From: Lophium mytilinum
Taxonomy: Eukaryota > Ascomycota > Dothideomycetes > Mytilinidiales > Mytilinidiaceae
Length of the DNA: 64,000 bases
NCBI GenBank assembly: GCA_010093605.1
Contig: MU004181.1
Location: forward strand, 1,736,001 to 1,800,000
Direction: 5' to 3'
Position numbers and translations under genes: made by a program. The stretch's first letter is position 1; the number at the start of each line of letters is the position of its first letter. Below, in pieces: positions 1-64,000 of this stretch. Below the pieces are notes generated by a model. The model worked only from the letters and a program-made list of their open reading frames with translations, ran no database searches and had not been told where the DNA came from.

Positions 1-131
1 CACGCTGCGTACATATATTTAACGAATACACTTTTGAGAACATCTTCGACTATCACTTTCCACTTCCTACATACTATATACCTCCCAACCAACCCACGCC
101 CAGGAACCTAACCCAATTCAACCCGCCCACC

Positions 132-747
132 ATGCCAACCTGGGGCCGCGGCGGCGCTGGCAATATTGTCAGCGATGAGCAGGTGCAAGAAACCACACGT
201 CGAGTAGCTGAGGTTCGCTTCACCCCATACCTACTGGCCTAAACCATACTAAGAACCCAATCATCTAACCTATCACCCTACTTTCTAGGACCTCGAAGCC
301 AACCAACCCACCTCCATTCCCACCACAACCACCGCCGCACCCCCCTCCTACACAACCCAAGACTACGCCCATATGGGCCGCGGCGGCGCAGGCAACTGGT
401 TCGTCCCCGCCGACGAGCCCGCCGCCCCTCCCCCCTCGGAGACCGCCGATCCCACCCCCGCGCCGCAGACGACGGCGAAGCCGCAGGTCTCGAAGCCGTG
501 GACGCCGCCGAACACGGAGCTGCCGATCGCACGGGGCGGTAGGGGCGGCGCGGGGAATTTCGTGTGGGAGAGCGAGGAAGAGAAGCGGCGGAAGGCGGAG
601 GCAGAGGCGCGGCGGCGCGAGGGGGTGGAGCGGCGAGTGGTTGCGGATGTAGAGAAGGGGTTGAAGATGCCGGAGAGGGCGCGGTTAGGGGGTGGTGGGA
701 GTAGAAGTGGGGGAGAGCTTGAGGCGTCGGGGGTTTTGGGGTTGTGA
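132..747 (+). CDS. GRGGAGN-repeat protein (DUF3602/PAR32-like)
   Basis: Two exons, 132-212 and 289-747, give 179 aa. The 76-nt intron starts GTTCGC, has a CTAACC branch-like site and ends CTAG, and the frame is kept across it. The protein has three copies of a GRGGAGN motif: residues 5-11 in exon 1, then just after residue 55 and near residue 112. The rest is Pro/Ala-rich and disordered, followed by a charged Lys/Glu/Arg helix. Repeated RGGAGN blocks define the fungal DUF3602 family, which includes yeast Par32, a phosphoprotein linked to TORC1 and ammonium-transporter control. That function is family knowledge and is not shown here. The start is the first ATG after a pyrimidine-rich leader and opens directly into a repeat. 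A TATA-like CATATATTT lies at about 10-19. The family assignment is fairly sure; the role is not. Confidence 0.8.
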
Positions 748-857
748 GTTTGGGGACATCAAGACTGGAGGGTTACACCACCCCAATGTGCACCTTACCC
801 AACCCAACCTGCGCACATCATCCGGCGCCGCTGTGGCTGAGTTCGGCCTAAGTCCCC

Positions 858-1268
858 TCAGGTCTGCTCACCCTTGCTCTCCCACAATCGCAACACCATG
901 ATGTCCCCCTCCTCTATTGATACCACCACGGCTAGTCCCCATCCTTCTTTCCCTCCAATCCAATTTTTCTTTTTCCCGACCTTCTCAATCACGCCTACAA
1001 CACTCTGGATAGTCTCCTTCAGCTTCAGCGGATCATTTCTCTTCTTTTGAATAAAAATTATCAACTTTATTCCCGTGATACTACTCTTATTCCCAAATTC
1101 CGTATCCCACTGAGCGAATAGTTGAACTCTAGGTTTCATTTCGTCGACAAAGCCAGACGGATAGATTCGACGGAGCAGGAGCGCAACTTTACCATACATC
1201 CTTAGCCACCAGGATTTATTGCAGATAGGACTTGAACCTGGCCTCTCGTGGAGGAAGCTCACCCCCAT
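858..1268 (-). CDS. hypothetical ORF, 136 aa, uncertain
   Basis: An open frame on the minus strand, tail-to-tail with the GRGGAGN-repeat gene. I do not recognise it. The product is Lys/Ile-rich in the middle and ends with a short acidic and hydrophobic stretch. There is no clear signal peptide, membrane segment or domain motif. A GTGAGC donor-like string lies immediately after the ATG, so the frame could be partly intronic or start upstream. A T-loop-like GGTTCAAGTCC lies inside its first 45 bases on the same strand but has no pairing stem. It may be a chance ORF. Confidence 0.22.
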   Translation of the reverse strand: MGVSFLHERPGSSPICNKSWWLRMYGKVALLLRRIYPSGFVDEMKPRVQLFAQWDTEFGNKSSITGIKLIIFIQKKRNDPLKLKETIQSVVGVIEKVGKKKNWIGGKEGWGLAVVVSIEEGDIMVLRLWESKGEQT

Positions 1269-1446
1269 AGCTTTCCGCGAGCATCAGCGCGAGTAGAGCG
1301 CGGTCCGTTGCTTGAAGAATAAGCGAAACGTTAGTTACTCCCCAGAAAGTTCTGTAAGGTAACAACGAAAGCAGTCTTTATACACCTGCCCATGTCAACT
1401 ACTGCCCGCAAGTACTGTGCGTTATTCTGAGAATTCCGGCGGGGAT

Positions 1447-1477
1447 CATCAGACGCATAACCCAATTGCGTCTGATG
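1447..1477. repeat. perfect 11-bp inverted repeat
   Basis: CATCAGACGCA (1447-1457) is followed after 9 bases by its exact reverse complement TGCGTCTGATG (1467-1477). It lies in gene-free DNA between the hypothetical minus-strand ORF and the nucleoside hydrolase. It could be a hairpin, a dyad binding site or a relic of a mobile-element end. Confidence 0.8.
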
Positions 1478-1515
1478 CTTGGGGAAGTCGTAGGCACCAC
1501 CCATCGTGAAGAAGA

Positions 1516-1575
1516 TGAAAGTTTAGAGCTTGAATCAACGAGAGCGTAAGGTCGAACCTTAGTCTTAAACTTTCA
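1516..1575. repeat. nested inverted repeats
   Basis: Outer 10-bp arms TGAAAGTTTA (1516-1525) and TAAACTTTCA (1566-1575) are exact reverse complements. An inner pair, TAAGGT and ACCTTA around CGA (1547-1561), sits between them. It is 40 bases from the previous inverted repeat. No coding potential is seen. Confidence 0.7.
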
Positions 1576-2310
1576 CCTGCTTTCCATCATAGATTCTCAG
1601 TCGGGGATGGAGCGTTTGTTACTATGCACTAAGGTGGGCTAGGTCATGTTCTTGACCGCAGCTCATCACCAGGTGCATTAAATTCTTACAAAGCTATTTG
1701 CATGAATATTTCTGCGGGCGACGGGAGCGTTCTAGGCTCATGATAGCTTTTCTGGGCTTGGAAAGGGGACAATGGTGAGGCAATGCATTGGAGGAGGCTT
1801 TTTAGCTGCATTAGGAAATGCGTAGACACAAACTCGGCTATATTGATTCGCGAAAGCTAAGCGTTGCTATTCATACTTCGCCTCCGCGCAGCGCCAAGTC
1901 AATCCATGATAGGTTATAGGAATTGATCCGATTCGCCTTCTTATGATTGCGTTAGTTAAGGTTCCAGAGTGCGGGGTACATACAAGTAGGGACGCAGAAT
2001 GTGAGCTGACTTCTGATCGTAATTTCATATGCTAGGGCTAGACAAAAACAAAGAAAGGGTGCAACAACTTTGACTTCAGCCATCAGGGTGCGGGGTACGG
2101 AGCTAGTCCAGGATCGTATGAGTAAATAGTGCGGTCCAAAAAAGACGGGGCCTGGATGACATGCACTGTACTTTTAGGAAATGAAACTGCTTGGGTGCAC
2201 ATTGAGGTAGTGTACTACCTGTTTCTTGGGTCTGTTTGAGGGCGGGGGAGTTTGGGATACCCAAGCGGGAGGGAGGTATCTATATGTCTAAGTTTTCTAT
2301 AGGTATGTGG

Positions 2311-3870
2311 CTATGCGTTTGTGTCTAGGACTCCTGAGGACTGGACTATGGAGGCTGGCCACGATTTCATGGGGCTGACGGCGTCTGCGCGCTCTAGTGA
2401 TGACTCGACTAGGGACCAGAAGTCTCCTACTTTCAATGTTCTGGGAATCCGCACGCCGCCTTCTCCTGCCTTGACTAGCACTGCTTTCGTGCGTCCGAGC
2501 TGTCCTACTGCGGCTTTATCGTCTGTATGCACGCCTTCGGTTACAACCTCCACCGAGAATCTTTCACCACCCGCATCGTCAAACATGTCTGGATACAACG
2601 CCGCTGCTACAGTGAGCGGATCATGGAGAGGCGGCCCAGCGGTGAGTGCGAAGACTTCGGCGTAGGTGTGGGCGAAGAAGACAAGGATTTGGGTAAAGAG
2701 GGCGCGGAGAGCGGTTGGGTAAGTCTTGGAAGAAGGGGGAGAGGGGCCGTAGAGGAGAGTGTGGCGGATGGACGCCGTGGCGAGGACTTGGTGGGTTAGG
2801 TCCAGGGGGATGAGGACTGTTTTGGGCGCCAGGGTGGGATTGGTGAAGATGGAGGCGGCGGCTTCGGGGTCACACTGTTGGGGAGTGTTAGGAGGAGTGA
2901 TGGGAGTGTTTCATGCGAAAGGGGAGCTCAATAGAGACTTACGTATATCTGTGGAGTGGTTAGCTGTTGTTCTAAAAGTGTGTTGCTCATTAATCATGAG
3001 AAGCACTTTGGAAGGGTGTTTTCAGGGTAAAATCTCGTAGTTTTGAGGCTAGCAGACCTAGTACGTACATTAAACTCCGCATAAGGTGTCCAATTCCCAA
3101 AACGCTCGCCCTCGCCCTTGACGGTGCCCATTGGGGCGTCACTGAAACCACCTCCGATTGCACCGCCCATGATGCTCAGGCCCTTGATGTGTTCGGCTAG
3201 GTCAGGGTATCTTTGGAACAGAAGTCCGATGTTTGTCAAAGTGCCGGTGGAAATAAGCCATGCGGTGTGCACAGGCGTGGCTATCAGAGCACTGTACATC
3301 TTTTCCAAAAAGTCGACATTATCGGCCGCGGGCTGCACAGGCTGTACGGGTTCCGGAAGGAGAGTCACGCCGTCTAGCCCAGACTCGCCTGTGATTGCTT
3401 AGAAGGGTCGGAAGGGTGGACTCAAGTGGCAAACAACCTACCATGAATGTCGGCCGCATGAACAACTTCTCTTGATATGGGCTTTGCGGAGCCGGGGTAC
3501 ACTACAATATCGCGTCGACCTATGGCTTCGAGAATGCCCCTAGTGTTGTAGGTTGTGTTTGGTAAAGACGCGTTCCTATTGTGCGCATCTTAATACGTCG
3601 GGCCTAGAACCTACATAAAAGTGAGTGACTCACCCGTGAACCGTAGTGACGCCTAAAAGCTTTGCGTTTGGGTCGTGAGCAGCTATGAGAAGGGCGAAGG
3701 CATCCTGGGGAGACACTGGATGAGCCATATGGAGTTGATTAGGTAGAAGTGTATTGGCCTACATCGTGTCCTATAGTAGGTCTATCAGTCTTACATTTAC
3801 CATTTGTGGGAGAGGGTGTAGACTAACCTGTATCAACATCGAGCCAAAGAGGGACTGGATCCGAAGCCAT
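2311..3870 (-). CDS. inosine-uridine preferring nucleoside hydrolase
   Basis: Seven exons read downward: 3870-3828, 3770-3763, 3704-3634, 3575-3442, 3388-3069, 2948-2943 and 2874-2311, giving 381 aa. The enzyme family hydrolyses the N-glycosidic bond of ribonucleosides in pyrimidine or purine salvage. The N-terminal DVDTGHDD (residues 11-18) is the calcium and ribose binding signature DxDxGxDD. Other family blocks are STGTLTNIGLL, SIMGGAIGGGF, GNWTPYAEFN and the active-site region GPPLHDPLT, whose His is the usual catalytic position. Two exons are tiny. The 8-nt exon supplies the codons for GHD and the 6-nt exon encodes IY; without them the conserved motifs break. The last exon ends in a family-typical VRIPRTL segment plus a short unconserved tail. 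Its start faces the ferric reductase gene. Confidence 0.88.
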
Positions 3871-4417
3871 TGTGTCTACTTCTATTTCGAAACTGTCCAG
3901 CTATTATTTTGAGATGGAAGAACTTCAAAAGATGTAAGAAATGCTCAAATAACCTGCAAAGCTTATCTAAGGATCAGTTCTTGCTGTGAGTGAAAGACCC
4001 AAAAGTTTCCAAAGGTGGGATGTTGTCGAGAGATAGTCTTGGCATCAGCGAAACTGAAACTCCCGCAGGTCGAAATCCAGGTACGGGCGGCATGTTCCGC
4101 TCCGATACCCGGATACCAGGCCGATTCAGACGCATGGATCATTTCCCACTCGCGTTGACTGCTTTGTATACATTGATGGTTGTCAACATTGTGAACGTTA
4201 GTCGACCTTATTAGTCGACCTTAGGGTCCCGCATTCGTCCTACGAAGTACCACTCGCCATTTCGGCGCATTGTTGGTGCCGACAACACCTCGTGCTTACA
4301 TCATCCTACTTCTTCAACTCCAACGTGGCCACGTCCTCTCGAATGGGTGATGAAAGTTAGAGTTACAAGCAACTAAAGCAATCGAAACCACTCTCCAGTC
4401 TCGCCGTGGAATAAACC
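3871..4417. promoter_or_regulatory. divergent promoter region
   Basis: A 547-bp interval between the starts of the nucleoside hydrolase (-) and the ferric reductase (+). It holds a perfect 13-bp tandem duplication, TTAGTCGACCTTA at 4198-4210 and 4211-4223. A GATA-type core (TTATC) lies near 3963. No exact SreA-type iron-GATA site was seen. Confidence 0.5.
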
Positions 4418-6364
4418 ATGGCTTTCGGATACAGCTTCGTGAACCTATCAGAGGCCGAGAAATCGCAGAGACGGGAACTGCTGGACCTATATGCAGCCAC
4501 TGCACAATGGTCTATCCTGATCGTCTTCGCCGTCTTCCAATTATCCTTTCTTCTGTCTTGGATGCTCGAGCCCCGTGCGGAAGAACGTCCCAAATCGCCT
4601 TTTGGGCGACCGCCAAAACTTAAGGGGCCAGGGTGGATAGCAAAGGCTCAGCATCTTCCTCGGAGCTTTTCTTGGTGGGCTGCGGCACCTGTGGCTGAAG
4701 GTTGGGGAACTAGAGCAGAATGGATAGCAGGTTTGGTATGGACTGCCTGGCTACTATTTTTATCTTTCTATCAGACGGGCAATGGTAAGTAATGTCTTTC
4801 ATTAGTCTCAATTTGGGCCAAACCCCCGCTACTCTTGGAGAAGCCACTCCAAGTATCTATCATTGGCTCCTTTGCGCAGCCAAAGAGTCGTTCTGAAGTT
4901 GCATCACGGTTTCTGCACCCGCTCTGGGGCTTGTGGAGTCTTCCCTCAGTATGAAAGTGTCTTGACCATCTCTCAGATTACTTGCACCTTACAAAGCGTT
5001 TCGGAATTGTAGGCGCTTCACAGCTACCGCTTCACTATCTCTTGGCGATCAGGTCTAGATACTCTCCTCCCCAGTTGCTCACGAGGCTGTCTCACGAGCA
5101 AATAAAGACCGCACACCAAATTCTTGGTCGCATAATCACCTTCATGTTCATTCTGCATGCTAGTTTCTACCTGAACTTCTTCGTCATGTCGGGATTTCTC
5201 CAAAAGCGCATCAAAGATCTCGATGTTATTTTCGGGGTCGTAAGCATCATTATGTTCATGGCCATGAACACGACGGCTTTGAGTATTGTTCGTAAGTGGA
5301 GCTACAAGGTGTTTTATACAATGCACATCGTCTTTGCCAGCCTCCTTATCATCCCGCTCTACTTCCACGTTCACCATATCCGGAAGTACGTCTTAGAAGT
5401 GTGTGTTATCATCGTTCTGAACCAAGTGCTTCGCGCTTACAGCCTCCGAACTTACTCGGGCACAATCAGCATGATCCCAGGAACCAATCTCGTCCAGGTT
5501 AGGGTCCCACTGATATCCCCGAACAAGGAGACGAAGTGGAGACCAGGACAACACGTATATTTAAGCCGTCCAACCGGTGCACCAACCTCTTTTGGAGTTT
5601 ATGAGATGTTTGTGTTGCGGAATCAAACGAATCCTTTCACCATTGCTTCGCTTGCGGAGCAGGATAAGCACCTCCTTCTGGTAGCGCGGACTTTGAATGG
5701 AAATACGAAGCAACTCGCAAAATTGGCTCGATCGCTACACTCTCAGGATGGGGTGGAGGTACCGAGCATTCCAATCGCACTCGAGGGCCCGTATGGAAGC
5801 ACATCACGGCTCCCAGACCTTACCAAATTCGATCGTGTGCTGCTTGTCGCGGGTGGTGTCGGAGCGACGTTCATCGTACCAATATATCGCAGCCTCGTCG
5901 AGCACGAAGGCCATTCTTTCCGAAATTCTCAGCCCCGGTTCGTGTGGGCTGTACGAAAGTTCGCGGAGACTCAGTGGGCCTTCCCCGCGTCCCGTGGCGA
6001 AGAAGACGCCGAATTTGGATCTGAAGGGGTCCAAACCGATAATGAAGTTGAAGTCTGCGTAACCCAGCCGTCTGGGTCAGATCTGCAGGGCGAGAATGCA
6101 GATGATGGGATGGAGCTCGCGGAAGCCGAGCACCTTATCCCGTTTGAGGAAGAGATGGAGAAGCCGAGAAAGGGTATGGTTCTTCGTGCTGGCCGGCCTG
6201 ATGTCCACGCGATTGTTGATGAGGTCTTCACTACTTCTGCTGGGAGTGTGGCAGTGATTACGTGTGGGCCAAGGGGAATGACGAAACAATTGAGGGAGAG
6301 CGTTGGGAGGTGGGTGAGGCAGGGCCGAGAGGTTTATTGGCATAATGAGACATTTGGGTGGTGA
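4418..6364 (+). CDS. ferric/cupric reductase, FRE family
   Basis: Two exons, 4418-4784 and 4977-6364, give 584 aa. The 192-nt intron splits the conserved NDYLHLTKRFG block in phase 1. The family is a multi-pass plasma-membrane flavocytochrome b that passes electrons from NADPH through FAD and two hemes to extracellular Fe(III) or Cu(II). Membrane segments begin near residues 32 and 105. Two helices carry His pairs at about 169/183 and 239/253, the expected bis-heme ligands. The cytosolic half has RPGQHVYL, an FAD motif NPFTIAS near 341 (usually HPFT in FREs), GGVGATF near 415 for NADPH, and CGPRGM near the C-terminus. Length is normal. The His-to-Asn change in the FAD motif is unusual. Substrate (iron or copper) cannot be decided from sequence. 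Confidence 0.9.
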
Positions 6365-8109
6365 AGACATGGAGACCGGTGTCCATACATGACTCCGAAC
6401 AGTCAAATAGAAACACTGTTAAGAGGAGGGTATAGAGGCACAGTGTACAGAATGCGTCGACGGCCATTTAGTCTCATTCGTATACAACGAGGGTTTAGAC
6501 TACATTCTCAAAATTATCACTCTTGTGAGAAATTCTACAAGCACATCACAGGGTGTTCGATCGACGTGCTCTTTGTTGAATCTCGCCGCAGGTTACGAAG
6601 CTTACCTACCTTTGGGAGACGAGATGAAGATCTCATCGACGGCTTGCTTTAGCTCTGGCGTTCAGTCCGCCGCTTGGTCTTTCCGCGAGCGGAGCATGGA
6701 GCCGACAAGTCAGTCTGGCCTTGGTGGCGCAGTCACATTGAGGCTCGGTAGGCGTTTGACATCCAGATCCACCTGTCACTGTCTGCGGCGCGCAAGCCAT
6801 GTCTTGCCAACAAACTCACCATGACATGCGAAAGGGACTGTTCACTTCCATCCACCCCCTGGTATCAGTGACGCAATTGTGGGCAACTCAATCGATAGCT
6901 TGCAGATGGCGGATGCAATACAGAGAGTCACCGCGGACTGTTACTAGTCGATATCAGGACGGCTATACCCGATACCGTACAGGGAAGCTGGCGAATGGTA
7001 CAGTGACCAGGGATGCGCCAGCAGGATCTAACGGTTATCATGGTCGTCTCGGGAGATAGAATACGTGTGAAACATTGAGGTTGATGCTTAGAGAGGACTT
7101 TTCAGGGGTAAAACAGCCCAACATGGCCGCCACCAAGGCGACAAGTGTGGTTTGCGGCGACGTTCTCAGGCTCCCCAGCGTGCTGCCACCGTTCCGTGCC
7201 CTCAGCACCCGTTAGTGCTCCTGGTTTCGGACGGACTGCCCGAGCGTGCTGAAATTGCTGCACAGACCGGCTCCAATCACCAGCACTGGCCGTGAGAGAC
7301 AGGCGACGGCTGCAGGCCTCCTCAGCAAACACACCCACGTCGCGCTGCCTCTCCAGCTCAACTCCTCCACGAATTGGCCACCGGAGCGGCGCTCTTGCCC
7401 CAGTCGCAGACTTTACATTCACCTCGCGCCGGCCATTGGCTCCCGACCCGTGCCCTCGCTTGCTCCGCTGCCGCCGTTGCATCTTGCAGGGGATCGAACC
7501 GCATGCTGCGTCTGTCACGACTCCAACACCGCCCGCTGCACCTCCATCGCTACCCCGGATGGCAGTGCTCTTACGCCCGCATCCTTAATCATCGTCTCCG
7601 AAGCCTTGTTCATCCACCACGCGCACCGCCACGGACGGACCCGTCTTCACATCAAACGCAACCGCAGCTCCTGGAGACCCGCGCCGCGTTCAAGCTTCAT
7701 CACCAACCGCAATTAACTCCATACAGCTTCGCTACCACCGTGGGACTACCTTTACGCTCTTTGCTAGTCCGCTGAGCAAAGCGATTTGAGCCCAGCAGCA
7801 GTTACCGGGGATCGTCGCGTGTCTGATGGCTGTGGTTTCCCCCCCCCGGCCGCAAACACTCACTCCTCCGAGCAGCTCGCATGGTGGGCGTGGGCAATGG
7901 GATTTTGCCGTGCCTCTTAGCAGCGAGGTATGTCGGGTTGAAGTTCGCGGGATTACTTCGCTCCCTAGACCTGTTGCACTCCACTCCACTTTGTCCACCT
8001 TCATTGCGTCATTCAACCAGACTACTTCAACGGTCGAACCTTGAAAGACCCTGTACTAACAAGTTCCGAATAGCCTGAGAACTCCGCAGTCCCTGACCCA
8101 AAGCCTTTC
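6365..8109. other. gene-free interval and long leader
   Basis: No supportable gene in 1.7 kb. The second half (about 7,250-8,100) is pyrimidine-rich and C-rich on the + strand with several short overlapping frames. That is typical of a long 5' leader or promoter for the downstream TeaR-like gene. Confidence 0.5.
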
Positions 8110-9702
8110 ATGTCTGAAGACGCCGCTGCGAAGCCTTTTGCCCATTCTTCCCGTCAGCCCCTCGCCAATGGCACAAACAAGCCCCCTCCCCAACAGCGCA
8201 CAAATACCTTCGATTCACAACGCTCGTCCAAGTCAAACCAGCTCGAGGAGCCGGAACACTTGGTGCCGAGCAGAGTTGGCTTACTACAACGGAAGACCAG
8301 CGACATTAGTGCTACCAGTGACGCAGACAGCCTGCTAGATTATTACAAGCAGCCCCAGAGTAGGGCCATGAGCAGAAACCCTTCGCAAAGTGTGGGGAAT
8401 GGAGACAAGAGGAAGCCCAGCTTGGGCGCTTCGGCCGACTTGGAAAAGGACGCTTCGTACTGGATTCACCGAGACAAACTGGCACAAATTGAGAGAATTG
8501 AGCTGGAGGCAGCGGGATATCGCGTGGGACGTGCGAGCCGGTCTGGCAGCAGATCAGCTAGCACGACCAGACCAGCGCGAGAACGCAGTTCCTCAGATCA
8601 GCACCGCGAAAGTCAAGGAAACGGAGACGACCGGCCCACCAACCATCAGGAGAAGAAGCAACGTACTGTATCACCTATACCGGCAGAAGAGGAGGATGTG
8701 GATGAGGGGCCAACGACCTGGGATATTCGTACTCCCGAAGAAATTGCTGCGGAGCAAGAGAAGGAGAACATGACACCGCGTCACACACTACGCCCGAGCA
8801 ATTCGCGAATACCGGTCGCGAAGACGAGCCCTGTTCCTGTGCCCTTCACATTTGTCGAACGAGACTCGCCATTGCCCAGGAGCCGAAAGGGAAGCAATGC
8901 ATGGAGTGGAGACGCAATTGCTGTCAACGGCGCCCGGGCTAGAAGCGGCAGCATTGGATCACAGGTTTTGTTAGACGACACGGAAAACATCGAGGATGCT
9001 CGTACGCCCGTACGCCCAGAAGCCAACTATTCTGCATCGCCCGCTGAATCTCCACCAAAAGCAAAAGTACCTGGAAAAAACAATCTCACAGCGGGAAACC
9101 GAAAAGTTAGTGCAGCCCGGGGCACTTCTCAGAAACCACGCACTGCATCTACAACTACTTCACCGGTAAAACGTCCTGGAACTAGCTCAGGAGCTTCCAG
9201 ACCGACAACGAGCCATACTAGACCTGAAGGACAGGCGCCTTGGCTTGCGACCATGTACAAACCAGATCCTAGATTACCTCCAGACCAGCAGATAATTCCC
9301 ACACATGCCAAGCGAATGCAGCAAGAGCAGTGGGAGACTGAAGGACGGGTTGGATCGATGTACGACCGGGAGTTCAACATGCTGAACACCGAAGAGTTCA
9401 ACAAACCCGAGAGATATTCAAGGGACCTTCAGCCCTTCGAGAAGAAGGAGGATGACAACGAACAGTGGCCGCTTCCAAGTCCAACGAAGGTTGAGGGTGC
9501 TAACGGCAGGCCTGGTACTAGCAACGGAGAGCAAGGAAATTACAAGCTCACACCCCGGATAGCAAGCCCTCAACTGCACTCACAGCGGAACTCGGTGACC
9601 CGCAACGCCACGTCACCTAAGCCAGCCGAACCAATTCGAATCCAAGAACCCCCCGAAGAAACAAAAGAGAAGAAGGGCTGTGGTTGCTGCATCGTTATGT
9701 AG
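8110..9702 (+). CDS. TeaR-like prenylated cell-end marker
   Basis: A single exon, 530 aa. The protein is mostly low-complexity Ser/Pro/Arg-rich. More conserved islands are YWIHRDKLAQIERIELE (about residues 117-133), TTWDIRTPEEIAAEQEKE, and APWLATMYKPDPRLPPDQQ with the following helix near 375-410. The C-terminus KKGCGCCIVM ends in CIVM, a CaaX box whose Met favours farnesylation. The two extra Cys just upstream could be palmitoylated. This architecture matches fungal TeaR (Mod5 in fission yeast), the membrane receptor that anchors TeaA and microtubule ends at hyphal tips. Identification is from remembered family features, so it is fairly but not fully sure. The start is the first in-frame ATG. 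Confidence 0.72.
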   Translation: MSEDAAAKPFAHSSRQPLANGTNKPPPQQRTNTFDSQRSSKSNQLEEPEHLVPSRVGLLQRKTSDISATSDADSLLDYYKQPQSRAMSRNPSQSVGNGDKRKPSLGASADLEKDASYWIHRDKLAQIERIELEAAGYRVGRASRSGSRSASTTRPARERSSSDQHRESQGNGDDRPTNHQEKKQRTVSPIPAEEEDVDEGPTTWDIRTPEEIAAEQEKENMTPRHTLRPSNSRIPVAKTSPVPVPFTFVERDSPLPRSRKGSNAWSGDAIAVNGARARSGSIGSQVLLDDTENIEDARTPVRPEANYSASPAESPPKAKVPGKNNLTAGNRKVSAARGTSQKPRTASTTTSPVKRPGTSSGASRPTTSHTRPEGQAPWLATMYKPDPRLPPDQQIIPTHAKRMQQEQWETEGRVGSMYDREFNMLNTEEFNKPERYSRDLQPFEKKEDDNEQWPLPSPTKVEGANGRPGTSNGEQGNYKLTPRIASPQLHSQRNSVTRNATSPKPAEPIRIQEPPEETKEKKGCGCCIVM

Positions 9703-10659
9703 CGTTCTGTCTTATACCCCAATTCCATTTATTTTCCAGACTCAAAAGACGCATGGCTTTCAGGCAAGGTGACTTCGAGCAAACAATTCTGTACAACGGG
9801 CCTTGCCAATCTCATTTGTTCCGGTTTAAGGGCGTTTTCGGGGTTGAGCTAGGGTTTGCTCATACATCTTTGGCACACGCCTTATCTTGCTTCATTAGGG
9901 TTGATAGCGTATAGCGGCTTGGTGTTTTCTCGAGTGCAAGTTCATTCCCTGCCTGCCAGCTACCCGAGATTCCTTTTCTAGTCATTGCCGGGCCCTTCTT
10001 GTCTGTTGATGAGGGCCAGCCTAGCCTCTACTCCTCGCTTTTCAGAGGATCAGATTTCTCTTCCTGTTTGTGTTTTACTGGGCGATATCCGCCAATGTCG
10101 GCTTGTTTGTTTGTTGGACTGCTTCTTACTACGGATGGTGAAGTGGTGTTGAGGGGTTCTAGGTTCGTCGCAAGCGGGTCGCTGCGGCCAGAGTGGATAG
10201 TTTAGTGCCAGACAGAATGTGATTTATCAAGAGTTTCGAACGAACCAGCTCCATCTCTTTGCCTGTGAATGACTGCTGTGCCGGGTATTTCAGTGAGTAG
10301 GAGGCACCGTCGACAGTGCAGAGTAATGGTATCACGGAATAAGATGATGGTGACCTTAGATAGTGGTAAGTAGTAGTGTAGAGGTTTTCGTCCTGCGCTG
10401 TGAGCAAGACCCTGCATTTCCTGGGCAGCATGGTCTTCACACTCCATATGCACCCATAGATAGGCGAGAGACTAGTCTCATCCCTGATATTCTGAAACCA
10501 TGTGGATGTCGGAGAGAACCACGTGACGCCAAGACTTCTCTCGCTTCTGACGCACAGAAATTGGTGGCAGGCCAAAGCCTCCGACATCTCCTCCCTCTCC
10601 AATTTCAACCCAACACAACTCTTTGAGGACAGCCGACATCAGCCACTACACAAGTCAAA
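9703..10659. other. intergenic interval
   Basis: Contains the 3' flank of the TeaR-like gene and the promoter and leader of eS12. A T/C-rich tract ending CCTCCCTCTCC lies about 60-90 bases before the eS12 start. No gene supported; a 149-aa minus-strand frame overlapping this promoter has no recognisable features. Confidence 0.5.
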
Positions 10660-11319
10660 ATGGTACGTCTCCAAACCGTCTCACCCGAATCCTAGGCTCT
10701 CCCCTCAATTTCCATCTACACCCCCGCAATGCCTCTCACCTTCGAACCATACCTAACACCCCCTCCCAGTCGGACGGAGAAGAGCCCACCTCCCCCATCG
10801 CCGAAGAGACCGCCGAGGTCGAAGTCAGCGCCGATGCCTCCGCAGGCAAGGGCCAGATGTCGGTGCTCGAAGCGCTCAAGGGCGTGCTGAAGCTCGCGCT
10901 GATCCACGACGGGCTGGCGCGCGGCCTGCGCGAAGCGTCCAAGGCGCTGGACCGGCGCCAGGCGCACATGTGCGTGCTTAACGAGGCATGCGAGGAGGAG
11001 GCCTACAAGAAGCTGGTCGTAGCGCTGTGCTCGGAGCACAAGATTCCGCTGATCAAGGTGCCGGATGGGAAGCAGTTGGGCGAGTGGGCGGGTTTGTGTA
11101 AGTGCTGCAATCTTTCTTTTTGGAGGGAGGCGGGGACGATTAGAATTCAGAATGGGAGTTTCTGAGGTTGGATTGGGGCTAATGGACTGTGCAGGCCAGA
11201 TCGATCGTGAGGGCAACGCCCGCAAGGTCGTCAACTGCTCGTGCGTTGTCGTCAAGGATTGGGGTGAAGAGTCCCAGGAGCGCAGCATCCTCCTCAACTA
11301 CTTCCAGACCGAGCAATAG
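10660..11319 (+). CDS. RPS12: 40S ribosomal protein eS12
   Basis: Three exons, 10660-10662, 10770-11097 and 11195-11319, give 151 aa. Exon 1 is only the ATG codon followed by a 107-nt GTACGT...CCCAG intron, a common arrangement in fungal ribosomal protein genes. The second intron (97 nt) splits the Cys codon in AGLCQIDREG. The protein belongs to the L7Ae/L30e/eS12 RNA-binding fold and is a structural component of the 40S head. Recognisable blocks are [42 protein letters not shown] and ILLNYF. The acidic N-terminal 30 residues are fungal-variable. Length fits the family. Confidence 0.96.
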
Positions 11320-11628
11320 ATGCAAATCGACTCGCGCGCCTCGATTACCGGCTCTCCAGCACGTTTACGACCTCCGACTGTTCCTACGATGGACGAATTG
11401 AGGATGGACGAGTTGGCGGAAGGAAGTGGGGGCAAGAGGGAAGAAGCATGGACAAATGAAAACCCTCAACATGGATGCATAGAGCTGGCTTTTATCTAGA
11501 CGATCTAGCCAAATCAAAGCCAATCGACATGTTAGTCTCACTGCCGTCTGCAGTCATTGGAAGTGGAACGAACGGAAAGATGCCTCTAAAGGCCCATCCC
11601 GTTTGCTATGCGGGAATGCTACGTGAAC
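11320..11628. other. convergent 3' intergenic region
   Basis: 309 bp between the ends of eS12 (+) and the tRNA deaminase (-). Nothing beyond 3' flanks seen. Confidence 0.5.
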
Positions 11629-12987
11629 TCACTCCAATCTAAAGCAGTCGTCCCCCTTGTTCTCCGGCCATCCCTTCAAAGGTCCATCTTGCCCCTTAAC
11701 ATCCGCTTTCACAGCACTCCGCCAATCCAGCAAATCTAAATTCTTCGCATCCTGATATTGCAATGCCCTCCCGATCCCCAACAATGCAGGAACTGCCAAC
11801 ACCGCCGCCAAATCAGCTACTGCTTTCCACGTGGATTTCCTACATATTCTACTAGCTCCACGTGGGTCATACTGTTTACGACCCTGGAGTACACCACCGA
11901 TCAATGTCTCCTGAAATTTCGGCGTATACACCGCGCTGATATTAGACGGGACGGGCGTCTGGGACGGCTCAACGCTGCGTCGTGAATATGCGAACTCTTG
12001 GTTCACAGGGCGCACTTCGAAGGGCTGGAATCTATATCCTGAACCTCCGGTTTCCCATCTTGAGGTCATTTCAGGGGTAATGCCAGCCATGCGCCCCGAG
12101 GGCCCGAATGCGCGGGTGATGGCAGACGGCACATGATGGGAAGCTGGGAGAACAAGAGTCGAGAGGTAGGCATTACGCGGTGAGACGAGGAGAGACGTCA
12201 CGGAGGAAAGAAGAGATGTTGTCTGTGCCAGAGCAAGCTTGTCGGTGCAAGACTTGCTGAGAGTGGGCGGAGCATCAGTGCGTGACGGCTTGAAGCGGAC
12301 ATGGCCAAGTAGTGAAAAGTTGGCGCGTCCACGAAGGCCAGTGGGAGGATGTTCTAGATCCTGCGAAGATGGGGGAGGTACGGGCCAAGGAGTTGCGTCG
12401 TCCTGGGCGTCCATGACGAGCTCCATACTGGCATCTCCGCAGGGCGCTTCGGAGCTGTACATGTGAATCTGCACGCTCTCTTTGAAGGTGAAGGGTTGGT
12501 GCTCCGCTCTCGTGATCTCGGCCTCTTCACGGTGGCGGAGGAAGGCTGATGAACGGAGGCCAGAAGCCGCGAGGTCGGCGCATTCTTCGACGAGGTAGCG
12601 GTTGAAGGCGCGAATGGCTACGATTTCGGCGTGCCAATCGTGCAGAATATTACCATGGGCGAGAGGTAGTTTGGAAGAGGGAAGGCATTTCATGCCCGTC
12701 CTGTTGCATCGTGAGCATGACTGTCTGGCTGGATACTGTGTCTAAGAAGTGCCGAGTTGCGTACCCTAAAGAAGCACATGTCAAGGCCCCGCCGTCTTCA
12801 CTAGGCGATTGGTGAGCAATTGCCACTTCAAGGAGCGTCGTAAGAGGTGGAGTATACCGTCAGACAGCACTATGCCGCTCAGAGGAACCCATTCACGCGT
12901 GCCGTCGCCGCGTCGCCGGGGCTTGCGCTTCGCAGGCAGGGCAGCAAACGCGGCCAACACGCAGGCGGCAATGGCATCAGCAGACAT
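11629..12987 (-). CDS. TAD1: tRNA-specific adenosine deaminase (ADAT1/Tad1 type)
   Basis: Three exons read downward: 12987-12866, 12800-12765 and 12700-11629, about 409 aa. Tad1/ADAT1 deaminates adenosine 37 of eukaryotic tRNA-Ala to inosine. The N-terminus has PAKRKPRR and WVPLSGIVL, then LTCASLGTGMKCLPSSKLP, the zinc and catalytic HAE (about residues 76-78), APCGDAS (Cys near 140) and SCTDKLAL (Cys near 204). These supply the zinc ligands and proton-shuttle Glu of the ADAR/Tad deaminase fold. The first intron is ambiguous. GTCTGA...CCTAG and GTATAC...GAAG both keep the frame, giving VLEDGGALTC or VLSDDGGALTC. The start faces the NT-C2 gene across 257 bp. Confidence 0.88.
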
Positions 12988-13244
12988 GGAGAAAGCTGCT
13001 CTTGTGCCGGGGAAGGTTGCATCACAGCATCGACATTGGTGTTGTTCACTGATAAGTGGCTCGCATCAAGTTAGAATGCTTCGGATCGAGTCCAAGCTCC
13101 TATCCCCGCGACCTCCGTCATTGTTGGGTAGGTTTGCCTGCACACCTGCCACACATTCACCCCGGATCCGGACGTCGCAACCCAGGTGCAACCGGCCTCC
13201 ACTTCACTGGCTATTTGTACTTCTGAGATTCCTCGTCTTCCACC

Positions 13245-14590
13245 ATGCAGGCTTTTGGTGAGAAATGTCGCTCCGGCGGGTGCACGCGATTGCGGCCCAT
13301 ACGCTGACCTATGCAGTGCCCAAAACGCGCAGAGTAAGCTTCGCGCCCTCTATGGACCCTGTCGAAATATATTGCTAACTTTCGCGAAGCCTAAATTTGA
13401 TATAAACCTCAAAGTAACAACCTCGTTTCTTAAATTCAAGCTTTTCATTAATGTTAGAGCTAGATTGTCGACCTCACCAACGTTCCGCTCGTTTCCGGAT
13501 CCTCCTTTGTCAAATGGCACCTCCCACACTCTACCGCTGCCGAGCACCGTGGCCGAACCGACAAGAGCCCTATTAAAGACCACAAAGTCGCCTACGACTA
13601 CGAAAAGACGACGTCTGTGAGGCTCACTGTCGACAAAAATGGCATGCTGCAGGAATCATGGATACACTTTGAGGTTGTACAGGAATACTCAGTCGGCGGC
13701 CGGAGCGAGCGGATTGCTTTGGGGAACGTCAAACTAAATCTGGCCGAGTACGTGGAGCAAAGCGAGGCAGATGGCGAAGAGGGGGTGTGCAGGAGGTACT
13801 TGATGCAAGAGAGTAAAATCAACAGCACGCTGAAGGTGTGTACTTGTGTTTCTCACGCGCTATGTATAGCCTTGGACTGACAGGTTAAACAGATCAATAT
13901 CTATATGAAGCAGACTGAAGGTGACAAGAACTTCATAGCGTAAGACGACTCCTTTACTGTGTTACGCGCAGTCACTGACTGGACCAGTCCTCCGCTGAAA
14001 ACTGCACAAGTGTTTGGCGGAATAGCCGGCATTATGTCTGCCGAACAAGGGGATTCAGACGATGTTGGGAGTATATCTCGCCACTGATTGTCTGCGGTAT
14101 ACTTCTCTGACAGCTGTTAGGCACACCGGCACTGAGCAGTAAATCTGGAGAAGCAGGTGAACTGCAGGACATGTACAGGCGATCACTCGCAGCATTCTGG
14201 GCAGCACAACCCGGCGAACTCAAAGCCGATGAGTGTATAGAGGACATATTCTCAGGCGGTGATGGATGGGGCGACAGGGATAAGGCATACGATATTCAGA
14301 CCAATACGAAGACTGTAAGTGGTGGCCAAAGCAGTGATTCCCTGAGTGAGAGCGACACGCTTTCGTCCCACAGGAGGATACATAGAGGGGAAAATCTCAG
14401 GAAGTCACATGAGACTCTTAGACCTGGCGATGGAGGTCACGGTACGTCTGGGGGCGTGCGAGGAAGAGGGAGCTTAGAGCAGCAAGCAATTCACATGAAA
14501 GTAGACGCGGAGAGGAGGCGAGCCAAGTCTACTCGTGAGGTGAACGAGTTCGAGGTGAGGGAGGACTTACGCAGCTGGAGACTAAGTTAA
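13245..14590 (+). CDS. NT-C2 domain protein
   Basis: Seven exons: 13245-13257, 13317-13333, 13390-13413, 13464-13835, 13893-13939, 13988-14070 and 14121-14590, giving 341 aa. The N-terminus MQAFVPKTRRPKFDINLK is spread over three exons of 13, 17 and 24 nt. It opens an N-terminal C2 domain of the EEIG1/EHBP1 type (NT-C2) covering about residues 1-170, with VDLTNVPLVSGSSFVKWHLP, HRGRTDKSPIKDHKVAYDYE and GNVKLNLAEYV. After FIAPPLKTAQVFGGIAGIM comes a region with AADECIEDIF-like acidic text, then a basic disordered part ending VNEFEVREDLRSW. NT-C2 proteins are thought to bind membranes and act in trafficking or organelle positioning. The specific role is unknown. A GTAAGT...CACAG pair at 14312-14370 would break the frame and was not used. 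Confidence 0.8.
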
Positions 14591-14787
14591 GCCTATTATA
14601 CCAATCGCTTCATGATCCGCACCTATAAGGTCAATTTCGAGTGAAACCCTTTGTAGTTCTTCTAATGCATCTGTGACGGATGAAGTCCTGATGGGGCATG
14701 GTCACGTGGGCGGTGAAGCGCATCTCCAAAAAGTCGTACTGCGTAAGTCTTCGCCGTCCCACATCGCAATCCGCGCAAGTTCTCCCC

Positions 14788-17540
14788 ATGTTGGCGCACC
14801 GGACCTCTGGTGCCTTTATCTGTATCCAATGTCGACTCCGAGCCATACCCTTCCAAAAAGCCCGATCAATCCGACACAGAGGCCCGATTGCGCGCTTCTC
14901 GTCCACTCCTTTACGCCCCGAAGGTGACGAGGATCTCCCAGAAGGACAACTTCAGCGTCCCTCCCCCCCCATAAGGAAGAACTTCCGGTCGCGAAAACTC
15001 CGAGGAAACCGAGACGGGAGTTTCTACAGTGAAGACGCTGAGCCACTGAGCATCGCGTCCTTAGGCACCCCATCTGAGATCATTGTTCTTCGGGATGCTG
15101 GTCGAAACTACAAGTTCAAGACATCAGAGGGCGTGGCCAACTATAATAAAGATAACGAAAAAGATGAGAAACCAAAAGACGGAGGAGAAGAGGCATCAAA
15201 GCAGGATGATATCTTTGCCTCGTTGGTAAGGGAGGATGCGACTCCCGAACAAGAGGAAATAAATGTGCAAATCGAGAGCCTACGACCTGAAACAGCCACC
15301 GACCTCAACGGGCATGACGAACCCGTCTATCTTACCAATTTGGAGTTTAAGAGGATATACGACGACCTATGTACCGGCTTTACAGGGCCCCAACTGTCTC
15401 GATATATTGCGGACAGCACTGGAATCGTGAAAAGTGGTGAAGATGGCAACATTGTGCAGGGATTGATCAAGGCGTCTGGCTCAAATTCAGCGCAAAGGGC
15501 GCGCTTTCAAACGGAATGGTTACCCGGAATCAGCCCAATTTCTTCGCGATTACCCGCAGGAGATGATGCCGTATTGAGTCGGATATCGAAGCAGAGAGGC
15601 GGCAGCAAAAGATTACTGGCAAATCAGATCTTACGGGTGGCATGGCATATAACTTTGTTGGAGGAGATTGAGGCACCGGGGGAGCTGGAGATATCGTTGA
15701 AGCGATGGCAGCTGTCTTTGTTATTCGCTGGCGGTAAGCCACACATATCTTCGCATTGGACACCGCTAACATAGTACAGAAACGCCAACTCCACTTGATA
15801 GAATCGGAAAGGATCGAAAGGCCAAGATCGAGATATTCTGGCCGCACAGTGTGCTTCGAATAACCGCGGACAAGAATTCTGCCGAATATGCTGCACGAGA
15901 CGTGGAAGCAATGTTGAAGGATACCGAGCGTTTACCATTCGACCTGGAGCCTTGGAGACCCCTCCTCCTTCTAAAACCAGCACCAAAAGACCTTACTGAA
16001 CTCTACAAACCTGCCGATTTTACATTGGTAGAAAAGATGACAGGGGCTGTCGTGGAGAAAGGAACTCAGAGCACTGTGAGTATTGCCCTTTGATTCGTCG
16101 AGGTATGCTTATTTGTTCTAGCTTATCATCCGTGGGTTGAGCAACACCCAAACTGCAGACGCTTACCGTAGCTTGTTGACAATGCTCAAACTCGATGACC
16201 GGACTTCTAGGATGGCCATCACAAAGTTTAGATCAAAGAGTGATAGGAAGGAAGGCACATTTGTTCGGACATCTTCTAAGAATGCGTTGGAATATAATCA
16301 ACGCAATCTGGACCTAGTTCGTTGGACTCAGCCTTTCACTAGATCCGAGAGTTCGAGCAGACAATATGCCAAACTACTGGAATCGTCATTTGATGATGAT
16401 TCCCAGATTGAGGACATAACGAGAGCTGCCGGGCTACCGGAATCGTCATTTGATAATGGTCTCCGGGCTGAGATCATGACGAAATTGGGTAAACCGACAC
16501 TATTCTCCGCAATAGCTCAGCCACCACTTGCAAGCCAAGACGCAAAGATTAAACGCCCAAAATGGTCAGACCATGTGGAAATGCAGACTACTGCTAAGCT
16601 GGGACACATTCTTCATCCCTTCCAGACTAGGTCATCAGTTCTGTCAAGATTTGATGACAAAGGGGTGGACACATCGAATTCCATGGCTGTCTTTTCGAAT
16701 ACTACCCCGGGAATATCCCACCTACTTCAAACCTTTCGCGCGCCATCGGCTGAAATCAACCTCGAGAATACTCTAGAGTACCATTTCGTGGCATCACCTC
16801 TTCCAGGAAGTGGTTTCGACGTCAAGAACAAATATCCGAGATTACGCCTTTTAGTCACCATGACGCGCGAAGGCGGTGTCAGGCTAGGAGGTGTTAGGCT
16901 TGACCTCCACGAAGATTATATCGATGTGCTACTTCCGGACCAGGCCAGCGATATACGCTTCCGACGACGGCAATCAGCATATCTATATCGGGCAGAAGGC
17001 GAGGGGCACGTTGTTTCATTCTTCAAGGCTATTGCGGAAAACATCGAAGGCGGCGGGAAGCTTTCCGCCCCTTCGTCCCTCAAACTCGCAATCCCGACGT
17101 GGACCGTCATCAGCCCAACCCGGACTCCCTTTAAACGCTTCAAGCAAGATCCTCTCCGGACCGAAACTGTCAACTTCATCTTCCTCGGTATTCAGCACCG
17201 CCAAACGGTCTTGATGCCATTCGGCAAACACGCCACCGAGAACCTGCCCTTCAGCCCCCACAGCCTCGCATACTCTGGCGTCGAAGCAGGCCAGCTTTCC
17301 GGGAAATACGGCGAGATCTCTTTGAAGTACAGCAAACGAAATAAATCCAAAGATATCGACCCTAAGCTGGCGAACGGCATCCTCGCGCACTTTGTCAAGT
17401 CTGCTTTCAAAGCTGTAGATCGCATCTCGTTAGGATCGCTCAACCCGATTCAATTCTCGGACTTCCGACCAGGCGGCAAGCGTATCCGACATTCGGTTAC
17501 TTTGGATAAAAAGCTGGAGGCAGAGATTGTGCGTCTGTAA
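14788..17540 (+). CDS. SLS1-like mitochondrial inner-membrane regulator
   Basis: Three exons, 14788-15733, 15780-16075 and 16122-17540, give 886 aa. The start at 14788 is preferred over an upstream in-frame ATG (14698). It directly opens a basic, Ser/Ala-rich mitochondrial presequence with SIRHRGPIARFSSTP near residue 30. The body resembles the fungal mitochondrial inner-membrane-bound regulator family (SLS1). In yeast SLS1 links transcription and translation of mitochondrially encoded genes. Supporting blocks are VYLTNLEFKRIYDDLCTGFT, the central LRITADKNSAEYAARDVEAM and the KH-like TLIIRGLSNTQTADAYRSLL. No obvious catalytic motif exists. Assignment rests on the presequence, the length and the KH-like repeats. 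Confidence 0.75.
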
Positions 17541-18411
17541 ATTTGTTACGTTCAGCATCATGCAGATTCATCGGATGCTCCATTTGCTCTGAAGCTGAGC
17601 TGGAAGTATGAACAACCGGGTAGCGCGTTGTACATATACCACACAACTGTATCTGATCGGATTTGTGCTCTCTTGCATCGGTGGCGTTGGAGAAAAGGAT
17701 AGATGGGAAAGGCTCTTGTATTATATCTGTAGTCAATCGCATAGCCCAGCATTGTATGTACCACAATAATCGTTGGGCTCGAGCCGTGTCTCTACCGCTA
17801 TCGTTTGAGTCACCCTACGCTCATGGCCAACATGTAAATGACTTGTGAAGGAACAAGATTCAGACAACGATCCCGCGGTGGCGTTTTACACAATTCCGTA
17901 AATCGCATGACCTGGCTGGCAGTAACAGCTGTTTGCGACTGTTTGGGGTGCCTCGGCGCATCATCACGAAGTTAGAAAATAGGACTGTGTTGTGAGGGTA
18001 TGATGGAGGCCAGTTTTAGAACGCCGTTGTACAGTGTCTTGCCTAGCTGAGATACCTCTTGAGATCAAATTCAAGGAGCAAAACGAATGCCGGTGAGCCC
18101 TGATTTGGGCGACCAGCAACTTGGGTGCTGCGGTGTGAGTTCATATCTTCACGGTGATGAGTAGCAACTGGGCGACGATTGCACGTCCCGATCATCACAG
18201 CAGTAAGGTTTGTGTGCCCACCCATTGAATTCATTAAAAAGATCATGATTCTATGGAAATGAGCAACGCCAGTTCGCCCCCACCTTCATGCATGACCATT
18301 GACTAGAGATAGACCCTAACCACCACCACATCCCAAACATCCCCAAACATCCCCAGAAATCCTCCTTCCCACCATTTTCGGATCGAGATTGTCGAAGCAG
18401 GCGCAAGCCGC
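17541..18411. other. convergent intergenic region
   Basis: 871 bp between the 3' ends of the SLS1-like gene and eEF1A. No gene or RNA recognised. Confidence 0.5.
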
Positions 18412-20248
<1,837 letters not shown>

Positions 20249-20307
20249 GGTTGCGGTATTGAGTTGTTTTTTGGACTGGAAGTTGAAGTGAAGTAGGTTG
20301 AAAGCTC

Positions 20308-20357
20308 CTAGGCGCTGTCAGTGATGGCGATGATGGTGCAGAGTGCGGTGTTCTTAC
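20308..20357 (-). other. probable 5'-UTR intron of eEF1A
   Basis: On the minus strand, GTAAGA at 20357 pairs with a CACTGAC branch-like site and a CCTAG acceptor at 20308, 60 bases before the ATG. A 50-nt intron in the leader fits highly expressed fungal genes. Not proven without RNA data. Confidence 0.55.
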
Positions 20358-22305
20358 AGGCACAAATACTTGATTTGAGGTATGAGGACAAAGGTGAGAA
20401 GAGGGTCGAGGGGCGGACGAGAATTTGTATCGGCCGTGGAGGGCGCTAAAACGGAGTAGTAAGCGAGAGCCAGGGTTGCCCGCCAGGCCCCGCCGTCAGA
20501 GCCAGCAGAGCTTTCGGGCAGGTTCTCTCTTGCGGCGGCCCAACCTTGCTTCAGGTGAATTATTACGGCTAGCTATGCCTGCTTCTGCCGGCCAGCTGGC
20601 CTTATGCCGGCCCCAGATTTCTGGCTCTACACCGCAATTCTGGCGTGGTTGAGCTTCGCCACCGTGGTTTGAGGGCGTGATAGCCTCAAATTTCTGGCAT
20701 CAAAACAAGCCCCACCATTCCACGTAAACACAACTTGAAACACTTATCCGCCCCGAGTATATCCTGAAAGCCTTCAGTATCATCCTCTGACTATACTATC
20801 AATAAGTTCAATATACAATTCTAGATCACTGCACCTGACTACCTTCCGAAACAAACTCCACGATAACCATCGGTACAGCCTGAGCCAACCCTTCAGGATT
20901 ACTTCGGCTCCGAAATCACGCAACGAATCACAAGGCTCTTTTTCTAGTGGGTACTGCACAAAAAGGCGATGGGAGTCATCGAGTTCCATTATTTTATCCG
21001 AAGCAAAGCGGCGAGACTCATCAGGAGATATTCACTTCGACACAGCTCTAGATGTACACTCAACAGAGCGAAGGCAACAGACTTCAGTGTAGAGGCCTAG
21101 GCTCAGATTTAAACGGAGACACGTCCCAATCGGCAAACCGTTATAGTCAGACCAGGTAGAAGGTTGGTTGCCACACGTTTCTCCTATGGTTTGTCGTTCG
21201 TTTCATACCTTATGTTGATCAATTGCAAACAACTTTCTATGCGAACCGTTGATCGAGACTCATCTCATATATTGCTTCTCTCTCTTTTGTGATTGCAATC
21301 TCGTAGTTGTTCGATATTGAGCATTCATCAGTCGCCATCTGGAACCTAGACTAGCAATAACGAGATATTACACCTTCCGAGCAAATCAACTCATTTATTT
21401 TCTCTTACGTTTCTATCTCAGCAACCAACGCATAAGTGAGAAAATGATTTTTCTCCTAGACGCATCCAATTTCGAGGAATTAGGAAGCTTGGTGCCCACA
21501 AGAAAGGAAATCTGCAGGTTGATGATGGAGCGACCGAAGTTTGTCGCTCATCGAATCGCCATCAGAGCAAGAGTCGAGAGTGAACGGGATCTCAATGCCT
21601 ATGGCTATGGCCGCTTCCTCCAGAACCAGGTAGCATGCTAGCCACGTTGTTCGTAGATTTGGTAGGGCGAAGTGGATGAGGCTAGGTGTAGGTTGACAAA
21701 CGAAGCACAGTACATGCTTGATCTCATGAAAGCAGTCTCGGGCCCATACCAAGCTCAATGTTTGGAGCGTGGTATATTGGAACTTTCAAATACAAAGTCA
21801 GGTGACAACGGACGTAGGTGAGACAATCTCGATTCATAGCTATAATAGATTCCGTCAGGCAGTGTCCAGAGAGTATAGATGTTTCGCCATTTGGAAGATC
21901 TTGTGATAGAGTTAAGGTGTTTGAGCTACTTAACGAAGCTGTGAGTTATCCACTACAAGGGCGGAGGCTCGCCTGAAGGGCGGGCTCCGCCCTTCTATTA
22001 CAGTTGCAGCGTACGAGATTCGCTCGTAGCGCTCTCAATACCCTGTTTGGCTCTTGTGCTTGTATAGCCTCAGGTATCACTTCTTGCTGAGCGGCTTGCT
22101 CAGCTGTTGCTGGGTTGGGAATCGACCTGGCCAATATTCTCAGATAGAGTGATTTCTGAATCGATCCATCTAAATAGACCTTTCGTTGGGCGATGCCAAT
22201 AGAACATCACAGTTGGTAGGAGTCGAATCTCTATTGTGTGGAATTTGAGGCGGGAATTCACGCTATGGATGTGCAAGAAAGGTTCTGGGCAAGCAAAAGG
22301 AATTT
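20358..22305. other. gene-free interval upstream of eEF1A
   Basis: About 1.9 kb containing the eEF1A promoter and no supportable gene. A small open frame (21444-21641, +, 65 aa) has no recognisable features. Confidence 0.45.
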
Positions 22306-22449
22306 GGGCACGGCATCCGAACGCAGGACCCTCGCCTACGCCAGCGGCGGCATGCCTGATGTCCTCCGCCATTCGAAACTTCAAAACAAGACAGAAAAAG
22401 ATTTTGAAGCTACTCTTTGATAAAGCGTATCATCCTTAGTGCAGGGGCC
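22306..22449 (-). pseudogene. truncated inverted copy of U6 snRNA exon 2
   Basis: Read on the minus strand, this begins at GGCCCCTGCACTAAGGATGA and matches U6 exon 2 of the nearby gene through GCTTTATCAAAGAGTAGCTT. It then matches the 3' flank, including GTAGGC and TGCGTTCG. Upstream similarity stops abruptly at the GGCCCC, so the ATTAGCAT start of exon 2, the intron and the whole first exon are missing. Differences include GATGATACGC for GATGACACGC, an interrupted T-run (CTTTTTCTG) and a roughly 20-nt insertion downstream. It therefore cannot make a functional U6. The two copies form an inverted repeat about 0.6 kb apart. Confidence 0.85.
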
Positions 22450-22871
22450 GCGGTTTCGCCAGTGAAAGGTGTATAGGATGGACTTCCTGTGAAAGGTAGT
22501 CTTGTGTGGGCTGGGAGCTGGACGCTGGCCCTACCACCAGCACAAGGATGATATCGGAAGTACGTCTCTACTCTGGGTCTCCCTTCTCATGCATAGCATG
22601 GTCCTAAGCGACATCACGGAGAAGCGCATAGTCCGATTTCGTCACACATGTTGTCGTGATGCCGGTGAAGCTGCCGCTAGTGGGAGGGATGTCCTCGTTC
22701 GCGGTACAGCGATGGAAAGACAACATCTGGAAAGATGCGAGACTGTCGCATAGGCCGAGGAAACGCTGCGCGAGAGGAAGGATCGAAAGCCTAGGGGTTA
22801 TGCGCTTTGCAAATCTCGTTGACGAGGCTTGGTTTGATGTGGTGTGGTGGGGAGGTCTCGAGTGGTGAGGG

Positions 22872-22906
22872 CTGCGGGCGGCTGGCGGCTGGCGGCTGGC
22901 GGCTGG
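22872..22906. repeat. GCTGGCG short tandem repeat
   Basis: Four to five head-to-tail copies of a 7-bp GCTGGCG unit lie about 60 bp upstream of the U6 gene. Low-complexity slippage repeat. Confidence 0.8.
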
Positions 22907-22965
22907 CGGGGTAGATTTACTGCGCCCCGCTTCAGTACTTAGGTGGCTTAATTTTCTCCGCCTTC

Positions 22966-23120
22966 GCCTTCGGGCATTTGGTCAATTTGAAACGATACAG
23001 AGAAGGTGTGTACCATCCCCCCCCCATCACTCAGCTTCAAAACTAATATCTTCCAGATTAGCATGGCCCCTGCACTAAGGATGACACGCTTTATCAAAGA
23101 GTAGCTTCAAAATTTTTTTT
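22966..23120 (+). ncRNA. U6 spliceosomal RNA with an mRNA-type intron
   Basis: Exon 1 runs from about 22966 to 23005: a GCC-TTCG-GGC 5' stem loop, then TTGGTCAATTTGAAACGATA and the ACAGAGA box. A 51-nt intron (23006-23056) follows, with a GTGTGT donor, ACTAATA branch site and TTCCAG acceptor. Exon 2 starts ATTAGCATGGCCCCTGCAC at 23057 (AGC catalytic triad), continues AAGGATGACACGC (internal stem loop) and ends in an eight-T pol III terminator at 23113-23120. The intron falls exactly between the ACAGAGA box and the AGC triad, so U6 must be spliced to work. Such introns are known in fission yeast and some other fungi. The exact 5' end is estimated from the stem loop. Confidence 0.92.
23113..23120 (+). 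terminator. pol III T-run terminator of U6
   Basis: Eight consecutive T follow the U6 3' end, the standard RNA polymerase III stop. Confidence 0.85.
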
Positions 23121-23172
23121 ATGTTTTATTTTGAAGTTCTGGAATGTGGTCGGCGGCGTAGGCAAGGGTTCT

Positions 23173-23185
23173 GCGTTCGAATTTC
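23173..23185 (+). promoter_or_regulatory. candidate downstream B box for U6
   Basis: GCGTTCGAATTTC resembles the TFIIIC B-box consensus GGTTCGANTCC and lies about 55 bases after the T-run. A downstream B box is known for yeast SNR6. The related sequence TGCGTTCGGATGCC occurs at the equivalent place in the truncated copy. Confidence 0.45.
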
Positions 23186-23541
23186 CCGCTTGCAATCTTT
23201 TTTGCGCATGCAGACTGTGAAATCCTGTCCCGCCTCCAACTCCCCCACTCGGAAATCAACGAGAAGTTAGGTGAGTCGTCGTGCACTGCTTCGTCTCCGC
23301 CTGTACCGTAGAAGGGAAACTGCGGGCGTTCTTGATTTTGGAAGGTATATGATCCGGATGGCTAAGTATGCATGGTTGCATTTCCGTTCAAGCATCACAT
23401 ATTAGCATGAACAACCGAGGGAAATATCAAGTGTGAAGATTCAGATATATTACTATTCAAGAAGTATTCAATCATGTGTTGCAAAGACTACATCGCCAGC
23501 GACGAGTCCGAACCTCTCCCACCCAATACCGCCCCAGACAT
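23186..23541. other. intergenic interval
   Basis: 3' flank of the U6 gene and the 3' side of the glycine-zipper gene. Nothing else recognised. Confidence 0.4.
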
Positions 23542-24285
23542 CTATCTCACAGCCCACCCCTTCTTAAACGTCCTACTCTCCTCATCCCACCCATCACTCC
23601 TCCGCCTCCGCCCCTGATATCCCCCTCCCGGCATCTCACTCCGACTCCTCTTCTCCGCATGCTTCTTCCCTCCATACGCGCCCAACAAGAGCCCCGTCGC
23701 CGTCCCTAAACCCGGGAATATCAAATCCCCCACCAGCGCGCCGCCGCCCGCACCGAGGAAGGTATCGCGGTTCTTGTACGCGACGTCGCGCTCGCCGTTG
23801 CGCTTCGGCCGCGACTGCGACGACGAAGAGTGTTTCCCATGGCTCCCATGATGGTGGTGTTTCCGCCCCCGCCGGTCATCGTCGGAGGAGTAGTATTCGG
23901 GCTGAGGTTGTTGGAGGGGCGCGGCGGGTGTGGAGTGCGCGCGATTCGGGCGAGGCTGGGCAGGAGCGGCGAGGTATTGTTGTGAAGCGGCGGGATGCGG
24001 GAGAAAAGGGGCGTTGGGGTGTTGGTTCTGGGGGTATGGGAGTGTTTGAGGTTGCGGTTGAGAGTGCGGGTAGGGCGGTTGTTGCTGAGGCCGTGGAGGG
24101 TATTGTGGGTAGTTTTGCTGTTGCTGTTGCTGGCCGCCTGGCGGCATCAGGCTGTATGCCGGTGGCGCATCGTCGAAGGGTTGAAATACTGTTGATGGAG
24201 GCGGAGGATGGTGCTGTTGAGGGTAGGGTGTTGCTGGCTTTGGCTGGGTGGCTGCGGAGCCGTAGTAGTATTCTTGCGCTGCCAT
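23542..24285 (-). CDS. Pro/Gln-rich glycine-zipper protein
   Basis: A single exon, 247 aa. The second in-frame ATG (24285) is chosen because the sequence before it is AT-rich leader-like; the longer frame would start at 24339. Residues 1-130 are Pro/Gln/Tyr-rich with a six-Gln run. A His/Ser/Arg-rich basic linker follows. Residues about 174-207 form a hydrophobic glycine-zipper-like segment (FLGAGGGALVGDLIFPGLG, then GLLLGAYGG), suggesting a membrane-inserting hairpin. The tail is basic. This is a widespread fungal type without a known role. GC content and codon use look like neighbours. Confidence 0.7.
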   Translation of the reverse strand: MAAQEYYYGSAATQPKPATPYPQQHHPPPPSTVFQPFDDAPPAYSLMPPGGQQQQQQNYPQYPPRPQQQPPYPHSQPQPQTLPYPQNQHPNAPFLPHPAASQQYLAAPAQPRPNRAHSTPAAPLQQPQPEYYSSDDDRRGRKHHHHGSHGKHSSSSQSRPKRNGERDVAYKNRDTFLGAGGGALVGDLIFPGLGTATGLLLGAYGGKKHAEKRSRSEMPGGGYQGRRRRSDGWDEESRTFKKGWAVR

Positions 24286-24860
24286 TTTGCGGTCGATTAG
24301 GAGGAATTTGGAGATTGTAGGAGGGAAGTAGGCTGCCACTGTGACAGGGCTGAGGATATACTAATGTCTATAATCACGAGTCGTACATGATTGGCAGCTG
24401 ATGCCCTCGTCAAGCGTCGCTTCGGTCACCTGCAGCAAATCGCCGTCCACCCCGCCTACGTCACCGGGATCTTTGGTGGCGGCGAGTCGGGCTGGCCGGC
24501 TCGGCGAAGCCGCGGCACGCTTTGCATGTAGATATATTTAGATATCGAGTTGAACGATATTTAGGGACTTCTCGGAGTATTACCGAGATCTCCATACCTC
24601 AAATTGGCTAGCACCATTTGGCTACCTCTCATCTCAGTGTACTGTACATGCGGCATGCGAAATAACGAGTGAGTATTATTCTCGCACGAAGGTATATATA
24701 CATTTCGTGCCAAGCCATTATGAACAGTAGAAGTAATACCAAGAACGCAGCGTCTACTAGTATCGCATAAGGAAAAGTCTGTCCGACCAGTGATTAAGAG
24801 TTTCATCATCCAACGCTATCCGGTGCCGTCCTCTCCGAGTGGCCGAGCTTCCATGTCTTC
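24286..24860. other. intergenic interval
   Basis: 575 bp containing the glycine-zipper promoter and the DUF2985 3' flank. A TTTAGATATCG-type AT-rich stretch lies near 24538. No gene recognised. Confidence 0.4.
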
Positions 24861-26515
24861 CTAGACTTTGGAGTATCTGCTGGTTTCTCGCTCGACGGCG
24901 TTGGCTTCGTTCTTCTCTGGTCCCAACACTTGAGCCTCCACATCTTCAACACTTTTTGCGATCCCTGCAGGCACACCCTCGACCTTCTTAATCAAATTGC
25001 CTTCGTGAAACATCATGATACCGCCCAAACCAGCTACGATACAGCCAAAAGCGACAAAGGTGCCTGTGGCCCAGGATGGACGTTGATAACGATTGAAGTG
25101 CCACATGAAGAAGCAGAGAACGACCTGCATGAACGTGTTCATCGCGTTCATATGCACAACGAAATCCATCTTCCAGCTCGAAGTCGGTGTTGCCCGTACA
25201 CCTGTTGGCGGAGGGTCTGGGATCTTGGATGGCGGGATAGGGACCGCTGGGTTGGTAGGGTCGGCGGCTGAAGGGGCTTGAGTTTGGTCTAGACAATCAG
25301 ATCCGGGAAGTCGGAACCAGCCTCGATGGATACCCGCTAGCCTTCGGATACCAGTCATGGTGCGCTTGGAGCCGCCTAATCTCCACACCGCCCACCAGTA
25401 GAGATCTCTGAACCTCCAGGGAGCGAGACCAAACCCGGTAACACAAAAGAGGCCGTTCACAACCTGGGAGTCGATTTCAATCCATATCCGGCGGGGAGAT
25501 TGAATGTCGTCGCACGTTGGGTGACACATGGCAGGGCTGGCATTACATAGCAATAAGAAGAGCATACCACCCCAGGCAATCACATTCGCGCCGTAGACAG
25601 TAATAAGAAAGCCGGCTGGAGTCAGGAACCATTTCCAGAAGGACTTAAGGCCAATGACGGTAGAGGTGGTCCATGGAAGCTTTGGCGGCGGGACGTAGCC
25701 ATTTGAGAACTAGTTCCAAGTTAGTGACCTTAATTGGTTATTGCAAACGTTGCAATGTGAGAGGGTTCTGCACGATTCAACGACATGGCACTGACCTTTC
25801 GCTGTGGCTTGTGATGCATGTGGGGGTGTTTGTGAACATGCGTCTCAGAATCAACAGAGCTAGGATTTGATGGCTCAATTTCTTTCTCCTCCGCAATCCC
25901 ATCATTGGCCACATCGTAGTCTGGAGTCTTCCACGTTGGGTGATTATGGCTTGGTTCTTCTGGTATGGCATGCATCTCCTCCTCCGTCACCGGCGGGAAT
26001 GGCTCCGTGCCGACTTCAGGAGAGCCGATCGAGCTCTTTCTCTTCCCCTTTGTCAACCCAGGTGTAGCATCATTGGTGCCTGCTGTACTGAGTGCCGAAC
26101 TCGTCCTTCTCAATCGCCACCTCTTGTTGCCGCCTTCCTCGGCCTCGCTTGCCCGACGTTCTCTACGCTCTGTATACGCCACGCGTTGCCCATCATCGCA
26201 CCATCCAGCATTACTGAACGATCCGCTACGGATCTCGGGAAGCGTGGGCGCTTTAGAAGCGTGTGCTGCTGTCGCTGCCCACATTCCGGGCGGTGGATCT
26301 GCTTCTAGAATCTTGATGGACGCGGCCCGGATGCGATTTCCAGTCGAGACTATCGATGCGGTTGTGGAGGTTCTGGAACGTTTGTTGGGAGTGCTTGGTG
26401 TTGAAGGAGCTGGGTTTGAGTCTGAGGGAGGTCGATTCGTTGAGGAGGCGGTATCAATGTTCTCGAGGAGCGGGAATGGCACCGGCGTCGGTGTCTTGTC
26501 GCTGGAGGAGGCCAT
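24861..26515 (-). CDS. DUF2985 multi-pass membrane protein
   Basis: Two exons, 26515-25796 and 25709-24861 read downward, give 522 aa. The 86-nt GTCAGT...ACTAG intron joins PQRK to FSNGYVPPPKLPW in phase 0. Residues 1-235 are Ser/Pro/Thr-rich and disordered. The DUF2985 core follows: VIGLKSFWKWFLTPAGFLI, IAWGGMLFLLLCNA, then HPTCDDIQSPRRIWIEIDSQ, VVNGLFCVTGFGLAPWRFRD, and C-terminal helices MQVVLCFFMWHFNRYQRP and FVAFGCIVAGLGGIMMF. The family is fungal, of unknown function. The start at 26515 is chosen because it precedes the disordered domain; an earlier ATG (26743) adds an unlikely leader. Confidence 0.85.
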
Positions 26516-28132
26516 GACGGGTGAGTACGGCAGATGGTATGCGCGATTGCGCCTGGTGTTTCGGGGACAATTCCAGTCCTCTTGATGCGCTGGAAGCGAC
26601 AATCGAGAATGTTGTCGCAACGTGCCCGACGTCAAGGCAGGACGTTGGTTAGGCTTTCGCCACCTTTCAATTCTAGACGGGTTTCCAGAACTGATCTTGG
26701 ACGAACAAGGAGAATGAATAGCAACAATAATAAATCGTGACAAGCGACGGAGGGAAGAGAGGTGTGAAAGAGAGATGGAGACAACGGTAGCATGTGGAGT
26801 TCGGCGATTCGGTGCGGATGGGGGATTGCCTCCAGGGACTGGGTTCTCGGGTACTAACTACAACAGGCGAAAGGCCGTGGGGATTTCGCTGACAAGTGGA
26901 CAATCTGTGCTGACCGACGCGCTAAAAGTCTTTATGTAAGTCCTGGACGCCAACATTTACTTCCGCCAGTGCTTAATGCATAACGCTTTGGCCGTTTCGG
27001 CGATTCTGTCAGCACTCAATCTGTATAGCACGCCTGATAACAACTAACTAATCACGTGTGCCGTACCCTCAAAGCAACAAGAGCCGTTCATGGCCCCCAG
27101 GCCCCTGAATGAGGAAAACGTCCTACTGTAGGCTTCATGCTCCTGCACGATGGCCTTGGGTTGTCGTTACGATGGCCCCTTGCACTGTGAAGCAAAGCCT
27201 CCGACGAAGTCGAGAACAAGCAGAAGCTCCAACAAGTCCAGTGCCGAGGTCTTTGGCAGGTGGTATGATGATGAACACAATGGATATTTGAGCATATCCA
27301 CTCTTCTATGATGTTACGTAACAGAAGAACTCTGCACCTTCAATGGCATGCAGACAATATCCATCCATCGGCAGTAAGCAATTATCACATTTCTATTGAA
27401 CAATCACAAAAAGCCTGGTAAAATCTAGTCTAGCCATCCGTAATGGCACCACAAAGTCGCGCTTCTCATTGCTAAAACTTCAGCGCTCTTGGACCCTTTT
27501 TATTACAATTTCTTCGCATACTTGGGGAATAACACTCCACGTTCCTCCATCAAAGCATCTCAAGTTCATGTCATGTCACAGAAACATAGTCTAGCTAAAA
27601 ATCATTGGCTCAATATTTTCACTCTGCAGGTTAATCATAAGGACCAAACCTTTACCTCCGCGTCTAAACATAAGTGAGTCCCATTGCAATCCAGACTAAG
27701 AGTGCAGTTAAGCGGTATTCAACCGTCTGACGACATCGACAACCTCAACCAGGGGTAGCTACCATCCTGCATGCACGAGGCGGAGTTTCTTTTCACCGGC
27801 AACGACAAGCTAGAACATGCTGCTTCCCAAATACAAGCAAAAAGCATAATAGCCAAATATGTTCAGGCTCTAGACACTCAGCTTAGTTGCCGAACTTTCA
27901 GTACTATGCGAGTTCGACCACAGTCAATACCATCGGCAGGTGTAGCGGGCATTCGGTCTTAGACCATTCAAAAATGGGAGGATAACCAAAAGCAAAAGAG
28001 GCGAAGGTGTCAGTCGAATTGTGCAGATACCATTAAGCTCAAGCTAGAAGGAAGAGCATGGCATGAGCTATTGGTGGTGGAGTGTTGATTATAGCACTCC
28101 CCCACCAATCTTATTCTCAGCATTCTCCGTAT
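26516..28132. other. gene-free interval
   Basis: 1.6 kb with no supportable gene. Short + strand frames at 27109, 27489 and 27771 have no recognisable features. Confidence 0.45.
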
Positions 28133-28615
28133 TCACGAGCCCCTCCTCTTCGTGTCCCGCCACCGCGCACCCAACTTATTCCCATCTCCCTTCCGGTTGA
28201 CGTACCCCTCACTATTCCAATAACAAGCCGAACCACCCATTTCAACCGAATAAAATGAGCTCAGATGACCGTCCTTCCAATTAAGCTTGCCCCCGGTGTG
28301 GAAATCATAACTCTCTCCCGACAGCTCATCGCTCGGTACAAATTTAAACCAGTCTCCCGCCGCGACGCAGGTTAATTTACCGTTATCCGCAGTGATGTTG
28401 AAAGTGTTGTTGTCGCCCTTATCTATGACTGGGGCAGTCTTCGAGTTTATGTGGCCGTCAAGGTCTATTGCGAGTAACGTGCGCCCACTTTCGGACACTT
28501 TGGTGCAGAAGTTGAGACCCTCTTTGGGATAGCCGCCGTAAAGCCAGGCAAAGATAGCGCCAGGCTCCGGCTGTGTGCTCCACTTCTTTTTCAAGTCTTC
28601 CCAGCTGTCTGGCAT
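28133..28615 (-). CDS. hypothetical protein, 160 aa
   Basis: A single open frame that I do not recognise. It starts MPDSWEDLKKKW, lacks a signal peptide, and contains GAIFAWLYGGYPKEGLNFC, three Cys, many Gly/Asn/Asp turns and a basic end, suggesting a small beta-rich soluble protein. A TATA-like ATTATATATC lies at 28781-28790, about 165 bases upstream of the ATG on the same strand, with no intervening ATG. A CACAG immediately before the ATG might be the acceptor of a 5'-UTR intron. No neighbour suggests a role. Confidence 0.5.
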   Translation of the reverse strand: MPDSWEDLKKKWSTQPEPGAIFAWLYGGYPKEGLNFCTKVSESGRTLLAIDLDGHINSKTAPVIDKGDNNTFNITADNGKLTCVAAGDWFKFVPSDELSGESYDFHTGGKLNWKDGHLSSFYSVEMGGSACYWNSEGYVNRKGDGNKLGARWRDTKRRGS

Positions 28616-28780
28616 CTGTGAAGAATGTTAAGGCAGGCACGGTGAGGCGGGGACTTGAAGCTTATGTACGGTTGCTTGTCTGTACTAGTACAGCTTTATT
28701 TGTAATGTTATTGTGTCGGATTTGGGAACGGAGGAGGATTTGGACTTGTGAAATAGAAACGTACTTGGGAACGGAAAGGG

Positions 28781-28790
28781 ATTATATATC
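28781..28790 (-). promoter_or_regulatory. TATA-like element
   Basis: ATTATATATC (GATATATAAT on the minus strand) upstream of the 160-aa hypothetical gene. Position fits a promoter if the leader is about 130 nt. Confidence 0.4.
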
Positions 28791-29239
28791 TCGAAGATAG
28801 GTATGCCAGCACACGATGATATCACTCTTGATATCATTGTTGATCATGTTGAGATCCGCCGATCTCTCTTGACTTAAGCTCTCGATCTAAGCATTAACCT
28901 CCCGCCTAGCGTGAACGATACACGTCATATCAGCCCATTGCGAGCAGAAAAAAGCAAATATGTTGACAGTTCCGTCATGGTATGGCGAAATTTGACTCTG
29001 TAGAAGGTTAGCCTTCCCGCGATTGATAACGCATCCTCTCCCCTATCGAGTCTGTCTCCCCAATCGTGCATTTCCTTGTGCTCTGTCCAGGGTTGTACAT
29101 CGGCGATTCCAAAAGGGACCGGCGAGGTTTACATACATGCACTGTGCGCTGTGACGTGGGGTTTACACGCACTGATTGGCGAGCTACTCAAGTGGCTACT
29201 CTCCACAGCTACCACCACCATACCCCTAGCACTAAGCTA

Positions 29240-30060
29240 TCAGGATCCGCTATGGCGTAATCTTCATTTCTGCCGGCTCTTGCTATGTAGCTCTCGCTGG
29301 TTTTCTTTTGCTCTCGCCGACCATCTTATCTCCGCTGAGGCTTCCTTTGTGGGCTACTGGAGGTAGTACAAATTTCAGCAACAGCGGTGACGCAATCTAT
29401 GATCTCCTCTTGCTTTCGCCCAGCTTCAATTGCTCTTGCTAAGCATCCAGTTGCTCTTTCTCGGCGTCCTGTTGCTGCTATGTCATCTTTTGCTCTCTCT
29501 GAGCTTCCAGTTGCTCTTTCTAAAACTGTGTTGCTCTTGCGGGGCTTTGATTCCCTTGCTAAATGTTCTCTAGCTCTTGCTGGGTTTTCTGTCGCTGAGA
29601 CTTTGCTTGCTCTCACTGGTCTGAACTCACTAGCTCTTGCTAGGTCTTTTTAAAGGATGCTTTACTGTCTCCAGATGTGGCTGGCTCTCGCTGAGGCCTC
29701 TTTGGCCATCGCCGAGGCTTCGCGGGCTAGCTTTCGATCGCTGTCGCTAGCTGTCTCTGAGGCCTCGTTGGCTGTCCCTGGTAATCGCTAAGTCTTCGTT
29801 CGCTGTTGCCGATCCTTACTGCGACGTGTCTTGCTGTCGCTGTCCCTATCCATCCCTGGCTCTTGCTGAGGCTTCTTTGATTGCCGCCAGCTATCGCTGG
29901 TCTTGTTGGCTGCCCTCACCAAATTGGGCTTGCTGGCTTTTCCTACCATCACTGACAGACACTGAGGCTTCCTTTGCCCTCGCCAGCCATCGCCGCGTTG
30001 CGCTGAGGCTTTTGCTATGGAAGTGCCATGTCTTGGTCTTGCCAAATTTCATCGATCTCA
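29240..30060 (-). pseudogene. degenerate repeat array, probable ruined coiled-coil gene
   Basis: The region is built of imperfect short repeats. On the + strand, GCTGAGGC-type cores recur about seven times between 29336 and 30005, and TTGCTCTTGCT-type cores recur through 29240-29650. Read on the minus strand around 29390-29600, one frame gives coiled-coil text such as KEQLEAQREQKM and QQQDAEKEQLDA, but it is broken by TAG/TAA codons. A shifted frame near 29690-29790 gives EASAMAKEASARAS. The stops mostly sit where Gln codons would be expected (CAA/CAG to TAA/TAG), as repeat-induced C-to-T change would cause. I infer a decayed repetitive gene, not a working one. The parent gene is not identified. 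Confidence 0.5.
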
Positions 30061-30689
30061 CCGGGACTTCCCTTGGACTATTCAAATTACTCTCGCTAAG
30101 ACTGTTGCTCTACAGTGGACGAACAACAGGAGAAGAACGAGGTGAAAATATCGGGCGGGCTCGGGGCAGGCTATCTAGACAGGCCAGCTCGCTTATAATA
30201 AATAGTGCACGGCCCTCAGTTCTTTTGAAGATTTCATAAAACTTAGGGGCAAATAAGTTGATCGGGGGTATACGCATAGAAGGGACCTGAGACGGATGTG
30301 CTGTTTATAACATCTGCTAGATCATGTTGACGGCTTGCGTACAGGCTTAGAAAATCTCGTAATCGCAATAGCTCGGGACTATGCCCCGATTGGCTTTAGC
30401 ATGACTAAACTTAGCTGGGTGGATTGGTTTCTTCCAATTGCACGCCCTACGACGACTAGCAGATCGTCGTTAGTAAAGACATTCTTATACGAGCTCCTGA
30501 ATTCCCGGTTTCATTCTTTTGCCATCCGTGTCATCTTCATAGGCTCACGCTTAGGTGCAACCGCAAGTAGCACTCCAAATGACTAGCCTAGAATGAAGAG
30601 AACCGGAGCAAGACGAGAGCAGAAATATATTCCAGGCTACATCTTCTTTACACGGCCATGAAGGTCAACAAGAGTTCTCATTACCTCCA

Positions 30690-32061
30690 GTAGATGGCGG
30701 GAAAGACGCACGGACGTTTCTCGCTGCTGCGTTCATGGTGGAGACTTTAGCATAGGGTATGTCAATGCTGAAGAGTCCTACTCTCCAAATCCTAATCACA
30801 GACATCTAGGTTTTCCTTTTGCTTTCGGCGTGTTCCAGGAATACTACAGTACGCATCCCCCCTTCCAGGGCTCGGGAAACATAGCGGTCATTGGAACCTG
30901 TGCTATGGTGAGTACTCTGCAGTCGCTTTATTAGAACTACATCCTTACCACAGTGTTAGGGTATCATGTATGTCAGCGCCCCACTTGTATTTGCTGGTCT
31001 CCAAAGATTCCCCAAAACCCAAAGACCCGCAATTGGGTTTGGGTTAGTAACAATGTGCCTCGCTTTGGGACTGAGTGCGCTCTCCACGACCACGACGCAC
31101 CTCATTATCACACAAGGTATATTCTATGCTCTCGGAGGCTCGTTAGTGTACTCATCTACAATCCTTTTCATGAACGAATGGTTCGTGAAAAGAAAAGGGC
31201 TGGCTTTCGGAGTCATGTTGGTGAGTAGCCTTCCTTTCGTCTGATACCTGCTTTAGAGTCGCTCATATTGTTGTGAAGGCCGGTACAGGATTAGGTGGCG
31301 TCACAATCCCACTCTTACTCCAGTTCCTTCTCGCCAAATACGGCTACAAAACGACCCTCATAGTCTGGGCCGTCATCCTCTTCGTGGCCGCCGCGCCCCT
31401 CAGCTACTCTCTCCGACCCCGGCTGCCTGTCTCCCAGGCTTCCCGTCTCCGCCCAGTCGACTTCTCGTTCCTCTTGACCCGCAATTTCCTCTTCCTGCAA
31501 GTCGGAAATATCCTCCAAGGCCTGGGCTACTTCATCCCATCAATTTATCTGCCCACTCACGCTAGAATGCTCGGAGCGTCCCACTCCATCTCTGCGCTCA
31601 CCATCGTCCTATTCAACCTCGCGATGGTATTCGGCTGTCTGGCCATGGGCGCATGGATCGATCGGTATCACGTCACGACCTGCGTGCTCATCTCTTCAAT
31701 CGGCTCTACAATCGCTGTGTTCGTGCTATGGGGTCTTTCCTCGAGTCCTCCTGTGCTTTTCGTCTTCGCCGTCTTTTATGGCTTTTTCGCGGGCAGTTTC
31801 TCGAGCACATATCCAGGCATCATGCGCGCCGTCAATTTGGAGACCCAGCGGGACCCCAATTTCATCTTCGCGTTCCTCTCGGCTGGAAGGGGCATTGGGA
31901 ACATGGCGTCCGGGCCGGTGAGCGAGATACTGGTGCGGAGTGGAGCGTGGAAGGGGGAAACTGGCGGCGCGTATGGAAGTGGTTATGGGAGCTTGATTGT
32001 GTTTACTGGGGTGACGGCTGCACTTGGGGGGTTAGGGATATTTGGCAGATTGATGAAGTAG
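30690..32061 (+). pseudogene. monocarboxylate-type MFS transporter with premature stop
   Basis: Exons about 30690-30756, 30810-30907, 30960-31220 and 31279-32061 encode a nearly complete MFS monocarboxylate-transporter-like protein. Conserved text includes PPVDGGKDARTFLAAAFMVE, GFPFAFGVFQEYY, GTCAMGIMYVSAP, AGTGLGGVTIPLLLQ, and a final GIFGRLMK. Eleven or twelve hydrophobic segments are visible. In exon 1 the codon at 30753-30755 is TAG where relatives have Trp before GFPF. Splicing there (GTATGT at 30757, CTAG before 30810) cannot skip it. No in-frame ATG was found upstream either. A shorter product could start at the in-frame ATG at 30966, losing the first membrane helix. All downstream exons are intact, so decay is recent. 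Confidence 0.65.
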
Positions 32062-32118
32062 GTAGAACCGCGACTATTGGGCACGTCGAGTAGACGGACT
32101 GGCAATTGAGAACATGGT

Positions 32119-33305
32119 CTATAGTATCGTCCAGTACCTAAAGTAATCGCCTAGTGACTCCCAAGGCCTCATTAGAGGGGGAAGGGGTCCCTTTTCGTTA
32201 GTTCTACTCCATTCAAGTGTTTTCTCTTCAGTAACGCGAGCAACTTCATGTTGGTCCAGCAAGCCGTACGGACTTACTCGAATGACATTCTTGGGTTCCC
32301 AGCCTTCGAAGTCGATGAGATGCCAAGCATCAAGACGCTCCTGGTCCCAGAAGAAGAACCCTAGGTTGCGGAAATGGCTTATAAATATAAAACGCTCGAT
32401 GTCATGATGCTGCCTGGCCTCGTTAAAGAATGCCCATCCGGAGTTTGGGACATTTGAGAGAGGCCAGTCTATCCAGGCCTTGAACGGGGTTTTTGCGACT
32501 CTTTCTTCCAAAGCCCACAGGCCGTCTCCTACGATGTTTTGTCGGAGCACATCCCAGAGCGCATTTCTGGTCATAAAGTGGCAGTTTTGGCATCACAAGG
32601 GCTCTCGGCTACCGCACAAGTAATGTGGATTAGTCAATCCAGGACAGGGAGGATTGTGTTGAGCGGTGCTTGACACATGTCTACAATCCCGGACTGTGAA
32701 CTGGTATACCGAGAGCATCTCATCAATCTCCCAAGGACAGAGTCGATGAAAGAAAACACTTGCGGTAAAACCTGGCCCCTCACCCGATGCAGACTGGAAG
32801 TCCGCAATCAATAATACAAACTTGGCCGGATACTCATAGAAAAGTACGCCGTAGAACCGGAGCTCCAACAGGCGCGGGATATGCGATGTCGCTCGAAGCT
32901 TGAGAGTAAGAAAGTGGCTTCTACTGCACCAGGGTTATCAAATAGACAAACTCTATTGTAGATTACCTTCGAGTATTCCTCCACTAGGCCCTTCACGTCA
33001 GTATGGAGCAGCTGGAGGTCCTTCAGCACGGCGACTGGATCAGTGTCGTGTGGGACTATTGTGCCAGGATGCTCGGTGTCGAGGGCTCGAGAGAGAAATT
33101 GGTCTAGATGCGTGAGATCATGTGGTGCCTCTCTACGAATGGCCTGTAAGATCTCAAGAGAAGCTATTGTGAGGTTGCGTATTTGGAGGCCTTCCTGGCT
33201 CACGACATCCCGAAGGACTATTTCTGGGTATGCACGGTATAGGTCCCTTGTCCTTCGGTCCATGTCGACAAGTTCGTAGAGGGTTTTAGGATACAGGTTT
33301 CCCAT
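32119..33305 (-). CDS. fungal protein of unknown function, 344 aa
   Basis: Three exons read downward: 33305-32967, 32898-32613 and 32528-32119. Intron 1 (GTAATC...TCAAG) restores EEYSK to LRATSHIPRLLELRFY. Intron 2 (GTAGCC...CGTAG) restores HYLCGDGLWALEE. The protein begins MGNLYPKTLYELVDMDRRTR and is predicted helical and soluble, with aromatic-rich later parts such as FFFWDQERLDAWHLIDFEGW. It resembles the lineage-expanded hypothetical proteins common in Dothideomycetes, but I cannot name a domain. It converges with the MFS pseudogene, whose stop is only 57 bp away. Confidence 0.6.
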
Positions 33306-33948
33306 TACTCTTGTAGTTCTGGAGGCAGGTCGAATAGGGGGAATGTTCGAGTCGATGCTTTCCGTAAAGGTTTCGAGCGGCGAGCCATTTCAAGAGGGCT
33401 ATCTAGGTTTCCTGTGGGTTTCAGCGCCGTAGTGTGAGTTGGGTAGAGTGGTCTAAAGGAAGAAGTAGCTTGAGCCTCACAGCCTCACTCCAGGCAGCAT
33501 CCGGAGAATCTCTGGGGCGAGGTCACGTTCCGGCCCCCACATTAACAACATCCACCTGCAGACTAACAAGTCTTGAATAGCACATTCTTAACAGCACCAC
33601 GGCACTCTGATACGAAACATCTGGGAGTTATCGCAGCCCATGGCTGTCTGAGCTGGCCCAGGAAACTCACAGGTTGTTCAAACCACGAATACGTGTCTCT
33701 CATAAATACCTAGCAGAGCGTCCAATTACACTCACAATAGCAAGAAATTATGCATATTCAAGACGAGGCATCACAGACTTTGCACGTTCAAATGCAGCTT
33801 CCCAAAAACGTTACAGAAATGAAGGCGCGATCCCCAAATGGAGGCAGATTAGAGTAGATAGAGGAGATGAGCTTGCGCTGGTAATATACATCTCTATTCC
33901 GACTGTGCCTCCGAGGCTACCAGGCAAATATCACTTTGCAACACCCTT
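33306..33948. other. intergenic interval
   Basis: 643 bp between the unknown gene's start and the 3' end of the acyl-CoA dehydrogenase. No gene recognised. Confidence 0.4.
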
Positions 33949-35617
33949 CTATATCTTAGCCCCGATTCGTTTCGACAAATTCAACTCTTGCCTGACGGCT
34001 AGATCGGAGATGATCTCCTCGCTCCCACCTCCAACGACGAGCATACGCAAATCTCTACCAATCTGCTCGACACTACTTCCAACACCGCCCTGCTGGTATC
34101 CAGCACCACCCAACACCTGTTGCGCCTCTCGGTTGGCAAATTCCAGCATTCGCCCGCCTAGGACCTTTGCCAACGCAAGTCTACTCGCCAGGTCATCCGT
34201 CCATCCATTGACCTTTACATGGTACGCGAGCTGCTCGAGCCACGCCCAATGCGCTTCGACGTCTTTAGCAATGTTCGCAAACTTGGCGCGTATAACTTGA
34301 TTTGCGATTAAGGGCTGACCAAACGTAACGCGTTCGTTGGCATATGCGAAGGCAACACTAAGGCACGTCCGAGTCTTTCGGTTCTTTCCCCGTGCTGTCA
34401 GTTATTCAGATTCGCCCAGTTAGGATTCTCTGGCTCACCATTGCGACGGCGATCGAAAAGCGCTCCTTGTTGAAGTCTGCATCGGTGTTAGCTGTTGTGT
34501 AGTAAGTAGGAAATATATAAAGCCTTACTGGACATCAGAACCTGAAACCCTCGGTTTTCTGTCCCAATAAGATTCTCCACAGGGACTTGAACGTTTTCCA
34601 AAGTCACCCAGGCGCTCCCTTCAGGTCAAAGTTAGTCATATACTCGAAGGGTTCGTCATTTCGGGGCTTACCTCCTGCATTTGCTCCAGTGTTTTTGATC
34701 TTCTTTGTCGAAAATCCTGGCGAATTCGTCGGTATAACAAGCACAGAAACGCCAGCGGCTCCTGGACCACCTGTTCGGACTGCTGTTGTCATGTGCGTGC
34801 TTGTCAAGACACCGGTTATCCATTTCTAGTAAGCAAATTAGAGAAGCCAGACATGCTCACACCCGTGGTACTGACTTTGTAGCCATTGACAATATAGTAC
34901 TTGCCGCAATCTGACTTCACCGCCGTCGTCTTCAAGTTAGCCAAATCTGATCCGCCAGTAGGCTCAGTAGCGCCGAGGCAGAAAACAGTTTGGCCAGTAA
35001 AGACACCAGACAGCCAGGCATCTTTCTGTTTCTCCGTTCCGAATTTTGCAATTGGAGGAACTCCGATACCAGAAGCAGTAGAAAGGCCAGCTAGCACTCC
35101 ACTTTCTACCCGTGCCCGCTCATCTTGAAGCACCAAATCATGAAAGGGATCCCAGTCTATAACATCGTCAGCGTTTCAGTTGCCATATAGGAGTTCAATA
35201 GATCTATGCAACCTTCTTCAGATATTCCGGCTGGAAGGCTAACGCCAGGGCGATACTTTGCGGGGATATCCTCTACGAGATAGTTAGCACATATTGCTGG
35301 ATGTTTGATGGAGCGACGGACGAAATGCTAGGCCTGCTCGCGCGAATTTGATGGTCTCCTAATCAAGCAAGACTCAGAATCTGTTCCAAAGTGTACATTG
35401 ATGAGGTCTGAAATACCTCTCGCGGAACCTCTCCCTTTTCCTCCCACTCCTCTGCGAAGTCCAACACATTCTCATTCATATACTCTCGCACAAAGCGACG
35501 CAGTTTCCGGTGGCTGTCATTGTAATATGGCGATGAAAGAACGTTATACCATGCTGGCTCGGCCCATGGGTTCAGGTCCCCAAAAGTCTCTGTTCTCGGG
35601 GATTTTCTTTGAGACAT
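33949..35617 (-). CDS. acyl-CoA dehydrogenase
   Basis: Eight exons read downward: 35617-35417, 35358-35322, 35272-35213, 35156-34876, 34825-34672, 34618-34529, 34476-34439 and 34383-33949, giving 431 aa. The FAD enzyme introduces a 2,3 double bond into an acyl-CoA. Family signatures are GVPPIAKFGTEKQKDAWL, CLGATEPTGGSDLANLKTTA (flavin and substrate loop), YYIVNGYKKWITG, GFQVLMSNFNKERF, GFQQGG-like GGAGYQQGGVGSSVEQIGRD and the C-terminal GGGSEEII. The start at 35617 (MSQRKSPRTE) is preferred over 35665. No N-terminal mitochondrial presequence is evident. The C-terminus ends AKI, which is close to but not a standard PTS1. It diverges from the acyl-CoA synthetase gene, so the two probably act on the same substrate. 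Confidence 0.9.
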
Positions 35618-36189
35618 GTTATGATCGATATCGAAAAGATTATGGAAAGAAACCAAACTTATCAACTAGCCACCCATAGATATCTACCTTCTGAGAGGCT
35701 GCCCCAAATTAGCAAGTTCATGCTTAGTGGCTCGCCTCGGTTCGGTTATATGAGATTACGTGGGAATCTCTGACTATCCCCTTAGCATACTACCACCGCC
35801 GTGTCTTTCCAAAAGCGACATGCAGATACCCCATAATATACCCCGCGCCCCACATAGTCACCGTTCCGGAACTTTAAATGTCCAAAGATATGTAAAAGCA
35901 CCGCAAACATGGGGGGCTTGCATCGGGGTTGATCCTCCGGTAGGAACGCGGTACCCGGCAACCTGACTGTACCCCAACTTATTCTTGGGATGCCCATTAA
36001 TCAACGCGTCCCTGATGCGCAATTTCCCCGATACTCACAAGTAGGCTGAAGCAACGCAGCTTCGTCTGCTACACAAGTTACCAGCCAAAAGTACTCCTCG
36101 AACTACGCGAACCTATCCCACGTCATACACCATAGAAACATTAGCCAAACCCATAATTCAGACAATTTGTACTTCCAATCAGCATTTGC
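35618..36189. promoter_or_regulatory. shared divergent promoter region
   Basis: The 572 bp between the starts of the acyl-CoA dehydrogenase (-) and the acyl-CoA synthetase (+). CCTCGG (35739-35744) and CCGAGG-related cores resemble fatty-acid Far-type sites (core CCTCGG). That is suggestive only. No other gene lies between. Confidence 0.45.
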
Positions 36190-38307
36190 ATGATAATCAG
36201 GATGGTTCCCCGAATATACGAATCCATTATTCCAGAAATTCACGTTCCCACGAACCTTTCAGTCCACCAATTCCTCACGCGGTATAACCCCGAGGATGTT
36301 GCTCCGGACAAGGTTGTATGGGAAGAGGCGGACGGAGGGCGAACAATGTCACATGGTGGTGTCCGAGACGAAGCTGCTATAGGAGCCGCTTGCCTCACTA
36401 GTGCTCTGGGACTGCACCCAGGAGATGTTGTCGCAATTTATGCGCCCAACAGCATCAACTATGGTATTGCCGCTCATTCGGTACTATGGTTTGGCGGAGT
36501 TATAGCGTAAGATCATACACCTAGGAGTACTGAGAAGCTGAGTTAGCCAACTTATTTGCTTTGACAGGGGCATCAACCCAATGACTTCGCCTTACGATAT
36601 GGTCCACTATCTCGCATCTTGCGAGCCAAAAGTCATCATCACCACTCCAGAGTTACGAGGCCGAGTCGATGAAGCACTATCAAAAAGCAAGAACCTTCCC
36701 TTTCAACCAATCATTGTTCTGCTTGATGAGACATCCAACGCACTTGTAAGTCCCCACACTAGGAAGCAACTAAAGTTCATACTAACATGCATCGTCCAGT
36801 TCCCAGAGTTCTACGGAAAAAAGAACTACGGTCGTCATCAGATTCCTCCGCTTGACCTCACAGGCTCGGATAACCGCAAGCATATAGCAGCCAATATGTT
36901 CAGCTCTGGGAGCAGTGGAAAACCTAAAGCAGTACAATGGAGCCACCATACAATTATTGCGCACTTTGTAAGCGTACGAGCTTCGCAGCCAGAGCAGAAT
37001 AGCCGACTCACTCGGGAAGTCCTCTTCGTGCCTTGTATAGTTATCCTTTCTTTGAAACCCCTCATAGCGGCAAGCCGACTAACCCAAGTAGTTGGTCATA
37101 TGTTTGGTCTCGTTGCCGCCGTCCTCAACCCGGTCCATTGTGCCTCCCATGTGGTCATCATGAAGCAGTTTGAATACCTGAAGTACATTGAAGCTTCCGC
37201 GAGACTTCGAGCCACGATAATGAGAAGTAATCTAGCCACTTTAGCATGAGAAGAGGCTTCAATCTAACCTCTCTAGTGGTCCCTCCCATAGCGCTGGCTA
37301 TCGCCAAAGATCCCAACATAGCGAAGTATGACTTAACCAGTGTAAACGTCATCATGTGTGCTGGGGCTACGCTCCAAGCCGAGATCGTGAACCAGCTTCA
37401 AACGATCATGGGCGGCTGCGACATCTTACAAGGTTACGGGTGCGAACTCTCCATCCTCTGTCCCCACTTTACAAAGTGCTAATCATCGATGAATAGTTTG
37501 AGCGAAGCAGCTGTTTCGGCGTTGAAACCGGCGAAATCAATTGAGAGGTCGGGATCAGTGGGACGACTCTTTCCCAGCCAGTGCGTTAGCCTCACCAATG
37601 ATATTTTATCTTCTCACCTCTCGCAGTACGCTCCGTGTAGTGGACGATAACTTGAATGACGTCGAAGTAGGGCAGCCTGGAGAAGCTCTCGTCAAGGGCC
37701 CGACTGTATTTCTGTAACGTTCCGCATCCCTTTCTCAAGACCACAGCACCTAACGAAACGTTAGTTCCTACAAGAATAATCCCATCGCTACGAAAGAAGC
37801 GTTCCACGATGGATGGCTGCGGACCGGTGATGTTGTAAAAGTAGATGAAGACGGCTACATCTGGTTCCTCGATAGGAAAAAGGAGATGATCAAATACAAA
37901 GGGTACGTATCTCACTCCTAAAATCTTTCAGCTCAAGAAGCCACCAATTGACTCCTCCCAGCAACCAAGTCGCTCCCGCGGAACTCGAAGACCTTCTCAA
38001 CTCGCACCCCTCCGTGGCCGAATCAGCCGTCTGCGGCATTTTCGACTCGTCGCAGCAAACTGAAGTCCCCGTCGGCTACGTATGTCTGAACGACTCAATT
38101 TCGGAATCCGAACGATCGAAGGTATTGAAAGAGATCCGGCAATGGGTGGACGGCATAGTCTCCCCATCGAAGAAGCTGCGCGGTGGCGTGTTCTACATAG
38201 CACAGATACCGAAGAACCCCACAGGCAAAGTGCAACGGATGCTGCTCCCCGCTAGGTTAGAAGCTGCGGCTAAGATAGCTGCGGAGAATCGGCCTTCGAA
38301 GCTTTGA
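36190..38307 (+). CDS. acyl-CoA synthetase (4CL-like), peroxisomal
   Basis: Nine exons: 36190-36506, 36568-36745, 36800-37034, 37089-37226, 37277-37439, 37497-37580, 37627-37713, 37765-37902 and 37962-38307, giving 561 aa. The enzyme activates a carboxylic acid to acyl-AMP and then acyl-CoA. Motifs in order: LGLHPGDVVAIYAPNSINYG, the P-loop-like FSSGSSGKPKAVQWSH, ILQGYG, GWLRTGD, DRKKEMIKYKGNQVAPAELE and IPKNPTGKVQR (catalytic Lys). The last three residues, SKL, are a textbook PTS1 peroxisome signal. It resembles fungal 4-coumarate-CoA-ligase-like synthetases; the substrate cannot be told. It pairs divergently with the acyl-CoA dehydrogenase. Confidence 0.9.
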
Positions 38308-40135
38308 TTAAAAATGTCGTTACACTAGAAACGGGGAACCTCAGGACAGGCATGTATTTGCTATGTAGCAACTGAAGCAACGTCAAATTCTACACTATTT
38401 CAGTACATATCTCACCACCTCACCTCCTTCTCCTATCCCCTTCTCACACCCATCTAGCTCCCCCATACTCGAAACACCCCGTCCCACAAGCACCACCACA
38501 CGCCGCGTGCCACGAGTACAACGTGGTCGCTGTCAACTGGGCGCCACCACGTACCCAGACCCGCGTCCATCGCGTCCCGCTGCTGTGCGATGGTGCACCA
38601 TAACGGCCGCCAAAGGGGAGTTGGACCAGCGCCGCATCTGTGCGCCGTGTCTCCTGATACCGGCGTCTTGGTACCACGGCCAGGAGATGAGACTCGGGCT
38701 GGGTCAACTCTGCCGGGTGATGGCGTTGGGTGACTGCTTTTCCCAATTCAACTCATACGGCGAGTGAAATCCCCTCACATGCTCTCATTCGAATCCCCTA
38801 TCTTGGTGGGTACATTTTGGATAACTATTGTGCTGGATTACTGGTGCGAGTATAGTAACTACTGAGACACAGATTTGGGTTCGTCGATTTTTGATCCTCA
38901 GAATCTGCCATGAATCTGTCGCCTAATCTGGGGCCTCCGACAATAATATGCCCAAATCGACTTCAAATCGCACGGACTGGCTCCCGTTTGTACATCTCCC
39001 AACCTCAAAATCAAGCCTATTTCCACGGGCTAATCTGAAGCGTACTCCAATAACATGCCCAAATCGACTTCAGATTCCACGGACTGGCTCCCGTTACCAC
39101 ATCTCGCACCATCCAAATTCCCCTTATATCTGTAGTCTGATTTAAATGGTCTGCATTTCGCTTCCAAACAGACACCGAGAATCGCATAGGGAGCGGATTG
39201 GAAGCCCTTTCACCGATTTTACGCTGTTTTCCATAAGATATCCTATTAGACTCACTGTGCCAGCTCCCAGAAATCTCAACACCGCTTTCTCTTTGCTCTC
39301 ACGAGAGTTGGAAGTAATTGGAAGTAGTCCCAAAATTGGTTCTCACGCAAAGCTGGGCTCCCCATCACCGTTCCCTCTTATCCACCTCTACACAACCTCC
39401 AACTCCCTACTCTTCATCCTCCTCTATCAACTCAACCTCCTTTCTCACACCTCCTACCCCCGCTGCGCGCGAGGACACTGAGATCGGCCCATAGTTCAAA
39501 AACCGAAATATCACCTCGTCATGGAAATGAATGGTGCAAGGCTCGATGCTGCTTTTGTCGAGCTCGGGTGGGCGACGATGGGCAGGGCGGAACATTGGCG
39601 GCATTTTTGGTTGGGGTAGTTCCAGGACTGGTGCATGGGGGAGGACTATGTAGTATTATGTTCTTGTGTATAACTTGTCTGTCGTCGTCAAAAATACAGC
39701 TAGGAGGAGCCTTAGGTCGGCACTCGCGGGACATTCAGGATCCTGAAAGTTCGTTTGCTGATCTGATCTTGATAGCGGCGTCCGCAAGGGGACGCAGTTT
39801 GAAAAGGCACATACAGGTAGTAGGAGAATGGAGTAGCAGAGTATACTAATAGTATTGACCCGGCAGTGTATCAAGTCAAGAAGCCCTTCCCACATTATCG
39901 ACTGCAATCCCGTACAGCCTCCAAAAGCCCAGCCCCGTAACAACCCTCCAAAACTTCCGACACACGAGAAGATATACCCCGTGAGTGCCAGAGAAGCATT
40001 GAGAATCAAACAGCCTAGTATACATCCTAACAACCACGTTTAGTGGTGAGGCCCGGGAACTCCAACTGTATGTACATCGAACCGCCCTTCCACCTCCAGC
40101 TTCAGCAACACCGAGGTAACAAATCGACTAGCATT
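38308..40135. other. gene-free interval with repeats
   Basis: 1.8 kb without a supportable gene. It includes a two-copy 108-bp tandem repeat listed separately. A 86-100 aa frame on both strands at 38444-38767 shows no recognisable domain. Confidence 0.45.
38921..39107. repeat. two-copy tandem repeat, about 108-bp period
   Basis: A unit starting with CTAATCTG occurs at 38921-39028 and again at 39029-39107 (partial). The best match is ATGCCCAAATCGACTTCA followed by ACGGACTGGCTCCCGTT in each. The copies have diverged by roughly ten changes over 65 bases. No frame or RNA fold is evident. Confidence 0.75.
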
Positions 40136-41514
40136 CTAGGGGGTCGCGGAGGCGGTGACGGAGGCGGAGCCGTTGGCGAGGGACTGGTAGGCGACCCACG
40201 CGGCATCGTCCATGTCCATCAGGGACTGCTCTGCTGTGTCTTCAGTCTCGGCATGACTAGCTTCAGCCTGCATGAGCTGAACTCGAGCGTTGAGGACTGC
40301 GTTCTCCGACGCTGCCTGCTTGTTCGCCTTGCGGAGGACCTTGTTTCTGGCGAGGACCTCCTACGGGTCAACCGGTTAGCATAGATCAGATTGGAGCACG
40401 CGAATGGCTTACTTCAATCAGCTCATTCAACCCTGCCTCCTTCTCCGTCCACTTTGTCTCCTTCTCTGACCACTCTGTCTCAGCACGGAGGACCTGGCTC
40501 ATCTTCAGTTCGAACTGCTGGATCTTCGCACGAAGCTCGGCCTCGACACCCTCCCGAGCACCATTCTCAGACTTGAGTGCCTCTTCCTGCTCAAGCTCAA
40601 GTTGCTGGAGCTTAGAGCGAAGTTCGGCCTCCGCGCCCTTCTGAGCCTCAATCTCGGACTTAAGGGCCTTGACTTCCGTCTTTGCGATGGTCCAGTCCTG
40701 TGCAGGTTAGTAATGACTCATAGAATGGAGCCTGACGGTGCCACCGTACCTGATGGACGTTTCCGAACTCCCTAGCCTGTAGCTTATACCTCTCGAGTTG
40801 GCCGTCGTATAGATCGGAGACACGATCGATCTCCTTCGCGCGATTGACCGACTCGGTTCTCAAGGATGCGATGGCCTTCTCAAGATCGAACTTCGATGCA
40901 AGAAGGCTGGCAATAGTCGCGGAGGAGCTTTCTTGGCCCCTGCTGCTCTTCTCTGCATCTGCCTGAAGCTCCCGGACCTTGGAGTGACATTTGTGCAACT
41001 CGCTCTTCAGAAGCCCTCTGTCCAGCGTCAAACGCGAGACCTTCTCACTTGCTTCGCCCATCTCGATCAGCTTAGCACTAGAATTGGCCCTGTAATCGTT
41101 GAAGGCCTTCTGTTGGCCCAAGATGACGTCGTTCTGGAGAGACAACTTCCGCTGATAGGCCTCTATCTCAGCAAATGAAGTCCTCATTGTCTCCTGGATG
41201 GCGGCTTGGAGCTCGAACTTGTGGTTCTCCTCCTGCGTACTGAGGACGGAGTGTCTGTAGGCTTCGAGCTCGGTGGAGAAGCGGGAGAGCTTTGCGATCT
41301 CATACGACATCTTGTCGATGGCTTTCAGCGCCCTATCTTGATTCTGCTCCGTGACGGCTTGGTGAACTTCCTCGTGCAGAGCACGAAGGTTCGTCATGAC
41401 CGACGAAACCTGCTTCTCATAGCTCATGTTCTGTATCGAAGCCTCCGTACCAAAGACGGCTTCGAACTTCACAACGTCACCCGAGGTGCCATCGATGCTG
41501 GTGAAGGCGTCCAT
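40136..41514 (-). CDS. coiled-coil protein, 424 aa
   Basis: Three exons read downward: 41514-40750, 40697-40413 and 40360-40136. Nearly the whole protein from residue 30 is heptad-rich helix, for example ELEAYRHSVLSTQEENHKFE, KVSRLTLDRGLLKSELHKC and VEAELRAKIQQFELKMSQVL. The C-terminus is a short Ala/Ser/Thr tail, ASVTASATP. Introns of 52 nt have consensus ends. No motor head, zinc finger or membrane segment is visible, so it is probably a structural or tether protein. I do not recognise the family. The ATG at 41514 is the first in the mature message if the 5'-UTR intron is real. Confidence 0.75.
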
Positions 41515-41515
41515 A

Positions 41516-41564
41516 CTGGATCGCGCGTTAGAGGTGACAAGGGAAGGATGAGGCACAAGCTTAC
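41516..41564 (-). other. probable 5'-UTR intron of the coiled-coil gene
   Basis: GTAAGC donor at 41564, CTCTAAC branch-like site and CCAG acceptor at 41516, one base before the ATG. Length 49 nt fits other introns here. Confidence 0.55.
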
Positions 41565-41747
41565 CTGTGTGCAGAGTGTGTGTAGAGAGGGTGCGTGGGT
41601 GTGATGTGATGAGGTGAGGTGGAACAGGCAAGAGGTTGAGATAAACAACTCGCCCTGACGTTTTAGGCGTGCCCGTGATCCGTGACTGCCCAACAAAACA
41701 CCCCGGCACTGCCGCTGGAGGTGCGTGCCCTAGCGGGATAAAGGACT

Positions 41748-42245
41748 ATGCAAAATGATGAAATCTCCACCTCGGAAAAGTATGCTAGAGTTCCTCATGT
41801 TGCTGTAAGAAGGTACACGAGCCTCACCATGCAGGGCCTGAGGGTTGCCGAGCAGCATCGCTAGTAACTAATAGAGAACAGAGCACGTCGCGTCGAGATG
41901 ATCCCTCGGCAGATTGGGACCGGACAAAACGCCTCACCGCCAGAGGCGCTACAGGAAAGTTGTGGACGGTACAGAATATAGAATTTTCTACTTCCTGAAA
42001 GCACCTTGAAGATCCTCATGTACTGCGAGAAATTTCACAAGCCTATGAGAGACACTTAAAGTATCGAAAGGAACTCGTTGAGGTTTCATCATGGTTCTGT
42101 GTAAACGCTGGTCTGCTACGAAGCAATGCTAGTCAGCGCCGTCTGAAGCGCTCTAGTAAGTAGATGAACTGTGCAAAGCGATAGATGAACATCCCGTGAA
42201 GGTACCTTGAGGCCCCTCATGCAGCGGAAGAAGGTATATACGATG
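41748..42245. repeat. three degenerate repeats, about 200-220 bp apart
   Basis: Similar 78-bp blocks occur at about 41748-41825, 41969-42046 and 42168-42245. They share TGCAAA-like starts, then CCTCATG near the centre and AGAAGGTA(TA)CACGA-like ends. Similarity is eroded and uneven. No open frame continues through them. Confidence 0.55.
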
Positions 42246-45067
42246 ACGTGTCGACCTTCTTCATTCATAGCGACAGGAAAGAAACAGCAAAATGAGATTC
42301 GTCGTGTTGCGGATTGCCTCTCGGAGTAGGCGGGTGCACTCTTCTGTTACTGCCTGTGGCGCCTCAAGCTATTTCGGGATTCAACGTATTATTCTAGGCT
42401 ACAACGGTCGGAGGTGGCCCATTCTACAGGATATTCAGGGCAAGCAGAAAATCTAGCAGCGTCACCATGGCACCAACGTACTGAGAAGTATTTTTAGGTT
42501 TGCATTTTTCTTTTCAAAAAGGATGATGGATGACACTATAGAATGAAACTACCCTCAGCATAAACAGCCTGGCACTTACCTTCCTACCTTGTGGTGATCA
42601 ACGCCTCCTGGATACCAATTGCAGCAGGGAAGCTTATTTGGACGTCACAACGTCTCGCGTCCTGCGCCGACGATTCTAAAACAAATGGACAGAATGGCTG
42701 AAGGATGCCACGCACCTTATAGGTCTCGGTATCACCGGTTACTCGAGGTAGGACATCCCGAGCACCTCACAACGACGTGTGATCCACTGTGGAGTAATGC
42801 AGGGCATGGCAAGTTGTTTTCCGTGTTTCGGACCCCGGACGACTCAAGGAGCCTCCCGAATTGCCGTACGAGTCGCTCGTAGTAGTGACACAAACACCGC
42901 GGGGGGTTGGGTGGGTTCATCAGCAGGCGATGAAGGGTGTCGGAGATCAGTAGCCACGAGTCGCCGGACTGTCGAGATCGGCAGGAAGGTTGGGCGTAGT
43001 TGGAGGTGAGATGAATTGCCGTCGGACAGGGAGCGAAAATAAGGTTGCTCGAGGACGGAGGATTGGCTGTGGTGGAGAACGTGGTGCGCTGCCCATGCTA
43101 ATGCCGCGTCTGATAAAATCACAGGCCCCATTTCCTCGAGTGCTGGGTTACGGACACGGTGACCGAAGGCACGGCTGGGAAGTAGATTAGAGTGCTGCAA
43201 TGCTACGGGGCACTGCTGCCACGCAGGCATCAAGCAAGACGGAAGGCGCGGAGGGTCGTGAGGGTCGTGAAGGGTGGTGGATAGAGCAGGGCGTGTTCAT
43301 GGTGGCTGCTCAAGGGAGTCTCCTGTCTCTGTCGGCCAGACTCGATGCTCACGACGCAAAACTCAGGTGGAGGTCGGGAGCGGTGCGTCGGTGCGAGAGG
43401 TGAAGGCGCCCCAACCCTTGTTTCACTAGGATGGCCCCGTCCCCGGTCGAGTCGTACATACGGACGACGATGGCGCACTGTATGGCGTGCCCGACTCTGC
43501 AGGCGGCCACAAAGGATGCGCGATTGGGACGGACGACGGAGAGTCCTTTGGATGCCCAGAGGAGGTTGGAGTAGTTGGTTTCTAGACAAGTCGTGCAAGA
43601 AAAAGCAACGTCTGGCGCTGCCAGACTAGGCGGTTGTAGTTATGTAACATACGCGGGCTAACCGTCCCGAGAAGGTTCCAAGGTTGACAACAAGACCGGG
43701 TCTCTAGCGCGGGTATGGAGAGGTCGAGCCGAGAGCTCGTGAGGATAGCGAGAGGCTTGGCTGGGGACGGGGGACGCTAGGGAGGCTCCTAGGTACAGTA
43801 AAAGCTCAGTATAGCGATAGCGGTGTATAGTGTTACCTTACGTTCTGTATACTGATACAAGTCGCCGGATTGTCTGATATGCCTGCAATGTCACCAGCTC
43901 TCTGCCTAGTACGATATTGTATGAGAGGAAGTTAGTAATACAATACTAAGCAAACTGCATTCACAGTGCATTTTGAATCGGAAAGTGGTCCGTAGCACCC
44001 CAAACGCCCCTTTCTTGGGCTGTTCTCTGGCGTTTTGGAACAGCTGCGCTCACCAAGCGAGGACACGTGACTCTACATACGGTGATGGATTCAATACAGT
44101 AATACACTCCCTAGCCCCGACGCACGAGTTATACCGAGGGGTTACTGCACTGGGCTCGCTGGGACGCACCAGGGCCTCTGCAGCAGATGACAGACCGGGG
44201 ATCCCGTCGATATCTGCCGCGGGCCTGGCTGTGCATGTCCCGCCGAGTCGGTGGAGTCGGGCGTGCTGGGTTGGGTGCATCGGCGGCCTCAAGCCAGTCG
44301 CGGGCAATGAAACAAGAGCTGCTCTCTATGCCTCTGTAGGCTAGCCGTCCGGTTCCCTCTGCTCGGGGCGGCTGCATGGGAAAGCGTGCCGCCGCCGAAG
44401 CCTCTCTGCCTTTGCGCGAACGCTATTCCTGCCCCAGCTACCATTCCTCCTACAGAGCGCACTAATCTTATCGTGCACCCCTCCCGGAATCCTTAGACTG
44501 TCCCAGAGCACGCCCGACTCCACGCGCTTTTTCTTCTCCTGTCCGCTTCGTAGAGTCCCCAATTCCCTAATCCTTAATCCCCAGTTCCCAGTCCCCAGTC
44601 CCCAGTCCCCACGACGCTGCACCCACCTCCGCCGCGCAAGACATTCGATTGTCTCCTGTGCGCCACCAGCACGCACGCAGCGCCCTCCACCCTCTGCTGC
44701 GACATTGCTCACTGCCCGCTGCCACATCGCCGCCAAGCACTCGCTCCGTCTCGCGCTCCCGCCGTCCCAAGTCCTCTCACTCGCTGCTGCTCTCCCGCTA
44801 CCGTCGAGGTTCGCCAATCGCTCCACCCCGACTCCCCGAGCTACGGCCTGCTACACTACCTACTATTCTTAACGGCTTCAGTCCGCCTCTGCTTGCCCTC
44901 TCGGCCCGTCCCTCCTTCGGTACTATTTGCTGCTGCTGTCTCATTCTATACTAACCGCTAAGTGCCCTCCGTAGTCCCCGCCGCCGTCGACCCTGCCCGT
45001 TCCTTCCTCTGCTCACCGGGCCACTTTCTTTGACCACCAACTCGCGTACTTCATGGCCCCAGGAATA
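42246..45067. other. gene-free interval and G-alpha leader
   Basis: About 2.8 kb without a supportable gene. The last 700 bp are C/T-rich, typical of a long 5' leader, with a CCCCAGT-type short tandem repeat near 44580-44607. Confidence 0.45.
43796..43858 (+). mobile_element. candidate solo terminal repeat, pogo-like
   Basis: TA followed by CAGTAAAAGCTCAGTATAGC, GATAGCGGTGTATAGTG and a Thr/Ala-free AT-rich tail resembles the terminal inverted repeat style of fungal pogo/Tigger elements (CAGT...CTCxxTATAxCGA). No matching inverted end was found nearby, so at most this is a relic. Confidence 0.35.
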
Positions 45068-46341
45068 ATGTGTTTTGGCAAGAAACCCGACGACCCGGAT
45101 TCCAGGAAGAATGAAGAGATCGAAAAGGGCCTGCGCGCCGACAGGAAGCGCCAGGAGCGCGAGGTCAAGCTGCTGCTGTTAGGTACCGCTCGCCGAGAGA
45201 CTGCTTTGTCGGCCACCGTCACTGACCACGACCTGTGTAGGAGCCGGAGAGAGCGGCAAGTCCACAGTGCTCAAGCAAATGCGAGTGATACACGCCGGCG
45301 GATTCAGCAGAACCGAGCGAAAGCAATGGCGTGCCATAATATTCAATAATCTGGTCACCGCCTACCAGACAATCTTCTCCGCCATGCAAGAACAAGAGAC
45401 GAACTTCGAAGACGAGGACAATGAGGTGGGTGCTGGTCTGGATTGACGATAGCTATTTGCTGACAATCTCTCTGCAGGCATACGCAAACCTCATAAACGC
45501 CGACCCAGAGATTGGCCTGGAAGACCCGATGCCTCTAGAATGTTTGACGGCCTTCAACAGCCTGTGGGCCGACAAAGGAGTGCAGCTGGCTATCCTGAAG
45601 GGCAACCAATACGCGCTTCACGACAATCTCAGCTAGTAAAGTTCTCGTACGAGCGTCTCGTTCAATGCTGACCCCTCCTAGCTTTATTGGTGACATGGAC
45701 CGCCTCTTCGCCAAAGACTACATGCCCACCGATCAAGATATATTACGAACTAGGTTAAGGACGACGGGAATCACCGAAACGATATTCGACCTCGGAAACT
45801 TGACCTACCGCATGTTCGATGTGGGTGGTCAGCGGTCGGAGCGAAAGAAGTGGATACACGTATTTGACAATGTGCAAGTTGTGCTCTTTTTGGTGGCTAT
45901 CAGCGGCTATGACCATGTTCTAGTGGAAGATCGAAACGGGGTAGGCTGCAATGGCGGAGACCCACTAAGATTTGACGCTGACTACTCCCATAGAACCAAA
46001 TGCACGAAGCCCTCATGCTGTTCGAATCGATATCGAACTCGAGGTACTTCGAGAAGTCGGCTCTGATCCTGTTCCTTAACAAAATCGATCTGTTCAGGGA
46101 GAAAATATCAAGTGGCATGAGCCCCATCAACAAGATATTCCCAGACTACACAGGCAAGATTACCGATATTGAAGCCGGCCAGGAGTTCTTCGCAAACAAG
46201 TTTAGAAACCTCGTGCGGCAACAGAAGAAGGAAGTCTATGTCCATTACACCAACGCGACCGATACCGACTTGCTTAAGAAGACCATGGCCTCAGTGCAGG
46301 ACATGATTGTACAACGAAACCTCAACGCGCTGATACTGTGA
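45068..46341 (+). CDS. heterotrimeric G protein alpha subunit, group II
   Basis: Five exons, 45068-45182, 45241-45425, 45478-45635, 45682-45940 and 45994-46341, give 354 aa, the standard size. It is a GTP-binding signal transducer coupled to seven-helix receptors. Motifs: [18 protein letters not shown] (P-loop), [10 protein letters not shown] (switch I), [18 protein letters not shown] (switch II), [10 protein letters not shown] and TNATDTD. It begins MCFGKK, so there is no Gly at position 2 for myristoylation. That start and the C-terminal RNLNALIL fit the fungal GNA-2/GanA group II, not the better-studied groups I and III. An in-frame ATG five codons earlier (45053) is possible. Group II knockouts in other fungi are usually mild. 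Confidence 0.93.
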
Positions 46342-47137
46342 GTCGGCTTAAACGCATCTTGTTGGTTACGTCTCTACGCAAACCTCAAATATCTGGCCAC
46401 GCCTTGACCAACCAGACCGACTTAGGATACCCGCGTAACCACCGCATTTCCGAACGCCCTGCAGCCATACCACAGGGCACAGTGAGCCGAGGAACCCCCT
46501 TCGACCCCCGCTCTTAAGCGATGTGGCATACGATTTATCACTACCGCCGGACGACTCTCCGCTTCTTTATGTTGTTCGATAGGGATGATGTGACGGCTAT
46601 TGGGCTCGGCGCGTTTGGATGATTTTAATAGCCCCGTATTTTATGGGCGAGATGGAGAAAGCAGGAATACCAGGTTGGCGCTTCTGAGCATTGGTGTCGG
46701 TTGTATTGAGATTTGAAAGGCATGGGGAGGCTATCTCTTCTTCTTACCTTACTCATGTTTACCCTATTGTCTACAGCGCTTGAACCAAAACGCGAGTGGT
46801 AGCCAGCCTCGCTAGATATCCAGCCCAATGATCTGCATGAAACAGTTACTACCCGGACAGAGTATTACCCTCATGGCCCCATGATATAATTTCTAGCTAG
46901 ACCGTTTAGTGTAGTGTAGATATTAGTTCTATTCCCACAAAGCCATCGCACACGTAATATGTGATAGGCATGCTGAATCATTGGAACAGTCACCAGCAGG
47001 TGGGCAGAGTGGAATGCCAAGAGATATCGCCAAGCAAAATCATTAGCGCCTCTTCGACTTCGCCGTCTTCGCCATCACCGCTCCAACGCCGACAAAACAC
47101 ACCTCAACCCTCTTCCTCGCCTTCCTTCGAGTCGGCA
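46342..47137. other. intergenic interval
   Basis: 796 bp between the G-alpha stop and the mS38 start. No gene recognised; AT-rich around 46850-46950. Confidence 0.4.
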
Positions 47138-48286
47138 ATGTTTTCTCCCGCACTAGGCAGGGCTGTCCGCTCCACCTGCGCCATCTCTGCCGGCCCCGTT
47201 TGCACTGCGCGGGCAGCAACAGTCGCCTCGATAAGCGCTGCATCACAGCCCTTTTCCCGAAGACCCCATCAGCGGCGGCCGTCATCTTCAAAGGCCTCAA
47301 TTCCTCCGGACGGGTCGAACGGCTCGAGTTCACCTCAGCAAACAGCAACAACGCCTGCCACGAGAACTCCGGAGAAGAAACTCGCTGCTCGAGGACGGAA
47401 GAGAGCCTTGCCATCTCTTTTGAACGTGCCTCACGTGCCGCCTACAGATCACCTACAACAACTAGGTTCGTAGCTACTCAGTACCATTCAAGGTCGAACA
47501 TGATCAAGTTAACAAATCCTAGATGTGAAGATATCTTCCTTCTTTTCCCTTCACCGCCCTATATCTGTCACAACACCTATTCCTCCTACAGCCACTGAGG
47601 CTTCCTTCGGCGCGATATTCGAACCGCGGCTATTAAACAACCGGAACAAGTTCATCGATGTCCTGAACACGCTCTCGAATAGCGTAGACACTCTGGAAGC
47701 GGCGACTTATGGCAACGAAGAGAGTGATCTGCGCGCGGAAATACTAAACCACTCTGCGTCAAACTCAGGCGATGTCATGCATCTCGATGAACTACCTCAG
47801 GAAAAGATTGATCGAATGATATCCCAACTTGTACCTTTCAGCCCTCCGCCCGCACCGGTGCCTTTCGGCGAAGCGCAGGCGGCAAAGAACCTATCCTTAA
47901 AGGAACGGAGTCGGGATATGGCCGCGGCACAAACCTCGAAAACAAAACAGAAGGCATGGACTACTACCGTTGTGGTCACCGAGTCGACCGACGCTATGGG
48001 AGAGCGGACGTACTCGGCCTCCACTTCCCCGATGGTTGAGATAAAAGTCCCTGAAGGGAAATCAGAACAGTCCAGTGAAGTCGAGATCCGCCAGCCATTC
48101 CTACACCGTATGGGAATACGGGAACGGGCATATATCCAGTATCTTGACGATATGGCGGGCAAAAAGCGGGGTTCATATTTGCTGATCAGCACCAAGAGGC
48201 GGAGATCACTAAAGATGAAGAAGCACAAATACAAGAAGCTGATGAAAAGGACGCGTCTATTGCGTAGGAAGCTGGATCGGACATAA
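47138..48286 (+). CDS. mitochondrial ribosomal protein mS38 (COX24-like)
   Basis: Two exons, 47138-47465 and 47523-48286, give 363 aa. The 57-nt intron ends CCTAG and restores LQQLDVKISSFFSLHRP. The N-terminus MFSPALGRAVRSTC is a basic mitochondrial leader. The C-terminus RRRSLKMKKHKYKKLMKRTR is the highly conserved basic tail of mS38, also called AURKAIP1/COX24. In yeast Cox24 is needed for COX1 mRNA processing and translation, and mS38 contacts the small-subunit decoding region. The long middle is poorly conserved. The C-terminal block makes the call confident. A second start about 60 codons upstream is less likely because it precedes the leader. Confidence 0.88.
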
Positions 48287-49195
48287 TGCATGGTAAATGC
48301 CGTTGCTTTGAGTTGGTTCTTTTTAGGACTGACCTTCCCTTTTTGTTCTGTCCATAGCCTCGGCCACCGGATCATGAATGCTCCAGTCGTTCGCGATCGG
48401 GTTTTCCTTGGCCTCTAGCATAGTTTTGGGCGCATAATGGTGCTAGCCTTGGCACTTGCGGTTTCTTCGCAATATCACACTCGAACACTACCGCGAGTCT
48501 CTCCACTTCTTGCATAAAGTCAAAATATGGACAATCACATCTGAATATTTACATATTGATCTTACGATAGGATATGATATGCTATTGATTGTCTCGGGTC
48601 GCATGTTGGCGCAATCCCTCCTCATAGCGGCTAATGTTGTTGGCAGAAGGCGTGAAACTGTCTTGCGACTCCAAGGGTCGCAAACCGCCACCCAGGATTC
48701 CACGCGAACTTAACCTAGATCCCTCGACATCCTTGGAAGCGGTCTTAAGTGTCTGTATTAAGTTGTTCCGATGTCACAGGCTGCAAATCATAGTATGGCC
48801 AGCGCGGCACCATAGTGTTACCGCATAAGTTTCCTACCTAGCTACCACCTGGTTCATAACATCGCAAGATTTTCCACCACTTGGCGCCAGACCTCTTACT
48901 CCTCGCCTGCAGATGCCTAGGGCACGAGACAGGAGTGAATAGTGGCGCCTGGATTTCGAAGGTGTACAGCTTCAACATGTATAAGATAGCAATCTCCCGC
49001 AGGCGGGTAAACTCCTGCAACCAGCTCTCACAGTTCTCGACTACTTCACATTCATTTGTTTTGTTATCTCGCCGTTCTTCCTTTCTTACCTACATTCGTT
49101 ACCCGCCGGTCGGTCGTTTACTCTTGAGCTAGTCTCTCTTTTGACATATACTACGATTACGCTTCACGACTTTGCTCTGTATATATATCATTACA
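48287..49195. other. intergenic interval
   Basis: 909 bp between mS38 and the secreted-protein gene. The last 100 bp are T/C-rich leader with TATATAT at 49180-49186. No gene recognised. Confidence 0.4.
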
Positions 49196-50463
49196 ATGCT
49201 CTCGCGTACCATTCTCATTGCGGCCCTAGTGGCTATGGCCCAGGCTCGGTAAGACTCATGCCATGCTTCAAATAAGCCGTCCTCGCTAAATAGAAGTAGT
49301 TTTGGCCAAGAGCAAATTCCAATTGCTGCAATTGCAGCTGTGAAGGGTGGAGCTCCAGGACAAGCTCCCACTATAGCCGGCGCCGCCGTCAGCGATCTTC
49401 TCGGTGCTGCAAATGCCTGTGCTAAGGTTTGTGTCACATCTGTTACTTTGTCCACCCAGCTCTAACAAGGACCAGCTCGTCCGCGCCGACCAGATTATCA
49501 CCGAGCTCGGGACTGGCGCCGACTCAATCGCTGCAGCCATCGGCATGGTGTCTGCAGAGAAGAACTTCAACAACTTCGCCACGGATATCCCTACCATTTG
49601 CAATGATCCCACACTCCCGGCCTCTAAGCAACTTCGCGGGATCACTCCTTTGATTGATCCTGGAGTTGGGGGATCTGATGTCGCCAACGCGCTCTCTGCT
49701 TCCTCTGCCAAAACACCCCTTGATGCTACGGGAAAGAGTATTGCGGACCTCCTTACCGCTAATGGCTTCACGAACTTCACGGGACAAGCAGCTGATGGCG
49801 CGGCGGGTGCTACCCCTACTGCAGGCGGGAACGCTGGCAACGCGGCTTCGAGCGCTGTTTCGAGCGCTGTGGCGGCTTCATCTAGTGCTGTTGTCGGTAC
49901 GTTGTACCAACTACCCTCTTGGATTCACAAAACTAACCTAACTCCCAGCCGACTGCGGCGCTTCTCCGGTCGCCGCAACCTCTGCCGCCGCCGTAGTATC
50001 CTCCGCCGTAGCAGTCTCCTCCGCTGCAGTAGCCACAGCTACGGCCGCCCCGGCAACTGGAGGCGTCCAGCAATCCACAATTGCCGGCCTCGACTTTGGC
50101 CTCTGCGTGCCCACCATCAAATTCGAAGGCGGGCTCGGCGGGCGCCCAGCCACCGAGTTCACCTTCCAGCTCATCGATCCACTCGCGGGCAAAGGGCAGC
50201 AAGAGGCCTTGAATCCGAATATCATCACCAACCGCGTGTGCGACCAGTTGACGAATGTTTGCCAGGCGAATGCTGCGGCGAAGACGGCGTGTACGGCTGC
50301 TAAGGCGCAGATTTCGGCGCTGGGCACGCGGGATAAGAGTACCGCGGATGCGTGGAATACGGCGCTGGGGTTTGCGGGCACGGTGACGAATCCGGATGGA
50401 GGGCCGGAGAGTCCTGCGGCGAGTCCTGCGGCGGCAAAGAGGGGGGTTAGATTTTTTGCGTAG
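49196..50463 (+). CDS. secreted Ala/Ser-rich cell-surface protein
   Basis: Four exons, 49196-49248, 49300-49426, 49470-49896 and 49949-50463, give 373 aa. A signal peptide MLSRTILIAALVAMAQA is followed by RFGQEQIPIAAIAAVKGG. The second acceptor may be 49297 instead of 49300, adding Ser. An Ala/Ser-rich linker (about residues 175-235) leads to a conserved C-terminal block: LDFGLCVPTIKFEGGLGGRP, FTFQLIDPLAGKGQQEALNP, then NIITNRVCDQLTNVCQANAA. This domain is common in Pezizomycotina, often loosely called circumsporozoite-like, and is probably cell-wall bound. No GPI signal is seen. Function is unknown. Confidence 0.75.
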
Positions 50464-52284
50464 AGGAGAGAGGCATAGGGTTAGGAAGGGGAGATGAAAG
50501 TAGACGGGTTGTGGTATGCGGACTATGAGAGTAGGAGAAGTGGAAGAGGTTGATGGTGGCATTGCCGACGACTCATAAGGCGGAGAAAGGTCTTGGGTCT
50601 TGTATCATAGAGGAAGGGGTAGAGTGGTGCGCATCATCAGTGTTCCTCAAAGACACAACTTTCGAACCTAATGGTGGGACACTCTTTCTAACTACCTATT
50701 GACCTACCCTCACGCTCTATCTTCGTGAAAACATTCTCAGTCTCCAATTCCCTAACGCGGTAGAACAATCGCAAACGTACGGAGTATAGAAACCCCACTC
50801 CCACATTACTATCACATGCGCTGGCCCAACTAAGCATTCCACAGCTGCTCTTAGAACAGACTACCCTTCCAGCGACTCCCTCGCCCACCCTAGATCCATC
50901 TTAACTCCAGCCCCCCGTATCTCACATGGCCCCCAATTCCCAAAGTCTAGACCTTTCGCCTGCTTCCTCCTCGCTTCTCGCGTAGACACACTCCCATCCA
51001 TCCTAGCACAGATCCCCGCCAGTTTCGTTTCGCGAGCCGCCGCGTAGACGAGCCCGAGCCGCTGGGCCTCTTAACACCAGCGCTGGACTGTGATTGGAGT
51101 CGCACTCATACGCTCTGCAAACGCATGTGGGTCTAGGGAGGGCATGTGGTTGCTTCCAGCGAAAGCGCTAGCGTTCAGGGGTGAGAATGAGGATGAACTT
51201 GGCTGTGTAATGAATAGGTTGCGGAGGGATTCGCGGAAGCGGTATATTGAAGTTGAACTCCGGTGCCAGGGTACGGCTGGGGTGGTAGTGGGGCGGGTAG
51301 GGGTGTTGGATTGAGGGTCTTTGGAGGATTTGGAGCTTAGGGAGAAAAGAGGTGTTTTAGCATCGAGACTGGATTCGGATGTTGGTTCTAACGGTTTATG
51401 GCATAGTGTTCGCTATACGAGACATCTAAACTCCTTTTCAAAGTCGCGCAAGTGTGTAGAATTGAGGTGGGAGAACTGGTGGCTCATGCAAGTGTGTGGT
51501 GAAGTTGAAGATGAGATGAGCAAACCCCTACTCACGAACGTCATCCCGCACCCCCTTCGTGAGAAACTCACGCCATAGTACTGTATGTGCCTGTCTGATC
51601 TTAGATCATCCTAACAGTTTCTCTGCTTTGCAGCATTGCATATCCGCCCGCCTATCCACCCTTGTCCGTACCCATGCCCATGTTCATGTACATACATACA
51701 TACGTACATAATCGTTCGTCGATCATCTTCGGCACTCTCGGCAGTGATGCCCCCTTTCACCTTTCGATGACCGAAACGATATTTGCGATATTTTTCTTGT
51801 CTTGTCTCGGCGGATGCTCCTTCTCAGGTCATGTAGATCCTCGCGGAATGAGGCGTGTGCTGCAGGCGCGGGTAGCGGGCCGCTTCGGTACCGAGGACTG
51901 AAGGGGGATGCTAGGCCGGGACCGTGTCTGTTTTGCGTCAGTTGGAGATGCAATGGGACGGTTAGGCCGCGGAGAGGCATAGGCTTCCCTATTGATAGTA
52001 GGTGTTATCTTGAGAGAGGGTGGCGATTTCCGGAGTGGAAATACGTTTGAGACATGCCTAAAGATGTTGTGAGAGAAGATCGCTCCACCCATCAATATGA
52101 AATCTATAGAATAGCGTATGTCGTAGTGTTGTATGCCATTGCAAACCTAGGCAAATTTTTTCCCCATAAATGGGCTTTCAGCGTTGAACCGATCTCCCTG
52201 AATCAGCCCTTGGAGGTACTCAATCGTGCTCAATCGTGCCAGAGTGCCCAGCCCCAAAACCGCTCACCACGCCATGATATCTCC
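50464..52284. other. gene-free interval
   Basis: 1.8 kb with no supportable gene. A CATACATACATACGTACATA microsatellite-like stretch lies at about 51689-51711. Several short frames on both strands have no recognisable features. Confidence 0.45.
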
Positions 52285-53367
52285 TCACTTGATAGCCCTA
52301 ACTAGCTCTCTCAAGTCTCCGCCCTCGACCCACGGCGCCGCGGCACCTCCCCCGACACTCCCTAGTCCCCCACTACTCGAACCTCCAGTACTAACACCCC
52401 ATCCCTCTCCAACCTCTCCCACTACCCTCGCTGGCCGGCCGGCAACAACGGAGCCCGAGGGGATCACCATGTGAGAGGGGACGATGGTGTTTGGGAGGAT
52501 TTTGACGTTCTCTTTAACAATGGCGAAGGGTTGGATGACGACGTTTTCGCCAATGTGGACGTGGGAGGAGATTGAGATTGCGGAGATGATTGAGCCGGGG
52601 CCTAGAGGTGGTAGGATTAGTAAACGGTTCAGTACGTATTCGTGCGATAATGAATGTAATGTTGCATTGTCTTGAGATACAGTGACAACACACTATGTAT
52701 CCACTTTATGACCCTGAGATACAACTACGAATACAGAAAGTATAGATCTTACCGACAAAGACGTTGTCTCCAATCTTCATGGGATAGTAATGTACGGCTC
52801 CTCTGCTAATTCTGCTGGGAGGTTTTATTACAGATCCGGTCGATATCACGGTGCATCGGCCGATGCTGATGGAGGTAGATGGTGCTTCTGGTTTCGATGA
52901 GCTGGTACTAGATGGCATAGCCCGGGTTGGGTGAAGATCTCCTCGAAGATGGACATCGGATTGAATGACGGTGCGGCCGCCGAGGGTGATGTTGGCGGTT
53001 CCGGTGATGGCGGCACGGCGGGAGACTTTGTTGCCCGAGTCCTACAGTTCGACATGAGCTAAGAAGACATTGCGGCCATTCAGGATATATTTCGATTTGG
53101 ACTAAAAAGCACGGACTGAGGCGAAAGAGTAGTAGACTTTGGGAGGAATGCAACATTTGCGGTGTGGATGTTTTGCAGCGAAGATAGTCGACTTTAGAGA
53201 ATAAAGAGAGAACGAATCGTAGGAACGACGTAGTTCATTGCGCTCATACAAGGTTGAGGAGGATTTGAGGATGAAGCCTAGCACTGATATCCACAAGAAG
53301 CTCACAAACGTACCGTCTCTATGTACTCGCCTTTCGGCGCCGGTCTACGAGTGCTAGGTCGAGACAT
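52285..53367 (-). CDS. dynactin subunit 5 (p25)
   Basis: Three exons read downward: 53367-53314, 53041-52753 and 52601-52285, giving 219 aa. p25 is a pointed-end component of dynactin that helps dynein move endosomes. The N-terminus PKGEYIETDSGNKVSRRAAI is split by a 272-nt intron, long for this window; a second intron of 151 nt also exceeds the norm. Hexapeptide-repeat (left-handed beta-helix) sequence follows: ITLGGRTVIQSDVHLRGD, ISIGRCTVISTGSVIKPPSR, HIGENVVIQPFAIVKENVKI and VPSHMVIPSGSVVAGRPARV. The C-terminus GGDLRELVRAIK is an extension after a Gly/Ser-rich linker. The family match is strong. Confidence 0.9.
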
Positions 53368-54421
53368 CCTTGAGGGGCACCTCTGGAGCAAGCAGACATA
53401 GGTCTATACAAATGAGCGGGACTAGCTTGATGCCCCGCGTGATGGTGGAGCTGTTAGAACAGTAGTGGCTGCAAAGGGGACCTGCAGGGTTGCGATGAGG
53501 TCGATTATGACGGAAGGTATAGCCGAGATCACGTGTGATACTACAGGATTCAAACGCTCCACTTCCATCCGCAAATTGAGTGCGTGAATGTTCTTTGTAG
53601 TTGAAAGTTCAAGCGAAATCCTGTAAAGGACGAAATTGTTCGATTCTAGGACTGCAAGAAGGCTTATAATAATTCAATTTTGTATGATCAACGTCAGGGG
53701 CCTCTTTGCAGTGGCGCATAGAGGCTCCCAAAGCTCCGAGTAGAACAGCACACTCCGACTCCCTGCGAGCCTCTCGGTGTGTATACTGTAGTCTTGGAAT
53801 GTTAGGTGGAAAAAAGAGGCCATGGAGAAGATTAATACGCGCAGCCACAACGCCACATACCGCCACGAAAAGAATCTCAGGACAGGGTAGAATTCGGACC
53901 CCAAAAAACTAGAGCATGTGCAAGACACTGTAGTAAGGTTATGTGAGCAATTCACCCGGATCCACATGCACCCTACAAGGCCGCTACAAGGGGAGCAAAC
54001 TGTGACCTTAGCAGGTGTCGTCACACGCAGTGTATTTAAAGCAGCACGATGGGCAACTCAAGTGCCCGATGTAGCTTAGAGCTGGGTCCCTGAGCTTCTT
54101 TTAAGCTTGGCATCTGCAGGGCTGGGGCTGTGAGGTGGAGGCGTCCTGGGCGTGATCCACTGCGTACCTCGTCGTCGGCCTCAGCTGTGCCTCAGCATAC
54201 GAATCACTCAGCCTCTTCTCTTCACGCCCTCAGCTATTGCTCTATAACACCGCTGCCGCCTCCCAATTCCCCGTCTCGCGCTATCAACCCAAGACTGTGC
54301 TCGATCCAGTCCACTTTCGCTTCCCCTGACACCGTCGCTACAACAAACACGCTCCTCTCATCGCTCACCAGAAATCTGTCCTACCGCAGAGACTGCTTCC
54401 CCACGACATCTCTGGCCCAAG
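53368..54421. other. divergent promoter interval
   Basis: 1,054 bp between the dynactin p25 and rhomboid starts, holding both promoters. A C/T-rich leader precedes the rhomboid ATG. No gene recognised. Confidence 0.4.
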
Positions 54422-56143
54422 ATGGCCGCGAACGACTATTACAACGACCCTCCTCTCCGAATCAATCAACCTCTGCCACCCGACCCCCATGGACCAAGGC
54501 TTAACAACCCCCTCCCACCGACGCCGCTCAGCACGAGTCCCCACCCTCGTCCTACCGGCGCGACGCCCATTTCGCCCGTAGCCTCGCCCTTCGACGACCA
54601 CACATACCCAGACTACCCAATCAACTCTAAACCAACACCCTCAAATTACGGAGATACTGGCTACCATGGCGCCGGAGGGGGGTATCAACCAAACCCGTAT
54701 CACGACAGCTCAGACCCCTTCACAGACCAAAATGCTATCCCGCTGCACTCTCAGCACTCACAAGGGAAATTGGATGGCAGCCCCACGCGGTACAACGCAG
54801 ACCCCGAATCGAGATTCCCCGGGCAGCAGAAGAAAAAGGGCTGGTTTAAAGGGAAGATAACATGGGTAGTTTATATCCTCACTACGGTGCAAATAGGCGT
54901 CTTCATTGGCGAATTGATTAAGAATGGTACACATTGGCTCTTTCTTCTCCCCCAACTCCACAAACCTCGACCGCCAATCAACTACATAATGCTAACACGC
55001 CCCCAGCCATCCTCACCAAATCTCCTATCGAAATCCACCCGCAATTCAACATCATGATCGGCCCCTCCCCCTACGTCCTCATCAACATGGGCGCCCGATT
55101 TACTCCCTGCATGCACAACGTGCACAACGTGACCGACTTCCAGCTCGAGCTGCCCTGGCAATGTCCCAACTCCACCACGAACGACGCTGCGTGCACCCTC
55201 TCCCAGCTCTGCGGCTTCGGCGGCGTGCCTTACCAGAAACCCGGCACGCCCCTCTCCGACCGCTCGCACGAGCCAAACCAATGGTTCCGCTTCATCGTCC
55301 CCATGTTTCTGCATGCCGGGATCATCCATATCGGCTTCAACATGCTGCTCCAGCTGACCCTCGGCCGTGACATGGAGCTAGAGATCGGCTCCCTCCGCTT
55401 CGCCGTGGTCTACTTCTGCAGCGGCATCTTCGGTTTCGTGCTTGGTGGGAACTACGCCGCGCCCAGTATCTCATCCACCGGTGCTTCGGGCTCCCTGTTC
55501 GGTATCCTCGCGCTCGTGCTGCTGGATCTGGTTTACAACTGGTCCACCCGGCGCAGCCCTATCAAAGACCTTCTCTTCATCATCCTAGACATCGCCATCG
55601 CCTTCGTTCTTGGCCTGCTTCCCGGCCTGGACAACTTCTCCCACATCGGCGGTTTCCTCTGCGGTCTCGTCCTAGGCATCTGCCTCCTGCGCTCGCCACC
55701 AGCGCTGCGCGAGCGTGTGGGTGCCGACGAGCCGCCATACGCGGCCGTTGATACGACGCCCCTCGTCGACGGTGAGGGCGGCGGAATCAAGAAGTTCGCG
55801 AAGCAGCCGCTCGGCTTCTTCAAAGGGCGGAAGCCATTCTGGTGGGTGTGGTGGTTGTTCCGCGCCGGATGTTTGACCGGAGTGCTTGTGGGTTTCATCC
55901 TACTTTTGAAGAACTTCTACGTGTGGCGGAACGAGTGCTCGTGGTGTAAACATCTTTCATGTTTGGTAAGTTACTCCCCACGAAGTTGAATTCTGTCCTC
56001 AAAGCTAATTCCTATCTCAGCCCGTAAGCAACTGGTGCGACATAGGGGCTATCCGCCCCGAAATCGTGACTACGAATACCACCAGCAAGCGCGATCTTTT
56101 CGGCCTCGATGGCCTCGCGTCTTTGCCTCTCGGTGCCTTTTAG
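54422..56143 (+). CDS. rhomboid-family intramembrane serine protease
   Basis: Three exons, 54422-54926, 55007-55965 and 56021-56143, give 528 aa. Residues 1-140 are Pro/Asn/Asp-rich and disordered. The first membrane helix is ITWVVYILTTVQIGVFI. The lumenal loop carries several Cys. The rhomboid core contains FLHAGIIHIGFNML, STGASGSLFG (catalytic Ser about residue 329) and FSHIGGFLCGLVLG (catalytic His about 381). At least six membrane helices are visible, with an extra C-terminal one, AGCLTGVLVGFILLLKNFYV. Both catalytic residues are present, so it should be active. Location could be the secretory pathway or plasma membrane. Fungal relatives are implicated in SREBP-type cleavage, but I cannot assign that here. 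Confidence 0.92.
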
Positions 56144-57039
56144 TTTTTCAAAGCGGCATTAGCCTATCGTAATGAAGTGCATTCTTATTGCAATCACGCA
56201 CGGACGCCCAACGCGGGCACAAAATTTAGTAACTCTACCTTTCATGGCGTTGGGTACTGGGTGCTTATGGATAGCATAGCCCATTCGGCGTTTACGGCAT
56301 CGTATACAGGATATTGAGCAGAATTAGCCGTTGGTCGGGCGGATACCAGGTCGAGATTGATGACTTTTGCAATGTTTGCTATTCGGCATTGAAATGTCAT
56401 GATGGAACGGACCAGATTCAAGAGCTGATTGTAGGACTCCCAGCATCACAGCAGACTGGATCAGGCATGGGAATGAATATACTACCTAATAGATTTTTTG
56501 AAATACAGGTGCTACTTTTGCTGGATTGATCTTCTGATCTGACCATGGTGTGACCCTCGTCGAGGATGTTCAGGGCAGTGCTGCCATAAGATGATGTCGC
56601 AGGGTGAAGAGTGTAGTGAAGTCAGGGGAAGGAAATGAAAGTAGGTCTAATTTGCCGTAAGTGTGTGAAATGAAAAGAAAGAGGACAGAAAGCAGAGTAG
56701 AAAAAAAGAACCGAAGTTGTCAAGTTTTGCCAATCTCATACCTCGCTGAGCCATCATAGAGAACGGCTAGCCGGTGTACGCACGTGTGACTGGAGGATGT
56801 TGTTCGAGGGATAGTTAAGGTCAAGGGGTAACAGAAAAGAAAGTGGATCGAAAGCAAAGGTGAACGCATGTGTTCAATCTTGACTGGCTTCACACTACAC
56901 TGGGCCACTGCAGAGAGCGACAGTCCGGTGTGTGCAATTATGACCCAACGGAATACTGCATCATATCAAGTGAGGGATAAGGCCAAGTGACGACCAAGAT
57001 GTGAGAACCCGTTGAGCTGAAACTCCTGAGCGAAAGCCC
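56144..57039. other. convergent intergenic interval
   Basis: 896 bp between the 3' ends of the rhomboid and zinc-finger genes. A purine-rich AAAAGAAAG stretch lies near 56665-56710. No gene recognised. Confidence 0.4.
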
Positions 57040-58567
57040 TTAGATCGTCCACTTAAGATAGTCCAGCTCCGAGCCTGGTTCCACCCAGTCCGGGGGCTTA
57101 GTCGCCTCGTATTGATTGTACCCCACAGGAATCGGCTGTTTTTCGACTTGGTACTTCTCCCCGGTAATAGGGTGCTCAAATTCCTCGATTTCGGGATTCT
57201 CGTGTGGAACATGGTCGGGGCGGATAGTGTATGTTGCGCCTAAGAAGCCGCCGGAGAACTCGTCCAGAGCTTGGGTGAATTTGTCACTCTTCGAAAGGTA
57301 GCAACGGCTGTTCGGAGCCTCGGAGTGCGCAATCAATGCTGCACTAGATTTGAAAAGCTTGCAGCAAGACGGGCACCGCTGATCCTTCATACGGTGAATA
57401 TGGAGGATGTGCGTTTCCAGGTCGAAGTCATTCGCGAACTTGTCCCTATGATTAGTTTAGCAAGCTTTCGGTTCATAGGGGCCACACAGGACTTACTCGC
57501 AATGAGGAAACGGACATTGGTACGTCATGAGGATCGGATGAAAGAACCGCTGAGGATCAAAGTCCTTACACGTAGGATCCCAAAACCTATTCTTGAACAG
57601 GTTTATCTGGTTGTTTTCATCGACCAAGTCACGCGCCCTTATTTTATACTTCCATGCGTCGTCAACCGGAGTCTCCTTGGCTTTCGGGAAGAGTGTCTTC
57701 GAGACTCCGGCGCCAGACCAAGGATTCTTGGGCTCGAAAACACCTAGGTCAGCGATGTTGGAACCAACAGTTGGCTGAGAGGTTGGAGAAACGCTCATCT
57801 TGGCAACACGCGCCATCACACCGTCCATCTCGGGTTTCCCCTCCGGCTTCGACGACGGCAAGGCAGGGAAGCTTTCCCCGAGTCGGGGTGTGTTAATGGA
57901 TTCAGGCGTCTTCTCTGGCTCCAAAGCTTCGTACTCAAGCATGGGGCCTTGACAGTCATCGAGCAGAGCAACACCCCCTCCCTCGTCGTCATCTTGGGCC
58001 GCTTCTGCGTAGCCTGCGAGGGCATTTATCTTCGATAGCTGCTCCGGGGACTTGAGAAGTTTCGTGACGATAGTCTTGTGAGCTAAATGCCCAGCGAACT
58101 GAGCGGCACTGATTTTCGGGCACTGTCCTTTCTCAAGGTGATTGATCATCTGTGATGCTCGTGCGAACGTTTCGCCGCACCCGATGCATGGGACGTTCTG
58201 ATCAACAGGGTGGGACTTTACAAATGTTAGCACGTAGTGTTAAGCACGAGAGTTTGAGGGGTAAACTTACGGCGTCTAGATGGCGCTTCATGCCACTTAT
58301 CGACCCAAACTCCTCCCCGCAAACCCGGCAAGCCGCTGGATGCTGAAGAGGCTCCTCCGACTTGTGTTTGACGTAGGCTGCCCAATCCGGGAAGTCTTTG
58401 TCGCATTTGTAGCAGTAATCATGATCGTCTTGATACTTCTTATGGCGCCTTAGGTCTTTATAGGTCTTGAACTTCTGGTTGCAGGGATGACCGGTTTCCA
58501 AATCTGTGTAGCCGCTGCATTGATGTTTGTGAGAGGCGGCGAAGCCCGTCTCGTTTTCACTGGCCAT
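57040..58567 (-). CDS. C2H2 zinc-finger protein
   Basis: Three exons read downward: 58567-58271, 58215-57497 and 57445-57040, giving 473 aa. The N-terminal half has several C2H2-type fingers: CSGYTDLETGHPCNQKF followed by spaced His, CYKCDKDFPDWAAYVKH, CRVCGEEFGSISGMKRH and CIGCGETFARASQMINH. The last two bases of exon 2 restore a further finger, CPFPHCEDKFANDFDLETH, and another follows at CPSCCKLFKSSAALIAH. A long linker has acidic and Pro-rich text. Repeated fingers suggest nucleic-acid binding, but spacing is irregular and finger tails lack the TGEKP linker, so it may bind RNA or protein. The specific role is unknown. Confidence 0.82.
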
Positions 58568-59457
58568 GACTGCCGTGCTTGGAGGTTCGAACGGAGGTCT
58601 GGTGGTGGCGTGAAGATGATGTTTCTGGCAAGTTCACTGAGGTGGAGGCTTCAGCCAAGCTAGGAAGCTGTGAGGGTGTGATTGATCGATGAGGTGAAAG
58701 AGAGAAAGGCCAGCGAGATAGTTTTGAAATTTTGACCCTGACTGTCGGCCAAAGGAAGCGGCTGTGTTCACGTTGCCGTTCCGCTGCGAAGAGGCCGCCT
58801 TCGTCGGAGTTAGTTGAGCTGACGAAGAGCCCGATGAGGTAGAAGGGAGATCTTCAAGAAGAAGGAGGATAGTGCCGAAGAAAAGCCCAATAGGTTGAAT
58901 AGATGACAGGTGAAGTTCGTGAAGTCGAAGAGGAAGTGAGGTTGACGTCTGAGGTTGAATCGAATCTGGAAGTCGCGCTAAGACCTACCTAGTTTTGACG
59001 TCTTCCGCAACTGTGAAAAAAGCTGAGTGCCAGGAAGGGTTTGCATCAGAGTGGAGCTAAGCTGAAGAATGGGATGTCCTAGTCGAGCCTCAGACAGTGT
59101 CAGTGACGCGCAAGTTACTATATTAGATGCTCGCAACACCGTTGTCGAGGATAGTCTCGCGTAGGATACCATTGGGTAAAGATAGATTATTATCCACAGC
59201 AAAAACAACGTTGATTACGCAAATGTAAGCTTTCGCTACTGCTCTGGCCAGTCTACCATACCAAGGTTTATTGGATGCCACAGTATATCAGTCTTCAGCT
59301 TCACAGCAACTTCTTTGCACCATGAAAAGTCGTTGGATCATATTAATTGGAGTGGGTTTCTTAGTTTCTTTAATCAAAACCAGTACTAGATTCAAATCCT
59401 CGTACTACCAATGGAGGACCATACATGCGCCCCGAGGTAGTTTTTGTTTCTTGTCGT
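58568..59457. other. intergenic interval
   Basis: 890 bp between the zinc-finger start and the cyanase stop. A short frame (58978-59208, minus, 76 aa) is unconvincing. Confidence 0.4.
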
Positions 59458-60175
59458 CTAGAATCGCGAGTACGGAAGCCTGGGGAGGTTAGAAGAATCA
59501 TAATAGTAACACGGAGGGCTCACCATTTGCCCCTGAGCGTAATGACAGCCCAGTCACCCTTCTCATCCGTCTCCTTTTCCACTTTGGTCGAAAAACTGAT
59601 CGCGCTCATGATGCCATCGCCGAACTTCTCATTCAACACAGCCTTATATGCGTATCCATAGTTTTGTACAATCTCGAAGAGTCTGTAGATCAGAGGTTCT
59701 CTTGGAGGCATGTCCAGCGTACGGCCGCGATCTGGGATGCCAGAGAGCTGCGACTCCAACTTCTCCGAGGGTATTCCGAGTAGCTCTGATAGGCCTTTGA
59801 TGTCCTCTGCGGACGCCTGCGCCTGTCCGTAGAACAGGGCTGCGACGGCGACCTCTTCGCGGCCAATGTGCTTTGCAATAGCCTCAAAGGTCAAGTTCTT
59901 TTGCTTCTTTGCTTCAAAAAGAGTTGGGGAGGACTCTGGTAGGCGGGGGATGAGGGATGCCTGTTGAGTGCGTTAGCATGGTTCAAGAAGCTGCACAGAA
60001 GGAACTACTGTCCACGCACATCCAACGTTACAATGCGATTACTAGCCATCTTCGTGAAATGGAAGGCGCGCGCTTGCTGGAGAGCTGTATATGATATTTG
60101 TGGACGGGTGAAGGTGGACGCGTAGGGTACAATGGCACGTTTCGCGAGTCTGGTGGAGATAGCAAAGGCAGACAT
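59458..60175 (-). CDS. cyanate hydratase (cyanase), possibly with mitochondrial leader
   Basis: Three exons read downward: 60175-60020, 59960-59524 and 59479-59458, giving 204 aa. Cyanase converts cyanate plus bicarbonate to ammonia and carbon dioxide through a carbamate. The core starts [20 protein letters not shown] (ATG 60049). It has [20 protein letters not shown] and the catalytic region [20 protein letters not shown] then GIMSAISF, containing the Arg, Glu and Ser usually used. The 22-nt last exon supplies the ending LPYSRF. An upstream in-frame ATG (60175) adds 42 residues with a basic, hydroxylated sequence including [20 protein letters not shown] and RAFHFTKM, which looks like a mitochondrial presequence. 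Which start is used is unproven; known fungal cyanases usually begin near the second. Confidence 0.9.
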
Positions 60176-60448
60176 AATGGCTCGAAGAATGGAGCTATAT
60201 ATACTGGTGGGCGGATCAATGGACGACTTGCAACAATGGAGGGGCCTACTTGTACGTGATGCGGGGAGGCCCCGAGAGATGACCGAGTGCAGCATGTCAT
60301 CGATGACCATCGGCACGCCGAGAAGATCGTCGGCACGGCATATCTGGGGCTGATTCTTGATGGGATTAGTTGCTTTGATTATCTCACGGGCCGCGAAGTC
60401 TAGCGTCTCTTCTCCGCGGTGAATGGTGTTGGTGATGAAGACCATCTA

Positions 60449-60858
60449 CAGTCTTTTGACACGTCCGGTGACCCAGCGCTAAACTGAGTCGATCCTGGTA
60501 TTCCTCTTTTCCGGGCTAGAACTTAAGCGACTCGAGAATTGGTTGGTCAGAAGGGTGCTATTCCTCCCTAAAGGCGCTCGGAGTCGCTCCTTTACAGCAT
60601 CTTTGTACGTCCGGTGACTTAGCGCGGAAACTGAGTCGACCCCTGAAAACTCCCTTTTCTGGGCTAATAACGAGCTGGCTTGAAGAATCATTGGCTAGGC
60701 AGCTGTTATTCCCCCCTAAAGGCGTCCGGAATCACTACCTTATAGGGTAAGTTTGTGGCTTGATTTTGACGCTAGGTCACCGGACGTACAAAGATGCTGT
60801 ATACGGTAAGTTTGTGGCTTGGTATTAGAGAGTGTCCACCGGACGTGTCAAGAGGCTG
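60449..60858. mobile_element. MITE (Tc1/mariner-type), outer copy
   Basis: Ends CAGTCTTTTGACACGTCCGG on the left and CCGGACGTGTCAAGAGGCTG on the right are near-perfect terminal inverted repeats. TA dinucleotides flank both ends, the typical target duplication. It has no coding sequence, so it would depend on a transposase elsewhere. Removing the inner copy and one TA leaves about 203 bp. Confidence 0.85.
60595..60799. mobile_element. MITE (Tc1/mariner-type), inner copy nested in the same family
   Basis: A 205-bp element begins CAGCATCTTTGTACGTCCGG and ends CCGGACGTACAAAGATGCTG, perfect inverted repeats for 20 bp, with flanking TA on both sides. Its left part repeats the left part of the outer copy (for example CGGTGAC, then GCG, AAACTGAGTCGA and later CCCTAAAGGCG). 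Its right end repeats GTAAGTTTGTGGCTTG. It sits at a TA inside the outer copy. Confidence 0.88.
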
Positions 60859-61057
60859 TAGACTTCCCATCACCGCTAGGGCTCCATGCAGCGGATCCTG
60901 CAGGGATGTCCCTCAGCCCTGAGAAATCGCTCCAGCTGAGACGCGGGGGGCTTTGCCAAGCCTGATTGCCCTCCACTACGACACTGAAGCATTGAAGCAT
61001 TGAGGAGCGCCTCACACTGTCCATGGACCTAATCTGAGAGATACCCGGCTTGTGCAA

Positions 61058-64000
61058 ATGTCGAATCACAACGACGACCCTCTCGCCTACGGCGACTACC
61101 ACGACGGAGGGCAGCAAGGCGAGGAGGGAGAGAGGGGCATTATCGGGGACGTCACGAAGCGCTTCTTTGGCAGAAAGCCTCAAGCACAGCAATCGGTAGG
61201 GACTTTCATACTATTGATTAGATTCTATATCTTGGGCCGTTTAGTTCGCACTGCTTTGGAGCTCTTTGGATTCAGGTTCGTCAGTGAAGCTATATGTTCT
61301 ATAGTGCTGCATCTGCCATCAATTTCCATATGTTGATCTCACTCTACTAGAGATATCCTGAAAGCTACATTGAACTGACACCAAAACTTCAGAACGTCAC
61401 TCAGACTTATCAGCCTCACCTCCAAGGTCAACCGACTCAAGGCCAACCGCCGCCAACCCAGTCCTCAGCATCCTCCTCTGCCGGCGGAATGTCATTCGTA
61501 TTTGATAAACTACACACCTCGATACATGCCATCGGCAAAGAGGTCAAGAACCGGATGTCTGCCCCCGGGGACAGTCATAGCCACACCCACGAAGCCGGCG
61601 TCTGTAGCGAAGGCACACATGATGAACATCAAGACCATCGCTTCCTGAGCTTTGCACCGCAACGAGCGATTGGGAATGATATAAAGTGGTACGTGGATGC
61701 CTGTGGGTATATGTGGGCTGTCTCAATCGCCCTGGAGCGGGCAAAGGAATCTATCTGGATTCTTGACTGGTGGCTGTCGCCAGAACTGTATCTTCGAAGA
61801 CCTCCTGCTAAACATGAGCAATATCGTCTCGACCGAATGCTGGGAGCGGCAGCTGCGCGAGGCGTCAAAATCAATATCATTGTATACAAAGAGGTCACGC
61901 AAGCCCTTACCCGTAAGTTGATAAATCCAACATTACCCGATTATCTTCACTCCCTTCTCCCCGAGTCAACCGATCCGATCACGAAGTTCCTTACAAAAGC
62001 GGGCCTACATGTTACATTCAAATCACTCGAAAAAGTAGAAGAAGAGAATCCACTAATCGCGCCTCCTATATCAGTTTGTTCGGCACACACCAAGCATGCA
62101 TTAGAGGCTCTACATCCCAACATTGCCGTCTTCCGCCACCCCGACCATCTACCTGACCGTCAGAATCTCACATCATCTTTCGTTTCATCCCTGCAAAGCA
62201 TGAACTTCTCTACTGCATCACTATCGAAGCTGCCCGTGGATAGCTTGAAAGCGATATACGGCATGAATGACGATGCTGTTCTTTACTGGGCCCATCACGA
62301 AAAGCTTTGCCTAGTCGATGGACAAATTGCCTTCATGGGCGGTCTAGATCTCTGCTATGGCCGATGGGATACCAATCAACATTCCATTGCCGATGCCCAC
62401 CCAGGAAACCTTGACGATATTGTCTTCCCCGGACAAGACTACAACAATGCGAGAATAATGGACTTCCAGGATGTCTATCACTGGCAGAACAACAAATTGG
62501 ATAGGACGACAAGCTCTCGAATGGGCTGGTCAGACGTCTCGCTCTCACTTAGCGGCCCAGTAGTTAGGGACTTGCAGACTCATTTCACTCAGCGGTGGAA
62601 CTTCATCTACGATGAGAAGTACACAGTCCGAAAAGACGCCAGATATCATAAGTTTCCCGTCACCGGAGATCTCTCAACTGCTGGATATCCACCTTCGCAG
62701 CCTTCGAGAGGCATCGATGACGACGAACGTGGACTAGAGTATGGGGAGGAAGGAGATCGCGGATTCTCTGGTGGTCGCGACGGCGCTGAGTCAGGCGGGT
62801 TTCGACACAGGTTCCTCGACAAGGTTGGCGAAGGAATGCAACGACTTGATCAGCGATACGGCCAGCACGGCAGCTACCAAGACCAACAAAGCTATCAAGG
62901 TGCTCAACAAGGTGGTGTTTCTTGTCAGCTCACCAGAAGCTGTGCTAAGTGGAGTCACGGCGTTGCTGTTGAAGTAAGTACTAAAGCTCATCCGTCACGA
63001 TACAGAACCGTGCTAACATCTACAGCACTCGATCGCCAACGCTTATATTGAGGTTATAAGAAACAGCCAGCACTTCGTTTACATCGAGAATCAGTTCTTC
63101 ATCACCGCCACTGTCGATAACCAGAAACCAATCAAGAACAAAATCGCCGCTGCTATTGTCGAGCGCATCGTTCGTGCAGCAAGAAACGGCGAGAATTACA
63201 AGATGATGGTCATGATACCGGCCATCCCAGCTTTCGCAGGCGATCTGAAGACAGATGAAGCACTGAGCACTCGCGCTATCATGGAGTTCCAGTACGATTC
63301 TATCAACCGGGGTGGACACAGCATCTACGAGAGCATTGCCCGCGAAGGTTTCAACCCCATGGACTACATTCGCTTTTACAATCTACGCAGCTATGACCGT
63401 ATCAACGCTAGCGGTGCCATGCGCGAAGCAGAGAAGCAGAGTGGAGTATCTTACGAGGAGGCCCGTAGTCAGCATGACGTCGCGGTTGGTGGTGTATATG
63501 ACGGTGGAAGTAATCCGGAATATCAAGCCTACCAACCCCCTGGATCCCAGCCCCCACCACCATTACCAGTCTACGAGATGGATGCTGGCTATGGCCAGCC
63601 CCCGGCACCAATTCCCACTGCTGCCTACCAGCAATACCAGCAACAAGGAGCCGCCAAGGTCGGTGGGCCCATGGGAAGTGGTCGCTGGGACTCTGTCAGC
63701 GAATGCTACATGCTCGGCGGCGAAGACATCAGGAACGTGCCTTGGGAAGGCGGCGGAGTGGACGAGATCGACGCTTTCGTCAGCGAAGAACTCTATATAC
63801 ACAGCAAAGTAAGCCTCCCCTCCTGATCTCCCAACCCCTCATCCCGCTAATATCTCCCAAGCTCCTCATCGCTGACGACCGCATCGTAATCTGCGGTTCC
63901 GCCAACCTAAACGACCGTTCTCAGCTCGGTGACCACGACTCCGAAATCGCCCTCATCATTGAAGACCCCGCGCCTCTCGACTCCTACATGGGCGGCCAGC
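61058..64000 (+). CDS. phospholipase D, partial (C-terminus beyond window)
   Basis: Exons 61058-61195, 61393-62973, 63026-63808 and 63862-64000 (runs off the end) encode at least 880 residues. The enzyme hydrolyses phosphatidylcholine to phosphatidic acid. The first catalytic HKD is [20 protein letters not shown] and the second is [20 protein letters not shown], both intact as HxKxxxxD. Between them lie IENQFFI and a Pro/Tyr/Gln-rich linker near [14 protein letters not shown]. The N-terminus is acidic and disordered and lacks the PX-PH modules of Spo14/PLD1, so it is the shorter fungal PLD type. The first intron is long (197 nt). It begins 200 bp after the nested MITE. Confidence 0.93.

Follow-up and report, generated by a model that had tools for sequence, protein, structure and literature searches.

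Genes for the spliceosomal RNAs U1, U2, U4 and U6 are interrupted by introns in the genome of Lophium mytilinum, in the case of U6 at one and the same site in 7 of 21 copies, including the copy located in the 64-kb stretch of DNA analysed here (the window). With a probability of roughly two in three, we think that these introns are removed by the spliceosome, that the U6 copy in the window is nearly silent, and that the introns arose by reverse splicing and were then redistributed by conversion. U6 introns in fungi are already known, as a first-pass annotation of the window had stated and the literature confirms; what appears to be new here is the set of introns spread over U1, U2, U4 and U6 in one genome. 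The annotation was right about the U6 intron, which is real, but had missed this wider set.

Rfam covariance searching of the 64-kb window yielded U6 as the only RNA family at gathering level, with a plus-strand match to RF00026 at 22966-23116 (61.4 bits versus a cut-off of 44, E 4.7e-13) that spans the full model (1-105) with an insert of 51 nt and bears out the identity assigned earlier to the gene. All U6 hallmarks are present, i.e. the ACAGAGA box, the AGC triad, the 5' hairpin and the T-run (Table 1), the last of these at the very place where a terminator had been annotated. The insert begins 2 bases past ACAGAGA and ends 3 ahead of AGC, just as the annotation had placed its spliceosomal intron, and runs from GTGTGT to CTTCCAG with a branch-like ACTAAT (23042-23047) whose branch A lies 10 nt from the intron end. 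It thus has the GT-AG ends, the RCTRAY branch and the spacing (6-36 nt) of a fungal U2-type intron. In light of excerpts of a study of fungal U3 introns (PMC5832005), which give the donor as GTRWGT in nearly two thirds of them, the branch as RCTRAY and the branch-acceptor distance as 6-36 nt, we note that donor, branch site and spacing of the U6 intron all agree with the reported patterns. Excision of the 51 nt yields GAAG|ATTAGC, the sequence found in intronless siblings, and the conserved product is likewise regained at the junction in all seven intron-bearing U6 copies. We infer that this is an ordinary U2-type intron, whose predicted removal by the spliceosome would restore an exact U6.

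Table 1. Features of the U6 locus and its partner, numbered from the first base of the window.
Feature	Position	Strand	Description and basis
U6 exon 1	22966..23005	+	5' hairpin GCC-UUCG-GGC, 5' strand of telestem, ACAGAGA at 22997-23003; Rfam match and sequence
Predicted U2-type spliceosomal intron, 51 nt, GT-AG	23006..23056	+	Sequence; 6 further U6 copies have a homologous intron at this position
U6 exon 2	23057..23116	+	AGC triad at 23060-23062, ISL/U4-pairing region, 3' strand of telestem; Rfam match
T8 run, Pol III type terminator	23113..23120	+	Sequence
Degenerate B-box-like site GTTCGAATT	23175..23183	+	At +58 after the gene
Upstream 60 bp without TATA motif	22906..22965	+	Comparison with 20 other U6 copies
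Partner, inverted U6 3' half	22398..22452	-	DNA match and sub-threshold Rfam match

Searching the whole genome (43.18 Mb in 24 contigs) revealed at least 21 U6 copies above the Rfam cut-off, a lower bound taken from the best 47 of 2177 candidates scored, and a DNA search added a single fragment, the partner of the window copy. Among protein fragments, one of EF-1alpha in the window had its best matches in the PDB chains 1f60 and 5o8w, and one of Prp8 in 9l5r; the genome appears to be of a filamentous-ascomycete type. The same-site intron is present in seven of the 21 (L022, which is the window copy, L023, L024, L026, L027, L028 and L029), while the other 14 are intronless and all have a TATA motif. 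Four of these intronless copies (L009-L012) have exactly the sequence that splicing would produce from the intron-bearing L023 and L024. The first-pass annotation had concluded that a spliceosome cannot work until its own catalytic RNA has been spliced, and had named beforehand a genome search for intronless U6 as a check, with an intact intronless locus as the first half of what would speak against it; 14 intronless copies were found, and this first half thus holds. As intronless copies exist and four of them equal the spliced product of their sisters, the supply of U6 need not rely on splicing, and the conclusion is unsupported for U6.

Within the window copy, exon 2 matches positions 39-100 of the commonest intronless U6 form with 100% identity, the stretch that pairs with U4 is likewise identical, and 2 of the 40 positions of exon 1 depart from that form. 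Its CGATAC is also found in L015 and L016, which differ elsewhere. These two copies have a telestem altered on both strands (TTTGGAAC with GTTCCAAA, and TTGGAAAC with CTTCCAA), which suggests that they are functional variant U6 genes. Five further intronless copies (L017, L018, L020, L021 and L025) have altered ACAGAGA boxes yet retain TATA motifs, and may be pseudogenes or variant U6 genes; another, L019 (C7:859525), contains an internal T8 run that is expected to stop Pol III. The genes for U6, U2 and U4 crowd into a few regions, on contig C4 (about 49-740 kb), C23 and C1 (about 55-532 kb), with eight of the 21 U6 copies on C4 and three on C23; the 16 U1 matches described below are spread over 10 contigs. 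We looked for a tRNA-rich or compositionally odd cluster in five stretches of 10 kb, four of them near snRNA genes (C4, C23) and one on C1, and found neither: no tRNA in any of the five, and a GC content of 0.51-0.55 compared to 0.52 in the window.

The core of the U6 intron matched the genome seven times at up to 3 mismatches, in each case in a U6 gene, and its reversed control once. When the seven copies with the intron were compared in pairs, they differed on average by 0.21 in the 5' part of the intron and by 0.06 in its last 30 nt, as opposed to 0.014 for exon 1 and 0.006 for exon 2 over its first 45 nt. The exons thus appear to be kept while the intron drifts, with some constraint on its branch and acceptor end, as selection on the spliced product, or conversion of it, would leave them. 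Intron presence required 4-6 changes on five trees (gene body; body and flanks; upstream; downstream; both flanks) of thin support (1-4 starred branches each), against means of 5.2-6.1 for shuffled labels, and since 107-335 of 500 label shuffles were as low as observed, intron presence is unclustered over the U6 paralogues. One starred branch (99/97, upstream tree) joins the intronless L019 with the intron-bearing L023 and L024, and in the body tree the intronless L014 groups with the intron-bearing L026 (92/97, unstarred). The simple reading of this scatter would be conversion, either between paralogues or from cDNA. Separately, the U6 intron and the 3' end of U6 have AGCTTCAAAA in common, a match of 10 nt that was equalled in 7 of 5000 intron shuffles. 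A role of this sequence as a decoy for the telestem was considered and rejected: the predicted probability of its pairing with the 5' strand was 0.00-0.31 over the seven copies (at most 0.06 in six of them), and the precursor of the window copy folded no better than shuffled sequences (z 0.88).

The flanks of the window copy set it apart from its paralogues. With search patterns that, like those for the U1, U2 and U4 introns below, were composed after inspecting the sequences, a TATA motif was located at -29 to -31 in 20 of the 21 U6 copies, the exception being the window copy, whose upstream 60 bp contained none. A B-box-like site was detected within 41 nt downstream of 18 of the 21 copies and none for L017 and L026; the B box that the annotation had thought plausible downstream of the window copy corresponds to a weak, degenerate B-box-like site (GTTCGAATT) at a distance of 58 nt. 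In three trees built from flanks only, the end branch of the window copy was the longest or among the longest (upstream 0.66, downstream 0.72, both flanks 1.31), with the gene body nearly unchanged. Having lost its TATA box, the window copy probably makes little or no U6, which would come from the siblings that have promoters.

The broken copy reported nearby is indeed there: a DNA match at 22398-22449 on the minus strand (C1:1758398-1758449), extended to 22452 by a sub-threshold Rfam match (25.5 bits, E 0.039), corresponds to an inverted 3' half that lacks exon 1 and the intron. Its likeness to the gene comes in two blocks, the first of 82 nt (90%) and reaching 23146, the second of 28 nt (89%) at 23155-23182, and covers about 65 bp of 3' flank beyond the gene end. 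As the likeness passes the T-run and continues into the flank, DNA duplication fits better than retrocopying, and we rejected a retrocopy origin of the window copy. We consider it rather probable that the window copy is a decaying pseudogene, whose intron and intact exons would be remnants without a role, perhaps refreshed by conversion, a view compatible with our main explanation. The missing TATA motif, unique among the 21 copies, the degenerate and distant B box, the long end branches and the adjoining broken 3' half all point in this direction, whereas the near-perfect exons and the undamaged intron termini and branch site do not.

The same genome contains introns in U1, U2 and U4. For U2 there are nine matches above the Rfam cut-off, seven of which are split by a first intron at CTCTCTT|TGCC. 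A second intron, at GTAGTATCT|GTTC and directly after the GTAGTA that pairs with the branch site, is present in three (L046-L048, with differing flanking bases in L048); this second site is uninterrupted in five and degraded in L049. L047 retains the 3' part and acceptor of intron 1, and a search for its 5' exon found none; L045 is intronless and diverged, with an altered 5' region. All six U4 matches above the cut-off, from the best 41 of 2089 candidates scored, are split in the U6-pairing stem, five of them after CAAG or CATG and ahead of GGCAT or GGCTA, and L050 at GTG|CAAG, 4 nt away; two of the U4 introns have GC-AG ends and one has the donor GTTCGT. The 16 U1 matches (63.5 to 29.9 bits) are all under the Rfam cut-off of 69.5: eight have an intact, contiguous ATACTTACC, four lack the ATACTT start, and four (L078-L081) are split as ATACTT|ACC inside the sequence that pairs with the 5' splice site, with the exons of L081 joining to an altered sequence, ATACTTAACACG. 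No intron was found in the three U5 matches, all of which are contiguous. The 20 introns of U1, U2 and U4 are bounded by GT-AG or GC-AG, are 51-68 nt long and, in 19 cases, have CTAAC or CTAAT starting 14-18 nt before the end (TTAAC in L050); their splicing would regain the expected sequence in most cases.

In the split U1 genes, CTAGCG lies at -62 to -67 relative to ATACTT in three of four, compared to -62 to -71 in all eight intact genes, and TATATA lies at -36 and -42 in two of four, compared to -39 in four of the eight. As these upstream elements are spaced alike in split and intact genes, transcription of both likely starts at the same place, which would give the split U1 an apparent first exon of 6 nt.

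Several other elements recur around these genes. Searched with a broad pattern, 29 of 31 U1, U2 and U4 genes (L041-L055, L069-L084), but none of the three U5 genes, proved to be followed by a common 3' element of the form CATTGA-N-(5-bp stem, CTTGT-like loop)-N-GAAGAAGA. The two strands of its stem vary together (CTCGC/GCGGG, CTCAG/CTGGG, CCTGC/GCAGG), and it is likely a signal for 3'-end formation. Upstream, many of the same U1, U2 and U4 genes have in common an element near GTTAAAC..CTAGCGCTGATGAGTCA that is a candidate for a Pol II snRNA promoter element. One U5 copy, L057 (C4:82780-82886, minus strand), ends in a T-run followed by GTTCGAGCC, like the U6 genes, and is possibly a Pol III type U5 gene or a hybrid pseudogene.

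To judge by computed pairing for U1 and U4, and by the general roles of U2, the introns lie within or next to regions through which these RNAs bind the substrate or another snRNA. Joined U4 exons pair with the commonest U6 form at -25.3 kcal/mol and U4 exon 1 by itself at -14.9, a value that none of 500 shuffles reached, while the unsplit U4 precursor still pairs with U6 at -19.1 through exon 2 alone. Joined U1 pairs with the consensus 5' splice site at -11.2, compared to -2.2 and -3.8 for the separate pieces. As for U2, the region in which intron 1 lies is one that in other organisms pairs with U6. The branch-site duplex of U2 gave -7.1 with or without intron 2, its helix unbroken.

The most likely origin of the introns would be that excised introns, by accident, reverse-splice into the snRNAs held in the spliceosome core; the snRNA so altered would then be copied into the genome, and the intron would afterwards be moved or removed by conversion, with a paralogue or cDNA of the spliced RNA as the donor. 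Reverse splicing is the published explanation for the U6 intron of Schizosaccharomyces pombe, according to excerpts of PMC10484740, and intron movement through RNA is, in the passages seen of PMC6726248, said to be documented in Saccharomyces cerevisiae. The intron positions in the present genome agree with such an origin. Several observations run against our main explanation, namely that U2 intron 2 leaves the branch-site helix intact, that unsplit U4 retains a pairing with U6, that none of the three U5 copies has an intron, that all U1 matches stay under the Rfam cut-off (although half of them have an intact ATACTTACC) and that the trees are thinly supported. Moreover, a general 5' bias would produce the clustering without reverse splicing into the core: the U1, U2 and U4 introns are all near the 5' ends of their RNAs. 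U3, although no part of the spliceosome, shows the same preference, with 133 of its 138 introns located in the 5' half (PMC5832005), and the argument from intron sites is thus weaker than it looks.

It is a serious possibility, somewhat short of even odds, that the introns are old, were once common to all copies and have been lost singly through cDNA of spliced snRNA, with no recent gain. All seven U6 introns are homologous and occupy one site, four intronless U6 copies equal the spliced product, and U2 site 1 (7/9) and U4 (6/6) are near saturation, as such a history would leave them. The limited occupancy of U2 site 2 (just 3/9) and of U1 (4/16) argues against it, as do the two U4 sites 4 nt apart, which hint at a second insertion or at sliding; and the counts of changes do not separate gain from loss in this one genome.

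Introduction of the introns by introner-like elements, or by copying from intron to intron among the snRNA genes, appears unlikely. We compared 24 introns, including four of the seven U6 introns, in 225 cross-family pairs, and found that the site-1 intron of the U2 gene L048 resembles three U4 introns (2, 20 and 3 of 20,000 shuffles as good); among 24 candidate introns of the window, by comparison, the top score was the 10 of the U6 intron itself, followed by 8, versus 20. Corrected for the 225 pairs, however, the best of the three falls to about 0.02 and the weakest to about 0.2, in sequences that are rich in C and T, and the likeness is marginal. The U6 intron was found in U6 only: the near-identical copies in many unrelated genes by which introner-like elements are recognized were not found, its core occurring seven times and always in U6. 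Introner-like elements of fungi, including Dothideomycetes, resemble the present case as recent intron gain in ascomycetes (PMC4457414) but differ from the U6 intron, for which no copies outside U6 were found.

We give still less credence to the idea that the introns are kept as regulators, i.e. that unspliced snRNA is poor or inactive and that splicing capacity so feeds back on its own output. Unspliced U1 would lose most of its pairing with the 5' splice site (from -11.2 to -3.8 or less), unspliced U4 would lose the share of exon 1 in pairing with U6 (from -25.3 to -19.1), and split and unsplit genes exist side by side for U6 and U1; intron presence is nevertheless scattered over the U6 paralogues as if neutral. 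Finally, a promoter element inside the U6 intron, as reported (going by a title) for Schizosaccharomyces, whose introns match a B box, is improbable, for although GCTTCAAAAC is kept in all seven introns and is near the B-box pattern, it departs from the B-box consensus at two positions, a better B-box-like site lies downstream of 18 of 21 copies with or without intron, and 14 copies are intronless.

Comparable introns are found in other fungi. The U6 intron of Schizosaccharomyces pombe was reportedly described by Tani and Ohshima in 1989, and U6 intron insertion is said, in the title of a 2016 paper by Canzler, Stadler and Hertel, to have happened many times in fungi; judged from that title, the U6 intron described here is a member of this kind. 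An intron in U2 of Rhodotorula hasegawae was, again going by a title, reportedly found by Takahashi et al. in 1993. This basidiomycete yeast reportedly has introns in U1 and U5 as well, so that several of its snRNAs, as here, would contain introns of the mRNA type; it is not known to have a U4 intron, and in contrast to it U4 is split in 6/6 and U5 in 0/3 of the copies reported here. The S. pombe intron resembles ours in being mRNA-type, in a Pol III gene, near catalytic nucleotides and thought to stem from reverse splicing (portions of PMC10484740 and PMC8917221). Unlike in that species, only 7 of 21 U6 copies have the intron here, 14 are without it, and U1, U2 and U4 are split too. The fungal U3 snoRNA introns are again alike in being normal spliceosomal introns of a small structured RNA with mixed paralogues (8 genomes mix intron-bearing and intronless copies) and differ in that U3 is no spliceosomal RNA, and, as of 2017, frequent interruption was known for no small structured RNA other than U3 and U6 (PMC5832005). 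A literature search, conducted mostly outside subscription journals, found no report of introns in U4, or in U1, U2 and U4 together.

The self-dependence that had been proposed for U6 may, as far as this assembly shows, hold for U4, because no intronless U4 was found. The joined 5' region of U4 had no match at up to 3 mismatches in a pattern search of the assembly, and no intronless U4 was among the matches listed in the Rfam model search (best 41 of 2089 candidates); as an intronless U4 would be expected to outscore the split ones, U4 appears to have split genes alone. The joined 5' region of U2 had one match, the intron-bearing L046 read through its acceptor. All U4 and all canonical U2 genes found being split near or inside a pairing region, one may ask whether the spliceosome is strictly self-propagating, so that new U4 and U2 are made only with the help of pre-existing spliceosomes, an idea that we regard as doubtful but worth stating. 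If it were true, the loss of every active spliceosome would be beyond repair for a cell, and inheriting the genes alone would be insufficient: a working particle would have to be passed on with them. U1 would add to this that the reader of the 5' splice site is itself assembled by splicing in 4 of 16 loci, from an apparent first exon of 6 nt that would challenge views on minimum first-exon length. The set of introns, together with the intronless paralogues of U6 and U1, offers a natural experiment on the old proposal that reverse splicing left these introns behind as scars, and raises a directly testable question: can a spliceosome be restarted without a pre-existing spliceosome?
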